Shown here one piece after another: positions 1 through 64,000 of a DNA stretch of 64,000 bases. Each line of letters opens with the position of its first letter. Within the stretch, counting starts at the first letter, position 1. Below the pieces are notes generated by a model. The model was given only the letters and a program-made list of their open reading frames with translations, had not been told where the DNA came from and did not search any database. The DNA comes from Uranotaenia lowii (Eukaryota; Arthropoda; Insecta; Diptera; Culicidae), in the NCBI RefSeq assembly GCF_029784155.1, contig NC_073691.1, positions 62,674,822 to 62,738,821 of the forward strand. Reading direction: 5' to 3'. A program made the position numbers and the translations under genes.

Positions 1-60
1 GGAACAATCGTTTCTAAAACATACAAATGCGATTACGGTGCTGTAAAATCGGGCTTGTGA

Positions 61-1914
61 TATAGCTCAGTTGATAATTGGTCCGTAAACGAACGAATTA
101 GTGAGGTGAATAAACGTCAGCTTTGCTTGAACTGTTTGCGTCCTGGGCACATAGCCAATGATTGTTCAAGAGGATCGTGTTTGCGTTGCGAAGGAAATCA
201 TCACACCCTTTTGCATTATGATCAATCACATTTTCCCCGATCTTCACCATCGTACGTTCCACGCGAGCGCGTTAATCCCGATTTGTCAAGGCAATTAACA
301 CAAACCAGATCAAATTCACAAAGTCAAACACACCAGGCACACAATCAAAACTCCCCACACACTACAACATCGTATCCTGTAGTTCAATCACTTGCTCTGC
401 AACCTTACCCACAATACACCACAGGCATTCAGACATCACATACGTTTGAAGCTATGCATAATACATCCAACTACTTACCCCTTCAAGTTCTCATGTCAAC
501 AGCAGTAGTGCGGATAGAAGATCATGGTAACTACTCTTACGCTCGAACTTTGCTAGATTCTTGCTCTGAATTCTATTACATTAGCACCAACCTAGCAAGA
601 AAGTTGACACTCCCGGAAAAACGAGAAAGATTGCAGATTCAAGGAATAGGAAATGCATCCGTCACATCAACGAAGTCCGTTGAAGCCCGCATTCGTCCGA
701 GGCTTTCAACAATTTCAAGTTTCTGCGAGGATATACGCTTTCATATTTTGCCAAACATCACTCGCATTTTGCCTATAAAACCGGTTCCACTAAGGCATCA
801 TAGTACGCCAGAAAAGTTGATATTAGCAGACCCAGAGTTCTGGAAGCCGAGTCCAATCGACATGATCATTGGAGCTGAATATTTCTACGATTTACTACAA
901 GTAGGAAAACGAAAATTCATTGATGATGGACCGATTCTCCAAGAATCAGTCCTTGGATGGATAGTCTCTGGAAAAGTAGTGGAAGATCATTCAGAAAATC
1001 GTTTTAAAAATAATTCAGTAAACCTTTCAGTAATTCGTTCAGACGCTCATTTAGATGCTCGTTCAGACGCTCATTTAGCTGCTCATTCAGATGCTGGTTC
1101 AAACGCTCATTTAGCTGCTCATTCAGATGCTCGTTCAGATGCTCATTTAGCTGCTCATTCAGATGCTCATTCAGATGATCGTTCAGACGCTCATTTCGCT
1201 GCTCATTCAGATGCTCGTTCAGACGCTCATTTAGCTGCTCATTCAGATGCTCGTTCAGACGCTCATTTAGCTGCTCATTCAGATGCTCAATCGGATGCTC
1301 GCTTAGACGCGCATTTAGCTGCTCATTCAGATGCTCGTTCAGACGCTCAATTAGCTGCTCATTCAGATGCTCATTCAGATGCTCGTTCAGACGCTCATTT
1401 AGCTGCTCATTCAGATGCTCATTTAGATGCTCGTTCTGACGCTCATTTAGCTGCTTATTCAGGTGCTCATTCAGGCGCTTATTTAGCTGCTCAGCAGATG
1501 CTCTTTCAGACGCTCATTCAGACGCTCATTCAGACGCTTATTCATCTGCTCGTTCAGATAATCATTCAGCTGCTCATTCAGTGGAACTTTCAGATCACCA
1601 TTCAGAAACCCATTCGGTAAACCATTCAGAGGAATCTTCAGCACTACGTTCAGAATTACTTTCTAGTCAGAGAATCACATCTAGTTTTGTGAGTTCAACT
1701 GCGGAACTGCAGGAGCTTATTGCCAGGTTTTGGGAGCTAGAGTCGTGTCACGTAAAAAGCGTTTATTCTGTTGAAGAAACAGCATGTGAGGAACATTTTC
1801 AGCAGAATACAATTCGTGAATCACGAGGTCGGTTCATAGTCAGCCTGCCCAAGAAACCAGACATTATCCGAAGACTGGGTGATTCTAGGAATATTGCAAT
1901 GAGGTGATTCATCG
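61..1914 (+). pseudogene. BEL/Pao retrotransposon gag-pol fragment
   Basis: The frame open from about 61 to 1620 encodes the junction of gag and pol of a BEL/Pao LTR retrotransposon. Near its start is a zinc knuckle of the form CX2CX4HX4C (CLNCLRPGHIANDC), which binds RNA in the particle. About 140 residues in is the aspartic protease region, where the usual LLDSGS active site reads LLDSCSE. Further on comes the BEL-typical linker GPILQESVLGWIVSG. A long low-complexity repeat follows, and the pol linker then resumes in another frame at 1581-1907 (ELQELIARFWELE, then SVEETACEEHF and GRFIVSLPKK), which normally leads into the reverse transcriptase. The reverse transcriptase, RNase H and integrase are not present here. 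The start is cut by an in-frame stop at 58-60 and by the window edge. The altered protease motif, frame change and truncation all indicate a dead copy. Confidence 0.88.
1042..1600 (+). repeat. 36-bp coding minisatellite inside BEL pol
   Basis: About fifteen imperfect copies of a 36-bp unit are translated without a stop as a 12-residue period, roughly ARSDAHLAAHSD. The array lies between the protease linker and the region that leads to the reverse transcriptase. The first copies are the most regular. The last ones (from about 1490) decay into TCAGACGCTCATT half-units, and the reading frame slips there. The repeat is absent from the usual BEL architecture, so it is probably a slippage expansion private to this copy or lineage. 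Confidence 0.85.
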
Positions 1915-1954
1915 GGTTAGAAAAGAGACTTTTAGCCAATTTTGAACTGAAGGA

Positions 1955-2640
1955 CATATTCGAGACTGGATAACCTTTAGAGATATGTTCCTCAGCTTAA
2001 TCGTCAATAATGGTCAGCTCTCATCGATGGACAAATTTATCTATCTAAGAACGTCAGTAACAGAAGATGCCCTACAAGAAATAAGCTCGATCGAATTGGC
2101 AGCGGACAACTATCAAGTTGCTTGGGAAGCACTTGAAAAGCGTTATTTATGAGAATAAAAAACTTATCGTCAAGGCCCATCTCGATGCTTTGTTTGCGAT
2201 TGAACCCATTCAACGAGAAAACAGGGAAACTTTCAATCGTTTGATAGGAGATTTTGACAAAAACCTACAGATGTTGAGCAAAATAGGTGAATGTACTGAA
2301 AATTGGCAACTATACTTGCTCACATGGTGAGTGCTAGATTGGATGAAGTAACCCTTCGCTATCACAACTCTAAGGAAGTTCCGAAATTGATAAAATCATG
2401 GATCAATGTTTAGTTCTTCAATCCCCACCACATTTTCAGAGCCAGAATTTCGACGTTCGAGGATGACAACAACACATGTTTCATCGCTAACCAGAAGGCA
2501 ATGCGTTTTTTGTAGAAGATCTGCTCACCGAGTTAACGACTGTACAACATTCAGGAATCGGTCCTTTGAACCGGATGAAACCCCGTTTTTTTACATTCGT
2601 AGTGATTTCGGACAAAAAGGTGCATGTGGACAATTGCTAT
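1955..2640 (+). pseudogene. Second BEL/Pao gag fragment (DUF1759-like), out of order
   Basis: Translation across several frames gives a BEL gag of the DUF1759 type. It starts near RDMFLSLIVNNGQLSSMDK and continues as FIYLRTSVTEDALQEISSIE and ADNYQVAWEALEKRY. After a frame change it reads ENKKLIVKAHLDALFAIE and NRLIGDFDKNLQMLSKIGE. Near the end is a second zinc knuckle, CVFCRRSAHRVNDC (2494-2535). Gag normally precedes the protease and pol, but here it lies downstream of a pol fragment. The two pieces are therefore either different insertions or one rearranged copy. At least two frameshifts break it. Confidence 0.82.
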
Positions 2641-3329
2641 AGGTGTTGAGTGAAGTCGCCATCGCGAAATCTATTGTGCGAGAAACATTTCGCCATTGCA
2701 TCATCACCAACGCCGCAAAACCCCAACTAGTTGACGTCGTGTCTCTAACGCTTGCTTGGTTGACTGCCACAATAAAAAGTCAAGTTTTAATTGAACGTGA
2801 AGTGTTTGATTGGACTATAAGTATCCGTTCTACCCCATACCCGTGTGAACGAAATAAGTGGCGAAAAGTGCACTCCGTTGGAGCCTTCATTGCCCACAAT
2901 CAGGACAAACGAATGCAGTCCTCCACTTTGTGAGAAGTTTCGGTCGTCCAACAGCAGCAACTTTATACAGTTCACTACCGCAAACTCGGACGATCCGAAA
3001 CATTGGTAATTGGCAGTTGTCTCCTGAGCAGATGTCCGCGAGTTCGAGCCCAAGAGTAAACATCGAACACAGTTGTACCGAATCAGTTTTTCAATAACGA
3101 TCCGCCAACTGCAACGTTGATAAAGTCGCGAATGCCATAAAGATGGTGAAACTACTATAATCTAAACATAAAAAATGGTGCTGTAACCCGAAGCAGGCAA
3201 CCCATTTTCAACTACATGTGGGGACGTCAAACAACGAGTCTGTGGCACGGAATCAGCCCAGGTAACATTGAAATCACTTCGAGCATTACCAAGACGTGAT
3301 TCCAAGGTAGATCGAAGCTAAAATAGATA
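2641..3329. other. Unassigned stretch between BEL gag and LINE relic
   Basis: Open frames on both strands overlap here, but none gives a motif I can defend. On the minus strand the sequence may be the degraded continuation of the non-LTR ORF1 fragment that starts at 3749, since translation past 3330 keeps a loose resemblance. On the plus strand it may be BEL debris. No boundary between the two can be placed by eye. Confidence 0.4.
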
Positions 3330-3749
3330 TAAATAGACGATCACTTTTAGTGTCGTAGGTAAAAATTGGTGCTTTTTAATATTCAAATCATTTAAATGTT
3401 TTTGAAAATCATGAAAAGATTCCACCAATAAACGGGCAATTTCCCTTCGACCGATCTTAAAAGAAATCTTCACATCCTTGACGGAAGTGACGATTTCTTT
3501 CCGAAAGGCATTGAAGTCTGAAATCGTGACCGTAATTGGTGGAACCTTTTCATTTTTAAGAGTATAACATGAAGAAAGGGGTTTCTTATTACTCTTATCA
3601 GAATTAAATTTGAATGTTTTTTTTCACCACCGATGTCATGAAGAACATCGAATATATTTTAAAAATTTCAACTTTTTGGCCGATGGACCTGAATGAGGTT
3701 CGGCTATTCTTTTTCTTCTGGCTTTCGCGCCGGCCGATGACTTTCCCAT
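3330..3749 (-). pseudogene. Non-LTR retrotransposon ORF1 (gag-like) fragment
   Basis: Read on the minus strand from an ATG at 3749-3747, the sequence starts MGKSSAGAKARRKRIAEPHS. After a frameshift near 3640 it becomes a good match to the PRE_C2HC-associated ORF1 protein of Jockey-like LINEs: KVPPITVTISDFNAFRKEIV, then VKDVKISFKIGRREIARLL and ESFHDFQKHLNDLNIKKHQF. In intact elements this domain precedes three CCHC knuckles and the protein coats the LINE RNA. The knuckles are not identifiable downstream. Two frame changes and at least one stop (near 3640) make it non-functional. I infer the family from memory of typical ORF1 sequences. Confidence 0.65.
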
Positions 3750-6030
3750 GCTGTGGCAAGAAAATGGTATGACCTAGTGATCCTACATGTTAAAGAAGCA
3801 ACGTCTGAAACACAAAATTCCAATCGAAACAAAAGAATTGTCAAAATCGATTCCAATCGATCCGAGCTTTTGTAGTAGCGCTCTTAGTTTTCTAGTTGAA
3901 AACTCAACCAAAGCGAGTATTGTGATTACTATTGTAGTTCAAGCAAATTATTTTAAATCTCGTCATATGAAAATCAAATGTTGCTTTGTTGGATTTTGTA
4001 AAAGTTTGATATGTAAAATATATTAGTAGGTACCAAGGTACATATTTTCTTGAAAAGCTCAAATTAAAAATTCTCTTAGCCATATAAAAGTGCTTGGATT
4101 TCTAATCGAAAGCGAACCAAAAACACAATATCATTAGAAACGCAACGTAACGCCTTCTCAGCATGATGTTCTTTTGTTCATGATAAGTTCAACGAGCAGC
4201 TGAGCTACTGTCAAAGCATTATTCTGGATAAATCAATACCAATATCAGTCAGTGAAGGGAAGGTACCGTACATGTATCTTTTCAGCAATGACGGAGCGCT
4301 TTTTCAAATCCATCCTCCTCTTGCTACCAGCCAGCTAAATCCATGAGGATTCGATTGACGTAATGATATGCCACCGGCAGCCACCGCCGTCATCGAGAAA
4401 TTAATCTGTTCAGCGCTCCCGATAAAACACGTGCGGACTTTCTTAAATATTCATATCAAATCAAAACAGCTGCTGTTGTTAACGTTGAGGGAGGAAAGAC
4501 GGTATTGTTTTATTTTTCGTAGAATAAGTAGAAAAATACTCGACTCCTGAAACATAAACGTCAAGCATGAATTACACCTTTGATGGATCAAAGTTTCAAT
4601 AATACGCATTCCTTGGAGGGGCTATTATCACTTTCGGTCATTTTACCTCTGAGGGGTTACAGAAAGTGAGGAAAAAGTTCAACGATTGAATTCTACAAGT
4701 AGGTACCTATCACTCATGGAGAAGACAGCGCGACGTTGTTATGCCGAAGGGGAAATAGATTGTCATCCAAGAAAATAATCGATGACACCGTCTCCAGGAT
4801 CGAAAGTTGCTACCAGCGACAGGTAAACAACTGTCACTTGAGATTGTAAATTCCTGGAGAAAGACTACACCGCCTAGGCGAAATGTAATTCCATTAGAAG
4901 CCGGATAACGAGATCCTTGGGCTATGGTATTTTTAGATTATTGCAGTAGATCATTGACGACGGAACATGAATAATAGAATTTTATCGATAGGACTATTTA
5001 TTCAATAACAAAAAAGTGCCAGAATTACTGTTTTTGAAATTCTTAACATTTTTTTAAATGTCTTTTTGGTTAAATTTCCGTTTTCGGTCTGTTTCAGATA
5101 GAGAGAGAGACTATTGAAGGATATGTTTCGCCTTTCCTATACCCAAATCACGGACAAATCTGATGAAAACTGGTCCACGAATCGGTTGGTGTCCCTTTTG
5201 ATCCCAAATCCCGAATCGCCCGAATCAAGACGAGAGCACCCAACCAGTAGGTGTAGTAGGCAAGCAAATATAGGATAGACCTAGTAGGCGTTGACAGTCG
5301 AGAGCCTGCTGATGGAAATGTTTTCCGGTGTAAATACGTTCCACCCCAAAAGGCTCACAGCAGGCGGCCTTCACATCACCCCCTCTCAAGCTACTTTCCG
5401 GTTAATGTGTACGTTTGTAAGTCGATGTGTGTGTGTGTTTTTTTCCATATGTATGCGCATACGCTTCCACCAGATGTAGGTAGATGTTTCTGTGCCCCAA
5501 AAATGTGTTCTTGGAAAACCTATCAAAGAGAGGGGCCAACTTTTTCAGCCGTCAAATGGCAGCCAAATGTCCCACACACCACACAGTGAATCAGTATTAC
5601 ACGTTAGCGAGGGGTCTTTGAAATGATAGCTACGTGATACGGCTCATGTGTGGGAGAAGCGAATTGACACATTCTCAGCGGGGTGTTTTAAAACATTTTC
5701 TTTATAACTGAACAATTCGGAAATGTTCTAATTGAATAAAGTAGGCATTGGAATTCGGGCGTACCTACATTACAAGAAATTGTTTCTTCAAGGATAAATG
5801 CAATTCAAGAAACAATTAAAGCTCCTATAGGTTTTGTAATCAAATGATGGTTATGTTTTCATAAAAGATTAAGATTATTGATTTAAAATAGGAACAAACT
5901 TTTGCTCATATTATAGCGCTCCTGGTGGAGGGTTTTGGAAGTTCTTGGCACCCACGTGTTGGGAATTTTGTCAGTTTCTCGTATGTATTTTTGACATTCT
6001 GCAAAGCAACTGTACTTTGAAACAATCAAC
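3750..6030. other. No gene recognised; AT-rich intergenic DNA
   Basis: Only short chance frames occur here. A GA-rich run lies at 5098-5110 and a TG-rich microsatellite at about 5425-5442. I see no terminal repeats, RNA gene or coding motif. Confidence 0.5.
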
Positions 6031-6285
6031 ATGGAAGCCGAAAAAAGGGAAACCATTGTGCGCAGTTATTTGGAAAACCCATTGTGGTCTGCATCTAGGC
6101 TTTCTAAACAGCTGAACTTGCCCAGAAATACCGTATGGTGCATTATCAAACGGTTTAAGGAAATAGTGACGACGATTCGGAAGCCTCAAGCCAATCGCCA
6201 TAGCTCAAACGATGCACGAAGATGGTGTACGCCGCCTAATGAGCCGTGTTTCAGGGAAAGATCGAGAATTCCTTCGAAACTGTGA
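6031..6285 (+). pseudogene. Mariner/Tc1-type transposase N-terminal helix-turn-helix fragment
   Basis: The first about 57 residues (MEAEKRETIVRSYLENPLWS, then ASRLSKQLNLPRNTVWCIIK and RFKEIVTTIRKP) have the spacing of the paired helix-turn-helix that recognises the terminal repeats in IS630/Tc1/mariner transposases. They resemble the start of the DD37E transposases elsewhere in this window. After KPQANR the similarity stops and no catalytic domain follows, so the copy is truncated. The ATG at 6031 fits the usual family start. The remaining 28 residues look like read-through into unrelated sequence. Confidence 0.6.
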
Positions 6286-6804
6286 CGAGTAATTTTATCC
6301 GTATTTATGAAGAAAACGCCACATTTGTATAAAAAAATATCTTGAATTCAATAAGTAACTGAAATACATACTGAAAAAAATCACACATTCAATTGCGGAT
6401 AATTCATCACAGTCAACTCGTATTGCGTCACAATCTTCTACAAACTTGTTTGTCATTGTTTGAACAACAATTTCTGAAATTATGAGCTTTCTAGCACACT
6501 GGAGACATATTTTAGAACACAAAGAGTGAAAGTGTGTCGATTTTTCATACATTTTGCCGAAAATCTCCATACAAATTTCAAGTTCTTTGCGCCAGCTCGT
6601 GTTCCTGCCAAAAGACCTGAAACTTTCAGAAAGTCATTTTTTTACCTAAATGCACCAATCTAGGGGGTGCCGCGTTGAAAAAAAATGTTGTAGAAATCAT
6701 CCAATACAAATTTGGGCCAGTCTACTGAAGCATGCTTTATAAGAGTTTTCTAATGTAGTGTAAAGCACTTACAACACTACTTTATAGGACTGTATCGAAA
6801 ACTT
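6286..6804. other. No gene recognised
   Basis: AT-rich DNA between the transposase fragment and the hAT-like element. A minus-strand frame at 6295-6570 has no recognisable motif and its composition matches its surroundings. Confidence 0.45.
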
Positions 6805-6810
6805 TAAAGC

Positions 6811-8644
6811 TGGGGTGGCCAGAATTTTCAACAGATGGGCCACATTTTAGTTCTGAGACTTGCTTGCGGGTCACACAAAATTTTTTTTTCTTAAGTATAA
6901 AATGCAAACGAATTTCAGTGGATTACCTAAAGTACAAATTTAGTCAAATATTTTTATACGTTTTTTTTAAATAAATATTTCCGAGATTCAGTACAGATTT
7001 TTACCAGTTCTAATTTATTTGATCAATACAAAAATTTAAAAGTGTTCAATATACTTTTAACGAGTCAACAGACGAGATAATACCTTCCAATTCAGTCTCA
7101 ATGCATGAGTTATGAAATAAATTCAATTTTCTCGACGAAACTTCACACACACAGCGAATTTAAGAGATTTTAAGCTTTCTGGGCTCATTCATCCCATAAG
7201 GATAACTCTTCAGAGCAGGAATGTTCAAAATAAAATATCCTTCCTAAGCTTTTCACATTTTAGATGATTTTTTCTTACGCTCTTTAATTATAAAAATAAA
7301 AAATATATAAAAAGAGTTCTTCCGTGTTTTGTTCTTGTGTTGTTCTTTGGTAAACTTTCAAAATATGCTCATATCCAACCTAAAAATTTAAAATTTTCAT
7401 GATCGTTCTTTTAAAATTTCTCATTTTATCAAATTTATATTCAATAAGTGGGTAAGCCGTTCATAAAAAGGATAAATTAATGTTTATTTTTAAATTATCA
7501 TTGTCATACCTTTTTGAAATAAAAAAAAAAACAAGAATAAGCAAATTACTATGAAAAAATAAATGTTTATAAAAGTTCCCTTTCTCCGTAATATGTAAGT
7601 ATCAAATCAGATAAATGTTACCTAACTGGATATTTTAATTGCAGTGTCTGGCTTTAAAAATATGATCACTTACTAGGCCGCTAATCATATATTTTCTAAA
7701 TTATATTCTCTTTCAATTTTTGATGAACTTACAGATAAAATAGCTTCTCAATCTGAAAGATACATGATACATATCAGTCATCTCGCTTGTCAAATTGTCT
7801 TTGGTGGAGCTTGTTTAAATACCACCAATTTGGAGAGAAATGATTTTTCTATCAAAAACAAAGCACATTAATTAGCGATCAGCGTTTTGATGCCCATTTG
7901 ATGCCCATTTCCCATATACCATTGCAACTAAATTAAAAAAAACGTAACTAATACTAAGACATACAATTTCGATTCAATTCAAAAATTGTTACCTTTTTCT
8001 GTTGAAGTTAAATACAAATAAAGTACAGAGTTTTTTAATTTTTAAATCAATTACAACAAGCTGAATATTTTTTGTTGGTAAACAAAGTTTCGAAAATAGA
8101 ACTCGAATTGCAAATACTAGAAGTTTTTATCAAAATATAACTCCGATAATGGTGTAATTACAATAAAATGTGATATTTTTACAAGCTAGATTTAAATTAT
8201 TTTGAGCTTCTGTTTGATTTGTTTCAATCGAAGTTTACAAATGATTCTTCGGACTAAACATAAATAATTATTTACTTTCTCATTATCATTTAAGAGTACT
8301 GAGTTATTCGAGTTCTTTCGTAATTTATGAGTATATCTCCCTGACGCCTTCCAATTTTTTCAAAATTATACTGGTTTCCGCTTGAAGACTCTCAACGCTC
8401 CCAGAATAGTGGAGGCCACCTTCAATATGAAGTAACTTAATTGCTAATTTATTGCATAGTTCGTTATTTCTAGGAACAAAAAATATGTAAAATGTTGTAA
8501 AAAATTAAGAATATATGAGTGTTTCCCTTTTGTTTGATATAGTCGGATTTTTTTAATGATGTAGTAGGAAAACATTCAATTCTGAAAAAGCTTCGCGGGC
8601 CACAAAAAGACAGACGCGGGCCACATGTGGCCCGCGGGCCATGG
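6811..8644. mobile_element. Decayed hAT-like non-autonomous element
   Basis: The left edge reads TGGGGTGGCC and is followed by GGGCCACA at about 6837. The right edge carries inverted copies of GCGGGCCACA, a palindrome of GGGCCACATGTGGCCCGCGG, and ends GGGCCATGG. GGGGTGGCC plus GGGCCACA is a common hAT terminal style. The 6-bp word TAAAGC sits directly outside both edges (6805-6810 and 8645-8650). Shifting by one base gives an imperfect 8-bp duplication. The interior is very AT-rich with no transposase that I can recognise. Confidence 0.5.
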
Positions 8645-8925
8645 TAAAGCAACATCTTTCTGTGAATAAGAATGAAATAAGTATATTATTATTTTTATTT
8701 CCTATTCCGTTTATTGAAGATCAGTATGATTAGAAACGATATCATGGTTAATATAATTAAAAATATTAAGAATAATCGCACTTTTGATGAAATGCCTTCC
8801 ATCAGGTTCTTCACAGAAGCTTTTGTGCATTTCCTGGATGCTGCCTTCTTATTTTTCTCGAATTCTTCCATGCTTTGAGAAACTGTCCCCTCCTTCCTAA
8901 AGATCCTCTTCACAATCGCCCAGTA

Positions 8926-9197
8926 CACAGCAAAAATTATTTTCTGTAAAATTACGCAAATGTCCTGTAACAAAAAGAGCAGGACATTTACCGTAATTTT
9001 ACAAGTCGAAATACAAATGATGTGACATTTAATTTTTAGTGTACAACTTTTTTACAGGACATTTGCTGTAATAATAAATGAACCTAGTTAACCTTAAAGG
9101 AAAATAGCTAAAAATAGCAGGTTTTGTTAATTACAGGTTGATTTTTTTCAAAGGTTGCAGTTTCAGTGACACGTAATAGTCAACAAAAATTTCTGTG
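8926..9197. mobile_element. 272-bp MITE with TA target duplication
   Basis: The element begins CACAGCAAAAATTATTTT and ends TCAACAAAAATTTCTGTG, an imperfect inverted terminal repeat of about 18 bp. TA lies on both sides (8924-8925 and 9198-9199). It interrupts a transposase codon and its excision restores the reading frame exactly, which fixes both ends. Ends of the CACAG type and TA duplication fit Tc1/mariner-related MITEs, but the mobilising transposase is unknown. Confidence 0.8.
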
Positions 9198-9686
9198 TAT
9201 TGTTCAATTGGTCGGAGATCTAGACAATTTGGTGGATTGATGATTTTCTCGACGAATTGGATGTTATTGTAATGCTTGAAAGCCGCTGCAGTACAGGCTT
9301 GACGTAATGTGCAGAAGAGAGGGGGTTACTGATGCTTTATTTATTCATCTTTGTAAACTTGAGCATCTTTAAATGTTTAAGTCACCGTCAGGGATTGAAA
9401 TGCTCTTGCTCAAGCGGCTGAGCATCAACGCTCTTGAAGCTCGAGAGCGAAGAAAGCTGGAGCCAATTCTAGCCCACCAATAAATGCTCAAATTAAGCTC
9501 ATACCTCTTCTGGCTCTAGGAGACAAGGTTTTGCATTTTGCTTTGAGTTTGTTAGCTCAAGGAGCCGAAATTTCTTGAGCTTGCTGGCTCAGCAAAATTG
9601 TAACACTTGAGCCAAATGATGTGTATTGACTTTGCTATTGTGGTGCTGTGTGAGCCAACGGCTTTTTTATGCACCAGGAACTGTGG

Positions 9687-11425
9687 AAGGGCTTGTTGGG
9701 ATTAATAAAATGAATATTAAAGATTTCTTGTAACTGGTAAAAGTTACCAGCACTAGTAACTATGAAATAGTAAAATTTACAATTTTTCGGGAAAAACGCC
9801 AAATGAAAGGGCTTTTTGCGAGGTTAATAATCCTATCCTCAATGTTAGAGAGTTCTAGTTACTAGTAAAAGTTACCAGCACTAGTAACTATGAAATAGTA
9901 AAAATGACATTTTTTCGAGAAAAACGCCAAATGAAAGGGCTTGTTGCGAGGATTATTAAAATCAATGTTAGAGAGTTCTAGTTACTAATAAAAGTTACCA
10001 GCACTAGTAACTATGAAATAGTAAAATTTACAATTTTTCGGGAAAAACGCCAAATGAAAGGGCTTTTTGCGAGGATTATTAAAATCAATGTTAGAGAGTT
10101 CTAGTTACTAGTAAAAGTTACCAGCACTAGTAACTATGAAATAGTAAAATTTACAATTTTTCGGGAAAAACGCCAATTGAAAGGGCTTGTTGCGAGGATT
10201 ATTAAAATCAATGTTAGAGAGTTCTAGTTACTAGTAAAAGTTACCAGCACTAGTAACTATGAAATAGTAAAATTTACAATTTTTCGGGAAAAACGCCAAA
10301 TGAAAGGGCTTTTTGCGAGGATTATTAAAATCAATGTTAGAGAGTTCTAGTTACTAGTAAAAGTTACCAGCACTAGTTACTATGAAATAGTAAAATTTAC
10401 AATTTTTCGGGAAAAACGCCAATTGAAAGGGCTTGTTGCGAGGATTATTAAAATCAATGTTAGAGAGTTCTAGTAACTATTAAAAGTTACCAGCACTAGT
10501 AACTATGAAATAGTAAAATTTACATTTTTTCGAGAAAACGCCAAATGAAAGGGCTTGTTGCGAGGATTATTAAAATCAATGTTAGAGAGTTCTAGTAACT
10601 AATAAAAGTTACCAGCACTAGTAACTATGAAATAGTAAAATTTACATTTTTTCGGGAAAAACGCCAAATGAAAGGGCTTGTTGCGAGGATTATTGAAATC
10701 AATGTTAGAGAGTTCTAGTTACTAGTAAAAGTTACCAGCACTAGTAACTATGAAATAGTAAAATTTACAATTTTTCGGGAAAAACGCCAATTGAAAGGGC
10801 TTGTTGCGAGGATTATTAAAATCAATGTTAGAGAGTTCTAGTTACTAGTAAAAGTTAGCAGCACTAGTAACTATGAAATAGTAAAAATTTCATTTTTTCG
10901 GGAAAAAGCCAAAAGAAAGGGCTTGTTATGAGGATTATTAAAATCAATGTTAGAGAGTTCTTGTAACTAGTAAAAGTTACCAGCACTAGTTACTATGAAA
11001 AAGTAAAATTTACAATTATTCGGGAAAAACGCCAAAAGAAAGGGCTTGTTGTGAGGATTATTAAAATCAATGTTAGAGAGTTCCAGTTACTAGTAAAATT
11101 TACCAGCACTAGTAACTATGAAATAGTAAAAACGCCAAAAGAAAGGGCTTGTTATGAGGATTATTAAAATCAATGTTAGAGAGTTCTAGTAACTAGTAAA
11201 AGTTACCAGCACTAGTTACTATGAAATAGTAAAATTTACAAATTTTCCGGAAAACGCCAAATGAAAGGGCTTGTTGCGAGTATTATTAAAATCAATGTAA
11301 GAAATTACTAGTTACTGGTAAAAGTTACCAGCACTAGTAACTATGAAATAGTCAAATTTCGAAATTTTCGGGAGAAACGCCCAATGAGAGGGCTTGTTGC
11401 GAGGATTATTAGAATAAATGTTAAT
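9687..11425 (+). repeat. Forward tandem array, 123-bp unit, about 14 copies
   Basis: Consecutive positions of the word TGAAAGGGCT are 10055, 10178 and 10301, a strict 123-bp period. Each unit contains GTTACCAGCACTAGTAACTA, a TTTTTCGGGAAAAACGCC block and GCGAGGATTATTAAAATCAA. Units differ by point changes and small deletions. One unit near 11130 is shortened. Within each unit AGTTACTAG / CTAGTAACT forms a short palindrome. Confidence 0.95.
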
Positions 11426-11449
11426 GTTTTAAAAATTTGTAAGTTTTAA

Positions 11450-14005
11450 TATTTCATAGTTACTAGTGATGGTAACTTTTACTAGTTACTTAAACTCTCT
11501 TACATTGATTTTAATAATCCTCACAAAAAACCCTTTCATTTGGCGTTTTTTTTTCCGAAAAATTGTAAATTTTACTATTTCATAGTTACTAGTCTGGTAA
11601 CTTTTACTAGTAACTAGAACTCTCTAACATTGATTTTAATAATCCTCGCAACAAGCCCTTTCATTTCCCTTTTTCCCCGAAAAAATGTCATTTTTACTAT
11701 TTCATTGTTACTAGTGCTGGTAACTTTTACTAGTTACTAGAACTCTCTTACATTGATTTTAATAATCCTCGCAACAAGCCCTTTCATTTGGCGTTTTTCC
11801 CGAAAAATTGTAAATTTTACTATTTCATAGTTACTAGTGCTGGTAATTTTCACTAGTTACTAGAACTCTCTAACATTGATTTTAATAATCCTCGCAAAAA
11901 ACCCTTTCATTTGGCGTTTTTCCCGAAAAATTGTAAATTTTACTATTTCATAGTTACTAGTGCTGGTAACTTTTACTAGTTACTAAAATTCTCTAACATT
12001 GATTTTAATAATCCTCGCAAAAAACCCTTTCATTTGGCGCTTTTCCCGAAAAATTGTAAATTTTACTATTTCATAGTTACTAGTGCTGGTAACTTTTACT
12101 AGTAACTAGAACTCTCTAACATTGATTTTAATAATCCTCGCAAAAAGCCCTTTCATTTCGCTTTTTCCCCGAAAAAATGTCATTTTTACTATTTCATAGT
12201 TACTAGTGCTGGTAACTTTTACTAGTTACTAGAACTCTCTTACATTGATTTTAATAATCCTCGCAACAAGCCCTTTCATTTGGCGTTTTTCCCGAAAAAT
12301 TGTAAATTTTACTATTTCATAGTTACTAGTGCTGGTAATTTTCACTAGTTACTAGAACTCTCTAACATTGATTTTAATAATCCTCGCAAAAAACCCTTTC
12401 ATTTGGCGTTTTTCCCGAAAAATTGTAAATTTTACTATTTAATAGTTACTAGTGCTTGGTAACTTTTACTATTTACTAAAATTCTCTAACATTGATTTTA
12501 ATAATCCTCGCAAAAAACCCTTTCATTTGGCGCTTTTCCCGAAAAATTGTAAATTTTACTATTTCATAGTTACTAGTGCTGGTAACTTTTACTAGTTACT
12601 AAAATTCTCTAACATTGATTTTAATAATCCTCGCAAAAAACCCTTTCATTTGGCGCTTTTCCCGAAAAATTGTAAATTTTACTATTTCATAGTTACTAGT
12701 GCTGGTAACTTTTACTAGTTACTAAAATTCTCTAACATTGATTTTAATAATCCTCGCAAAAAACCCTTTCATTTGGCGCTTTTCCCGAAAAATTGTAAAT
12801 TTTACTATTTCATAGTTACTAGTGCTGGTAACTTTTACTAGTTACTAAAATTCTCTAACATTGATTTTAATAATCCTCGCAAAAAGCCCTTTCATTTGGC
12901 GCTTTTCCCGAAAAATTGTAAATTTTACTATTTCATAGTTACTAGTGCTGGTAACTTTTACTAGTAACTAGAACTCTCTAACATTGATTTTAATAATCCT
13001 CGCAACAAGCCCTTTCATTTCGCTTTTTCCCCGAAAAAATGTCATTTTTACTATTTCATAGTTACTAGTGCTGGTAACTTTTACTAGTTACTAGAACTCT
13101 CTTACATTGATTTTAATAATCCTCGCAACAAGCCCTTTCATTTGGCGTTTTTCCCGAAAAATTGTAAATTTTACTATTTCATAGTTACTAGTGCTGGTAA
13201 TTTTCACTAGTTACTAGAACTCTCTAACATTGATTTTAATAATCCTCGCAAAAAACCCTTTCATTTGGCGTTTTTCCCGAAAAATTGTAAATTTTACTAT
13301 TTCATAGTTACTAGTGCTGGTAACTTTTACTAGTTACTAAAATTCTCTAACATTGATTTTAATAATCCTCGCAAAAAACCCTTTCATTTGGCGCTTTTCC
13401 CGAAAAATTGTAAATTTTACTATTTCATAGTTACTAGTGCTGGTAACTTTTACAAGTAACTAGAACTCTCTAACATTGATTTTAATAATCCTCGCAACAA
13501 GCCCTTTCATTTCGCTTTTTCCCCGAAAAAATGTCATTTTTACTATTTCATAGTTACTAGTGCTGGTAACTTTTACTAGTTACTAGAACTCTCTTACATT
13601 GATTTTAATAATCCTCGCAACAAGCCCTTTCATTTGGCGTTTTTCCCGAAAAATTGTAAATTTTACTATTTCATAGTTACTAGTGCTGGTAATTTTCACT
13701 AGTTACTAGAACTCTCTAACATTGATTTTAATAATCCTCGCAAAAAACCCTTTCATTTGGCGTTTTTCCCGAAAAATTGTAAATTTTACTATTTCATAGT
13801 TACTAGTGCTGGTAACTTTTACTAGTTACTAAAATTCTCTAACATTGATTTTAATAATCCTCGCAACAAGCCCTTTCTTTTGGCGTTTATCCCGAAAAAT
13901 TGTAAATTTTACTATTTTATAGTTACTAGTGCTGGTAACTTTAACTTGTTACTAAAACCGTCCAACATTTATTTTAAAAATCCATGCGACCAGCCCTTTT
14001 TTTAG
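11450..14005 (-). repeat. Inverted tandem array of the same 123-bp unit, about 21 copies
   Basis: This is the reverse complement of the forward array, separated from it by an AT-rich spacer of about 25 bp. A marked variant (CATTTCGCTTTTTCCCC or a close form) recurs at 11662, 12154, 13016 and 13508, that is at 492, 862 and 492 bp. These are 4, 7 and 4 units. A second variant (AATTTTCACTAG) recurs in phase with it. The array therefore has a four-unit higher-order repeat with a local expansion of three units. Confidence 0.93.
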
Positions 14006-15224
14006 TTACTTCACTGTGCATAAAAACGCAGGCGTTGGCTCGAACAGCAGCGGTGAAAACAAGCTCAACGAATTTGAATCGGTTGAGCCAACAAGCTCAA
14101 GCTCCTCTGGAGGCATGAGCTAACGGGCTCACGAGGCAAAAAAAGAGCTAAGGTTTCTTCCAAATAAGAGCTTAGCAATGCGAAGCTCCGGAGACAAAAA
14201 CGATAGGAGCTTCGTCGATTGCTTTGTAAGCGGAGCTATGGAAATAAAGAGCTATGAAGCTCGCTCAAATGAGCTTAATTTTCAATCCCTGGTCACCGTT
14301 GTTGTTATCTTCTCGTTTTTTTGAGCATTTATTGTACCTTTTGTGAAGAAAATACTAATAGCTTGCCATACTAGAACCTTCTGCCCAAATGTTTTCATCG
14401 CAATCGTGCAGTCGGTATCATCCCCCTCCTCGTCCGTTAATTTCGTGTAGAATTGTGGCCCGGGAAGCGTTCCTGATTCCTTTTTGACGTAGGTTTTGTC
14501 GTTCATTAAGATGCACCTATTGCTGTTGTCCAGAATCTGTTCGTAAAGTTTCCGTGCCTTTGTTTTTGCTCGAGATTGTGGCTCTACTGATTTTTAGGTA
14601 CCTTCCTCTTCTTGTACTTCTGTGTCTTCAAGGAGTTCCTGACCTTGATTCTCTGAATCATCCCAAGGCTGCTTTTGAACTTTTAGGAAGGTCATGCGTA
14701 GGTCCGATCGGTTACATTTGATATGAGTGACTACCTTAGCATCCAACTGGGGCTGATTGGAACCAGGTTTTCTTCTGGATCTAGGTAGATCCTTCAAGAA
14801 CAACTTGTTGCCATATTTGTCGATGATAAATTTCACGCTTGTGTGGTGTTCTATGAACCGTTTTGCGATTTTCAGTTCACCAAGTGTGCCGAGTTTTTTT
14901 CCTAGTTTCAAGATCAATACAAACCATAGCGAAGATGAGAAAACTAATCCGAACAAATTGATTGCACAACAATTTTCAAACATGTAAACAAACTTTTGCT
15001 TGCATGCACACAGAAAAAAGTTCACTAATTTTTGAATAAACTAGTTTTAAAAGTTGCTTATGACATTTCGATACAGTTCTTATTAATTGCTTCTATCAAA
15101 CTGGCTGCCAAAAAACCTTTGATTAATTCTTAAACAGAAACAAGGCTTCGAAGACAGACACTCTTTAGCTTCAATGAAATGCAAATTGACTGTCAAAAAC
15201 CTTTGAATAACCCCTTTAAAGACA

Positions 15225-16010
15225 CTTGGCACATTATCAACAGATCCAGTCAACTTATCTGCTTTGCCGACAACATTAGCTTAGTCGACAGATCATCTGC
15301 GGCGGTGGAGGAGATCTACCGCAAACTAAAACGCGAAGCAGGAAGGATTGGGTTGGGTTGGGATACGTTCAAGACGAAGTATATGCTGGCCTGCGGATCC
15401 GAGAACGATCGAATCCGCTTGTCCAGTAATAACAAGATCACGATCAACGGCGGCGAGCTGTTGACCACAGACAATGACACCAGCCGCGAGATCCGGCGGC
15501 GAATTATCAGCGGAAGTCGTGCAACTATGGACTCCACAAGCAACTGCGGTCGAGAAGACTTAGCCCTCGCACGAAGTGTAACCTGTATATGACGCTCATT
15601 AGACCGGTTGTTCTCTTCGGGCACGAGACATGGATATTGCTCGAGGAGGACCTGCGTACACTCGGAGTATTCGAGCAACGAGTGTTAAGAACCATCTTTG
15701 GCGGCGTGCAGGAGAACGGAGTGTGGAGGCAAAGGGTGAACCACGAGCTCGCACGACTCTACGGCGAACCCAGTGTCCAGAAGGTGGTGAAGGCTGGCCG
15801 GATACGCTGGGCAGGATATGTTTCGAGAATGCCGAAAGGACTGTCCTGCAAAACTGGTGTTCGTTGCGAATCCAGTGGGAACGTGACAAGTAGGGCGCAA
15901 TAAGCGAGGTCATTAGACCACGTGGAGAGTGATCTGGCGAATGTGGAATGCCCAAGAAATTGGAGAACGGTTGCCATGGACTGAGTGAATTGGTGGAATT
16001 TATTCTTTAA
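15225..16010 (+). pseudogene. 5'-truncated non-LTR retrotransposon (RT 3' part)
   Basis: The reading starts at SSQLICFADNISLVDRSSAA and runs through GWDTFKTKYMLACG in one frame. It then shifts near 15590 to LIRPVVLFGHETWILLEEDL, RTIFGGVQENGVWRQRVNHE and RIRWAGYVSRMP. This is the C-terminal end of the reverse transcriptase plus the thumb and tail of an insect endonuclease-RT element, possibly RTE-related. The catalytic FADD box is FADN, so the enzyme is dead as well as frameshifted. The tail beyond 15905 still resembles the ORF end, and an A-rich tail lies near 16010. Truncation at about 15225 fits ordinary 5' truncation at target-primed insertion. Confidence 0.8.
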
Positions 16011-18747
16011 TATAAAAAAAATTGGAATAAAATTTCGGGGAAGAAACTGTTTTATCAATAATAAAAATGTAATAAATGTCTCCTGTTTGAACAATGATCA
16101 AAAATGAAATTTCAAATACAATCAAAATTGAAATAAGAATGTTAAGGTGAATCACGACTGAATGGGGGAGATTTTAAAAGGCCAAGAGCCTGGATAAGTA
16201 CTAGAATAAACAGACAAACATCCATCTGTATTCATACAAAAAGATAACCTGCAATATTCAAAAGACCAGAAAGGAATAACTTTTGAAAGTTTCAAAATTT
16301 AGAACATTTCAACATTATGTGTTCTTCAATTGTCAGCTTGCAGTTCTCGATGTATGCCTGCCCAAAAGCAGAGGAACGTGTCTGTTAACAAATTATGTCA
16401 CGCTTCCACAGCGAACTAACACAAAGCTGGCAGGCAAGGGTCCAGACTTTGATAAATTTATTTCACTCTTAGATTCGTCTCTGTACCGATGAGTTGTGCT
16501 TCGTGCTCCATGCTTGCTGTAAAACCTAACTGGGAAAATAAACTGATGGACGACGAGTGAGTGCAAAGAAGCATCATCTCGCTGGAAAGCTTTGGAAAAA
16601 TAATATTTAAAAAAGAAGCAAACGTGTAATTCACAGCACTGACACAGAAAAAAAGGAAAGAAAAGCTAAAACCGTCTCGGAAAAGAAATGTACATCAATA
16701 ATGAACGAAACGTTCCATCCAGGGTAATCCCCCCTTAAAATTACAAACCAAGCAAATGTACGGACCACATTATACAACAATAGGCGAGAAGGAGCCTTTC
16801 GGTGGGTTGGAGAGTAAAAAAAGGAGAAAATTTAAACTGCCGGGTTGATGGAAGGAGGACCGAAATTCTCGACAAAATGCGCATAAAAGCATCAAAATGA
16901 GAAGAGAAAAAAAAGATAACCAATTCGGGAAAAGTCTCACACAAAAACCTCCCATTTGGTGGGGGTGGGTTGGGTTGGCCTGATGATGGTGGACAAAAGT
17001 CAGAGAACACGATGAGGATTTTACGGTTTCACTCCTTGGGCCGAGGCCGCAACTTTCAACTTTAATTGAGATGGATCATCCCAAGTATTTGCCAAGGATG
17101 TTTCGGTGAAATTTGATAGGTTTTTTTTTCATCTTTTGCTTTCTGTGTGTTCCAATACTAATATTCCGAATGCTGTAACAATGCTGAGAGTTGGCAAATT
17201 TGTTTCGAAAATGCTTAACATTTTCAAATCTCTGTTTCAATTACGAAGGATAAGAAACGAGAGCACTCCATTTTAGTCTCTCACTAACAATGGGCATACC
17301 TCAAGGAGATGTCCTTATTTTTTGAATGCGCAGCGCTTTCCTCGCCCAGTTTGGAAAGAATTGAAATGAGCAATTTATGCTTCTTTAAGAGCGAAAAATA
17401 GCAAATAATTTGAGGAAGATAATTAAAAAAAAAAGCAAAATAAAGGGGACGATTGCAGACTTATAACATTATTCAAACTGTCTTCAAGGAATGATGTTGC
17501 TTTTCTAGAGAAGTGTTATCAGATTACCTAAAGATATACCCCTGTTAAACAGCTAATAACTTTTTTCCTAATAAGTTACGAAGTAGCGGTCTTCGACAAA
17601 GTTGTTTAGCGAAAAATTTCCTTTAAAGGATTCTAAATTGGTAAAAAAAACCTTTAGCAGCCTTGATTCCCCAGAGAAAACAAAAATGATGTTGATTTTT
17701 CAGAACAAAATATTCAATTTTCATACAAACATATAACCTCAAATTTACTCATGTAAACGTTACTTAAAAATTCTGTAAAATCATGGGTGAGTTTTGAACC
17801 AAAACGAAGCTTTTAAGACTCCAATGGAATGTACTTTTCGACACGGAATTCAGTGCTGAAAAGTAGCACTTTTCGGTTCTTTTTAAGTGTCGAAATTTTC
17901 ACTTTACAACACTGAACTGCATCAAGGTGTTTTTTCAGTCTTATTCAAAACTGGCTTTTTCTTAAAAAAAAAACAGTCTTGAAAATCATAAGAAAATTGA
18001 AAAACAAATAATTTATATTACATATTAGAAAAACGTTTTTAACTGACCCTAAGTCCAAAAGATTCAACTGTCAATGGTAAACAAATAAGCTTGTAAAAGT
18101 ATAAAATCAGAAAAGATATTTCCAAAATTAAAAAAAAGATCTCCAATCCGTACTCTTACTCTAAATCTCATTTTCTGAAACATAACAGAAAAATTGTTGT
18201 TGCAGAATTAGTAGCTAGTAAGATTTTCACTTCGCAAAAGTAACGTTCAGCAATCGAAAATGAATAAATAATTCAACTCGTAGAAACTCACCTGTTATTT
18301 GACAAAGTTGGGACAAATTTCTTCAACAACAAAAAACCAAAATAGACAAAATAACACAAGATCACACAAAACAACTAGTTTTCTTTTAAAACTATGCTGG
18401 AATACATCACTTATTCTAACTCATGAAATACTGAAAACAAAAATCGAAAAACAAAAAGACGAAACCAAACACTCTGAATCGCAACCGTAAAACGTTTTCA
18501 AAACAGACAGAAGTTCTCGCATCATTTGTCAAAAGGGCGTATCTTAGAACTTCTTACACCCTGGTTGCCGAATAAAAAAAATGTTCCTATTAAAATCCAG
18601 ACTGATACTTTTGTTTTCTCTCTGTGAATAAAAAAATGTTATCATTTCAATCGAATGCTTTTTACTGGTTTGCGTTCGGAAAAAAATAAAAATGATAAAT
18701 TACTTATCAATAGTCAACCGATCTAAATAATAGTCAATATTGAAATG
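16011..18747. other. No gene recognised
   Basis: AT-rich DNA with only short chance frames. Around 17515-17640 the phrases TAATAACTTTTTTCCTAATA and TCTTCGACAAAGTTGTTTAG recall the interior of the 43.7-kb MITE. This may be a decayed relative, but no terminal repeats are visible. Confidence 0.45.
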
Positions 18748-18750
18748 TTA

Positions 18751-18915
18751 AGCCTAGTCCACACTAGGAGACGGTTCGTCTCGAGACGGTCTCAGCGTCT
18801 CCCATTTTCTTCGGGAGACACTGAGACCGTCTCAGGTTTCCAACAACAACAACAGACAATAAATTCCGTCTCATAACAAAAATCGCAGTTCATGTTGCCT
18901 AGTGTGGACCAGGCT
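18751..18915. mobile_element. 165-bp hairpin MITE with TTA duplication
   Basis: The ends are AGCCTAGTCCACACTAGG and its inverted form ending CCTAGTGTGGACCAGGCT, with one mismatch. TTA is duplicated outside both (18748-18750 and 18916-18918), a PIF/Harbinger-like 3-bp duplication. A TTAA (piggyBac-like) reading of the flanks is possible but imperfect. Inside, 18783-18833 folds into a hairpin: GAGACGGTCTCAG then GTCTCCC pair with GGGAGAC then CTGAGACCGTCTC around a 9-nt loop with one mismatch. Confidence 0.78.
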
Positions 18916-18918
18916 TTA

Positions 18919-20409
18919 CGGCGTCACTACAGTTGACACCACCGTTTGGTTGACTTTTCAATAAACAATAACAAATAGAAAAAAAAACAATATCTCTCCA
19001 AACTAAACTCCATCCGAGGGACGCTCGCAAATTATCAAAATTTCAAACTTTCCATTGTTTAGGCTTTGTTGTGAAACGATCGAAACGATGCATTCGCACC
19101 AAACTGAATCATTCCCATCGATTAGGCTCTAACTTTTGTGTCCTTTTTCTTAGCCAGGAGGAACAAATTCGAATGTGCGGGATTGATGTTGGGCTCTTCC
19201 CGAAACGGAACCCGAAAGAAATTAAAACTCCGATTAAGCCAATCATTCGCATGAATGCTAATAACCATCTTCCTGCTCGGTTCCCGGATCAGATTGGGAT
19301 TGGTTGGACGACAATCTACAAGCATAGAGGGTAAGTAAACATTCGCCGATGGTCGCTGAGACATAAAAATCAATCACAAAACAGCCCTCCAAGAGACAGG
19401 CTAATTAACATCAAAGCAAAGAAACCGGCCTGCGACTATTTCGGAAAGCACTGGAGCGAAACCCAGCTTTGGATTAAATATTTCAAATTATAGCACAGCT
19501 CAAGGATTTTGTGGTATTTTTGTTTAGTCGAACAAACATCTTATTTGTTTTGGCTGATTTAGTTTGGAATTGAACCTTGGTTGGAAAATATTTCATGTTT
19601 TGACTTGAAATTTTAAACATTCAATCAAAATTCCCGAATAACAGATTTTCGTAAGAATAAGAAGACCCAATTGAACATCTGCCCTTCTTATTTCCGTCGT
19701 TACGATATGCCCCAAACCTAGCGCAATTAAATTCCGATAGTGGCACAAGGGCACTCTGCTGGTTGTCCAGCTAGCTTCAGGACAAAAATTACGGTCAATT
19801 TTGCCCAAACAACAGACAGAGAAGCGCATTACGACGCAATCCAATCGTTTGACCATATTCAGAGGAGGCCTATCTATTTGTATAGATATCGATATGGAAG
19901 GGGATTGGCTTGGCAAAGAAGCCAGCGGCAAAAAAAAATAAAGCCAATCCTAGCCAAGCCAAGCAAATGGCCAAGTATCGCATTACCCCTTCTGGACGAT
20001 TTATCCGTTGCATACTTTAGGGCGTGGTGAATTATGGCCACGCAGAAATCTGAATCTGTCGCAGTGCTTCACTTGTTTTTCTTTTTTTGCTAAGGTGAAA
20101 TAATTTTATGAACGTTAGTTTTGTCATTCGCTTTAAAAAAAAACTGTTTTTTTTTATGAAACTTGAACATGATCACCTGAATAAATAAAAAATGTTGTCA
20201 TACAAAAATTTCTAATTAAATTCTAAATATCTAAAACTTCCCATAAACGAACTTGAACGTAAATTTGTATTACCTTCCATAAAGGGTGCCCATTACCGCA
20301 CGACTAAAAATGAGCACTATAAACACACTTTAAGAGCAAACCCATTTTTTTCACTTTAATGTTCTATGTTTATGTCTTATTACAGTCTTTACAGTGATTC
20401 AATACAAAA
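18919..20409. other. Intergenic DNA with one exon-like segment
   Basis: No protein family is recognised. The only structured part is the exon-like segment at 19154-19330, listed separately. The rest is AT-rich with short frames. Confidence 0.4.
19154..19330 (+). other. Possible internal exon bounded by consensus splice sites
   Basis: A polypyrimidine tract and acceptor (CCTTTTTCTTAG) precede 19154, and a strong donor, AGG then GTAAGT, follows 19330. One plus-strand frame stays open across all 177 bp (QEEQIRMCGIDVGLFPKRNP at the start, WTTIYKHRG at the end), but the peptide matches nothing I know. The segment is less AT-rich than its surroundings. It could be an untranslated exon or chance. 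Confidence 0.25.
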
Positions 20410-20575
20410 TTAGATTCCAGACAATCGTAGACCAGTGATTGTTTTTTTTTTTATTGAAGGCTGCTTATTAGCTTCCGAACAGACTGATATCCAAAGTATG
20501 CCATAGTTGCATACGACTTGCCAAACTATTGCCATTTTACCGGATTTTTTTTGTGAAAAATAATGTCTCCGTCTC

Positions 20576-20815
20576 TGTAGGGATGAGATGAAGAATATAC
20601 AGAAAATAAAGCAAATTAAATTAGGAATAAAATAAAATAATAGTTGTATTCGGCAACACTGTAAATGAATAAAATGAAATAAATTTCTATGACAACATTT
20701 GCTATTTTGGCAGCACTTGACAAACAAACAAAACAAAGTCAGTCATTGATCTATTCTTGCGAGCGACAGACGTGTTTAAGTGAATCTCTGAATTGAGATT
20801 CGTAAAATCACGACA
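20576..20815. repeat. Left LTR-like terminal repeat of TRIM-like element
   Basis: A 240-bp repeat with TG...CA ends. It differs from the right copy at only a few positions, such as CGGCAACACTGTAAATG against CGACAACACTGTAGATG. The bases just inside it (from 20816, ATGGCGTGGTTGGTAGA) would be the primer binding site, but I could not match them to a tRNA 3' end. Confidence 0.75.
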
Positions 20816-21373
20816 ATGGCGTGGTTGGTAGAATAAGCACAAATAGCGCAGATATTTAAGGCTGCTGCTGCTGATTGTTTTGATTTGGCCTTCCGGTGGA
20901 AATAAGACGGAATTGCCATTAGAAGCACAACTATTTAAGGCTGCTGCTGATTGTTTTGATTTGGCCCTCCGGTGGAAATAAGACCGAATTGCCGTAAGAA
21001 GAACAGATATTTGAGGCTGCTGCTGCTGATTGTTTTTGTGAAGAATATTTTCGGATGAAATGAAGAATATGCAAAAAAAAATAAAATTTGAAAAGCTTTT
21101 GCAGAGAATGGAATGTAGAATTAAGATGAGCAATATTTGGGATATAAAATTTTGTATTTTAGAAAAACATTAAAGTTTCTATTGAGAATAGAGTTGAGAA
21201 GGAATGTAGAAATGTGATGAAGGATAAGAAGAAATTAAATAAAATTTGTATGAAGTAGACTAAAGGTGGAATAAAAATTGAGGATATTTGGTAAATAAAA
21301 TTTTGCTCTAAAGAAAAAAAAAACAAAAGTTGACGTGTGAAAAGTTTTAATTGAGAATAGAGGTGAGAAGGAA

Positions 21374-21613
21374 TGTAGGGATGAGATGAAGAATATACAG
21401 AAAATAAAGCAAATTAAATTAGGAATAAAATAAAATAATAGTTGTATTCGACAACACTGTAGATGAATAAAATAAAATAAATTTCTATGACAACATTTGC
21501 TATTTTGGCAGCGCTTGACAAACAAACAAAACAAAGTCAGTCATTGATCTATTCTTGCGAGCGACAGACGTGTTTAAGTGAATCTTTGAATTGAGATTCG
21601 TAAAATCACGACA
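21374..21613. repeat. Right LTR-like terminal repeat of TRIM-like element
   Basis: Same length and near-identical sequence to the repeat at 20576-20815. It is preceded by a purine-rich tract and ends exactly where the transposase sequence resumes. Confidence 0.75.
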
Positions 21614-22110
21614 GCCTCGTCAACACTTTGGCCATACGGAACAGTGTAATATTGATTACCCGGAAGCGTTCTGTAATCAAACTTGCAATATGTTTCGTCG
21701 TCGATGATAACACACACCGATTTTCTACATAGCAGTTGATCATATAATTTACATGCTCCTGGTTTGACAGAGAAAAACTTGTTTTTGACTCCAATTCGGC
21801 TTTTTCTGCTTTTTCTATGTCTTAAGACCCAATCTTACCTTGGCACGATGGACAGTACTGAGAAAAGATCCCATTCTTCGGCCACATCCCATCTTCTTAC
21901 TGGTGTGAGCACTCATGACTTTCCAATCCATAGTTTTATCCACCGGACCCGTTTTTTTTTGGCGTAGAACCTGCTTTCCCCTCCAAACTTCATACATTTG
22001 TGCACGGTATTTTTGCGCTTATCCGGGAAATCTCATTTTCACGAAAATTATGAAAATCCGAGCTTGCGATACACAAATTTTTAAGTTGAAAGGATAACAA
22101 TAACACACAG

Positions 22111-22580
22111 AAGAAATCAGCTGTTTAAACGTCATTCTTAATGAGCAGGGTTGTATCAAAATCGTACTTAGACAAGCTGGTTCAAGAATCTTTTTCATTT
22201 TTTTCTATTCATCGGGAGAGACGTTTATGATATTTTCCTCTCAAAGCAGCACAGAGATGAAAAAGTCAAAATTTCAACCAATGAGGAACTAGAATGATTG
22301 TTGTGGAGGTAGGCCATGACCCGTTGGCAGCGGACGCGTTTTTTCTTCTCTCCGTCAGTGAAAATTTCAATTGCTTATTGTAAATATACCTGTGAAAATG
22401 TGTTTTAATATCGATTTTCCGAATAAACTTTTAATCGTTGACTGTGATCGTTAAGACTGATAAAGCCTCGAATGAATTAAGCGCTGTGCGGAATTGGAAA
22501 TCATAAAGAGAATGAGGAAATGAGGAAATCTACCATCAACTATCAGAGGCTTGACGTTTTACTTCTTTATTTGGTGAGTT
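22111..22580. other. No gene recognised
   Basis: Ordinary AT-rich sequence between the transposase pseudogene and the LINE tail. No motif, terminal repeat or RNA gene was seen. Confidence 0.45.
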
Positions 22581-22584
22581 TGTT

Positions 22585-22670
22585 TCATGATATTACTAAT
22601 ATTTATTTATTTATTTACTATTAGTAAATAAATAAATAATATTTATTTATTTATTTATTTATTTACTATT
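22585..22670 (-). repeat. (AAAT)n tail region of the minus-strand LINE
   Basis: Three runs of TTTA/TAAA repeats occur. Two are in inverted orientation around ACTATTAGTAAATAAATA, giving a small palindrome. On the minus strand the longest run reads (AAAT)n directly after the end of the LINE at about 22680, as expected for the 3' microsatellite tail of a Jockey/I-type element. Confidence 0.6.
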
Positions 22671-22679
22671 TACTTAAAA

Positions 22680-24440
22680 GATCAAAGATCTTTTAAGTCG
22701 TTACAATTTAGATTTTTTTAGAACAACTTATTCAATCTGATTTAACTATTCCTGAAGTTATGTAGCATGAAACAATACTATTCTATGATTTATGCATTTC
22801 CGTTTAGCAAAGCCAGTAAATTTCCTTTGAATCCTTTTTTGGAAAAATTAACTTAATACGCGTCGGGAGCTGGTTCCATTTTTTACACTTCTAATTACGA
22901 AAGAATTACCATAGTACGATGATGAATGATGTGGGATGAGAAAATTGGAAGAGCGTGAACTACGTAAAGGAGTAAGCAATGAATACAAATAAGGAGGTTT
23001 TTTAATCATCCTACAATTGCGAAATTGGTAAAAATTTGCATCACTAAAACCAAGGAAATGCTTTTGAAGAAAAATTACACTAGAAAAACGGTTAAGACCG
23101 TAGACATATCTTACACAAGCGTTTAACGCTATTTTGATGCGATTCAAATGATATACATCCGCATTGGAGAACGTGAAACAGCTATAAGTAAAGTGAGGTA
23201 GAAGAAAGGTTTTGAACAGTTTGAGTTTCGTGGTGGAATCTAAGTGTCTAGTGCTTATGTTCAGTCTGTTTCAAAGTAGAATAGATTTTTGAAGTCTGCT
23301 GTTTAATCTGTGAATTCCAACAGAGAGTTTTTTCGAATATGACTCCTAGATTGTTGACTTTATCAGTGAATTGAATTTCTTCATTTATCACGAATAGAAC
23401 GGAAGGTCCCAAATTTAACTTACTTTTTAGATCATTGTTCATTTTGTTAGCGACCAAAAAACGATCATATTCACCAGTATTGCAAAAGTATATTTGAACA
23501 TCATCAGCAAACATGTGAACTTGACAAAAATCTAAGACCAATGGAAGATCGTTGATAAACATTGAACATAAAAGAGGTCCCAAAACCGATCCTTGCGGAA
23601 CACCAGATGTGATTGTTGAAAATTTCGTAAATGTATCAGCATGAAAAACAGCTAGTTTTCGTTCATAAAGATAGGATTTTATAAGATTTGCGGCAGGTGA
23701 ACTGAAGTCATAGTAAGATAATAATTTACGGTACAGTTTTGAGTGAGACACTCGATCGAACGCTTTCGAAAAATCTATAAGTACCATGGTTGCCACTCCT
23801 TTCTTATTGATGCATCTGTACTGTGGTGTGCGCGAAAACCAGACTGGAATTTATGAAGTAGGTCATATTCGTTAACAAAAGTAGAAATTTGTTGTTTTAA
23901 TCATTTTTCGAAAACCTTTGAAAGTGAACATAACATACGCAGGTTTGACAAATCACTACTGTTTTTTTTAGGTATGGGTATTATTTTATCAATTTTCCAA
24001 AGAGTGGGAAATGTAGAAGTGAGAATAATTTTGTTGAAGGGATGCAATATAATCGGAAGGATTTCAGGAAGAATATTTTTTTATAAACCTGATAGGAATA
24101 TCGTCAAGTCCAATAGCATTTGATTTTAGAGAAAACACAGATTCGATTATTTCATAAGCGTGAATAGTTTTGAACGAACAACCTGAATTTTTGAACGTAG
24201 TGTGAACAGGTTCCGAGTCAATGGGAGTGAAGTTAGAACAGAAGTAAGAGTTGATTTCGTCAGGATCACGATTGCAGAGTGCTTGGGATTCTTAGTCAAT
24301 CCCATATTCTTCACGTTTTGCCACAGAATTTTAGGCGAGAGATCAAAGTTAATTTTTTTCCTATCAATGTCGTTTTTTTTTGCTACTCGAATAAGCAGAT
24401 TAACTTTGTTTCTTAGCTGCTTGAATTAAGGTCTTTGGTT
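22680..24440 (-). pseudogene. Jockey-like non-LTR retrotransposon ORF2 (RT) fragment
   Basis: On the minus strand from about 24430, an incomplete linker (LSPKILWQNVKNMGLTKNPK) leads to the reverse transcriptase start (FPTLWKIDKIIPIPKKNSSD, QSGFRAHHSTDASI). The palm domain at 23796-23248 follows, with IDFSKAFDRVSHSKL, SGVPQGSVLGPL and an intact catalytic MFADDVQIYF. The C-terminal domain resumes at about 23230-22848 (LKLFKTFLLPHF, NRIKIALNACVRYVYGLNRF, SSYYGNSFVIRSVKNGTS). At least three frameshifts or small deletions break it, including loss of the segment between HHSTDASI and the palm. The 5' part, with the endonuclease, is missing. Clade assignment is from motif memory only. Confidence 0.85.
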
Positions 24441-24489
24441 TGGTCGATATTGTCACTCGGAGTTGGAACATCGCGAGAGGGGGGGGGAC

Positions 24490-24775
24490 AATAAAAATAA
24501 TGCGAAAAACAAATGAATTGGAATAAATTGCACAAAAGCTTGTACGCAACAAAATTGCATAATATATCGTTGCACAAAACCTATGAATCAAGTAATCTAT
24601 TTATCGAAAAATTTAATAAAATCGAGAATACAAATGGTGATGTTACTTCCATCTTGTAAAAAAAAATTTTTTGGTCTTGTTATCTTTTGGATACTTGAAT
24701 TTTTGATCGAAATTACCATGAAATACTTAAAACTTTATTTTTCCCCCCTTCGGGTTTTTGGAAATTCCGAAGGGG
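24490..24775. repeat. Dispersed repeat, copy 1 (related to 56615-56895)
   Basis: The sequence from AATAAAAATAATGCGAAAAA to the TTCGGGTTTTTGGAAATT segment near 24765 is closely repeated at 56.6 kb. Shared words include GGAATAAATTGCAC, CATATCGTTGCACA-like blocks and CCCCTTCGGGTTTTTGGAAA. It is flanked here by G-runs (24480-24488 and 24772-24786). No coding capacity or terminal repeats were seen. Confidence 0.75.
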
Positions 24776-24799
24776 GGGGAGGGGGGTGACAAAAGAAGA

Positions 24800-27615
24800 A
24801 ATTGATTGCTATGATGTGAAGTCATTCTGTGATTTGAGAAAAAACGTGGCTACATTTTAAGTAGATGTGTTCAAAGGAATTTGAAATTGAATTTAAAAAA
24901 AAAACATTTCGAGCTCTAAACAGAACTCGAAAGGTTTCATGTTCTACTAATCTTTCCGTTTTTCTTTTTATTTTCAAGAGCGAGTAAAGGCGCTTTATCC
25001 TTGGTCGATGGCCAGAATGATTGTACACTGAAATCCGAAACAGTGAAAACAGTGGTGGTCCACGTTTCTTCTGTTCCTGTGTTCCAGATGTCTCTGCGTT
25101 CTCTAATCCATGGTAGGTCCAACCAGAACATGTTTTCGAGTATTTCAATATTTTCATGTTAACATAATTGAAAATATGACTAAAGACAAGAAGAATAATA
25201 AAACACTTTTGTTTATTCTTTGGGATCCGACATAAGTTCTGGCTGTGGAAGTACGATTAGTGATAAGTGATTAATGATTAGTGATGAGGAACCAGAATGA
25301 ATGTTGTGTTGTGTTAGTGTGCAATCATTCATTATTCTCTAGGATTTGACATTTGGTCAGGTTCCTTGACAGCAAAATGTCAGGTTTGTTATGGGCCACA
25401 AAATCGTGGCCCCGTTATTTTGATGGTTTTCAAATTCAATGACAAAGGATAGGGATGCCATTCCCTTGGCTTAGACATGATGGGACACCTCATAAACTCT
25501 GCGAACTCCCTCATTGAGGGATGGGGAGGAGGGGGTATTTTTAAAACCCATTTTTTTTAATAAACAAAAGTAAAAAAAAAAATTTAAGTTCTTTTACATA
25601 AAAAGTTTCAAATGGTTTTCAAGATCTGTATAAAGAATCTTTTAGTAAAAAAATAGGAAACAAACTTTCATCGATGGTTGGAATCTAAAAATGCTAGAAG
25701 TTGCGGGGTATTTTATTTCAAACCTGGCAAAATTCGGACATTCTATTTCCAAATGTTCAAACAAAAATCCGGATAGTATCCAGACAAATTTGACAAAAAT
25801 TCAGTAACTATTCAACAAAAATCAAGAAGAAAACATTTGAATCATTGTTTTTTCATCGAAAAACATAACCAGATTTCAGGCTACCAAAAATCGTTAATGT
25901 TTATTCTAACAAATCTAGCTCGATAACTTTCATTTTTGGTCGAAAATTTTTAAAACTATAATGATGCAATTAGGATTTTTCGTATGATTTTTCAAAAAAT
26001 GTGAAGAAATCCTTCAAATAAGGCTTTTTCTGCGAAATTTGGGCAACACTTCTCCATTATCCAGGAAAGTCGGGGTAAAACCGAATAATCTGGCAAGCTT
26101 CATTTTGCTTTTTTTGATTTGAACTTACAACAATTTTTTTTTTAGTCTACAAATTTTTGAAAAAAAAGCTTATTTTGTGCTCCAATCAAATAAACTAAAT
26201 TCATCAAACTCGGTTCAGATCGGTTTCATGAAAACTCGAGCCTAGTAAAAAAATTAAATTCTCTTCTTTACCATACATACTTTTTATTAAAAATTAATTC
26301 CTCTGGATGTTTTTTTTTTTTTTTTTTGAAAGATTTTCATAAGGCAAAACTTGCAAAATACGCTCTAACTCTGCTTATTTTTTTTATATTTCGAAATCAA
26401 ACTAACAATCAGAATTATAAGCCTGCGATCTCTTTCAATTTGAATCCCTTATTGAAATAGTCATTTCAATATCTTGATCTGAACCTGAGTTTTTAACTGT
26501 ACATGATTCTGAATCTAAATTATGAACCTGAATTAGAAATTTGAATTTCGAAATTAAGTATCGTTAAATTAATTCAAAATTCGACAACAAAAAAGTACAT
26601 TAGAGGCTATTATTCCTATTTGAACATTAATAGTTTTGGTATTTATATTGGCTAGAATTGGCTAATTAATTTGTAAATAAAACATTCCGTATAGGCACTG
26701 AAACGCTGACATGTTTCCCAAATCCATGGGAAAGCCCATTTTGCAGGAAGGAATCACGCAAAAATATAATGTTTTTCACGTGATGCCGATGAGGAATAAT
26801 TTAACGAAATGTGTGGAGCATTTCCCTTGTTTTAAAAACAAATCAAATGACTAAGTATGTAAAGCTTTTGTAAAAAACTAAATTCACACAAATTACTAAA
26901 TAAATGGGAATTCTCGTCTGCCTGTTTTCGGAATGTGATAAGAAAAAAAACACTACGTGTTTGCTCAAGGAGATCATGTTTATTATTAACAGCGGGAAAC
27001 CGTAAGTCTGATGACATATATCAACTTAACAAAATCACAATTTGATTATTCGGATATTCCAATTGTCTGAGCAATGCTAAAGGTCACATTTTGAAAATTG
27101 GATTTGTAATCAAATTTCAGCTGTTATTGATACCTTCGAATATGTACTTTTTGAGTGATCCTCGATTGTTGGAATTTTCCTTGCAATTTACGATTTAGGG
27201 GAACTGGGTGTGTACCCAAACCAAACGATGACTGAATGTAAATTTTAACGAAATTTATGCCCGTTTGTAGATAGTTAAACGAACATAGCACACTACGCCC
27301 TGCCTCGAAATGTTGAGTATAAAAAAGTGCAATAAAAAAAAATTAAAAATTCAATTAAATAATTCTCCGAACTCTGGTGCATATTGAGACTGATGTTCGT
27401 CATTAGGACAAAAAACAAATGAAAAGTGTTGCATTCAGATGAAGTTTTTATTCACGAGAAGAGTTGCAAAAGTTGCAAGAAAAATGCTTGTTAAATTGTG
27501 TTTTCGCTTTTCGTAAAATTTACGTCTTATAAGGTCCACAAAAGTTTGGGAATGCACAAAAAAAGAACAGACTAGCAAATGCTCTGCGTATTTTATACCC
27601 GGTTCCCCTACTCTT
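24800..27615. other. No gene recognised; AT-rich with A/T runs
   Basis: There are long poly-T and poly-A runs (for example 26310-26327). Words at 25735-25810 such as CCGGATAGTATCCAGACAAA recall the interior of the hAT MITE at 38.6 kb, so a decayed relative is possible. A minus-strand frame at 24937-25157 has no family that I recognise. Confidence 0.45.
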
Positions 27616-27618
27616 ACT

Positions 27619-28320
27619 TTACTTACTAGTTTGTCCCACTGGACGAATCATCATTCTCGACGTTTTCAATCCATAGTAAAATCCTTTGAATGCCTTCCAA
27701 CACATCGATGCTCCATCACCTCTAAAAAGTAGAATGAATATTTACCTTTGATGACAGCAATTATACCACCAAGCGCCTTGAAACTTGACTGCACAATTGG
27801 TTTTGTAATATGAACATATGTTTTTACGATTATCTTTGTCTATTGTCGAAAATGGAGAATTTTTGTGAAAAGAAAATGAATCACCTGCAGTCCCCGAGTA
27901 CTTTCCCAAATCTTTGAGGGTATATGAATCTTCTGGGCCGGATATCACGAAATGAACGTACCTGGCGTACTTTATGTTATCGTCTGTATCCCCTATCTGG
28001 ATAAGCAACTCATACGACTGGGAGTAAGTGATCCGATGAATCGATTTTAAACCCAGCCAGAATTCACCGCGCCAATCGCCAAATCCGTTCTCGTAATCCT
28101 TCCAGCCTCTATAGAAATGAACTGAACCATTGAAACGATTTTGAATCACAATCCATCCCCCATTCTCAGCACTCTGTTCACAGTACACGTCAATTGGTTT
28201 ACCAAAACCATACTCGGGATGGATTTCGTAGACCCCTGATGCGGACTGGATATCGACGCAGGATCGAGGTAATACATCCTGCGATGCCACCACGGCCAGA
28301 AACACCAACAACAGTGCCAT
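27619..28320 (-). pseudogene. Fibrinogen-related protein (FREP/ficolin-like), probably broken
   Basis: The minus-strand frame starts at ATG 28320-28318 with a hydrophobic leader (MALLLVFLAVVASQ), probably a signal peptide, so the product would be secreted. From Cys21 it is a fibrinogen C-terminal domain: GGWIVIQNRFNGSVHFYRGW (residue 54 on), then GFGDWRGEFWLGLKSIHRIT and WWYNCCHQ near residue 189. In mosquitoes such lectin-like proteins bind microbial sugars (family knowledge). At 27742 an in-frame stop follows CCHQR, exactly where the conserved SNLNG motif should be. The true C-terminus, GDGASMCWKAFKGFYYGLKT ending in SRMMIRPVGQTSK, continues to a stop at 27619-27621. The gap of about 24 nt begins with GT and ends with AG, but that is too short for a normal intron and reads GKYSFYF in another frame. 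A small deletion plus a frameshift is therefore more likely. Confidence 0.85.
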
Positions 28321-28413
28321 CTATCCAATTGTTTTGATTTCGTTACTCATGTGTTTCAAATAAGGTTTCAACTGCCTGAATACGATCTAGCTTATTTCTT
28401 CGGAATCAACCTC

Positions 28414-28423
28414 CTTTTATATA
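28414..28423 (-). promoter_or_regulatory. TATA box of the FREP gene
   Basis: On the minus strand the sequence reads TATATAAAAG, about 94 bp before the ATG at 28320. This leaves about 60-65 nt of 5' leader if transcription starts 30 bp downstream. No clear initiator was identified. Confidence 0.6.
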
Positions 28424-28429
28424 TGGCGC

Positions 28430-29018
28430 CTTTCATCGCTACCCCATGTAATTGTTAATTTAAAAAATCATGTATGAAAAAACAAACATTGATAAAATTA
28501 ATTAGATAGTGGCCCGACTACGGATTGATTACAACGCTTTCTTGGGAAACTTCAGAGATTTCATTAAAAAGTATTTCTTTGAAATCCTTGTGAAACCCTC
28601 TTGATCATTGTGAACTTGTTGTGGAGGATCACTTGATTCCATCCATAGTTCTTTATAACATACTTACAGTGCAGTGACCGGCAGAAATACAAAACCAATC
28701 CCTTTTTTTAACCTTACATCGGCGATATTTTCAGTTTCTCAACATCTTTTCGAATTTCAATCAATTCATTGGAAAGCTGGTAATTTCAAGATCATTTATT
28801 CTTAGCTCTGTAGCAATCAGTTTACACCAACTCTCAAAAGGAGAGATGGCCACACGATTGTTTTGAACCATGTGCTGCTGTGTCTACGCTTTTCGGATGA
28901 GGTCATTGCAGCACGACTCGACTAGCTCCAATAATGGTCCAGTTACTGAGACTTTATGGCCAACGTTCCTGTTTATAGGGTAACGGACTTATTTTGGACT
29001 AGGGGACCAATTTTGGAC
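28430..29018. other. Intergenic DNA with a possible minus-strand coding relic
   Basis: Between about 28950 and 28740 the minus strand reads LLELVESCCNDLIRKA, a stop, then QNNRVAISPFESWCKLIATE and, after a shift, NELIEIRKDVEKLKISP. It looks more protein-like than its surroundings, but I cannot assign it to a family. It might be the end of an old transposon-associated gene. Confidence 0.25.
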
Positions 29019-29153
29019 CACCTTGTCTAGCTCTCTTATAAAGCAACTAATAATGAAAAAAATAGTGCATTACATCAAGAGACCAGGCTTCAACAATATT
29101 TGCTAAAAAATTTAATGTTTTTTTTTGCTTTATAAGAGAGCTAGATAAAGTGG
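29019..29153. mobile_element. Small MITE with about 28-36-bp inverted repeats
   Basis: The left arm CTAGCTCTCTTATAAAGCA (29028-29046) and the right arm TGCTTTATAAGAGAGCTAG are exact inverted copies. The similarity continues outward as CCACCTTGT against its partner ATAAAGTGG and possibly through TTTTGG beyond. The element spans about 135 bp. The exact ends and the target duplication are not clear. Confidence 0.6.
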
Positions 29154-29159
29154 CCAAAA

Positions 29160-29455
29160 AGAAAGAATTTACTACAGATGTCACTTATTTTTTAAGTGAA
29201 AATTATTTTGCGTGTACACACTGCAGTGAGGTGTATGATTCATATTCAAGCACTAGAGCGCTCTTGACTAGAATTCTCTTTCTCTCATCGAGATGCGAGA
29301 GCTCTCACACTAGCAGTCCGAGTTGAGCCGAACTGAAAACGGTATTTTTCTTACTGCTCTTTGTTGTTAGGGAGGAGCCGTCTAACCCTGTCGGGAACTA
29401 TTTTACCACTTTTCTTTAAGGTTTGGCATTTTCGATTACGTTTTTATTTTATAAT
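29160..29455. other. Left flank of the Copia element
   Basis: Nothing recognised. The last five bases, ATAAT (29451-29455), are the left copy of the Copia target duplication. Confidence 0.5.
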
Positions 29456-29658
29456 TGTCGGGATACCCCATTATGGAGCACCGACGTCAGTTCTACCCGG
29501 AACATTTCATTCAGTGTTTTTCATTACTCCATCACACACAATCCACACAAAATAAACACACACTTTGCTTACGAAATAAAACTCATTCCATAGTTGTCAG
29601 TCACACCGTTAACCACGTTTTATTTTCCTCGACCGCTGCCTTTTTTTTACCTGCGATA
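29456..29658 (+). repeat. 5' LTR of Copia element (203 bp)
   Basis: It begins TGTCGGGATA and ends CTGCGATA, immediately before the primer binding site. Its last 89 bp (29570-29658) are repeated at 32070-32157 with a few substitutions and one T fewer. The TG...TA ends are slightly atypical for an LTR. Confidence 0.82.
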
Positions 29659-29673
29659 GGTTATGTGCCCAGC
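29659..29673 (+). promoter_or_regulatory. Primer binding site, half tRNA-iMet type
   Basis: GGTTATGTGCCCAGC is complementary, with one mismatch, to the anticodon-region segment of insect initiator tRNA-Met. This is the primer used by Copia-type elements when they are primed by a tRNA half-molecule. It abuts the LTR directly. Confidence 0.75.
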
Positions 29674-29766
29674 AGCGAGGTTAAAAGTAAAAATCGTAAA
29701 GTCCGTATTTTTAACCACGTTAATTGAACTGTACGCAAGTTTTTCGGACGGTTATCGCGAAAAGTA

Positions 29767-30237
29767 ATGGAGGGGTATCGATTCACGCTACAGAAGCTCG
29801 GAAATAACAATAACACCACCTGGTGGTTCAAGGTCGAGCTGTTGCTCGTTCGGGAGGAGCTCTGGCGATATGTGGATCCAGGAGTAAAGCCGGAGACCGA
29901 AGCGGATGCCACGTGGAGGGCAGGAGACGCCAAAGCAAGAGCCACGATTGGCTTATTGATTGAGGACAACCAGCACGGATTGATTCGCTCGTCGACGACG
30001 GCCAAAGCTACTCGGACGGCGCTCCAGAATCACCACCAGAAGACAACTCTAACCTCAAAAGTGTCGCTTCTTAAAAGGATTTGTGACAAGCACTACGTAA
30101 ACGGAGAAGATATGGCTGAGCACCTGTTCGAGATGGAAGAGCTGTTTGCCTGTATAGTGTTTAGCCAACGCCGGACAAGAGCTGCAACAGAATCTCATGG
30201 TCGCGATGATTTTGAGAAGTCTTCCCAGCTCTTTTGA
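29767..30237 (+). pseudogene. Copia gag, truncated
   Basis: The frame starts at ATG 29767 (MEGYRFTLQKLGNNNNTTWW) and encodes the Copia Gag N-terminal domain (DUF4219/UBN2 type): FKVELLLVREELWRYVDPGV, then KVSLLKRICDKHYVNGEDMA and EHLFEMEELF. The capsid-like domain normally continues for another 150 or so residues and ends in a CCHC knuckle. Here the sequence jumps after ELF into a different frame and then directly to the protease, so the knuckle is gone. Confidence 0.82.
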
Positions 30238-30256
30238 CACGCTTGCTTTGGCTACC

Positions 30257-30629
30257 GGTTTTGTAGCTATAGTAAACGCAAGCAAGCCGTGGATCGTCGA
30301 CTCCGGTGCGACAAGCCACACCGTCGCCGACCGGAAATCGTTTTTGGAGCTGAAGGAAAGTGCGGCCAGGTCTGTCAAGCTGGCGGACGGTAATAATGTC
30401 AAGGTTGGTTGTGAAGGTCCCTGCGTCGTCGAGTGCGTCAACGAGCGAGGCCACCATCAAGAAATGAACCTTAGTGAAGCACTTCATGTTCCGGATCTGT
30501 CCCTGAACTTACTTTCGGTCCGCGCGCTGGTCGAAAAGCAAGCTACTGTAATCTTCGACGCAGCTGGCTGTCGGATCATGCGAGGAGAAGTCACTATAGC
30601 AGCGGCAACCTTGAAGGACGGCCTGTACC
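30257..30629 (+). pseudogene. Copia protease region
   Basis: The stretch KPWIVDSGATSHTVADRKSF carries the aspartic protease active site DSGATSH intact. SVKLADGNNVKVGCEGPCVV, LHVPDLSLNLLSVRALVEKQ and TLKDGLYL follow, the standard run from protease to the GAG-pre-integrase region in Copia polyproteins. The frame is open from 30197. It is cut at 30629 by the inserted TIR element, after which the same protein resumes. Confidence 0.85.
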
Positions 30630-31047
30630 TATGTGGTTTATCTATAGGTGGGGACAATCGAAAACATAAGTGTTAGTTCGTTGTATCCATACAGTTGTTT
30701 ATGAACGATTGTGACGTAACGCGACGCCATCATAAAGTCGAGTATTAGGCGTCCAAATGTAGCCATAGAAACTTATTAAGAGGAATGTTTGGGACGCAAA
30801 TAAAGTTATTTATTATTTTGAACTCATAGCGTCGCCGTATTGTGCCTCAGGAGAAAACCATAAATAAAAGGGTGCTTTGATTGTAATTTTTCAAATAACA
30901 CGAAACGTCGCTTGCCGTCGATGAACTGCAACTTCAACGTCGAGACGCATATGAACGTTTGTGACGTAGCAATCAAAACATTGAAAAAACTGATTCTCAC
31001 ACTCGTGCAAGGGCATTCTTGTCCTCACCTATAGATAAACCACATGG
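30630..31047. mobile_element. 418-bp TIR element inserted in Copia pol
   Basis: Left end TATGTGGTTTATCTATAGGTG followed by GGGACAA; the right end is its inverted copy with one or two mismatches (reads CCATGTGGTTTATC then TATAGGTGAGGACAA on the other strand). The direct repeat GGCCTGTACC flanks it (30620-30629 and 31048-31057), a 9-10-bp target duplication. The Copia protein continues GLY before and LYHIKQPQ-like after, so the insertion is younger than the Copia. TIR style (CATG...AGGTG) is loosely P-element-like, but the duplication is longer than the 8 bp expected there; a Mutator-like origin is an alternative. Confidence 0.78.
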
Positions 31048-31057
31048 GGCCTGTACC

Positions 31058-31370
31058 ACATCAAGCAACCACAGAGCGTTGTCATGATGGCAAGCGACCA
31101 TCACCACAAGGACTGCAAGCACGTTTGGCATAGGAGATTCGGCCACCGGGATCCGAAAGCGATTCAGCGTTTGCAGAAGGGCGGTCTGGCGGACGGCATC
31201 ACAATCCACGAGTGCAACGTTGACGAGCAGTGCGAATGCTGGCTAAAAGGTGCGATGCCACGTATTACCTTTCCCAACGAATCGACGTCTACGTCAGCTG
31301 CTCATATGGATCTGGTGCACACGGCCGTTTGCGGTCCGGTTGACACACCGTCGGTCAGTGGTAATTGGAG
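31058..31370 (+). pseudogene. Copia GAG-pre-integrase and start of integrase
   Basis: After the insertion the frame reads MMASDHHHKDCKHVWHRRFG and HRDPKAIQRLQKGGLADGI. This is the pre-integrase domain with the H...H and C...C zinc pattern (W-H-R-R-F-G-H and QCECW). HMDLVHTAVCGPVDTPSVSG, the beginning of the integrase core, follows. The first catalytic Asp is present in HMDLVHT, where functional relatives read HxDLVHTDVCGP. The core stops abruptly at GN near 31368, where a large deletion begins. Confidence 0.82.
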
Positions 31371-32064
31371 GAGGAGACCGAATTGCCTACAAACACGTCA
31401 TACCGCAGTTTGGTGGGCAGTTTGCTTTACGTTGCGGTAAACACCAGGCCGGACATCTGCGTGGCTACATCGTTGCTGGGAAGAAAAGTTTCAAATCCGT
31501 CGAATAGTGATTGGACCGAAGCAAAGCTACCTCAAGGCTACGAAAGATTACCGTTTGCATCTAGGATCCGGCATCGGCGAACTTGAATGCTACGTGGACG
31601 CCAGCTGGACCAGCGACGAGGCGGACATGAAATCACATTCTGGCTTTCTACTGAAGTTCGGTGGAGGGCTCGTCGAATGGGGCACACGAAAACAGTCATG
31701 CGTTGCTGTATCCTCGACAGAGGCCGAGTACGTGGCCCTGGCGGAAGGTTGCCAGAAGTTGCTGTGGTACCGCAAGCTGCTCCAGGATCTACAGCAAGAA
31801 CAACGAGCTCCTGTCGTCGTATGGGAGGACAATCAATCGTGTATGAAGATCGTGGAGTCTGAACGTCTGGAACGCCGTTCTAAGCACATTAACACCAAGT
31901 ATGCGTTCACCAAGGATCTACACTCAAAACGAATCTTCGAACTCCGCTACATGCCTACTGAAATCATGGAGGCAGACATAATGACAAAGCCCCTGGATCG
32001 CGTAAAGCTGGAGCGGCACAGGGCAGCCATCGGCTTTATGGAATCAAATGAGGCATCGAACTAA
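31365..32064 (+). pseudogene. Copia RT C-terminus and RNase H
   Basis: EEETELPTNTSYRSLVGSLL and YVAVNTRPDICVATSLLGRK are the last conserved block of a Copia reverse transcriptase. They are joined directly to the integrase start by deletion. A frame change at about 31507 leads to RNase H: ECYVDASWTSDEADMKSHSG, SSTEAEYVALAEGCQKLLWY, VVWEDNQSCMKIVESE and MEADIMTKPLDRVKLERH, with a stop at 32062-32064. The catalytic D (YVDASW), E (TEAEY) and D (WEDNQS) are all present. Polymerase activity is impossible because the YVDD palm is missing. Confidence 0.86.
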
Positions 32065-32069
32065 CAACT

Positions 32070-32157
32070 AACGAAATAAAACTCATTCCATAGTTGTCAG
32101 TCACACCGTTAACCACGTTTTATTTTACTCGACCGTTGCCTTTTTTTACCTGCGATA
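32070..32157 (+). repeat. Truncated 3' LTR of Copia element
   Basis: This is only the last 88 bp of the LTR (ACGAAATAAAACTCATTCC to CTGCGATA), beginning six bases after the pol stop codon. The polypurine tract and about 115 bp of the LTR are missing. The right target duplication ATAAT follows at 32158-32162. Confidence 0.82.
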
Positions 32158-32439
32158 ATAATATTGGTAAACCTTTTCAACCTTCCTTCACGGTTAAAAC
32201 AAAGTACAATTGGCCGGTTAGGGTCATATAGTCCCGGATTTCTATTTTGCCTATACCTTTAAAATTTTGGAATCGTCTACATGTTACACTATCTATTAAT
32301 GAAGAAAAAAAATTATTGTTATTTTGGTGGCGTCTGAAAATCGAGCCGGAAGCCAAAAAAGGTGGTGTTTTTGAACACGCTTCTTTTTTATTCGGTAATT
32401 CTGATACCGAGCATGCTTCGAAAGTAAAAAAAAAACTTT

Positions 32440-32630
32440 AAACTAAGCTTCTATGAATTTTTCGTGTTGTTTCCCTGTGCTTATCATCTGAGGGTAAATG
32501 TGTGTAATTAAGACTGGCTTCATACCGAAAAGAGTTGTCATAATTAACTTTCATTGAAAAAAAAAACACCAAAAACTGCAAAAACTTTCCTCCTTCTATA
32601 CAAGAATTCAAACAGCTCCAAAGTAAGTAC
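32440..32630. repeat. Dispersed repeat, copy 1 (related to 39150-39390)
   Basis: Words such as ATGTGTGTAATTAA, AACACCAAAAACTG and CTATACAAGAATTCAAA are repeated in the same order at 39.15-39.39 kb. The two copies bracket the repeat composite between them. No coding capacity was seen. Confidence 0.65.
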
Positions 32631-32644
32631 ATATTAAATAAATA

Positions 32645-33584
32645 CCGTCAAACAGGGCATCATGCAAAAGCAGGGCTAGATGCAACATTTGTATACCACA
32701 ACACTCATGCAATTTTTATTTCAATAAACTGTAATAAAATTATCATTGAATGATTTATGATGACATAGTTTTTAACATCGTGAAAGAGTATTTAAAATTT
32801 CTGATTCTCATAAAAAATTTAAAAAATCGAGCAATAAATGTACAAATTTTTACATTTTTTGATGCCATAAAAAACTTTACCCAGCATGACGGACTGGCTT
32901 GATGATATCACCTACAAACTTAATATTGCTTTCATTATTTTATACCAACACCGTTGGTGTAAAAATATTTTTAAAGACAATCACCAATTTTTTTTATATA
33001 AATGTTTTTATAATTCACTTTCCTCACTGGGGCAAAATGCAACAAAATGAAAATCAGAACTAAATTTCATAAATCTCGTTTCCATATGGTGGGATGAGAT
33101 TGTTTTGCACGTTTGTTAACATTCAAATTTCATCCATCCTAAGATTTATTTTCATGATTAAAGCTAATAGAATATTCGTAGTATTTTTACCCCTTAACGT
33201 ATGCAGCACGTTTACACGTTTTCCTTAAAAGCATTTTTGATAGAAAAATGTAAAATTTAATTCGAACAAAACCAAAAATTACTGCAATTGATGCTTTATG
33301 CGTTACGACATCACAAATGTATCAAAACTATAAATTTTCAAACGTTTCTATTTGATTTTTCAATTATAATAGAGTTTGTTGTAACTCACCTCTTTTTCTT
33401 AGTAGGGTGCAAATCGCATGTTTTTGAAAATTTAAATATAACTAGTAAAACCAATATTTTTTCTGACTACATCAATTTGGTGTCCCATCAACTTTCGATG
33501 TACAAGAGGTATGATTATCTGTAGGCATTAAGATTTTAGAAGCCATTGAAGTTGAAAAGTGTTGCATGTTGCCCCAGTTGACGG
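32645..33584. mobile_element. 940-bp TA MITE with CCGTCAA ends
   Basis: The left end is CCGTCAAACAGGGCATCATG and the right end, on the opposite strand, CCGTCAACTGGGGCAACATG. TA lies directly outside both (32643-32644 and 33585-33586). The interior is AT-rich with no transposase. A second copy of its left third lies inverted at 38010-38327. It is consistent with a Tc1/mariner-type MITE family. Confidence 0.75.
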
Positions 33585-33586
33585 TA

Positions 33587-33900
33587 TCCACTGTGCATAA
33601 CTTAAAAAGCTACCGTATCCGATAAAAACAAACACAAATCGTCGCCAGTGTATTGCTACTTCACTCACTCACACGCTCTCTCGCAACACTGACAAAATTT
33701 TCGGAGCAACACCGCCCGATGGCAGTGCAACACCAGGTCAAAACCAGTGCAACACCAGGTCAAAACCAGTGCAACACTGTCCGAATAATCAAACAGTTTG
33801 ACAGCACCTAGTGGTGCACCAGTGCAACACTAGTGCAACATTCGGCATAAACAAATACGGCATTAGTGACAGCTCCCGATCAAGATGTCAAAACAGGTCA
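33587..33900. other. Gap with a short tandem repeat
   Basis: It holds a 22-bp unit, CAGTGCAACACCAGGTCAAAA (33726 onward), repeated about 2.5 times, and further scattered CAGTGCAACA words up to 33840. Nothing else was recognised. Confidence 0.6.
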
Positions 33901-34790
33901 CGCTTAGGTTAGATAGCGCATATTTGAATTGGAACTCCCATTTTTACATATTTTTGATAAGTTATGTGTGTTGGTTTTGAGTTAAAATTTGAAAAAATAT
34001 AAAAATCTTTGAAAACTTCAAATTACCGGAAGTGGTATGAATATCTCTACAATATGAGTATTGAGTGAAAGAACCAAAATAGTATGATTTTTTTTTTGCT
34101 TGACGCCATCATTAATCCAAGATGGCGGCTTCCGCTTTTATTTCCAAAGCTGTAGTTTACTGATAATATCATGAAACCTTCATAATTTGATTATTAGGTG
34201 AAAGTGAAAGTCGAATTTCGTTGTCCGTCGCCATCTTAAATTCCAAGATGGCGGCTATAACTCAACTTTAAAATACTTTAAATGACTGAAAATCGCATAA
34301 AATCCTTACAATATGGGTATTAGTTGAAAGAGATCAACAGATAGAATTCGAATTTCGTTATCTGACGCCATCTTGAAATCCCAGATGGCGGCTTCCACTG
34401 AACTTTAAAATGTTGAAAATGACTTAAAATCGTATGAAACCCCAACAATATTGGTATTGGGTGAAATGGCTAAACGAGTAGAAGTCGAATTTCACAACTC
34501 ACTACTGCTCTCAATACTCATATTGTGGGGGTTTCATTTGATTTTCAGTGATCAAAATCATTTTAATGTTCAGTGGAAGTCGCCATCTTGGATTTCAAGA
34601 TAGCGTCAGATAGCGAAATATGACTTCTACTCGTTTAGCCCTTTCACCCAATACCATTATTATTAGGGTTTCATGCGATTTTAAGTCATTTACAGCATTT
34701 TAAAGTTCAGTGGAAGCCGCCTTCTTGGATTTTAAGGTGGCGTCAGACAACGAAATTTGACTTCAACTCATGGTTTATTCCACGGGTCAT
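33900..34790. repeat. Palindromic array of GATGGCGGC-containing units
   Basis: Three forward units of about 125-140 bp each contain CCAAGATGGCGGCTTCCACT or a close form, AACTTTAAAATG and a TATTGGGTGAAA block. From about 34500 two more units follow in inverse orientation (GTCGCCATCTTGGATT and GCCGCCTTCTTGGATT). The centre of symmetry lies close to 34500. The whole could fold back on itself as a long imperfect hairpin. Confidence 0.75.
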
Positions 34791-35399
34791 TCACAACCAA
34801 TTCCTTTTCATTCAAAAAGTCTATCCTCATTCACTGTACTAATGATTAGCAACTCAGAAATGAGGAACTCATCCTAAGCGTGTAGTTGGTTGGCTTGCGA
34901 GAGAAACTTCAAATTTTATTTTTAAATATGGCTACTAGCTGATTCCGTACGAACTCCGTTTCGTTTTTAATTTCTAATATGTGATGAGTATGTGTAAAAG
35001 GTAAATGGGATGCATTTTCACGACAATATTTCATAAAATATCTAACAGTAGTTTTGAGTTTTGTTTGGATGCAAAATCACGCATTTCTTTCAAAAATATG
35101 GAACAGTTCATATGAAACCAGGATTCGATTGCATAATGCGTAAAAAACGAAACTATTGCAAAAATTTTAAGCAGTTTATATGGACGTCTTTTTCTGTCCT
35201 TTGATTCTTGTTACTTTAACTTGTCGGCCTAATCGGTGAAAAGTGATGTCCTTTTTAGTAGGAACATCTTTAACTTTTTTTTACAGATGGATAGAAGGTT
35301 ATATGAGATGAAAGATGGTGCAAATGAGCAGGTAGAATTTATTTATAAGCATTATCATCACATATCAAATTTTTGTTCCTCACGGGCCAACTACTATAA
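34791..35399. other. No gene recognised
   Basis: AT-rich sequence between the palindromic array and the minisatellite family. No motif was seen. Confidence 0.45.
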
Positions 35400-36000
35400 G
35401 TGGTAGTGGAAACTCTAGTGTATCAATTTTCATCTGAATCCGATGTATAATAACGACAATATCGCATTAACAGTGAAGAGTCAATATGGACGACCCCTTT
35501 GGCCGACCCCTGCCTTTAATTTGGATAAGAGAAATCAATTGTTTTCCCTAATAATTTCTATGTGCAAATTTTCATCTCAATCCGATGTATAATCCGATTG
35601 CACATCACTCAATACTATCGTGCACAAATTTACATCTAAATAGGATGTATAATAACGTCAATATCGTAAAAACCGCGAACAGTTAATATGGACGACCCCT
35701 TTAACTGACCCCTTACACAAAATTTGACACCTAAAATCGATTGCTCGTCTTTGAAAACACTCTTTGAAAATTTTCAGCACAATCCCAAGAAAAATAACAT
35801 AAATATCGCGAAAACAATTGTTGTCTTGTATGGACGACTCCCTTCAAAAGGGGTCATCTCAAAATCTAAAAATATTTTTCATCATTCCTAATCCCAATGT
35901 GCATCCATGCCAAATTTCAGACCTCTAGCTCTTAAGACGGCTGAGTCTATAGAGGACAAACAAACAAACAAACAAACAGAAATTGCTTTTTATATACATA
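35400..36000 (+). repeat. 3' part of a dispersed family: minisatellite A plus ACAA tail
   Basis: Repeated blocks of the type TTTTCATCTCAATCCGATGT, CAATATCG...AAAAC and TATGGACGACCCC recur at spacings of about 50-200 bp. The stretch ends in GAGTCTATAGAGGACAAACA, more CAAA repeats and GAAATTGCTTTTTATATA. The same order, including the tail, occurs at 37725-38009. Confidence 0.75.
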
Positions 36001-38009
36001 CTAGCTGACCCGGTGTGCTTTGCTACACCCTTCAAAAACAAATGATATTTTCGGAAACTATTCAAATTTTTATTGTTTTATTGGCATTATTTTGAATCAA
36101 ATTATAACATAATTCAAAAGCAACCGCTACGAAAAGAGAGCTGCAGCTGGAGTTTGGAGTTGCAATACAAAGATGACTTAAACTAATTTCCTGAATCTTG
36201 ATCTATAAGTTCTGATAGTTTTTAAGTTTCGCCCTGAAAAAGGAGGGTATCAAATTAATCTTACGCAAAAAATCTAACTCTGAAAATATGGTTGTTTTTG
36301 CTTGATATGTTCTGGATTTATGCTAAAAATTGATAAGAGAGCCCCCTCCTGTGCTTCCCATCATCCCCTGCTGGATGGAGGTCGTGATCTTTAATAATCA
36401 TACCCATTTTATACTGGGCCTATAAATCCTCTTATATCAAATATAGTTCCATTATTGGTTGATAAGTTTTTAAGCTTTACAACAAAATTTGTCTGGAGCC
36501 CCCTCCTTTCTTCCCCTCTCTACACTGTATAGCGTAAGGGTCTATAACAATCGTAAAAAACATATCTCGCAACCAAGTACTTTTTCATGCCATATTCGTT
36601 TCCATTTATTGGCTTCGTTAACATAAATTGAGAACTTATGCTAACAAAATTGTATTGGGCTCACCTCCCTCCTCCTATGTACCTACTCACTGAAAGGAGG
36701 ATGGTGTGTCAATCATACTAAAGTGATTTTCCATGTTAAGTTTTACCTCTCGGATTTTGTTAAAAAAAAAAGTTAAATATAAGCTTTCCTCTTCCTTTCC
36801 TATATTCCCAATTCTATCATCCTACTGCAAGCAAGGAATTGTTTCAAATAGAAAAATTTCGCGTATTGAAATACTATCCCATGCCAAATTTGGTTTTATT
36901 TGTGTAGTAAATTCTTGAGTTATGCATAAACTTGAAAGGAAGTACTATTCCCCCTTCCGTTCTACCAATTGAATGGAGGGAGGAGAACTAAATATTCATA
37001 AAAGTATTTTTCGTACTCAAATTCTTTATTAAACCAAATTTGGTTTCATTAGCTCGATCAATTCTCGAGTTATGCCAAAAATTTGTATGGAAGCCTCCCT
37101 TTCCCCCTTTATATCTTTCCGCTGAAAAAAGATGGGGCTCTCTTCCCCCTTTTCATCCTCCTCTTTGAAGGAGTGAGGGATACCAAATATTCATAGAAGC
37201 ATTTCTCGTACCCAAATATCGTTCCATGCCAAATTTGGTTCCATTTGCTGCTGTAGTTCTCGAGTTATGCAGTTAAAATTGTATGAAACTCCCCTCCCTC
37301 TTTCCTTTCTCCCCGCTGGAAGAAGGAAGGGGTCTCAAACAATCTTTAGAACATGTCACGTTTCCAAATACCCGCCCATGCCAAATTTGGTTCAATTTGC
37401 TTAATTAGTTTTTGAGTTATGCGAAAAATTATAAAAGAGGCCCCCTCCCCCTTTATGTCTCCTCACTGGAAAGAGGGAGGGGTCTCAAATAATCATACTA
37501 ATATTTTTCGTATCCAAATACCCTCCAATGCCAAATTTGGTTCCATTTGCTTTATTAGTTTCTGAGTTATATAAAATATTTTGAAAGAGGCCTCCTCCCC
37601 CTTTCTACTGGAAAGAGGGAGGGGTCTCAAATAATCATTGAAATATTTTTCGTATCCAAATACCTTCCCGTGTCAAATTTGGTTCCAATATCTTGATTAG
37701 TGTGCGAGTTAAATGAAAAATTGTAAGGTAGACCTAAAATGCAATACCTAAAATCAATTGCTCATCTTTCAAAACCCCCACGTGCAAATTTTCATCACAA
37801 TCCGACCAAAAATTACGTTAATATCGCGAAAACAACATTTGTCTTGTATGGACGACCCCCTTCAGAAGGGGTCTTCCGAAAATCTGTTAAAATTTTCATC
37901 ATTCCTGGTCCTAATGCGCATCCATGCTAAATTTCAGCTCTCTAGCTCTTAAAACGGCTGAGTCTATAGAGGACAAACAAACAAACCCACAGAAATTGCT
38001 TTTTATATA
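36001..38009 (+). mobile_element. Two-part minisatellite element, from CTAGCTGACCCGG to the ACAA tail
   Basis: It starts CTAGCTGACCCGGTGTGCTT, a start also seen in altered form at 56131 (CTGGCTGACCCGG). Minisatellite B follows, about eight units of about 150 bp, each with CCAAATTTGGTTCCATTTGC, GAGTTATG and a GGAGGGGTCTCAAATAATCA block. Minisatellite A and the CAAACAAAC...TTTTTATATA tail close it. No protein is encoded. The fixed start, fixed tail and internal tandem structure suggest a non-autonomous retroelement or an amplification unit. Similar starts occur widely in insects, from memory. Confidence 0.55.
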
Positions 38010-38327
38010 CCAATGTTGGTATAACATGAGGAAACCTGTAAAAAGTTTGTAGGTAATCTTATCAAGCCGATCCGTCATACTGGGTAAAGTTTTTTTCGGC
38101 ATCAAAAAATGTTAAAATTTGTAGATTTATTGCTCGATTTTTCAAATTTTACATAAAAATAAAAAACTTAAGACAACTAGCTTAAGATGCGAGAAATTAT
38201 GTCATCATCATTTTGTTATCATTAAAAGATAACTTTATTACAATACATAAAATTAAAAATTGATTCAGTGTAGTGTTATATAAATGTTGCATCGAACCCC
38301 GCTGTTGCATGATGCCCCGTTTGACGG
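38010..38327. mobile_element. Partial inverted copy of the CCGTCAA TA MITE
   Basis: Read on the minus strand from 38327, it begins CCGTCAAACGGGGCATCATG and follows the left third of the 32645-33584 element. It stops at 38010 where the tail of the neighbouring element begins. TA follows at 38328-38329. One terminal repeat is missing, so this is a truncated copy. Confidence 0.72.
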
Positions 38328-38626
38328 TATATAGATATGTAGATGAACTCCCAGAATCTAAAAAAAAAACAAAAATTGCTAACATGTTTAATAATAGGAT
38401 TTTAAAAGCTTTGGTGACCAACATTGATAACTAATAATGATTGGTCATGAAGACGTTTCTAGGATAGGGCCAAATAGCCTGATTTTGGCTTTATTAGAAT
38501 CCAGGTGATGTTATAGAATGCGCTTTAGCTTTTTATGAAGATCAATGCTATAGTCCTAACGAAATTTTGCTGACCATACAAAGCTAAAATTGTTACTTGG
38601 GTTGACACCCTCCGATACGTTTAGTG

Positions 38627-39046
38627 TAAGGTTGCCAGATTTTTTTCAGCACGTACCCGGGCCGGATAAATCCGGGCAGTTTTGTCTTAAAACATGGCAA
38701 AATCCAGGCATGTGATTCTGAAATGTCGACTGAAATTCCGGGCAATATCCTGGCAAATTTGGTCAAAATCCAGGAATTACTCAACACAAATCAAGAAAAA
38801 AAACTTCATTAGCAATTTCAAAATCGTATTTAAGACTTTTAAAAATCTGTTCTTGATTATTTTTCTACAACTTGCTTAATAAATTTCGTTTTGGGTACAT
38901 ACATAAAAATTTGTACAACACAATTGATTTTTTTTTATTCTTTTGGCAAATAAAGGGAATAAATCCGGGCCAAATCCGGACTTTTTTCAATTTTGCATTA
39001 AATATCCGGGAAAACGCGGATTAAAATGGGCAATCTGGCAACCTTA
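38627..39046. mobile_element. 420-bp hAT MITE, TAAGGTTGCCAGATT ends
   Basis: The left end is TAAGGTTGCCAGATTTTT and the right end inverts to TAAGGTTGCCAGATTGCCC. An exact 8-bp duplication, GTTTAGTG, lies outside each end (38619-38626 and 39047-39054), the length made by hAT transposases. The interior carries CCGGGCCGGATAAATCCGGG and related CCGG-rich words near both ends, probably subterminal binding repeats. No coding capacity was seen. Confidence 0.88.
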
Positions 39047-39054
39047 GTTTAGTG

Positions 39055-41302
39055 TTAACAAGAGGTGATAGACAAAATCTGACAAAATATTCGAGCACAG
39101 GATGCTCAAATCTTCTAACAGCAGTTATTAAACAAAGACACCAAAAATTCTGTTTCCCTGAGCGTATCATCTGGGGATAATGGTGTTTTCCCTGTTTGAA
39201 TATCTGTCGCTCCAGGTGGTTTATAATTTATCAAAATTTTTTACAATTACATAAAAATGTGTGTAATTAAAACTGAACTTTATACCAAAATGAGTTATTA
39301 TAATTCACTTTGAGACAAAATCACCAAAACCTGTAAAAAAATCCCTCCCTCTATACAAGGATTCAAAGAGCTGAGGTAAAGATTTCATAGGCATTCACTT
39401 TGCAAAACTTATAGAAGGGACCGTAGAACGAATTTTGTTGAGTATTTTCATTAATGATTTGTTGGAGCCTTGAAGATTCTGAACATCTACACATCCTAGT
39501 GCTCGATTCCAGTGCAAGGTTTTACCAATTAAAGGCAAAATAAGTAGGACGAAGATAACAGCACAGCAAAAAAAACCTTGGAACTTGGTCAGTCATGGAT
39601 ATGGAAAACGCACAGTTACTGCAAAAAGAGCCCGTCAGTGTCACTGGTCTTGCCATCCAGATAGGAGAAAGGGATTAATTCCTCAAACGGAGTAAAACAA
39701 TGGGACAAATTGTCTATTTGGTTTGAGTTTGAAATGCAAAAAATATCGACCTCGTTTCGCTGCTCCAAAGTTGGTGGTAGTATAGGTTGGAGTCAGTAGC
39801 AGACTCTCTGTTTGGACCGAAACGGATAACGTTAATGTTGATGATGATTACGACACGACACTGACACTGGCACTGACAATCGCTAGAGCTGTGCAAGGGT
39901 AATGCTAATAAGTATCTACTTACAGTAACGACTGTTGAAGAAGTGACACCCCGCTGGGTGCGAACGACTACTCAGAGGCTAATGATTAAAGGGACTTCCA
40001 GGGTTAGTTTGCGAAAAGAAAAAAGCAACCTTATAAAGTATTTTTTTAGGTATTTTTTTTATCGAAAATATCTTAAAATGTTCAAAAAGTTTATTTTAAG
40101 CAGAATCCTGAAACCCGTTCTACTTCAAAAAGAACCTCCTTTTAGCCACGGATGGAATCAAGCACGTAACGAAAGTTCATTCACTCACGTCGAAGGAAAC
40201 TGTCATCTGCAGAGATTTAATCCGTACTGATTAGATACATCCGTCAATTTGGATCAAAAAAATTGGGCGTTTTTTCCCAGTTCCATTTTATTTTCTCCTT
40301 TCTATCCCCCGAATGCGGTTTCGCGTGTCGGAACGGATTTTCGAGCAGAGGTATTGATATTAACGAACGAATAACTCAACCTGAGCGTCAACTAAGCCAA
40401 GCAGCGCCCGTAACGAATTCGTTACGCACACAATTATTTTCGAAAGCCAGCCTTCCACGAACCGAAGGATGTGGCGCGAGGTTTTCACGATTACGTCAAA
40501 GGGAATGAAGAGCAGCAAAAAGATTCATTCCGTTCCATCGCCATTTGCTCGCTGATCGCAAAACAGGGTATTGAAGCGTGATTTTCAGGCGGAAAGTTGT
40601 TATTAAGTTGAAGTTTCAAATTTCAGAACTCTTACAAATCTTTGATAGAAAAATATTTGCCCAGCATCTTCTCATTGGTGTTAAAAGCTAGAACTTATGA
40701 CCATAAAGTAAGCATTTCGATAGATGAAAGATCAGAGTATATAGCGAAGGATTAGCTAAAGAAGTCCCTAAAGATATCGGATGTAACTAAACTTCTCCTT
40801 GATTCTAACGTTGCGAGAGAACAAAAAAACCAAAACAAAGAATTGTCAAGAAAATCTTGCTGATCAAACCGTACACGTCCGGGCACACGTTCCGCAAACA
40901 TATCCGCACAAATCCGGTATCAGGTTTAATTGTGCCTATTAAATCCTCAAACGGAAATCGTGCACGGAACGGAACGGACGTTGTTTTCTGCCTTCTGCTG
41001 ACTCCGGCCGGGTCAGTCACCACTACATGGATGGAAGACAAAAAAGGGCATCCTGCCTATGCTTTGGTTGGGATGTTTAGGCGAGAGTAGAAGAACCGGA
41101 ACAATTATACCAATCATGCTTCTTCTACGAGAGATAAAATGTGGAAATCATGATCACTGAATGGGATATTTTCTGGCAGTTCATTGCCCCGTTGACGTTA
41201 CCTGTTTACAGAGCCCAACTTTTAATCGAATTAGTTCCATAATAACTAACCGGAAATTTTGAAGAAGGTTATCAAACAGGCTCAAAGGATTCAAGTGCAC
41301 AG
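39055..41302. other. Mostly unassigned; repeat copy at 39150-39390
   Basis: The first part includes the second copy of the 32440-32630 repeat. The stretch 39940-41100 is less AT-rich than most of the window and has several open frames, but no motif or convincing splice structure. It may be single-copy host sequence. Confidence 0.4.
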
Positions 41303-41325
41303 AAAGGTTGTTTCGAGAAAACTAG

Positions 41326-41688
41326 AGCGCTGATGTGGTCTAGTGGATAGACTGGCGCGAGTCTGGTAACCCAGGCATACTGGGTTCGATTCCCGGTATC
41401 GGCAAGGAAAACTTTTGGGTTCGAATCCCATAAGTTGCCGACAGGTAAGATGTGTTTCATTGTATAAATAATTATATATTTCAGAGGGAATGCATCTGGG
41501 GTAAATCTGAAGAGACTATTGCAAGCGGAGTTGATTGCCAACCATTGTAGGTCTCTGAAGGTTGGATGCCTTCTCTCGACGAACCATCGGCCGTGGAAGC
41601 CTGAGAAGCAATTCGAAAGCCAAGCCACACAGACATAGGCTGGACCTTGCTACAGATGGGGGAACCATACATACATACATACATACAA
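41326..41688 (+). mobile_element. tRNA-derived SINE with CATA tail
   Basis: The first 73 or so bases are tRNA-like: GCTGATG pairs with the ATCGGC end, an A box GTGGTCTAGTGG is present, and the B box GGTTCGATTCCC (41384-41395) lies in a good T-arm. A non-tRNA body follows, and then a (CATA)n tail at about 41667-41686. The element is flanked by an exact 23-bp direct repeat (41303-41325 and 41689-41711), a target-primed insertion duplication. The perfect duplication suggests a recent event. A second B-box-like sequence, GGGTTCGAATCCCA, lies at 41418-41431. Confidence 0.92.
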
Positions 41689-41711
41689 AAAGGTTGTTTC
41701 GAGAAAACTAG

Positions 41712-43721
41712 CTTAAAAGTTGTAGAGTTTGGTAATTCTTCATAAATTTTTCGAAAACTTGTATATTTCTTTCGAATCTTAAAGTATGTAAATAAAATTT
41801 TAAAATATATAAAGTTTGAAATATTAAGAACCGATGGATATTTTGAGTTAATAATCGATCATTTTAGCACTTCCGATAGGATTATTCAAAATATTATGAA
41901 GGATAGTATTATTCAAAATATTATGAAACAAAAGGAACCATACATATAAAGTATGATCAGAGGGCAGAGCTGCCAATGCAATGGTCAGTGTAAGACACCA
42001 AATTTCAGTCGACTTTTGTACTGTGTTGCATGTCTATGTCATGCGATATGAGTGAGTGGGGCGCTCAATGAGTTTGTTTACAAACATAAGATTATTATCT
42101 CAGCTTCACTGTGGTTTTGTTGGTAAGCAAGCTCCATGAGTTCCGCAGTTGCAAAGCCAAAATGGCCAAAATAGCTGAATTGGGAATTTTATATATGGTA
42201 ACACCTTCTATAAATACACAGCTTGGTAAAATGATCAGAATCTTGCGACTTTTTCTTCTCTCTGCCGAAGATCACATTTTTGCAACTATCGGTTAACAAA
42301 TAATGTAAAAGCCCTCCCAACACAACCACGAAATGATATAAAAAAGGTGATCTTGTGTATGATGCGAGTGGAGTACAACTCAGTAATTTTGACGGATTTG
42401 CTGTTATCTTGCACATTACTTGGAAACTTTCTTGACCAAATTAATCGATGTGAAATCGTTGACGCAATTCTAAAGTGAAGAATTGAGAGGTTAATATAAA
42501 AAATCATGCCACTGATCGTATATAAATAAATAAAAAAAAAAAAAAAAATGCGTTTCAAAAAACAAAATAGAAAAACAATACATTTTGTCTGTTCAAATAA
42601 ATTTAATAAATATTTGGAATCTACAATGTCCCACGTTCACGACGAACAGAATTTACAGAAGAAACATCCATACGAATGACTTAATAAAAATTCCTATTGG
42701 ATTCTTAGCATCGATGCAATAGCTAAATCAGCCATTAATCCTTTCGTGGCAAAGTAGCATCTGATTGTTGGCTTGATCGGATTTTTGGGTCAGAACCAAA
42801 CAACCATATTTATGTTCATGTAGACGCGTAAAATAACTGATAAATTCTATAGATATATCGGTTTTTATCAAACTTTAATAGCATAAAGATATTACCATTG
42901 CCGCAGTAACTAAATGTATACATTTTTGTTACTAAAATCTGAACCTAAAAATTCATGGCATCCTTGTTTCGCAATTTTCTTTCCTTTGGGGGGTTTGTTT
43001 TTCGTCTTCAGGGGCGAGGCGTGTAACCAAAGCATCACTGTTCATTGATCGCTGGAAAAATTTAACATTTGGGCGCCTATATATATTCCTCAATCCCTCA
43101 TAATTTTAATGCACGTGGTGGCGATATGCAATCTAGAAATCACAGCACATGGCGATTGCGCAGCACATGGTAATGAATGACGCCTAGATGTGACACGGAT
43201 TGGTATTGAAATTGTTATTTGAGCCCAAATAAACAACTGAAATTGATTTGGAAATGAAAATAGAAACTTTTTATTTTCAATAATTCCGAAAAAACACTGT
43301 ACCTTTTGCTAACATACCAATTTAAGAACGTGTTTAACATAAAAGTGTGTTTTAGTTTTACATATTTCGACTGCATAAAATCCACTTTTTTTTTGAAAAG
43401 TGAGTTTTAATAATTGATATTCAACTGGAAGCATTTTTTTTTAGAAACTTTTAATGTATCCTTAAAGTGTAAAAAATAATATTCATTCCTGTCAACTCAC
43501 ATGCTTGGGCAATTGAAAACATTGACCTTGTAGCATTATAATTAAGTTTGTCTAGCTATTTTGTTTTGAGCGTGTAATGAGTGAGTCAAAAACCTACCAA
43601 AGATTGAGTGTTTAGAAGTTAGAGTGTATATGTCAAACGCACGCATGGGAAAACAATGGAAACAACAATCAACAAATCAAAACAACAGCAACCAAGGAAG
43701 ACTAATTAATTGTCGGCACGC
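41712..43721. other. No gene recognised
   Basis: AT-rich sequence with a poly-A run at 42532-42547. The only open frames are short and unremarkable. Confidence 0.45.
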
Positions 43722-43726
43722 CATCG

Positions 43727-44239
43727 CACAGTGGTCCAAAATGCGGAAAACGTGATCGTTGCTTATAACTTTTTTAGGTCACATTTTAGCATATCGGTGT
43801 CTTCGGAGAAGTTTGTCAGTAAAATCAGCTCTATAATAAAAAACTATTATTTTTCTGATTAATCCTCCTACAAGTGAGATAAAATTTCTAACTTCTCTGT
43901 TATAGGTTTTAGCTCTTTGATGTCTTCGACAAACTTGTTAAAAACCAAATTTTCTACAACTTTGTCTCAGATGACAAGTTTCTAAAATAATTATTATCCG
44001 AGATATCGGCCAAATAAAAAACTTAACCTCTAAAAATCAGTTTTTTGATAATAACAGAACCTATAACAGAGAAGTTAGAAATTTTATCTCACTTGTAGGA
44101 GAATTAATCAGAAAAATGATAGTTTTTTATTATAGAGCTGATTTTACTGACAAACTTCTCCGAAGACATCGATATGCTAAAATGTGACCTAAAAAAGTTA
44201 TAAGCAACGATCACGTTTTTCGCATTTTGGACCACTGTG
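43727..44239. mobile_element. 513-bp MITE with long TIRs and RSS-like CACAGTG ends
   Basis: The arms 43727-43913 and 44052-44239 are near-perfect inverted copies of about 187 bp. The ends are CACAGTGGTCCAAAATGCGG on both strands. The pentamer CATCG flanks both sides (43722-43726 and 44240-44244). A 5-bp duplication and termini beginning CACAGTG match Transib elements, the family from which RAG1 recombinase is thought to derive. CACAGTG is also the consensus heptamer of V(D)J recombination signals. No transposase is present, so it is non-autonomous. Confidence 0.85.
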
Positions 44240-44259
44240 CATCGCTGTGAAAAATGTGG

Positions 44260-44950
44260 TGAATGAAATCGCACCATTTGTTCGCATCCCGGAGTCGCAG
44301 CCAGGACAAACGAAGAGATTTCGGAATCGCGCGGATCATAAGGGATGCTCGTCGATTAGGCCCCAGCGGAGACGAAAAAAGTGTCCAGCGATCACCAAGA
44401 CCTAAGGCAGCGCCGGGTTTGAAGAAAGCGACTGGAGAAGAAGGTGAAAGAAACCATTCCAGCAGGGCATACAAGCTATCACAATTGGCTTCATCCCACC
44501 GACGGTGGAAACAGGAATTGGGAACAGGCAACGACCCTAAGTGGATTGCGTAAGACTTCAGTGCCGGAAAAATAAAAAGAAAACAAAAGAGAAAAGAAGA
44601 AGCTTCGCAGCCTCAGACAAGGCAAAGTAGTCGTACCCAGACGACCTCGCAGTGACCGGTGGCTTTTAGGCCCAGCAGTGCACAATGGGGCCCATTGGGG
44701 TCGTTTTTGGGGGACTAAATTCTCTTTTTCCGGGACTCGTTTTTGTGCCACTTCTGGCTTTTTCGAATCTTGTTTTTGAGAACGTAATTCCCGACGCCGT
44801 GAGATTACTACGATTTGGATCCAGCTGGAAGCAGTCTACGTGATAAACCTGTGTCGTCCGATAGCTGTGATATGACTGTTGTGCATTTGGGATGTAAAGT
44901 TTGTGAACTATGGTAGAAAACGGGCCCGTGAGTAATAATGTAAGCTAACT
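44260..44950 (+). other. GC-richer stretch, possible 5' exon
   Basis: The region is clearly richer in GC than its neighbours. At 44910 a short frame reads MVENGPVSNN and runs directly into AATAAT then GTAAGC, a plausible donor. It could be the leader and first coding exon of a gene whose next exon lies beyond recognisable sequence. The frame at 44263-44553 has no known domain. There is no independent support. Confidence 0.22.
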
Positions 44951-46384
44951 TAAGGTTTTAAAATGTCGTGTGTAAGTAAATAATTGTAACTGCTACAGAT
45001 TTGGGTTTTGCGTGTTTGTGTTTTGGGTAAAAGTTAGCCGTGCAGCACACACTGAAAATCAGTGGTGCTCAACTTGTTTCAACCTTTTGGCATGTACTAT
45101 GATGTACCTTAATTGGACCTTCATAAAAAATCTAAAAAAATATATTAGATTCAATTAAGAAAATGCATTATTTACCTCAAATCAAAGTTTTGGCTAAAAT
45201 AGCGGATGGTTTACATACATAATTTAAATAATTCTTTATAGCAAACAATAATGTAGATAACAAGGTATCAATCAGTTTATTTGAATTAACAAACTATCTG
45301 TTTGTCTGATATTCAAACAAAACTTTTGATTTCCATCTTTTTAATACTCTTAACTGAAGTTGGAAAAAATATTAGCCAGATCGAAAGATTCTTGGCACTA
45401 TCAAATATCAATAGCACAGAAAGCCAATCAAAAACAAAGTTTTAAAGTTCTTCTAAGAAGAAGCAATTTATTCCATGGTAAAAGTATTTATACCTACCTG
45501 CTTTTAAAAAAGTAAGGATCACCGTGTTTAAAAAATGTTTGAATATCCATACGAATGATGTATACCTGTAAGAAAAAAAAAAAGAGAAAAATAGTTATAA
45601 CCGGTTGATGGCTTTCAACTTTACTATGAAAAGTATTCACGAATAGGATTTTGTGTAAGTACAGAATGTATTCACTCCCATATAAAATTTTATAATGTTG
45701 AGCAATGAATTTCTATCAACAAGTGAGAAAATTATGAAAAACTGTAGCAGAGTTCTGAACCTAGGAATAGATTTCGAGGTTTCGGTATTAGTTCTAAGTC
45801 AAGACTCAAGATTGTTACTCTTGAAAAATCTTACCCATCAAGCAAACATTGCTGAAAGTGAAAAATGCGCCATTCTATTATAATTAAGTTTAGATGAAAG
45901 TGATAAAGCTTTTTCGACGAGCTAGACTTGCGGAAATGAATTGCTCGTTTGAAGCGTGTGTAAAACCACGCTATCAAACCACTGGGCTCGCTATACATGG
46001 GAATTCTCTTTCTGAGTTTCTCATGTATAGTTAGCTAGTGTAGAGCAAAGGCGGGACAATTCATGGGAGCTTTTCATCAACATGCCCTCTAGCCTAAAAT
46101 TTCAACACCTATCAAGCTTTCTCCTATTGGTGCATTAATGCCTGTCTATCTACCATTCTTTCAAATTTCTATAAAATTGAATTCTCTCTAGTTTTTCATT
46201 CCGCCGGAAATGCCATTAAAATTATAATCATCGAAATTGAATAATTACTGCTGAGATTTCTATATTTGGAGGATTTTTATGAAAAAAAAACATATTTTCC
46301 AAATAGTGTGTAGGGGTGGGAAGATTGAGAAATGAGTGGTCGGGTTGGCGAGAAGAACGCTGGCGAGGGAACGAGTGGGACTAA
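44951..46384. other. No gene recognised
   Basis: AT-rich sequence. Short frames only, and no repeats or terminal structures were identified. Confidence 0.45.
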
Positions 46385-46846
46385 TGTGGGGGACAAAATT
46401 ATGACAAAATTGCGATAAAAATATGATAAAATTATGACACAAATATGACAAAAAGTTGCTACAAAATGATAAAACATGACAAATGTGATAAAAGTATGAT
46501 AAAATTATGAAAAAAACTAGAAAAAATATGACAAATATGACTAAAATTTAAAAATACAATGAAAAGATCTACACTACTATGTCGAAAATATGACAAATGT
46601 GACAAAAATGACAAAATGTTGGAAAAAATGTAACAAATGTGGCAAATAATTGACAAAAATATGACAAATAGAGCGAAAATATGACAAAATTTTGGCAAAA
46701 TTATGACAAGCGTGGTGAAAATATGACATTTTTGAATTTATGAAAATAAAAATAACAATATCTTGACATAAAATTGACAAATAAGAAAAATATGACAAAA
46801 TTATGATTGAATTTTGACAAAAAAAAATTAAATTAAAGCGACAAAA
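46385..46846 (+). repeat. ATGACAAAA simple-sequence array, forward arm
   Basis: Degenerate copies of ATGACAAAATT / ATATGACAAAT follow each other for about 460 bp. The inverse arm lies at 50344-50960, beyond an inserted 3.4-kb element. A further short forward piece is at 50311-50343. Before that insertion the two arms formed one long palindrome. Confidence 0.85.
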
Positions 46847-46868
46847 ATGTCGTCAAGCTATGTAAAAT

Positions 46869-49800
46869 GTATGTATGTATGTATGTATGTATCCACCTTG
46901 GGTTTGCGGCAGCGCCGCGGTTATGGCCAAAAAAATAACCCACGCGTCCATCTTGGTTACCACGCAAAACAGTCATAGCCACTCAATGAGACTGACAAGG
47001 GAATAGAATCGTAAGCAGAGGCACTTACGGTATCCAGGGATATTAGGGTAAAAAGTCTCGAGAAACTAGAACTGTATTGTTGACTAACCAAGATAGCATG
47101 TAAATTATAATCCCGCCCCCAAGGCTTCCGAGAAAGAGTGCGTCCTTATTTTACAAAAAGTAATCAAATACTATATTTTTCGTAGCCTTGCCAAATTCCC
47201 TTGACATAAACTGAGAAACGTCCAGTATTCGAAACGGGTAACGAGCACATACCGCTACCCACTCCTTTTGCAAAAGAAGGTTACCCTGATGCCCCTAACC
47301 CGTTCGTTTGATGAAATAATAATGTATATGAAATATAACATCGTAATGAAATATAATAGAATAATAAAATAATATAAATAAAGTTATATAATAGAATAAT
47401 ATAAATAAAGTTATATAATGAAAAATAAAATATCATATGATGGTAACATAGTATAAAATAATATAATATATCATAGAACAGTGTATGATAATCAAATATA
47501 ATAAAATAGAATCCTTGGACAATCTGTGTCTACATCTGCAAATATATCGATAAATATTTTTTGTTAATAAATTTTTATTAAATATATGAATAAATTATTG
47601 AATTTATGAACTCCAAATACCTGTGTTAAAAAGAAATAACCAGTGAATATATAATTTTTCCTCTTGTCTCCGTATTCAGATTCTACAGATAACGCAAATA
47701 ATATAATGTAAAAAAATAATTTAAAAATAAGCAATTCACACTATGAAGACGGAAACTGAAAAAAATGAGTGAAACCATGAGCCATGAAGGTATATAGCAG
47801 TAGAAACAATAAAGCCTAACAATTTGGAAAATAAATATCACAAAATGTTTTGAAACGGTTTAAAGAAATTGCGTCTTCCCTAACACTTATTTTAAATTTA
47901 AAGAGACAAAAATAAACATAACATTAACCAGTTAATCAATCAAAAATAAAAATATCTTACACAACATTTTCAAAGAATTTCTTTATAGAAATAGATAATA
48001 ATCACTGATTGAGAAACTTAAGGATAAGACATAACCTAGGAAACAGATTACAATTAATGATTATAAAAGGACAGTCATAAAAAAAAACAAATCAATCTGT
48101 GGAATAAAAATAATAAATAAAAAGGTACATATAGCATAAAAATAATAATGATAAAAAATTAGAATAACAAAAAACGACAATACTAAGAATGAGCAATCAT
48201 ATCATCTAGGTATAGCATAATATAATATTCAAGATGTCACCAGACAGTCATTAGCCTGTAATAAATTATTATATTAACGAATTTCGATGTTCTATTTTAA
48301 ATATCTGTTTAAAAAGCAAAAAAAAGGTTAAAAAGTCGAAACATGTTTCTAGAATCTTAGACATCTGAAAACAAAACAAGGTTATTTATAATTTTATGTT
48401 TATGAAATGCGACTATATAGCTCATTTAGAAAAACGAATAGAAATAATAAAATTTTAAAAATCAGTCAGTTGTAAAAATAATCAACGATAATTTAATAAA
48501 TGAGAGTGTATATTAATGATTCATTATTTCCAATTTGCTGAACTGCTTTCTCTATACTGAAATTAAAGTTGACCTCGTATTGAATACAGCGATAACACAA
48601 CTAATCAAATTCACCATGTCATCAATCTAAATTTACAAATCATGGGTATAATGACACGAAAATAGTCCAGCTGAGTAAATATCCTAAAAAAAGAATGATA
48701 ATTGAAACTACGAAATGAAACTAAACTTTTATTTCAAAAATTGGTTCAGTGGAAAATGAGATACAATGAAGCTAAGCAAGAAGTAGAAGCTTTATTTAAA
48801 AAAAAGGGTTTTTTTTACCAAATTTTTCGGAATAGTGGTCATAACTCCCTAACTACCTGATCCCTAACATATTTATACATATTTATGCATATATGGATAG
48901 ATTTTTTTGAATTCTAAATAATGACGCATCATCTAAATACGATAAAACTGTTTTAGTATTTAAAAGATTTTTTTTGACGTTTTTCATTTATCGTCGGCCA
49001 CAGGTAATTTAAATAAACATTTTGACTTCGTTTTAAATGTTGAGAGATAAGATTAAATCACCTACAAATTTCTTCAAAGCATTTCTGGCCAGAGGAAATA
49101 CAATCAGCTACGGACCAAATAGAAGCTCTCACCGGTTTTATGTAACAGTACAAAAATATGATTATGACTTATGAAAGTGGAATATAATATAATTTAATAT
49201 AACATAATATTATATAATACAATACAATATGCAAAAGTTTGAAAAAATATAATATGAAATAAGATAATGAAATATAATATGAAAAAAAATAAAACAATAT
49301 AAAATCATATTATGTGATCATATAGCATATGATAAACTGTTTCCTCGTTGCAGGATCAGGCTGCAAAGAATATTTCCAAATGTAAAATTTAATATGTTTA
49401 CATCGGCTGTAACAAATTCTGGACACCCCTGAAAATAATTGAGTGTTATTGCTCTGAATTTTTTGTAAAATGTGATAAGATATTACGCTATTAAAAAGTT
49501 TTCTGTAAAATGAATCATAACTCATAAAACAACAAAGTAATTTAAAAAAAAACTAAATGCTTAAAAACTTTACAGTTTTCCAAAGTTTAAAATTAAGCAA
49601 AATATTTTTCAAACATAAGGGAATAATTTTAAATTCCGGAAAAAAAATTGCTTCATTACCTATCTGAAATGCTACATAGTTATTTTAGTCAACATAATGA
49701 AACGCCTGTAAGGCTGCAAAAGCTCCTCCAGTTAGAAGTTATACCAGCTGTATCACAAACCATTGCTTGCGTTCAATTTTGCTAAACATTATATTATGGT

Positions 49801-50288
49801 ATATGAAATATTTCCAAACTTGCACACGAGTTTTCGTGAAAGTTAGTTGCGATGAAATATTTCCCGGCAGGAGCAAAATTATTGGCAAAATAATCTAAAT
49901 TTTATGAGATTGCACTTATTTTAGAAATTGTAGATAATATCGGTCAATTCTCTCGTAACTATAAAACAAAATAAAAAAGAAAGTAACACCACTTATCTTA
50001 TCTTCTGATAGGTCCGTTCATCAGCTTGAGCATCCGCCTTGTAGAAAAACATATATGAGATGATCCGGAGGGCGTAGTCCGGGCCCCTTCGATTCCATCA
50101 CAGCGAATAAAAACCACTTTATGCTGTTTGTTTAACTATTCTTCACTTCACTATATAAATCAAACCAAAGTCCACTGAACTGTGATCAACAATAAATAGT
50201 TTTTATAGATTTTCGAGAACAATTCCTTAATTTCCAACACAACGCAAATTTTTCGATGCTCTTCTAAGCAGTGTTGCCGCATCTCCTG
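46869..50288 (-). mobile_element. 3.4-kb LINE-like insertion with CATA tail
   Basis: Exact 22-bp direct repeats (46847-46868 and 50289-50310) flank the segment, as after target-primed insertion. At its left edge is (GTAT)n, that is (ATAC)n on the minus strand, so the 3' end is on the left. A GC-rich 3' region follows (GGCCATAACCGCGGCGCTGC on the minus strand). On the right a 5'-like region has a short frame starting MESKGPGLRPPDHLIYVFL that stops quickly. The 2.6-kb interior is extremely AT-rich with no reverse transcriptase that I can recognise. It is therefore a non-autonomous or thoroughly decayed element with intact ends. Confidence 0.7.
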
Positions 50289-50310
50289 ATGTCGTCAAGC
50301 TATGTAAAAT

Positions 50311-50960
50311 TATGACAAAGTGATAAAAATATGACAAATATCATATCTTTCAGATTGTTGTCATTTTTTACAACATTTGTCATAAGTTTGTCATGTTTAA
50401 ACATTTTATTGTTAATTTTTTGTAATAATTTTGTCATATTTATCAGTTTAAGGTCATAATTTTGTCTCATTCTTGTCACATTTGTCATATTTTTGACTAA
50501 GGTTTATCGAGTTTTGTCATTTTATTGTCATATGTTTTTCTTCATTTCGAAATATTTTTGCCATAATTGTCAGATTTTTGTCATAATTTTGAACTTTTTT
50601 TGTCATGTGTTGTTATTGTATTGTTAAAATTTTGCTATGTTTCTGTAATATATTTAAGTTTTTGGCATATTTTTATCACGTTTGTCAAATTTTTGTCTTA
50701 TCTGTCAGATTATGTGTTAGTTGTTGTCATTTTAGAGTCATTTTTTTTTGTAATTTTTGCCGAAATTTTATCATATTTGTTAGATTTCAAAATGTCAAAT
50801 TTTTGTCATATTTGTCAGATTTTGATAATACTAAATATTCTTATAATTTTGTTATGTTTTCATAAATAAAATTTTGATGAACATCACATTTTGTCATAAT
50901 TTTATCATTTTTTGATTACAATTGTCAAATTTTTGTCATATTTGTCAGATATTTGTCAAG
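50311..50960 (-). repeat. TTTTGTCAT simple-sequence array, inverse arm
   Basis: About 30 bp of forward ATGACAAA words (to about 50343) switch into more than 600 bp of TTTGTCATAATTTTGTCATA-type repeats, the reverse complement of the array at 46385-46846. The switch point is the centre of a former palindrome. Confidence 0.85.
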
Positions 50961-51255
50961 TCATCATCAAGAAGTTTAAATTCATCCCTTCACCCGTCGC
51001 CCTCTGAATAATCGTATAGTCTTAGCGGTGTTCATATCGTGTTTTCTTTTCGAATCCCAATTCACAATTTTCGAAAACAAATGCCTACTGAAATTATGGG
51101 TAACTTCAGCTGACACTGATTGAATGCTAAAGCTGCACATAATCATTTTTGGTGAAAAAAACAATTTTCTGACTTTGGTCCAAAAACTGCCAATATGGTT
51201 ATTTTTTAAGAATTTTTCATGTACAAATTTTAACCATTTTTGTAGTTCTAGGGCA
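50961..51255. other. Unassigned stretch
   Basis: Short stretch between the simple-sequence palindrome and the hAT-like element. Nothing was recognised. Confidence 0.45.
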
Positions 51256-53482
51256 CCGGTCGGCCACCTTTTGAGCCAGAATAGCCAAAAATTGCAAATT
51301 AAGGAAAATTCCAAGTTTGAAAGAGCCGCACTTCATTTTATCCTTACTACAAATAATGGTGACCGCTAAGATACATTGCATCCTGATAAGAACTATGTTT
51401 TATTATCCTTTTCACATCGCCACAGATTTTCGTTGTTTTATTGGCAAACGGAAGCGATTTTCTTCCTTCTGAATCAATACATTTTCAAAACGAGTACAGC
51501 TTAGTAACGTTGAATTATGGAGATTTGCCATTGTAACCTGATAAAATTTATCATTTCAAACTTTGGTGCAATTCTTTCCAAACACCTGTTCCCATATAAA
51601 AAATATACTTTCGATGTGTTCTATTGAATTATTAAAAAGATACATTGAAAATTTTATATCATAAAAATGCATACTACAAGAAGTAAATTAAATTTAAAAA
51701 AAAACTAAACGAGGGTTTGTCACTTTTATTTTTTTTTTCTTCTAAGTCTACAAATACGCTCAATTTTTTTTTGGTTTTAACGGATTGAAAAAAAAGTCAA
51801 AATTTAACCAAATTTAACGTTCGGACGCGAGATGTAGTCAGATAATACGGTTATTAAATTTCTTTTTTAATTTTTTTTATTACAAGCATTCCGATTCAGC
51901 TTTCTAGTTCTAATTTTGATTTCTGGTAAAATAAAAAAAAGGTTTCAAAAGTTATATTTTTCGATAACGAAAATTTAAATTCAAATTCTCAATTCTGTTC
52001 AAAATCGTAAACCTTTTCAAGTTGATTATTATCCATACTAATGAAATCTAAAAAATAATGTCTGAACCTCTCAGTCTCAAATATATCATGTTCTATGAAT
52101 ACTAATCACAAATTCATATTTTAAATTTGGCGGAAAATGTTAACCGATTATAATGATATAAGATTTGTTGTGTGATAAATTTATTTTAATATTTCAATAT
52201 TCCAAAACAAAACAATTTCAAATGTTTCAAACAGTCAAAAAAATTTTTCTTAAATACTTTTAATTCTTGACAAATTTGCTGTTTTTCAGTGTATCTTAGA
52301 TTTTTTGAATCATCACGAATAGATTCATCTGATGGTGTAGAAAAATGCTGGGGTCCAATGAAAGTTTTGGTAGCTACATAACAATACACATCTAAATTTC
52401 GCTTCGCTTCGCTTCGCTTCGTTTCGCTGTATTTCATTTTTCAATGAACCGATTTTTTAAACTCAAATTTTGGTTTTTTGAAGTTAATTTGATCATCACT
52501 TCATAGAACAAACCAAAACCAAAATTCTTATAAAGACTCAGAAATCAAAATCAACTTTTAAAACAGTTATGACGTTTTAAAAATAATAGCAGAAACATGA
52601 TAAAGGAATTAAGTTTAGAATCAAAAAAGGATGTAAAAGTTGTAAGAAGATATATTAAAGTTTATGGAAGAAAATGCTTCTTTACCAAATAAAGTTGCTC
52701 CTTCGAATAAATGCCTAAAAATATTCATATTATATATGAAATTCTAAAATTAGATCAAAACTTCCGGTTCACAAAAATATTTTTCAACTAACTTGAAAAT
52801 TTTGTTCACTTGAACTCATGTTTAAAACTAGAACGAAGAACTTGAATTTTCGAAAATTTGTGAAATGCTCCCATGGATTTGAAAATGAACATTGAGAGAG
52901 GGAATTCAATATTTGAAAAATTTAAAAACAATAAGTTTTAAGAAAGAAATTTTAATGGACATAACAATTATTATCAGTATTCAAAGCATTATTAAAATCA
53001 TCATCTGATGTTCATATTTGATCAGAACGGTGGTAAAGCAAATTTATTTTTAAAATATTCAATTCAAGAAAAACAAACTCAATTTCATAATCTCAACAGT
53101 AAGAACTTTATTTGACGATTGAAAAATGCTCGATTTTTATCCGATTAAATCAGAACAACAAAGAAAACAAAATCCAACGGAAAACTTCCCATACCACCGA
53201 AGAAAAATTTCTCCAGACCTCCAAATGCTATATCAGACTTTTATGAAGAACGTTAACTGATTTCTAAATCTCGCCTTGGTTGCAAACTGACAAGATGTTG
53301 TTAATTCGTTTTATAGCTGGTTTTTTGGTTTCTTTTTTAATCCTAGAAATATTATCTGAACTGAAGAAAAATTTATGTTGCGTCCGTTTACTCTAGAAAA
53401 TTACGAGGATTTTCAAAATTTTTACACATTGAGCTAAAGAGCCACTGTTATACATCCAAAGAGCCGCAGGTTGCCGACCTAT
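51256..53482. mobile_element. hAT-like element, GGTCGGCAACC ends
   Basis: The left end contains GGTCGGCCACCTTTTGAGCC and the right end, inverted, GGTCGGCAACCTGCGGCTCT, a familiar hAT terminal sequence. The repeat GTTCTAGGGCA stands next to both ends (51245-51255 and 53483-53493). Part of it (CTAG...) could instead belong to the inverted repeats, so the exact edges are uncertain. The interior is AT-rich without recognisable transposase. Confidence 0.6.
52397..52428. repeat. (CGCTT)n microsatellite
   Basis: Five to six copies of the pentamer TTCGC lie in the interior of the hAT-like element. This run accounts for the odd minus-strand peptide SETKRSEAKRN. Confidence 0.85.
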
Positions 53483-53554
53483 GTTCTAGGGCATTAACCA
53501 AAAAATGTTTGAATAATTTGCCAATTTATGTTAATTACGGTATGGTATTGATTA

Positions 53555-54792
53555 AAGGGTGATACGGTCAACATTTGGTCAATATCAACTTGAAGTATTT
53601 CTTTCAATTTTGCATTTAAAAAACCTGAACACCCCTAATTTTGAAGATGTGTGTTGGTGAATAATGTTGCTCCTATTTTGATTTTGGAATTCACTCTTCA
53701 GTTGTCAAAATGCCGTCCAAGGAGAAGAGCAGCGTATCAAAATTTTGCTGGCAAAGCTGGCAAAATCGCTAAAAGTTGCCAAATCAACCATTACAAATGT
53801 AATTGGGAACGTTTGTCAACAGCCAGGAAGTCTGGATCGGGGGGAAATCGAAAACCGGAAGCCGCTGAGATGACAAAGAGAGTTGCCGGTAGTTTCAAGC
53901 GAAACCCTAATCTCTCTCCGAGATGCCGCAAATAAGCTGGGTGTATCGTCTACAACCGTGCATCGAGCCAAAAAAACGAGCCGAACTATCGACTTACAAG
54001 AAGGTAGTGACTCCAAATCGCAATGATAAACAAAATACCACGGCCAAAGCGCGATCCCGGAGGCTGTACACGACGATGCTGACGAAGTTTGACTGCGTGG
54101 TAATGGACGACGAAACCTACGTCAAAGCCGACTACAAGCAGCTTCCGGGACAGGAGTTTTATACGGCAAAAGGAAGGGGAAAGGTAGCAGATATTTTCAA
54201 GCACATGCATCTGTCAAAGTTCGCGAAAAAATATCTGGTTTGGCAAGCCATCTGTACCTGTGGCTTGAAAAGCAGCATTTTCATAGCTTCCGAGATTGTC
54301 AACCGAGAAATTTACGTGAAAGAGTGTTTGAATAAACGTCTACTATCTTTCCTGAAGAAACACGGTTGTTCCGTACTGTTTTGGCCGGATTTGGCATCTT
54401 GCCATACGGTAAAAAGGCCATGGAGTGGTACGACGCCAACAACGTGCAGGTGGATCCCAAGGACAAGAACCCTCTCAACAGGCCAGAGCGCCAATTGCGA
54501 AATACTGGGCTATTGTCAAGCGGAACCTAAAGAGGACCAAAAAAACTGCTAAGGACGAGCAGCAGTTCAAGGCAAACTGGTTTTCTGCGGCGAAGAAGGT
54601 GGACAAGGTGGCTGTACAAAATCTGATGGCCCGGAAATTCGGATTTGGAAAAGCGGAAGCCTAACTGAATACTTTTCCTGAATTTTATACTAATTAAACT
54701 TGAAAGAGAAATTTAATTTGATTTTTTATATAAACGATTTCACCGATTTACACGCGTTTTCCCTTGACCAAATTTTGACCGTATCACCCTTT
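53555..54792 (+). mobile_element. Mariner-type element, complete ends, copy 1
   Basis: The terminal repeats are AAGGGTGATACGGTCAACAT on the left and, inverted on the right, AAGGGTGATACGGTCAAAAT. They continue as TTGGTCAA. TA precedes the left end (53553-53554). The right flank reads TT, a decayed TA. The 1.24-kb length and single transposase gene are standard for the family. A sister copy lies at 62573. Confidence 0.85.
53710..54664 (+). pseudogene. DD37E-type transposase, frameshifted, copy 1
   Basis: The start ATG at 53710 (MPSKEKSSVSKFCWQSWQNR in the first frame) corresponds to the ATG of copy 2. About 35 bp of the helix-turn-helix region is deleted relative to it. The catalytic domain reads VMDDETYVKADYKQLPGQEF, AKKYLVWQAICTCGLKSSIF and SVLFWPDLASCH. 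After a frameshift near 54410 it ends KYWAIVKRNLKRTKKTA and FGFGKAEA at the stop 54662-54664. The first and second catalytic aspartates are present (MDDETY, WPDLAS), but the region with the final acidic residue is scrambled by the shift. It is an inactive copy. Confidence 0.87.
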
Positions 54793-54838
54793 TCCCATGA
54801 TTGGCATAGAGGTTGAATTTTGGATGTATATATATATA

Positions 54839-55104
54839 TATATGAGGTCCTCAGAGCCAAAGAGGTATAATTGACAATATGGTCAATTTTGAGATATTGA
54901 TGCCAAACGATTCTTCATATTTCAAACTATATCTGGTGATTTTTTCAGATTTTTTTTAATTTTATTTACATTCTTTTACGAGAGCAAAATACAAATTTTC
55001 GAAAAATATATGGAAAATGGCCAAACACAACAAATTTAAAGCGTGTTTTCTCGAAATAAACTTTTATGCACGTATACCCCTTTGGCTCCAAGGGCCTCAT
55101 ATAT
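54839..55104. mobile_element. 266-bp MITE in a (TA)n tract
   Basis: The left end TATGAGGTCCTCAGAGCCAA and the inverted right end TATGAGGCCCTTGGAGCCAA form terminal repeats of about 32 bp that continue as AGAGGTATA / AGGGGTATA. They sit in ATATAT sequence, which hides any TA duplication. There is no coding content. Confidence 0.75.
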
Positions 55105-56614
55105 GATTTGCCTTTTTCAATCCACATCCAAAATTGTTTACAGGTTATTGTGTGAATCTATATTTTTGAAGCCCATCCTCAACCACCAACTAGAAGAATG
55201 AATTCCGAATTTTATTATGACTAGAAAGCAGAGTCCGATGGCCAGTCAGTGTTCTCTGCTCCATTTTCTAATAGAATGATTAAATGATGACTCCACCAAC
55301 AACCTCCTATTATGGAAAGTTCTTTCGGAAAAGAAGTTCACCACGAGAAAAGATAGAAAATATAATCCGAAGCACTGAAGCCGCGTCGGGACGAAACAGT
55401 AACAACGAAAAAAAAAGCCAAGAACAACAAAACAACAACGGACGCCGCCGTCCAAGAAAAGATGGTCTCTTATTTCCGAGTTCCAGGGTTTAATGAAAAT
55501 GTGTTGTTTTTACCACGCTCGCTCCTCCACTTTGGCCAGCAAAGTACCTAGTAGCATTCAAAGATCCCCGGTACCCGGGCGCAGTGGTCTAAATCAATAA
55601 GTAGGTATATGTAGGATAGGTACCAACCCTAAGTCGACTAGCTTTAGCTAGCTATCTGGGGACCCGACCACGTGGCTAGGCTCCGGCCAGTTATCTCTTC
55701 TTTCTTACCAGGGACTGAATTTGCTGCCGCTGGTAGTGTGATATTCAAACTAAATATATCTACCTCGCGCTTCTAGTCTTGGCGGGGAATAATTTTTTTG
55801 TTGTGTTTTCGGCTTCGAGTTCCTGCAAATGGCGGAAATGCATTACGTAAAAATGAAGTAAATGGATAAAAGATAAACCGATGGTGCTAACCAGATAGCG
55901 GCGCTGCTGGGACAAAGAGCGCTTCGAGTTACTCTTTAAGAATGTCGTAAAATTTGTGCTCCATTACTAGCGGAAAAGGTGCCAGTTTTTTTGCAGGTTT
56001 AAAAATGCTCATCGACAGGTTTCCAAGTTCTGCATCTACTCCGATTCTATTTTTTTCTATGCTTTCCCCGAACAAATTGAATGAGGGTTTGGGGTCGAAA
56101 TTTTACATTTTGATTATAAACTGGCTGACCCGGAAATCTTCGTATAGCCTTTCAATTTTCGTAAAAAAAGGTTTGAATTTATGTAGCAAGTTCCTGTAAC
56201 TGGATTATGTTTTTTTGACATTCAAGCAGTAGGTATAAGTTCATTGGCTGGTAATCACAATATTTTAAGATATTTGTGTATCAGTCATGAGCCCAGAATT
56301 ATTATTTCTTGTTCAATGGGACATCATTCATGCATTCGATAAAGGCTAATTGAAAATTATTTTTTATTTTTTTCATAAATCGATGTTTCAATTTCACTTG
56401 AGCAATTGGTTTTTCATAACGAATCGGGAAATCTGATACTTTTATTGGCCGAGAAAATAAATAAACCTCCTCCTAAACGGAAGATGACAGTGGAATAGGG
56501 AAATTCTATATTTAGAAAAGAGTGCCTAGATCTAAACCTTATAGATATAGGTACTATTTAGATTCTGGTTGCTTTGATAGGTTTGATCCTTCAGCACTTT
56601 TTCCCGGGATTTCT
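55105..56614. other. No gene recognised; fragment of a CTGACCCGG start at 56131
   Basis: GC-richer patches at 55330-55780 carry open frames without motifs. At 56128-56165, AACTGGCTGACCCGGAAATC resembles the start of the 36-kb minisatellite element, after which the sequence diverges. Confidence 0.4.
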
Positions 56615-56895
56615 TGTATAAAAAATAATCCGAAAAACAAATAAATTGGAATAAATTGCACGGAAGCTTGTATGCAACCAAATTGCATACTATATCGTTG
56701 CACACAATCTTTAAATCAAGTAATTTTTTATCGAATAATTCAATCAAATCAAGAAAACAAAAGATGAAATAACTCCCATCTTCTTAAATTTGTTTTTTGG
56801 TCTTGAAATCTTTCAGAAATTTTTTTTATCGAAATTTACATAAATTACTTCAAACTTTATTTTCCCCTTCGGGTTTTTGGAAATTTCGAACTCGA
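56615..56895. repeat. Dispersed repeat, copy 2 (related to 24490-24775)
   Basis: It shares the order AATAATCCGAAAAACAAATA, GGAATAAATTGCAC, TATATCGTTGCACA and CCCCTTCGGGTTTTTGGAAA with the copy at 24.5 kb. Scattered point changes and small deletions separate them. Confidence 0.75.
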
Positions 56896-56959
56896 ATTGC
56901 AAGAGATAGCAGATTTATAATTTTATAAACATAAAGGGAAAGGGAAAAATACTGCTCCA

Positions 56960-57250
56960 ATACAATTTTTCCCATGACTGGTGAAGTAATCGAGCAAATG
57001 GAACTAAATTTGGCATGGGACTATATATGGATACGGAAAAAGACTTTATCGTTTTTAAAGATCTGCCCCTGATCTCAGTAAACAAATAGGAAGAGAAGAG
57101 GGGCCACCACAGTTTCTAAAGATGACGAGAGTTAATCAGCCGGAAGGTACCAAATTTGGTGTGGGATTGTATTTTGATGCGAGTAATGTTTCTACAGTTA
57201 TTTGGGACTCTTCCCTTCTTCCATTGAGTGAGATAGGAAGAGTAGAGGGG
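56960..57250 (-). repeat. Minisatellite B units, inverse orientation
   Basis: Two degenerate units carry GCAAATGGAACTAAATTTGG and ACCAAATTTGGTGTGGGATT with adjoining GAGGGG blocks. They match the CCAAATTTGGTTCCATTTGC units of 36.3-37.7 kb on the other strand. Confidence 0.7.
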
Positions 57251-57432
57251 ATCCTCAAACATTTTTGTTGCATATCTCTATACAATAAGTCATTGCTATG
57301 AATTAACCCTCATCCGCATTAGAGTGTCATTTTGACACTATTGCAAGTTTGAAGGCTTGTAACTTTTTTCAGAAGCTTCAAAATACAAAAAATTCTTCGG
57401 GGACCCTAAATGAATTCAAAAGTTCTTCAATT

Positions 57433-57515
57433 TTTTTTAAACGAACACACACATATAGGATCTTAGTGAAACTTCATGTTTCATTGAAGAGATCTAAATT
57501 CTTCTTAAGACTAAG
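57433..57515. repeat. AACGAACACACACAT repeat, copy 1
   Basis: The stretch around TAGGATCTTAGTGAAACTTC and GTTTCATTGAAGAGATCTAA is repeated nearly exactly at 61625-61712. The copy here abuts the left end of a hAT-like element. Confidence 0.75.
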
Positions 57516-57523
57516 CGTACATC

Positions 57524-59342
57524 CAGGCCCGTGCGAAGGATCCGTCCATGGGGCGGCTTTTCAAAACTCAAAATTTAGCCAAAAATAATATCAATATACC
57601 ATAAATTAGGTAATTGATTTCTAAACAATTTCTTACTTATGATCGACCCACAAACTTAAAAAATAATAAATTTTACTGATAAAATAAATCATTATTTTCA
57701 ATACAAATCAGAATGAATGTTTCAAATCAATGCTGTTTCCAGAAAGTCAAAATGATGTTCCTTATTCGGAAATAGAAATTTGCTTGAAAATGAATTCGAT
57801 AATCAAAGTTTTGACTGAAGCTTCAGGCAAAAGAATTAATGCACAGAAATAGAATACGTAAAATATAACAGCAGATTTAAAAAGAAAAACTGAATTCTGA
57901 AATAAATTTTAGATGATTAAAAATTGTTAGAAAAATGATTATGATTGTTATTTATTATTGATTTTATTTAACATTTCCTTTCATCATTTTTAATGGAAGG
58001 ATTGATTAAAAAATTCCGCTGAACTTCCTAAAATTAAACAAAAAAAAAACAATCACGATTTGAAATGTAAATGTGGATTCTTGATTAGGAAAATAACAAT
58101 TTGAACTTAGGAGAATTTATTTAATCGTTGGTTATTGAATTTTATTAGGAAAAAGAAAAAAATATTTTAATTCACGACTGCCAGTAATCAAGTAAAAGAT
58201 AAAACCCTTTACTATATTAAAATTCTTCCAGTTATTAAAATAAAAAGGTTAAAAAAGTTCTGAATTTCAAAATGGTAACTTTTTTTTCAAATTACAACAT
58301 GTTCAGTTAAACTGACAAATAACAGATTGGAAAATGATCAATAAGAAGTTGATAAAATAAAAATAAAAATAAAAATGATGAATTCCAAATTTTCTGTTCA
58401 TATTAAAATCACAGAGTTTATACAAATTTAGTTAACATTGGGCATTAAAATTTAACTTTCAAGTTGCTAGGTGATTCAAATAAGATAAATTAAAAATTAT
58501 GATCGATTAAAGAATTATTCAATATAATAAAAATTAATGAAATAAAAATTTCTGAATTCATAAGTTTATAAATTTTTCATCGAAGGTTTTAAAGTTTAAA
58601 ATTTCAAGCTCTGTATATTTTGTCGTTTTCAATTGGAATATTGGGTCCTGGAAAGGACAGAAGATGGAGTCTATATTTTTCTTATAACAAATTTAGTTTC
58701 AAGGGCTTCCAAGAAAATAATGTTTTCAGAACACAAAAATTTAGAATTAAAAAAAAAACAAACTTATTAAAAATATTTCATAAAGTTTAAACAGTTTTAC
58801 TTCAAAATTCGGTAAATGTATTTGAAAATTAAAACAAAATATAAAGAAGAATATGATAAGTTTTTTAACATTTTAGAAGAATTTTTTTTCAATAAACTTG
58901 TCTAACCATTTTAAAAACTTATTAGTAGAATTTAATAAACTCAAAAAACAGCATTTAGGTGCCTATGATTGAATTATTGATTTGGTAGATTTGGGCGCAC
59001 TAGTTGTCAAATTTCTTCTATCACCTTTTGTTTAGTGATATGGAGTTTACAAACTTGAAAATGTTTCAGTTTTAGGTGATATCAATCATTGATAACTGAT
59101 GATATAACAAATCAACTTTAACGAAAAACCTGATTATGATTTGATTTATTTTTGATTTAATTCAATTAAGGAATAATATTTTAGAGATGATGATGCATGA
59201 TCCAAAAAAGTTGGATTCAGTTTTGAAAAATTTTGAAAGATATCATTACAAGTATTTCTGATATTACTAAATATAGTTTAGAAATAAAAAAATGAATGTG
59301 ATCACACTCCCACCCCCCCCCCCTTCCCCCATAGGACCGCGC
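57524..59342. mobile_element. Probable hAT-like element, CAGGCCCGTGC ends
   Basis: The left end CAGGCCCGTGCGAAGGATCC is followed by CCATGGGGCGG. The right end, inverted, reads CAGGCGCGGTCCTATGGGGG. The CAGG...GTGCGGAGGATCC style is common in hAT non-autonomous elements. No matching 8-bp duplication is visible, so the edges or the call may be wrong. The interior is about 1.7 kb of AT-rich DNA with no transposase. A C/G run lies at 59310-59320. Confidence 0.4.
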
Positions 59343-59344
59343 CT

Positions 59345-61620
59345 GCCTCCACCTTGAATCAGTTGCTTTCTCAAAGCAGTGGCGTGACTTCGATTTATAT
59401 GAGCAAAAATTTCATTGTTTGTACACATCTCCGCTTTCATTTGCTCCTGAAAAAAGCTGCTGATAATTTGCAACTATAGAGTTGTCAGAGTTGCAGTCCA
59501 ATTTTTTGTTAAAAACGAAATATATTGAAGTGGCTGTTCCGGAATTGTATACCTATTTTCCCATGATTTCATGTGAAAGTCATGCAAATCCAAAATAGAA
59601 TTTGAATATAGATTCTTGTCAACTTATCCGTTAACTTAACTGGAACTGCAACACTTTATTTTATGAACAACTTTTGAAAGCATGAATGGATTTCGAAAAA
59701 AAAAATTCAGTGTTGTTAACTTAAATGGTGGTCAAATCGTGCGCAAAATATTTGGACAGATAGCGGGTAGATTTTTTAAAACAAATTCGTAATGGACAGC
59801 CAAACGAACTCTTCAGCGGCACCTGGCTGGTTTTCTACCAGAAAATTTTCGTTGACATAGACTCAACAATATAACATGTCAGCACCAACAAGTGAAAAGG
59901 GTATAAAAGACATAGTAAACAAAACCCGTTTTCAGTGGATTCAAATAGCCAACAATTTGTAAAATTACATCACTCACATATAATGTAATTAAAAAGAAGC
60001 ATCATATGTGATGAAACTTTACATTAGAAAATCTTGTTCTGTGTCATGTAATAATAATGTGATTCATTTTCAGCGCTGATAATTGTTCAATAATTTTTGA
60101 TTTTGTAAATTCGCTTTACGAAATCGAATTTTATCAAGGATTTCAATGCTTTTAAGGATTCCGATTTTTTATTGCTGTCTAGATAAACTGCAACACTACG
60201 TTGCATAGTCGAAAGCAGTTCAATTTGATTTGGAAGAAATCTGTCTGAAATCTAAATCTAAAATCTTAATCTAAATTCTAAATCTGAAATATGAATTCTG
60301 AATCTGGAATCTGAATAAGAACTAATTGTAAATCTGAATTTTGTTAGAGATTAACAGTGATAGAAAAAATGGAACACTCAGTTCCAAGCTCCCGCCATTA
60401 GAAATGACCTTCGGAACATCAAACGAAAATTTCCACTAGAGAGAATTTTCAAGCGTTCGAGTGTGTTAAAGCTAATTTCCATTCCGTTTATTTTGGTCAC
60501 TCGATTGTCCCTTCGAATCTTGCAAGTTGTGTCCGACCGATGTGACATTCCGAGTGGATGGGAAAAATTGTCGGGTAATTACCGAAATCCTTCCCTGTGC
60601 TTTCCCTTTTCCTTCCAGCCACTGCAGCAGCGAGCTTAAAACACGCGACCGAAGCGAGTTCATCATTTACATAGATACCTACTGTTATTTAGGTAAGTAA
60701 CATAGAGAGCTCTTCAAATGCATAGTTAGAACCACCTGACCAGGTGAAAAACGAACGAACAAAAGCATCAACAGCACCTTTCACCTATTATACGAACAGT
60801 AGGGAAGTTGGGTCCGATTGTCCTAAACAAATATCAAGCTGACTTGCCTTTGTCCAATTTCCAAAATGGGTTGGTTGCCGTCAAAGGTGAGGGAGAGCGT
60901 GAGGATTAAAGGAAGTAGGAAGTCCGCAACAACCATCTGCCAACGATTTGGATCCATTCGGCCGGACTTTGTTCGCTCGGGTCGACCTTCAACATCTGCA
61001 ATATGCCATCAGGGTTGAGTCACTCGAAACCAATTTTCTGGCGTTTGGAGAGGAAGTTTGGGGGGCAATTAGTATCCACCTGTACACACAGTTTTCTGCC
61101 CCGTTTCCCTCTTTGTGATCCTATTTAAATTGGATTTGTATCGAATAGTATCGGACCGGGTTTCGAATGATCCCTTTCTCACTAATCAGCCGAAAGTGTT
61201 GACGGTTGGAAGGTCGAGTAGGTGAATTGGGGGAGCAATAAATGCATTGATTGATAGTAAACAGCTATTAGGGACAAGACATAAAAAATTAATAGAATTT
61301 TATTTTTGTTTTCCTTTAAGAAATTTTTACGATGAGTAAGCGAACTTATTCCGACTACCTTCTAATAACGTACCTATGCGTTAAAAATGGACAAAATAAG
61401 CCGATTTTTTATGGGTCGGATTTTGAGGGATGAATGACATCCAGATGTTAAAATCCTAAGGCCCAAATAATTTTTTTTTAAAAATTATGGGTCGGATATC
61501 GAAGAGGAAGACCGATGGAAAAGTTGATACATTGCAGCTGGCGGTGGGCCGGGAGGTCGAAACAACCGGTCGAACAGTTGAAAAGTGTCTGCCAGAAATG
61601 TACAAACATGCCAAAAAGCT
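59345..61620. other. No gene recognised
   Basis: A TCTAAATCTGAA-type degenerate microsatellite occupies about 60240-60345. The stretch 60470-61240 is GC-richer and could be single-copy host DNA. At 61530-61620 the frame GKVDTLQLAVGREVETTGRT looks coding-like, but I cannot name a family. Confidence 0.4.
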
Positions 61621-61624
61621 GATT

Positions 61625-61712
61625 TTTTTTTAAACGAACACACACATAGGATCTTAGTGAAACTTTATGTTTCGTTGAAGAGATCTAATTTACTTAACTC
61701 TAAGGCGTACAT
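61625..61712. repeat. AACGAACACACACAT repeat, copy 2
   Basis: Near-exact match to 57433-57515. Here it continues into GGCGTACATTTGTCAAAGAT rather than into a hAT-like end, which helps place the left edge of the element at 57524. Confidence 0.72.
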
Positions 61713-61764
61713 TTGTCAAAGATATGATGGCTAAAACCACAAGCCCACAGAAAGAGTACTACCG

Positions 61765-61838
61765 TGCCGTGACCGAGATTCGATCTAATGACCTCTGGCT
61801 TAGAAGACTTGAACGCTATCCTCTAGGCCACGATCGGC
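61765..61838 (-). repeat. tRNA-Arg(TCT)-like SINE head or tRNA pseudogene
   Basis: On the minus strand 74 bases run from GCCGATCG to CACGGCA. They contain a good A box (TGGCCTAGAGGATAGCG), an anticodon-loop-like CTTCTAA suggesting TCT (Arg), and a B box GATCGAATC. The T-stem and acceptor pairing are imperfect, so a working tRNA gene is unlikely. A tRNA-derived SINE or pseudogene fits better. It lies inside a plus-strand chance frame. Confidence 0.6.
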
Positions 61839-62572
61839 GGTTAGACTTCACCTCCACGGGGCTCCGAGCTGCAGCCAAAGTCGGTCATTTTTTTGTGAAA
61901 GTAGACGAAAAGTTTGAAAACAAAATGAAGAAAAAAAAACCCAAAAGTGGGTTTTACGCAAATTGTTTGTCCTCCATTTCAAAAGTTCCAGTCAACTAAA
62001 CATTTTGAACAATTGGTTGCGAAAATTAAAGATGAATTTATAAAGATAACGATGAAATAACGCTAAACCACGAAAGTATTTGGCCGCAATTTTTAATTTT
62101 CCGATAAAACGCCCGAATGTCGCTTGGAAGGGTATTGTATGCTTTTCCAAGTTAACTCATTTTATGATCTTCTATTGAAAATTTACAGAATTTAATTATT
62201 TGTCTTGGTTTATTTTAAACTTCATCCGAAAAAGGCAGTTTTTCATGCATACGTTACATGATAAATGAAAAAAAAAACAGTTTTTTATTGAGCAGTGTAT
62301 TCGGAAAAAATGCAACACTTGGAATTTTTACGAAATTTATTGCCAAGTAATAAAATGTTCACAACTGCAAATTTGTAACGTTCTGTTTAGTGGTTTTTGA
62401 AATAGCGTCCATAGAAGAAGTTCTATGAACTACCTTTTTCCAAATCAAGGTTGCTTTTGATTATTTTTTCTGTTTTCTGAAGTTTGGTTTTCAAAATTCC
62501 TCAAATTTTCAATTTGATCGAAGTTATGGCAAATTTAGCAGATTGTCCTCCTTGGGCAGAAAAACAACATAA
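61839..62572. other. No gene recognised
   Basis: AT-rich stretch between the SINE head and mariner copy 2. Nothing was recognised. Confidence 0.45.
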
Positions 62573-63799
62573 AGGGAGATACGGTCAAAATTTGGTCAAT
62601 ATCAACTTGACGTATTTCTTTCAATTTTGCATTTAAAAAACCTGAACACCCCTCATTTTGAAGGTGTGTGTGTAGAATGTTGCTCCTATTATGATTTTAG
62701 AATTCACTCTTCAGTTGTCAAAATGCCGTCCGAGGAAGAAGAGCAGCGTATCAAAATTTTACTCGCGGATCGCTAATATCCGAGCTACTCGCACGCAAAG
62801 CTGGCAAAATCGCTAAAAGTTGCCAAATCAACCGTTACAAATGTAATCAAAGTGTTTGGGAAACGTTTGTCGACAGCCAGGAAGTCTGGATCGGGGGGAA
62901 ATCGAAAACCGGAAGCCGCTGAGACGACAAAGAGAGTTGTCGGTAGTTTCAAGTGAAACTCTGACCTCTTTCTCCGAGATGCCGCAAATAAGCTGGGTGT
63001 ATCGTCTACAACCGTGCATCGAGCCAACAAACGAGCCGGACTATCGACTTACAACAACTCCAAATCGCGATGATAAACAAAATACGACGGCCAAAGCGCG
63101 ATCCCGGAGGCTGTACACGACGATGCTGACGAAGTTTAACTGCGTGGTAATGGACGACGAAACCTACGTCAAAGCCGACTACAAGCAGCTTCCGGGTCAG
63201 GAGTTTTATACGGCAAAAGGAAGAGGAAAGGTAGCAGATATTTTCAAGCACACGAAACTGTCAAAATTCGCGAAGAAATATCTGGTTTGGCAAGCCATCT
63301 GTACCTGTAGCTTGAAAAGCAGCATTTTCATAGATTCCAGGACTGTCAACCAAGAAATTTACGTGAAAGAGTGTTTGAATAAACGTGTGCTGCCTTTCCT
63401 GAAGAAACACTGTTGTTCCGTACTGTTTTGGCCGGATTTGGCATCTTGCCATTACGGTAAAAAGGCCATGGAGTGGTACGCCGCCAACAACGTGCAGGTG
63501 GTTTCCAAGGACAAGAACCCGCCAGAGCTTCACCCAATTGAGAAATACTGGGCTATTGTCAAGCGGAACCTAAAGAAGACCAAAAAACTGCTAAGGACGA
63601 GCAGCACTTCAAGGCAAACTGACTTTCTGCGGTACAAGGTGGGTGTACAAAATCTGATGGCAGGGGTTAAGCATAAGGCCCGACAATTCGGATTTGGAAA
63701 AGCGGAAGCCTAACTGAATATTTTTCTTGAATTTTATTCTAATTAAAATTGAAAAAGAAATTTAATTTGATTTTTTAAATAAACGATTTCAACGATTTA
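62573..63799 (+). mobile_element. Mariner-type element, copy 2, right end lost
   Basis: The left terminal repeat AAGGGAGATACGGTCAAAAT is preceded by TA (62571-62572). The body is collinear with copy 1 at 53.6 kb up to the sequence AAACGATTTCAACGATTTA. The 3' terminal repeat seen in copy 1 is then replaced by unrelated DNA. The truncated end makes it immobile. Confidence 0.84.
62723..63713 (+). pseudogene. DD37E-type transposase, copy 2, near-complete catalytic domain
   Basis: The ATG at 62723 gives MPSEEEEQRIKILLADR and then a stop. The helix-turn-helix continues in other frames (SLKVAKSTVTNVIKVFGKRL). From about 63120 the catalytic domain is open: VMDDETYVKADYKQLPGQEF, AKKYLVWQAICTCSLKSSIF, FWPDLASCHYGKKAMEWYAA and NPPELHPIEKYWAIVKRNLK, ending FGFGKAEA. 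All three acidic residues are visible. Relatives read NPPNCPELRPIE, so three residues are missing here. The spacing between the second D and the E is 34 instead of 37. A poor C-terminal stretch (LLRTSSTSRQTDFLRYKV) reflects a frame slip. It is inactive. Confidence 0.87.
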
Positions 63800-64000
63800 G
63801 AAATAGAGCAAGATTTAACAATCCGAACAATTCTGGCTTTAAGTGAAATCAATCGTTGATGAACTTACAAATCTATATGAAAAACCTATTCTGAATTTGT
63901 TTGTTATACTTCATTTAATTAAGCAATAATTTTTTGATGAAGATAATGGAACATGATATAAAAATTTAGATTCTACAGTTTTTAAAAATTTGTAAACTAT
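63800..64000. other. Window end, unassigned
   Basis: AT-rich DNA. Its phrases (AATCAATCGTTGATGAACTT) resemble 59080-59160 (ATCAATCATTGATAACTGAT, then TTAACGAAAAACCTGATTAT), so this may be a copy of the interior of the 57.5-59.3 kb element. Confidence 0.4.

Follow-up and report, generated by a model that had tools for sequence, protein, structure and literature searches.

Two foldback elements from Drosophila, Tetris and Galileo, are the closest known systems to the family that we report here: they are alike in anatomy, and we do not claim membership in either. In Tetris (Drosophila virilis), both inverted repeats contain a flanking domain and tandem repeats. Tetris resembles the new family, as judged by description and not by sequence, in being non-autonomous, in having duplications of 8-10 bp, and in having an array number that varies between alleles or copies; it differs in having a middle and an inner domain, in being structurally complete in only three assembled copies, in the Mutator origin suggested for it, and in the presence of free satellite arrays (PMC4079207). 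Galileo belongs to the P superfamily. Its inverted repeats are long, and some of them contain tandem repeats, which in one D. willistoni copy are of about 140 bp. Its arms vary between copies, but it has its own P-superfamily transposase, and its repeats carry transposase binding sites (PMC4168063 and PMC3688188).

FB of Drosophila melanogaster is also a foldback element with internally repetitive arms, but its repeats are different; foldback elements are usually related to Mutator, according to PMC4079207. From another direction, Hermes and Ac/Ds are similar to the new family in their short tips, 8-bp duplications, subterminal repeats at both ends, and, for Hermes, the target pattern nTnnnnAn (PMC10368747). 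However, classic hAT elements have short inverted repeats of 10-25 bp (PMC3942097) without mirrored arrays, and the element that we describe has no transposase. Searches of open-licence papers for a hAT foldback element found none, and the passages on foldback and hAT transposons that we compared describe no such element.

We analyzed a stretch of 64,000 nucleotides from the mosquito Uranotaenia lowii (the window, C1:62674822-62738821) and searched the 1.078-Gb genome. The best account of the 4903-bp element at 9389-14291 of the window is that it very probably belongs to a young, non-autonomous, hAT-type foldback DNA transposon family. The 8-bp duplication GTCACCGT occurs exactly twice in the window, and both occurrences directly adjoin the 12-bp tips, which are CAGGGATTGAAA and its reverse complement (Table 1). 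Between the flanking domains are 14.3 forward and then 20.8 inverted units of 123 bp, and the inverted array has a higher-order repeat of four units (period about 492 bp). With the unit as the query, there was no other match in the window beyond the element's arrays. Because the arrays are mutually inverted and the flanks align as inverted repeats, long inverted repeats make up most of the element, and they are internally repetitive: 123-bp units are present in both arms of all 21 copies that we compared. Where Tetris has a middle domain, the window copy has just 8 bp. On this account, each copy is a long imperfect palindrome, with a 12-bp tip, a 300-bp flank that is dense in GAGC/GCTC, and an array of 123-bp units, all mirrored and without a middle domain.

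Table 1. Features of the foldback element, in window coordinates
Feature	Position	Strand	Details
Target site duplication GTCACCGT, left copy	9381..9388	.	8 bp, exact
Left 12-bp terminal inverted repeat CAGGGATTGAAA	9389..9400	+	
Left flanking domain	9389..9687	+	299 bp, 16 GAGC/GCTC; aligns in inverted orientation, with divergence, to the right flanking domain
Forward array	9688..11423	+	14 units of about 123 bp, of which one lacks 20 bp, and a 35-bp partial unit
Palindrome centre	11424..11431	.	8 bp between arrays; surrounding junction in the same orientation in 15/21 copies
Inverted array	11432..13997	-	20 units of about 123 bp and a 103-bp partial unit
Right flanking domain	13998..14291	-	294 bp, 16 GAGC/GCTC
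Right 12-bp terminal inverted repeat	14280..14291	-	Reverse complement of CAGGGATTGAAA
Target site duplication GTCACCGT, right copy	14292..14299	.	8 bp, exact

When we scanned the window for exact 12-bp inverted pairs that are at most 20 kb apart and have an exact 8-bp flanking duplication, just two were found outside the array: this element and a 420-bp stretch at 38627-39046, with inverted ends TAAGGTTGCCAG and duplication GTTTAGTG, which is possibly a separate small transposon. The window also includes an open frame (61-1620) whose weak match to a peptidase (DUF1758) stays below the curated cut-off; it probably belongs to a Pao/BEL-type retroelement. Within this frame, window positions 1038-1581 hold about 45 copies of an in-frame 12-bp repeat. 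A fibrinogen-related protein gene at 27742-28320 matches a U. lowii protein (100% over 63% of its length); a search of viral contigs with a protein of this type gave no hits, which does not bear on the element. Pieces of a Copia-type retroelement lie at 29728-32064: of three open frames, the first two have gag and Pol_BBD domains and the third has no match. Two transposase remnants that are related to each other, and are probably of Tc1/mariner type, are at 53911-54552 (no match) and 62847-63713 (DDE_3 below the cut-off), and there are short tandem arrays at 34208-34493 (period 137 bp) and 37201-37726 (period 150 bp).

The left and right 300-bp flanks have no blastn match to each other. Aligned as inverted repeats, they score 148, as compared to a mean of 71 and a maximum of 115 for 500 Markov shuffles and 82 for the same-strand control; the shuffles preserve dinucleotides only, and the common GAGC motif contributes something to the score of 148. 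If the flanks are cut into thirds, matching thirds score 51-58 and non-matching thirds score 27-36, with the best scores on the diagonal. Motif content alone is disfavored as the source of the alignment by the same-strand control and by the order in which the thirds match. Judging from these alignments, the flanks are most likely diverged inverted repeats, which would make the whole element a foldback.

Both flanks have about 54 GAGC/GCTC motifs per kb, versus 4.7 per kb in the remainder of the window. Together, the flanks contain 32 of these motifs, while the expectation is 2.6 if based on the rest of the window and 9.1 if based on Markov-shuffled flanks; the arrays contain none in 4.3 kb. 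The most enriched 6-mer of the flanks is AAGCTC (11 occurrences versus 0.18 expected). It contains AAGC, which is one of the two forms of AAG(T/C), the binding site proposed for the BED domain of Hermes (PMC10368747). AAGC occurs at 23 and 34 per kb in the flanks and at 7.5 per kb elsewhere; AAGT is not enriched in the flanks. In this family, the motif is a putative transposase binding site. We also considered whether the arrays might be extra transposase sites, as in Galileo, but the motif that marks the flanks is absent from them, and AAGY is at background there. Nor does the 123-bp unit seem to derive from the flanks, as reported for Tetris: the similarity scores are no higher than for shuffles.

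In the genome, there are 120 exact occurrences of the 23-bp left end and none of its reversed control. The left 301 bp gave 192 candidates, and all 40 of those scored were 97-100% identical over at least 300 of the 301 bases. The right 294 bp gave 175 candidates, with the 40 listed being full-length at 97-100% identity; 32 of these 40 pair with one of 100 listed left ends on the same strand, at distances of 1.5-10.4 kb. These distances, which include nested inserts, exceed the few hundred bp of a MITE. We compared the window copy and the 20 best copies by left-end match, a sample that is hence biased towards young and intact copies. In 20 of these 21, the two arms are simply forward and then inverted between both flanks (the exception is L026), and the gap between the arrays is 5-9 bp in 19 of 21 (the exceptions are L022, with a central insert, and L026, which is rearranged). 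The left flanks differ by 1.3% on average among the 21 copies, and the right flanks by 2.1% (20 copies, with L025 left out). Exact 8-bp duplications flank 19 of the 21 copies, including L022, where the match is with the second of its right ends. The two exceptions are L013, by an extra base, and L023, by a single mismatch. A few ends are imperfect: the right tip is partly deleted in L010 and has one changed base in L025 and L027.

An earlier note on this DNA had proposed a foldback element with hAT-type ends, an exact 8-bp duplication, and about 14 forward and 21 inverted units. These claims stand, both in the window and, for the duplications and the layout, across the copies just described; given the alignment of the flanks, the case for a foldback is stronger than was claimed. 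The note had also suggested searching the genome with the terminal 300 bp and counting insertions with 8-bp duplications, and it would have given up the idea if no second copy had these ends; the 120 exact left ends and the 19 exact duplications answer this.

What are the arrays, and where did they come from? From the matches listed among the best 40 of 525 candidates for the unit, we took 29 array places, which form 28 clusters (the window's own is one of them). Twenty-eight of these places have a listed left end at most 12 kb upstream, and the remaining one, which is on the small contig C1088, adjoins a right end, so no free array was found among the 29. Four arrays (L029-L032) were considered as free satellite, as they were outside both top-40 lists of ends, yet all four have a right flank and an upstream left end. 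The proposal that the transposon seeds satellite DNA at new sites thus gained no support from these places, all 29 of which adjoin element ends. Conversely, the element could be a hAT deletion derivative of the ordinary kind that took up a pre-existing satellite in two orientations, with the arrays being passive cargo. The unit has no similarity to the flanking domains above shuffle level, so it may have come from elsewhere, and the arrays lack the GAGC motif. But a free array that might have been captured was not seen among the 29 places (best 40 of 525 unit candidates), and the central junction is common to copies, which implies that the mirrored layout is older than the spread of these copies. 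Overall, we view capture as a serious possibility, if an unlikely one.

The evidence for a common junction is that 50 bp from the centre of L013 are found in forward orientation in 15 of the 21 copies, L013 included (forward scores of 34-50). Another central junction is common to L009, L011, L014, and L019, and L022 has an insert there.

Array length varies far more among copies than the ends diverge. With L026 set aside, left arms have 4.2-15.3 unit lengths and right arms have 3.8-20.9. The numbers of left and right units are loosely correlated (Spearman 0.57, p = 0.009 without L026; 0.39, p = 0.08 with it), although the copies are related and hence not independent. The outermost units are specific to their position: left outermost units are 0.940 identical among copies versus 0.872 to other units, and the corresponding values on the right are 0.929 and 0.861. 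For inner units, position-specific differences are at most 0.016. By their ends, the window copy and L017 group together, at a modest support of 0.76. In the left arm of L017, 11 of 15 units best match the window's 13, in the same order. Their right arms have 20 units (window) and 11 units (L017) because a four-unit block is repeated more often in the window copy. These comparisons imply that transposition carries along much of the order of the units, with blockwise growth or shrinkage of the arms afterwards. Unequal exchange within arms would alter arm length in this way. The arrays of L009, L019, L022, and L026 also hold related inserted elements, which have ends like CAGACCCCGTTCGTTTTTGGCAAC and are about 81-95% alike.

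The arms also seem to exchange sequence with each other. In L010 (copy G000:C1:53353740-53361259, read at G000:C1:53351459-53361409), a 2330-bp insert, which looks Tc1/pogo-like by eye, is present in both arms at mirrored positions and is 100% identical between them. The two inserts lie inside a perfect arm-arm match of 3072 bp; the arms differ from each other in their outer parts and at the centre. The centre is flipped: the junction scores 47 of 50 in inverted orientation versus 18 in forward orientation. L010 retains an exact 8-bp duplication despite its partly deleted right tip. Both features, the mirrored insert and the flipped centre, are expected traces of conversion and crossing-over between inverted repeats. 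The structure of this copy is strong evidence that the arms recombine with each other, which would help to keep them matched. Identical mirrored inserts were found in L010 alone, and in none of the other 8 of the 9 copies with inserts above 150 bp. More broadly, we compared identity between the arms of one copy with that between arms of different copies: the mean excess within copies is 0.005 and is positive in 17 of 21 copies (p = 0.036 without L010; 16 of 20 positive, p = 0.049, without L010 and L026), a weak effect by a blunt measure, as L010 itself scores 0.0016. A second kind of internal inversion is seen in L026 (G000:C2:260307634-260317584), whose left arm has an inverted block of 12 units (1.3 kb) between two related inserts.

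Arms that match this well could pair in RNA. The predicted fold of the sense strand of the window copy has 1765 pairs across the centre, and perfect arm-arm matches reach 3072 bp in L010 and 47-221 bp in the other 20 copies. A read-through transcript would form a long hairpin and could feed the siRNA pathway. On this basis, the copies might be a family of hairpin-RNA loci that is kept because siRNAs from its dsRNA act to silence the family itself or its hAT partner. Besides the fold and the long perfect matches, there is a parallel from Aedes aegypti, where the fraction of siRNAs that map to MITEs exceeds that of piRNAs; fold-back dsRNA is what the authors of that study suggest (PMC3259105). 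However, the fold of a naked RNA indicates no more than a potential to pair, and we consider this explanation for the family rather unlikely. A fuller model, which we put forward quite tentatively and would not bet on, combines the two ideas: the body of a hAT family would be a satellite palindrome whose arms are kept complementary by recombining with each other (conversion and flips), so that more than 100 loci would be ready to give near-perfect long dsRNA, and the arrays would be selected as a source of siRNAs that control the family or its hAT partner and not as transposase binding sites.

Returning to the hAT-type foldback family, three features place it in this superfamily. First, the tips are short (12 bp) and the subterminal regions are repetitive, as the GAGC/GCTC-rich flanks illustrate; the tip is of the CAGGG type, close to that of maize Ac (CAGGGATGAAA). 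Second, the duplications are 8 bp. Third, the target sites fit nTnnnnAn in 15 of 21 copies (p = 4.4e-11 versus flank composition; the left copy of the duplication was used for L013 and L023), with T at position 2 in 17 of 21 and A at position 7 in 18 of 21. For the window's site, GTCACCGT, T2 fits and A7 does not. This pattern is the one given for Hermes (PMC10368747). The probable assignment to hAT rests on tips, duplication size, and target pattern because no transposase gene with these ends was found among the hAT places and hAT 3' flanks compared.

The family might instead belong to a different superfamily, with foldback elements of a Mutator-like or P-like kind (as with FB, Tetris, or Galileo) whose duplications are 8 bp by chance. 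This is very unlikely given that the duplication is exactly 8 bp in 19 of 21 copies, that nTnnnnAn recurs in 15 of 21, and that the tip is short and Ac-like. Motif-rich subterminal regions are also as in hAT elements (PMC10368747). What speaks for another superfamily is that most described foldback elements are assigned to Mutator, that duplications are 8-10 bp in Tetris (PMC4079207) and 7-8 bp in Galileo (PMC4168063), and that a transposase with these ends was not found among the hAT places and 3' flanks that we examined.

The search for that transposase, or for an autonomous copy with the same ends as the earlier note had advised, covered hAT domains, 40 hAT 3' flanks, relatives of one open hAT gene, and places near listed left ends; it found no such partner. 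There were 425 candidates for hAT dimerisation domains in the genome, and all 150 of those scored were over the cut-off. None of 145 hAT places (142 of the 150, with 8 on small contigs omitted, and 3 relatives of the open hAT gene) is within 15 kb of the 100 listed left ends, which are 100 of the 120. The tip TTTCAATCCCTG does not occur with one mismatch or less in any of 40 hAT 3' flanks (of 150 listed); with two mismatches it occurs in 3 of the 40, all without GAGC enrichment. One place, L039, has a weak match to the right flank (24 bases, opposite strand, E 3e-4). A second CAGGGATTGAAA in L029 lies in surroundings without GAGC clusters by eye, and we judged it to be due to chance. Nested inserts above 150 bp, which are present in 9 of 21 copies, seem by eye (from their ends and open frames) to be other elements, and none was recognised as hAT. 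The open hAT gene, at G000:C1:154243571-154245445, encodes 625 amino acids with BED and hAT dimerisation domains (DUF659 is below the cut-off). It has GAGC/GCTC clusters on both sides, like our element, but its right tip is TAGAGATGGGCAAAACGG, as inferred from where three copies cease being alike, and not CAGGGATTGAAA. Twelve hits to hAT domains are clustered within 1.1 Mb (G000:C1:174313672-175395624). Presumably, a hAT transposase that is encoded elsewhere in the genome would recognise the tips and the GAGC-rich flanks and would move the whole palindrome, arrays included.

Finally, an assembly artefact, which the earlier note had named as a way in which the array orientation might prove false, is almost certainly not the explanation: palindromes and satellites are difficult to assemble and L010 is nearly fully symmetric, but 20 of 21 copies at separate sites, with differing lengths and flanks, have the simple layout, duplications link both ends in 19 of 21, and L010 retains ends that differ between left and right, outer arms that are not identical, and a centre that lacks symmetry.

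The earlier note knew of no named element with this layout. That needs qualification, as Tetris (PMC4079207) and Galileo (PMC4168063) are similar; what holds is that hAT-type ends and the missing middle domain set the U. lowii family apart. In contrast to Tetris, it has no middle domain, 120 exact left ends, a hAT target pattern, and no free array among the places seen (best 40 of 525); in contrast to Galileo's repeats, its arrays lack the flank-marking motif. The family also suggests that the foldback layout arises in hAT elements too, beyond Mutator- and P-type elements.

This is a young family with more than 100 exact left ends and clear boundaries, in which one can follow from one copy to the next how tandem repeats expand within a transposon. 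Block duplications are seen in related copies, the units at the outer edges are constant, and one copy records an exchange between inverted arms. The family makes it testable how foldback elements keep long arms alike, why the arms grow, and whether such palindromes feed the siRNA pathway of mosquitoes.
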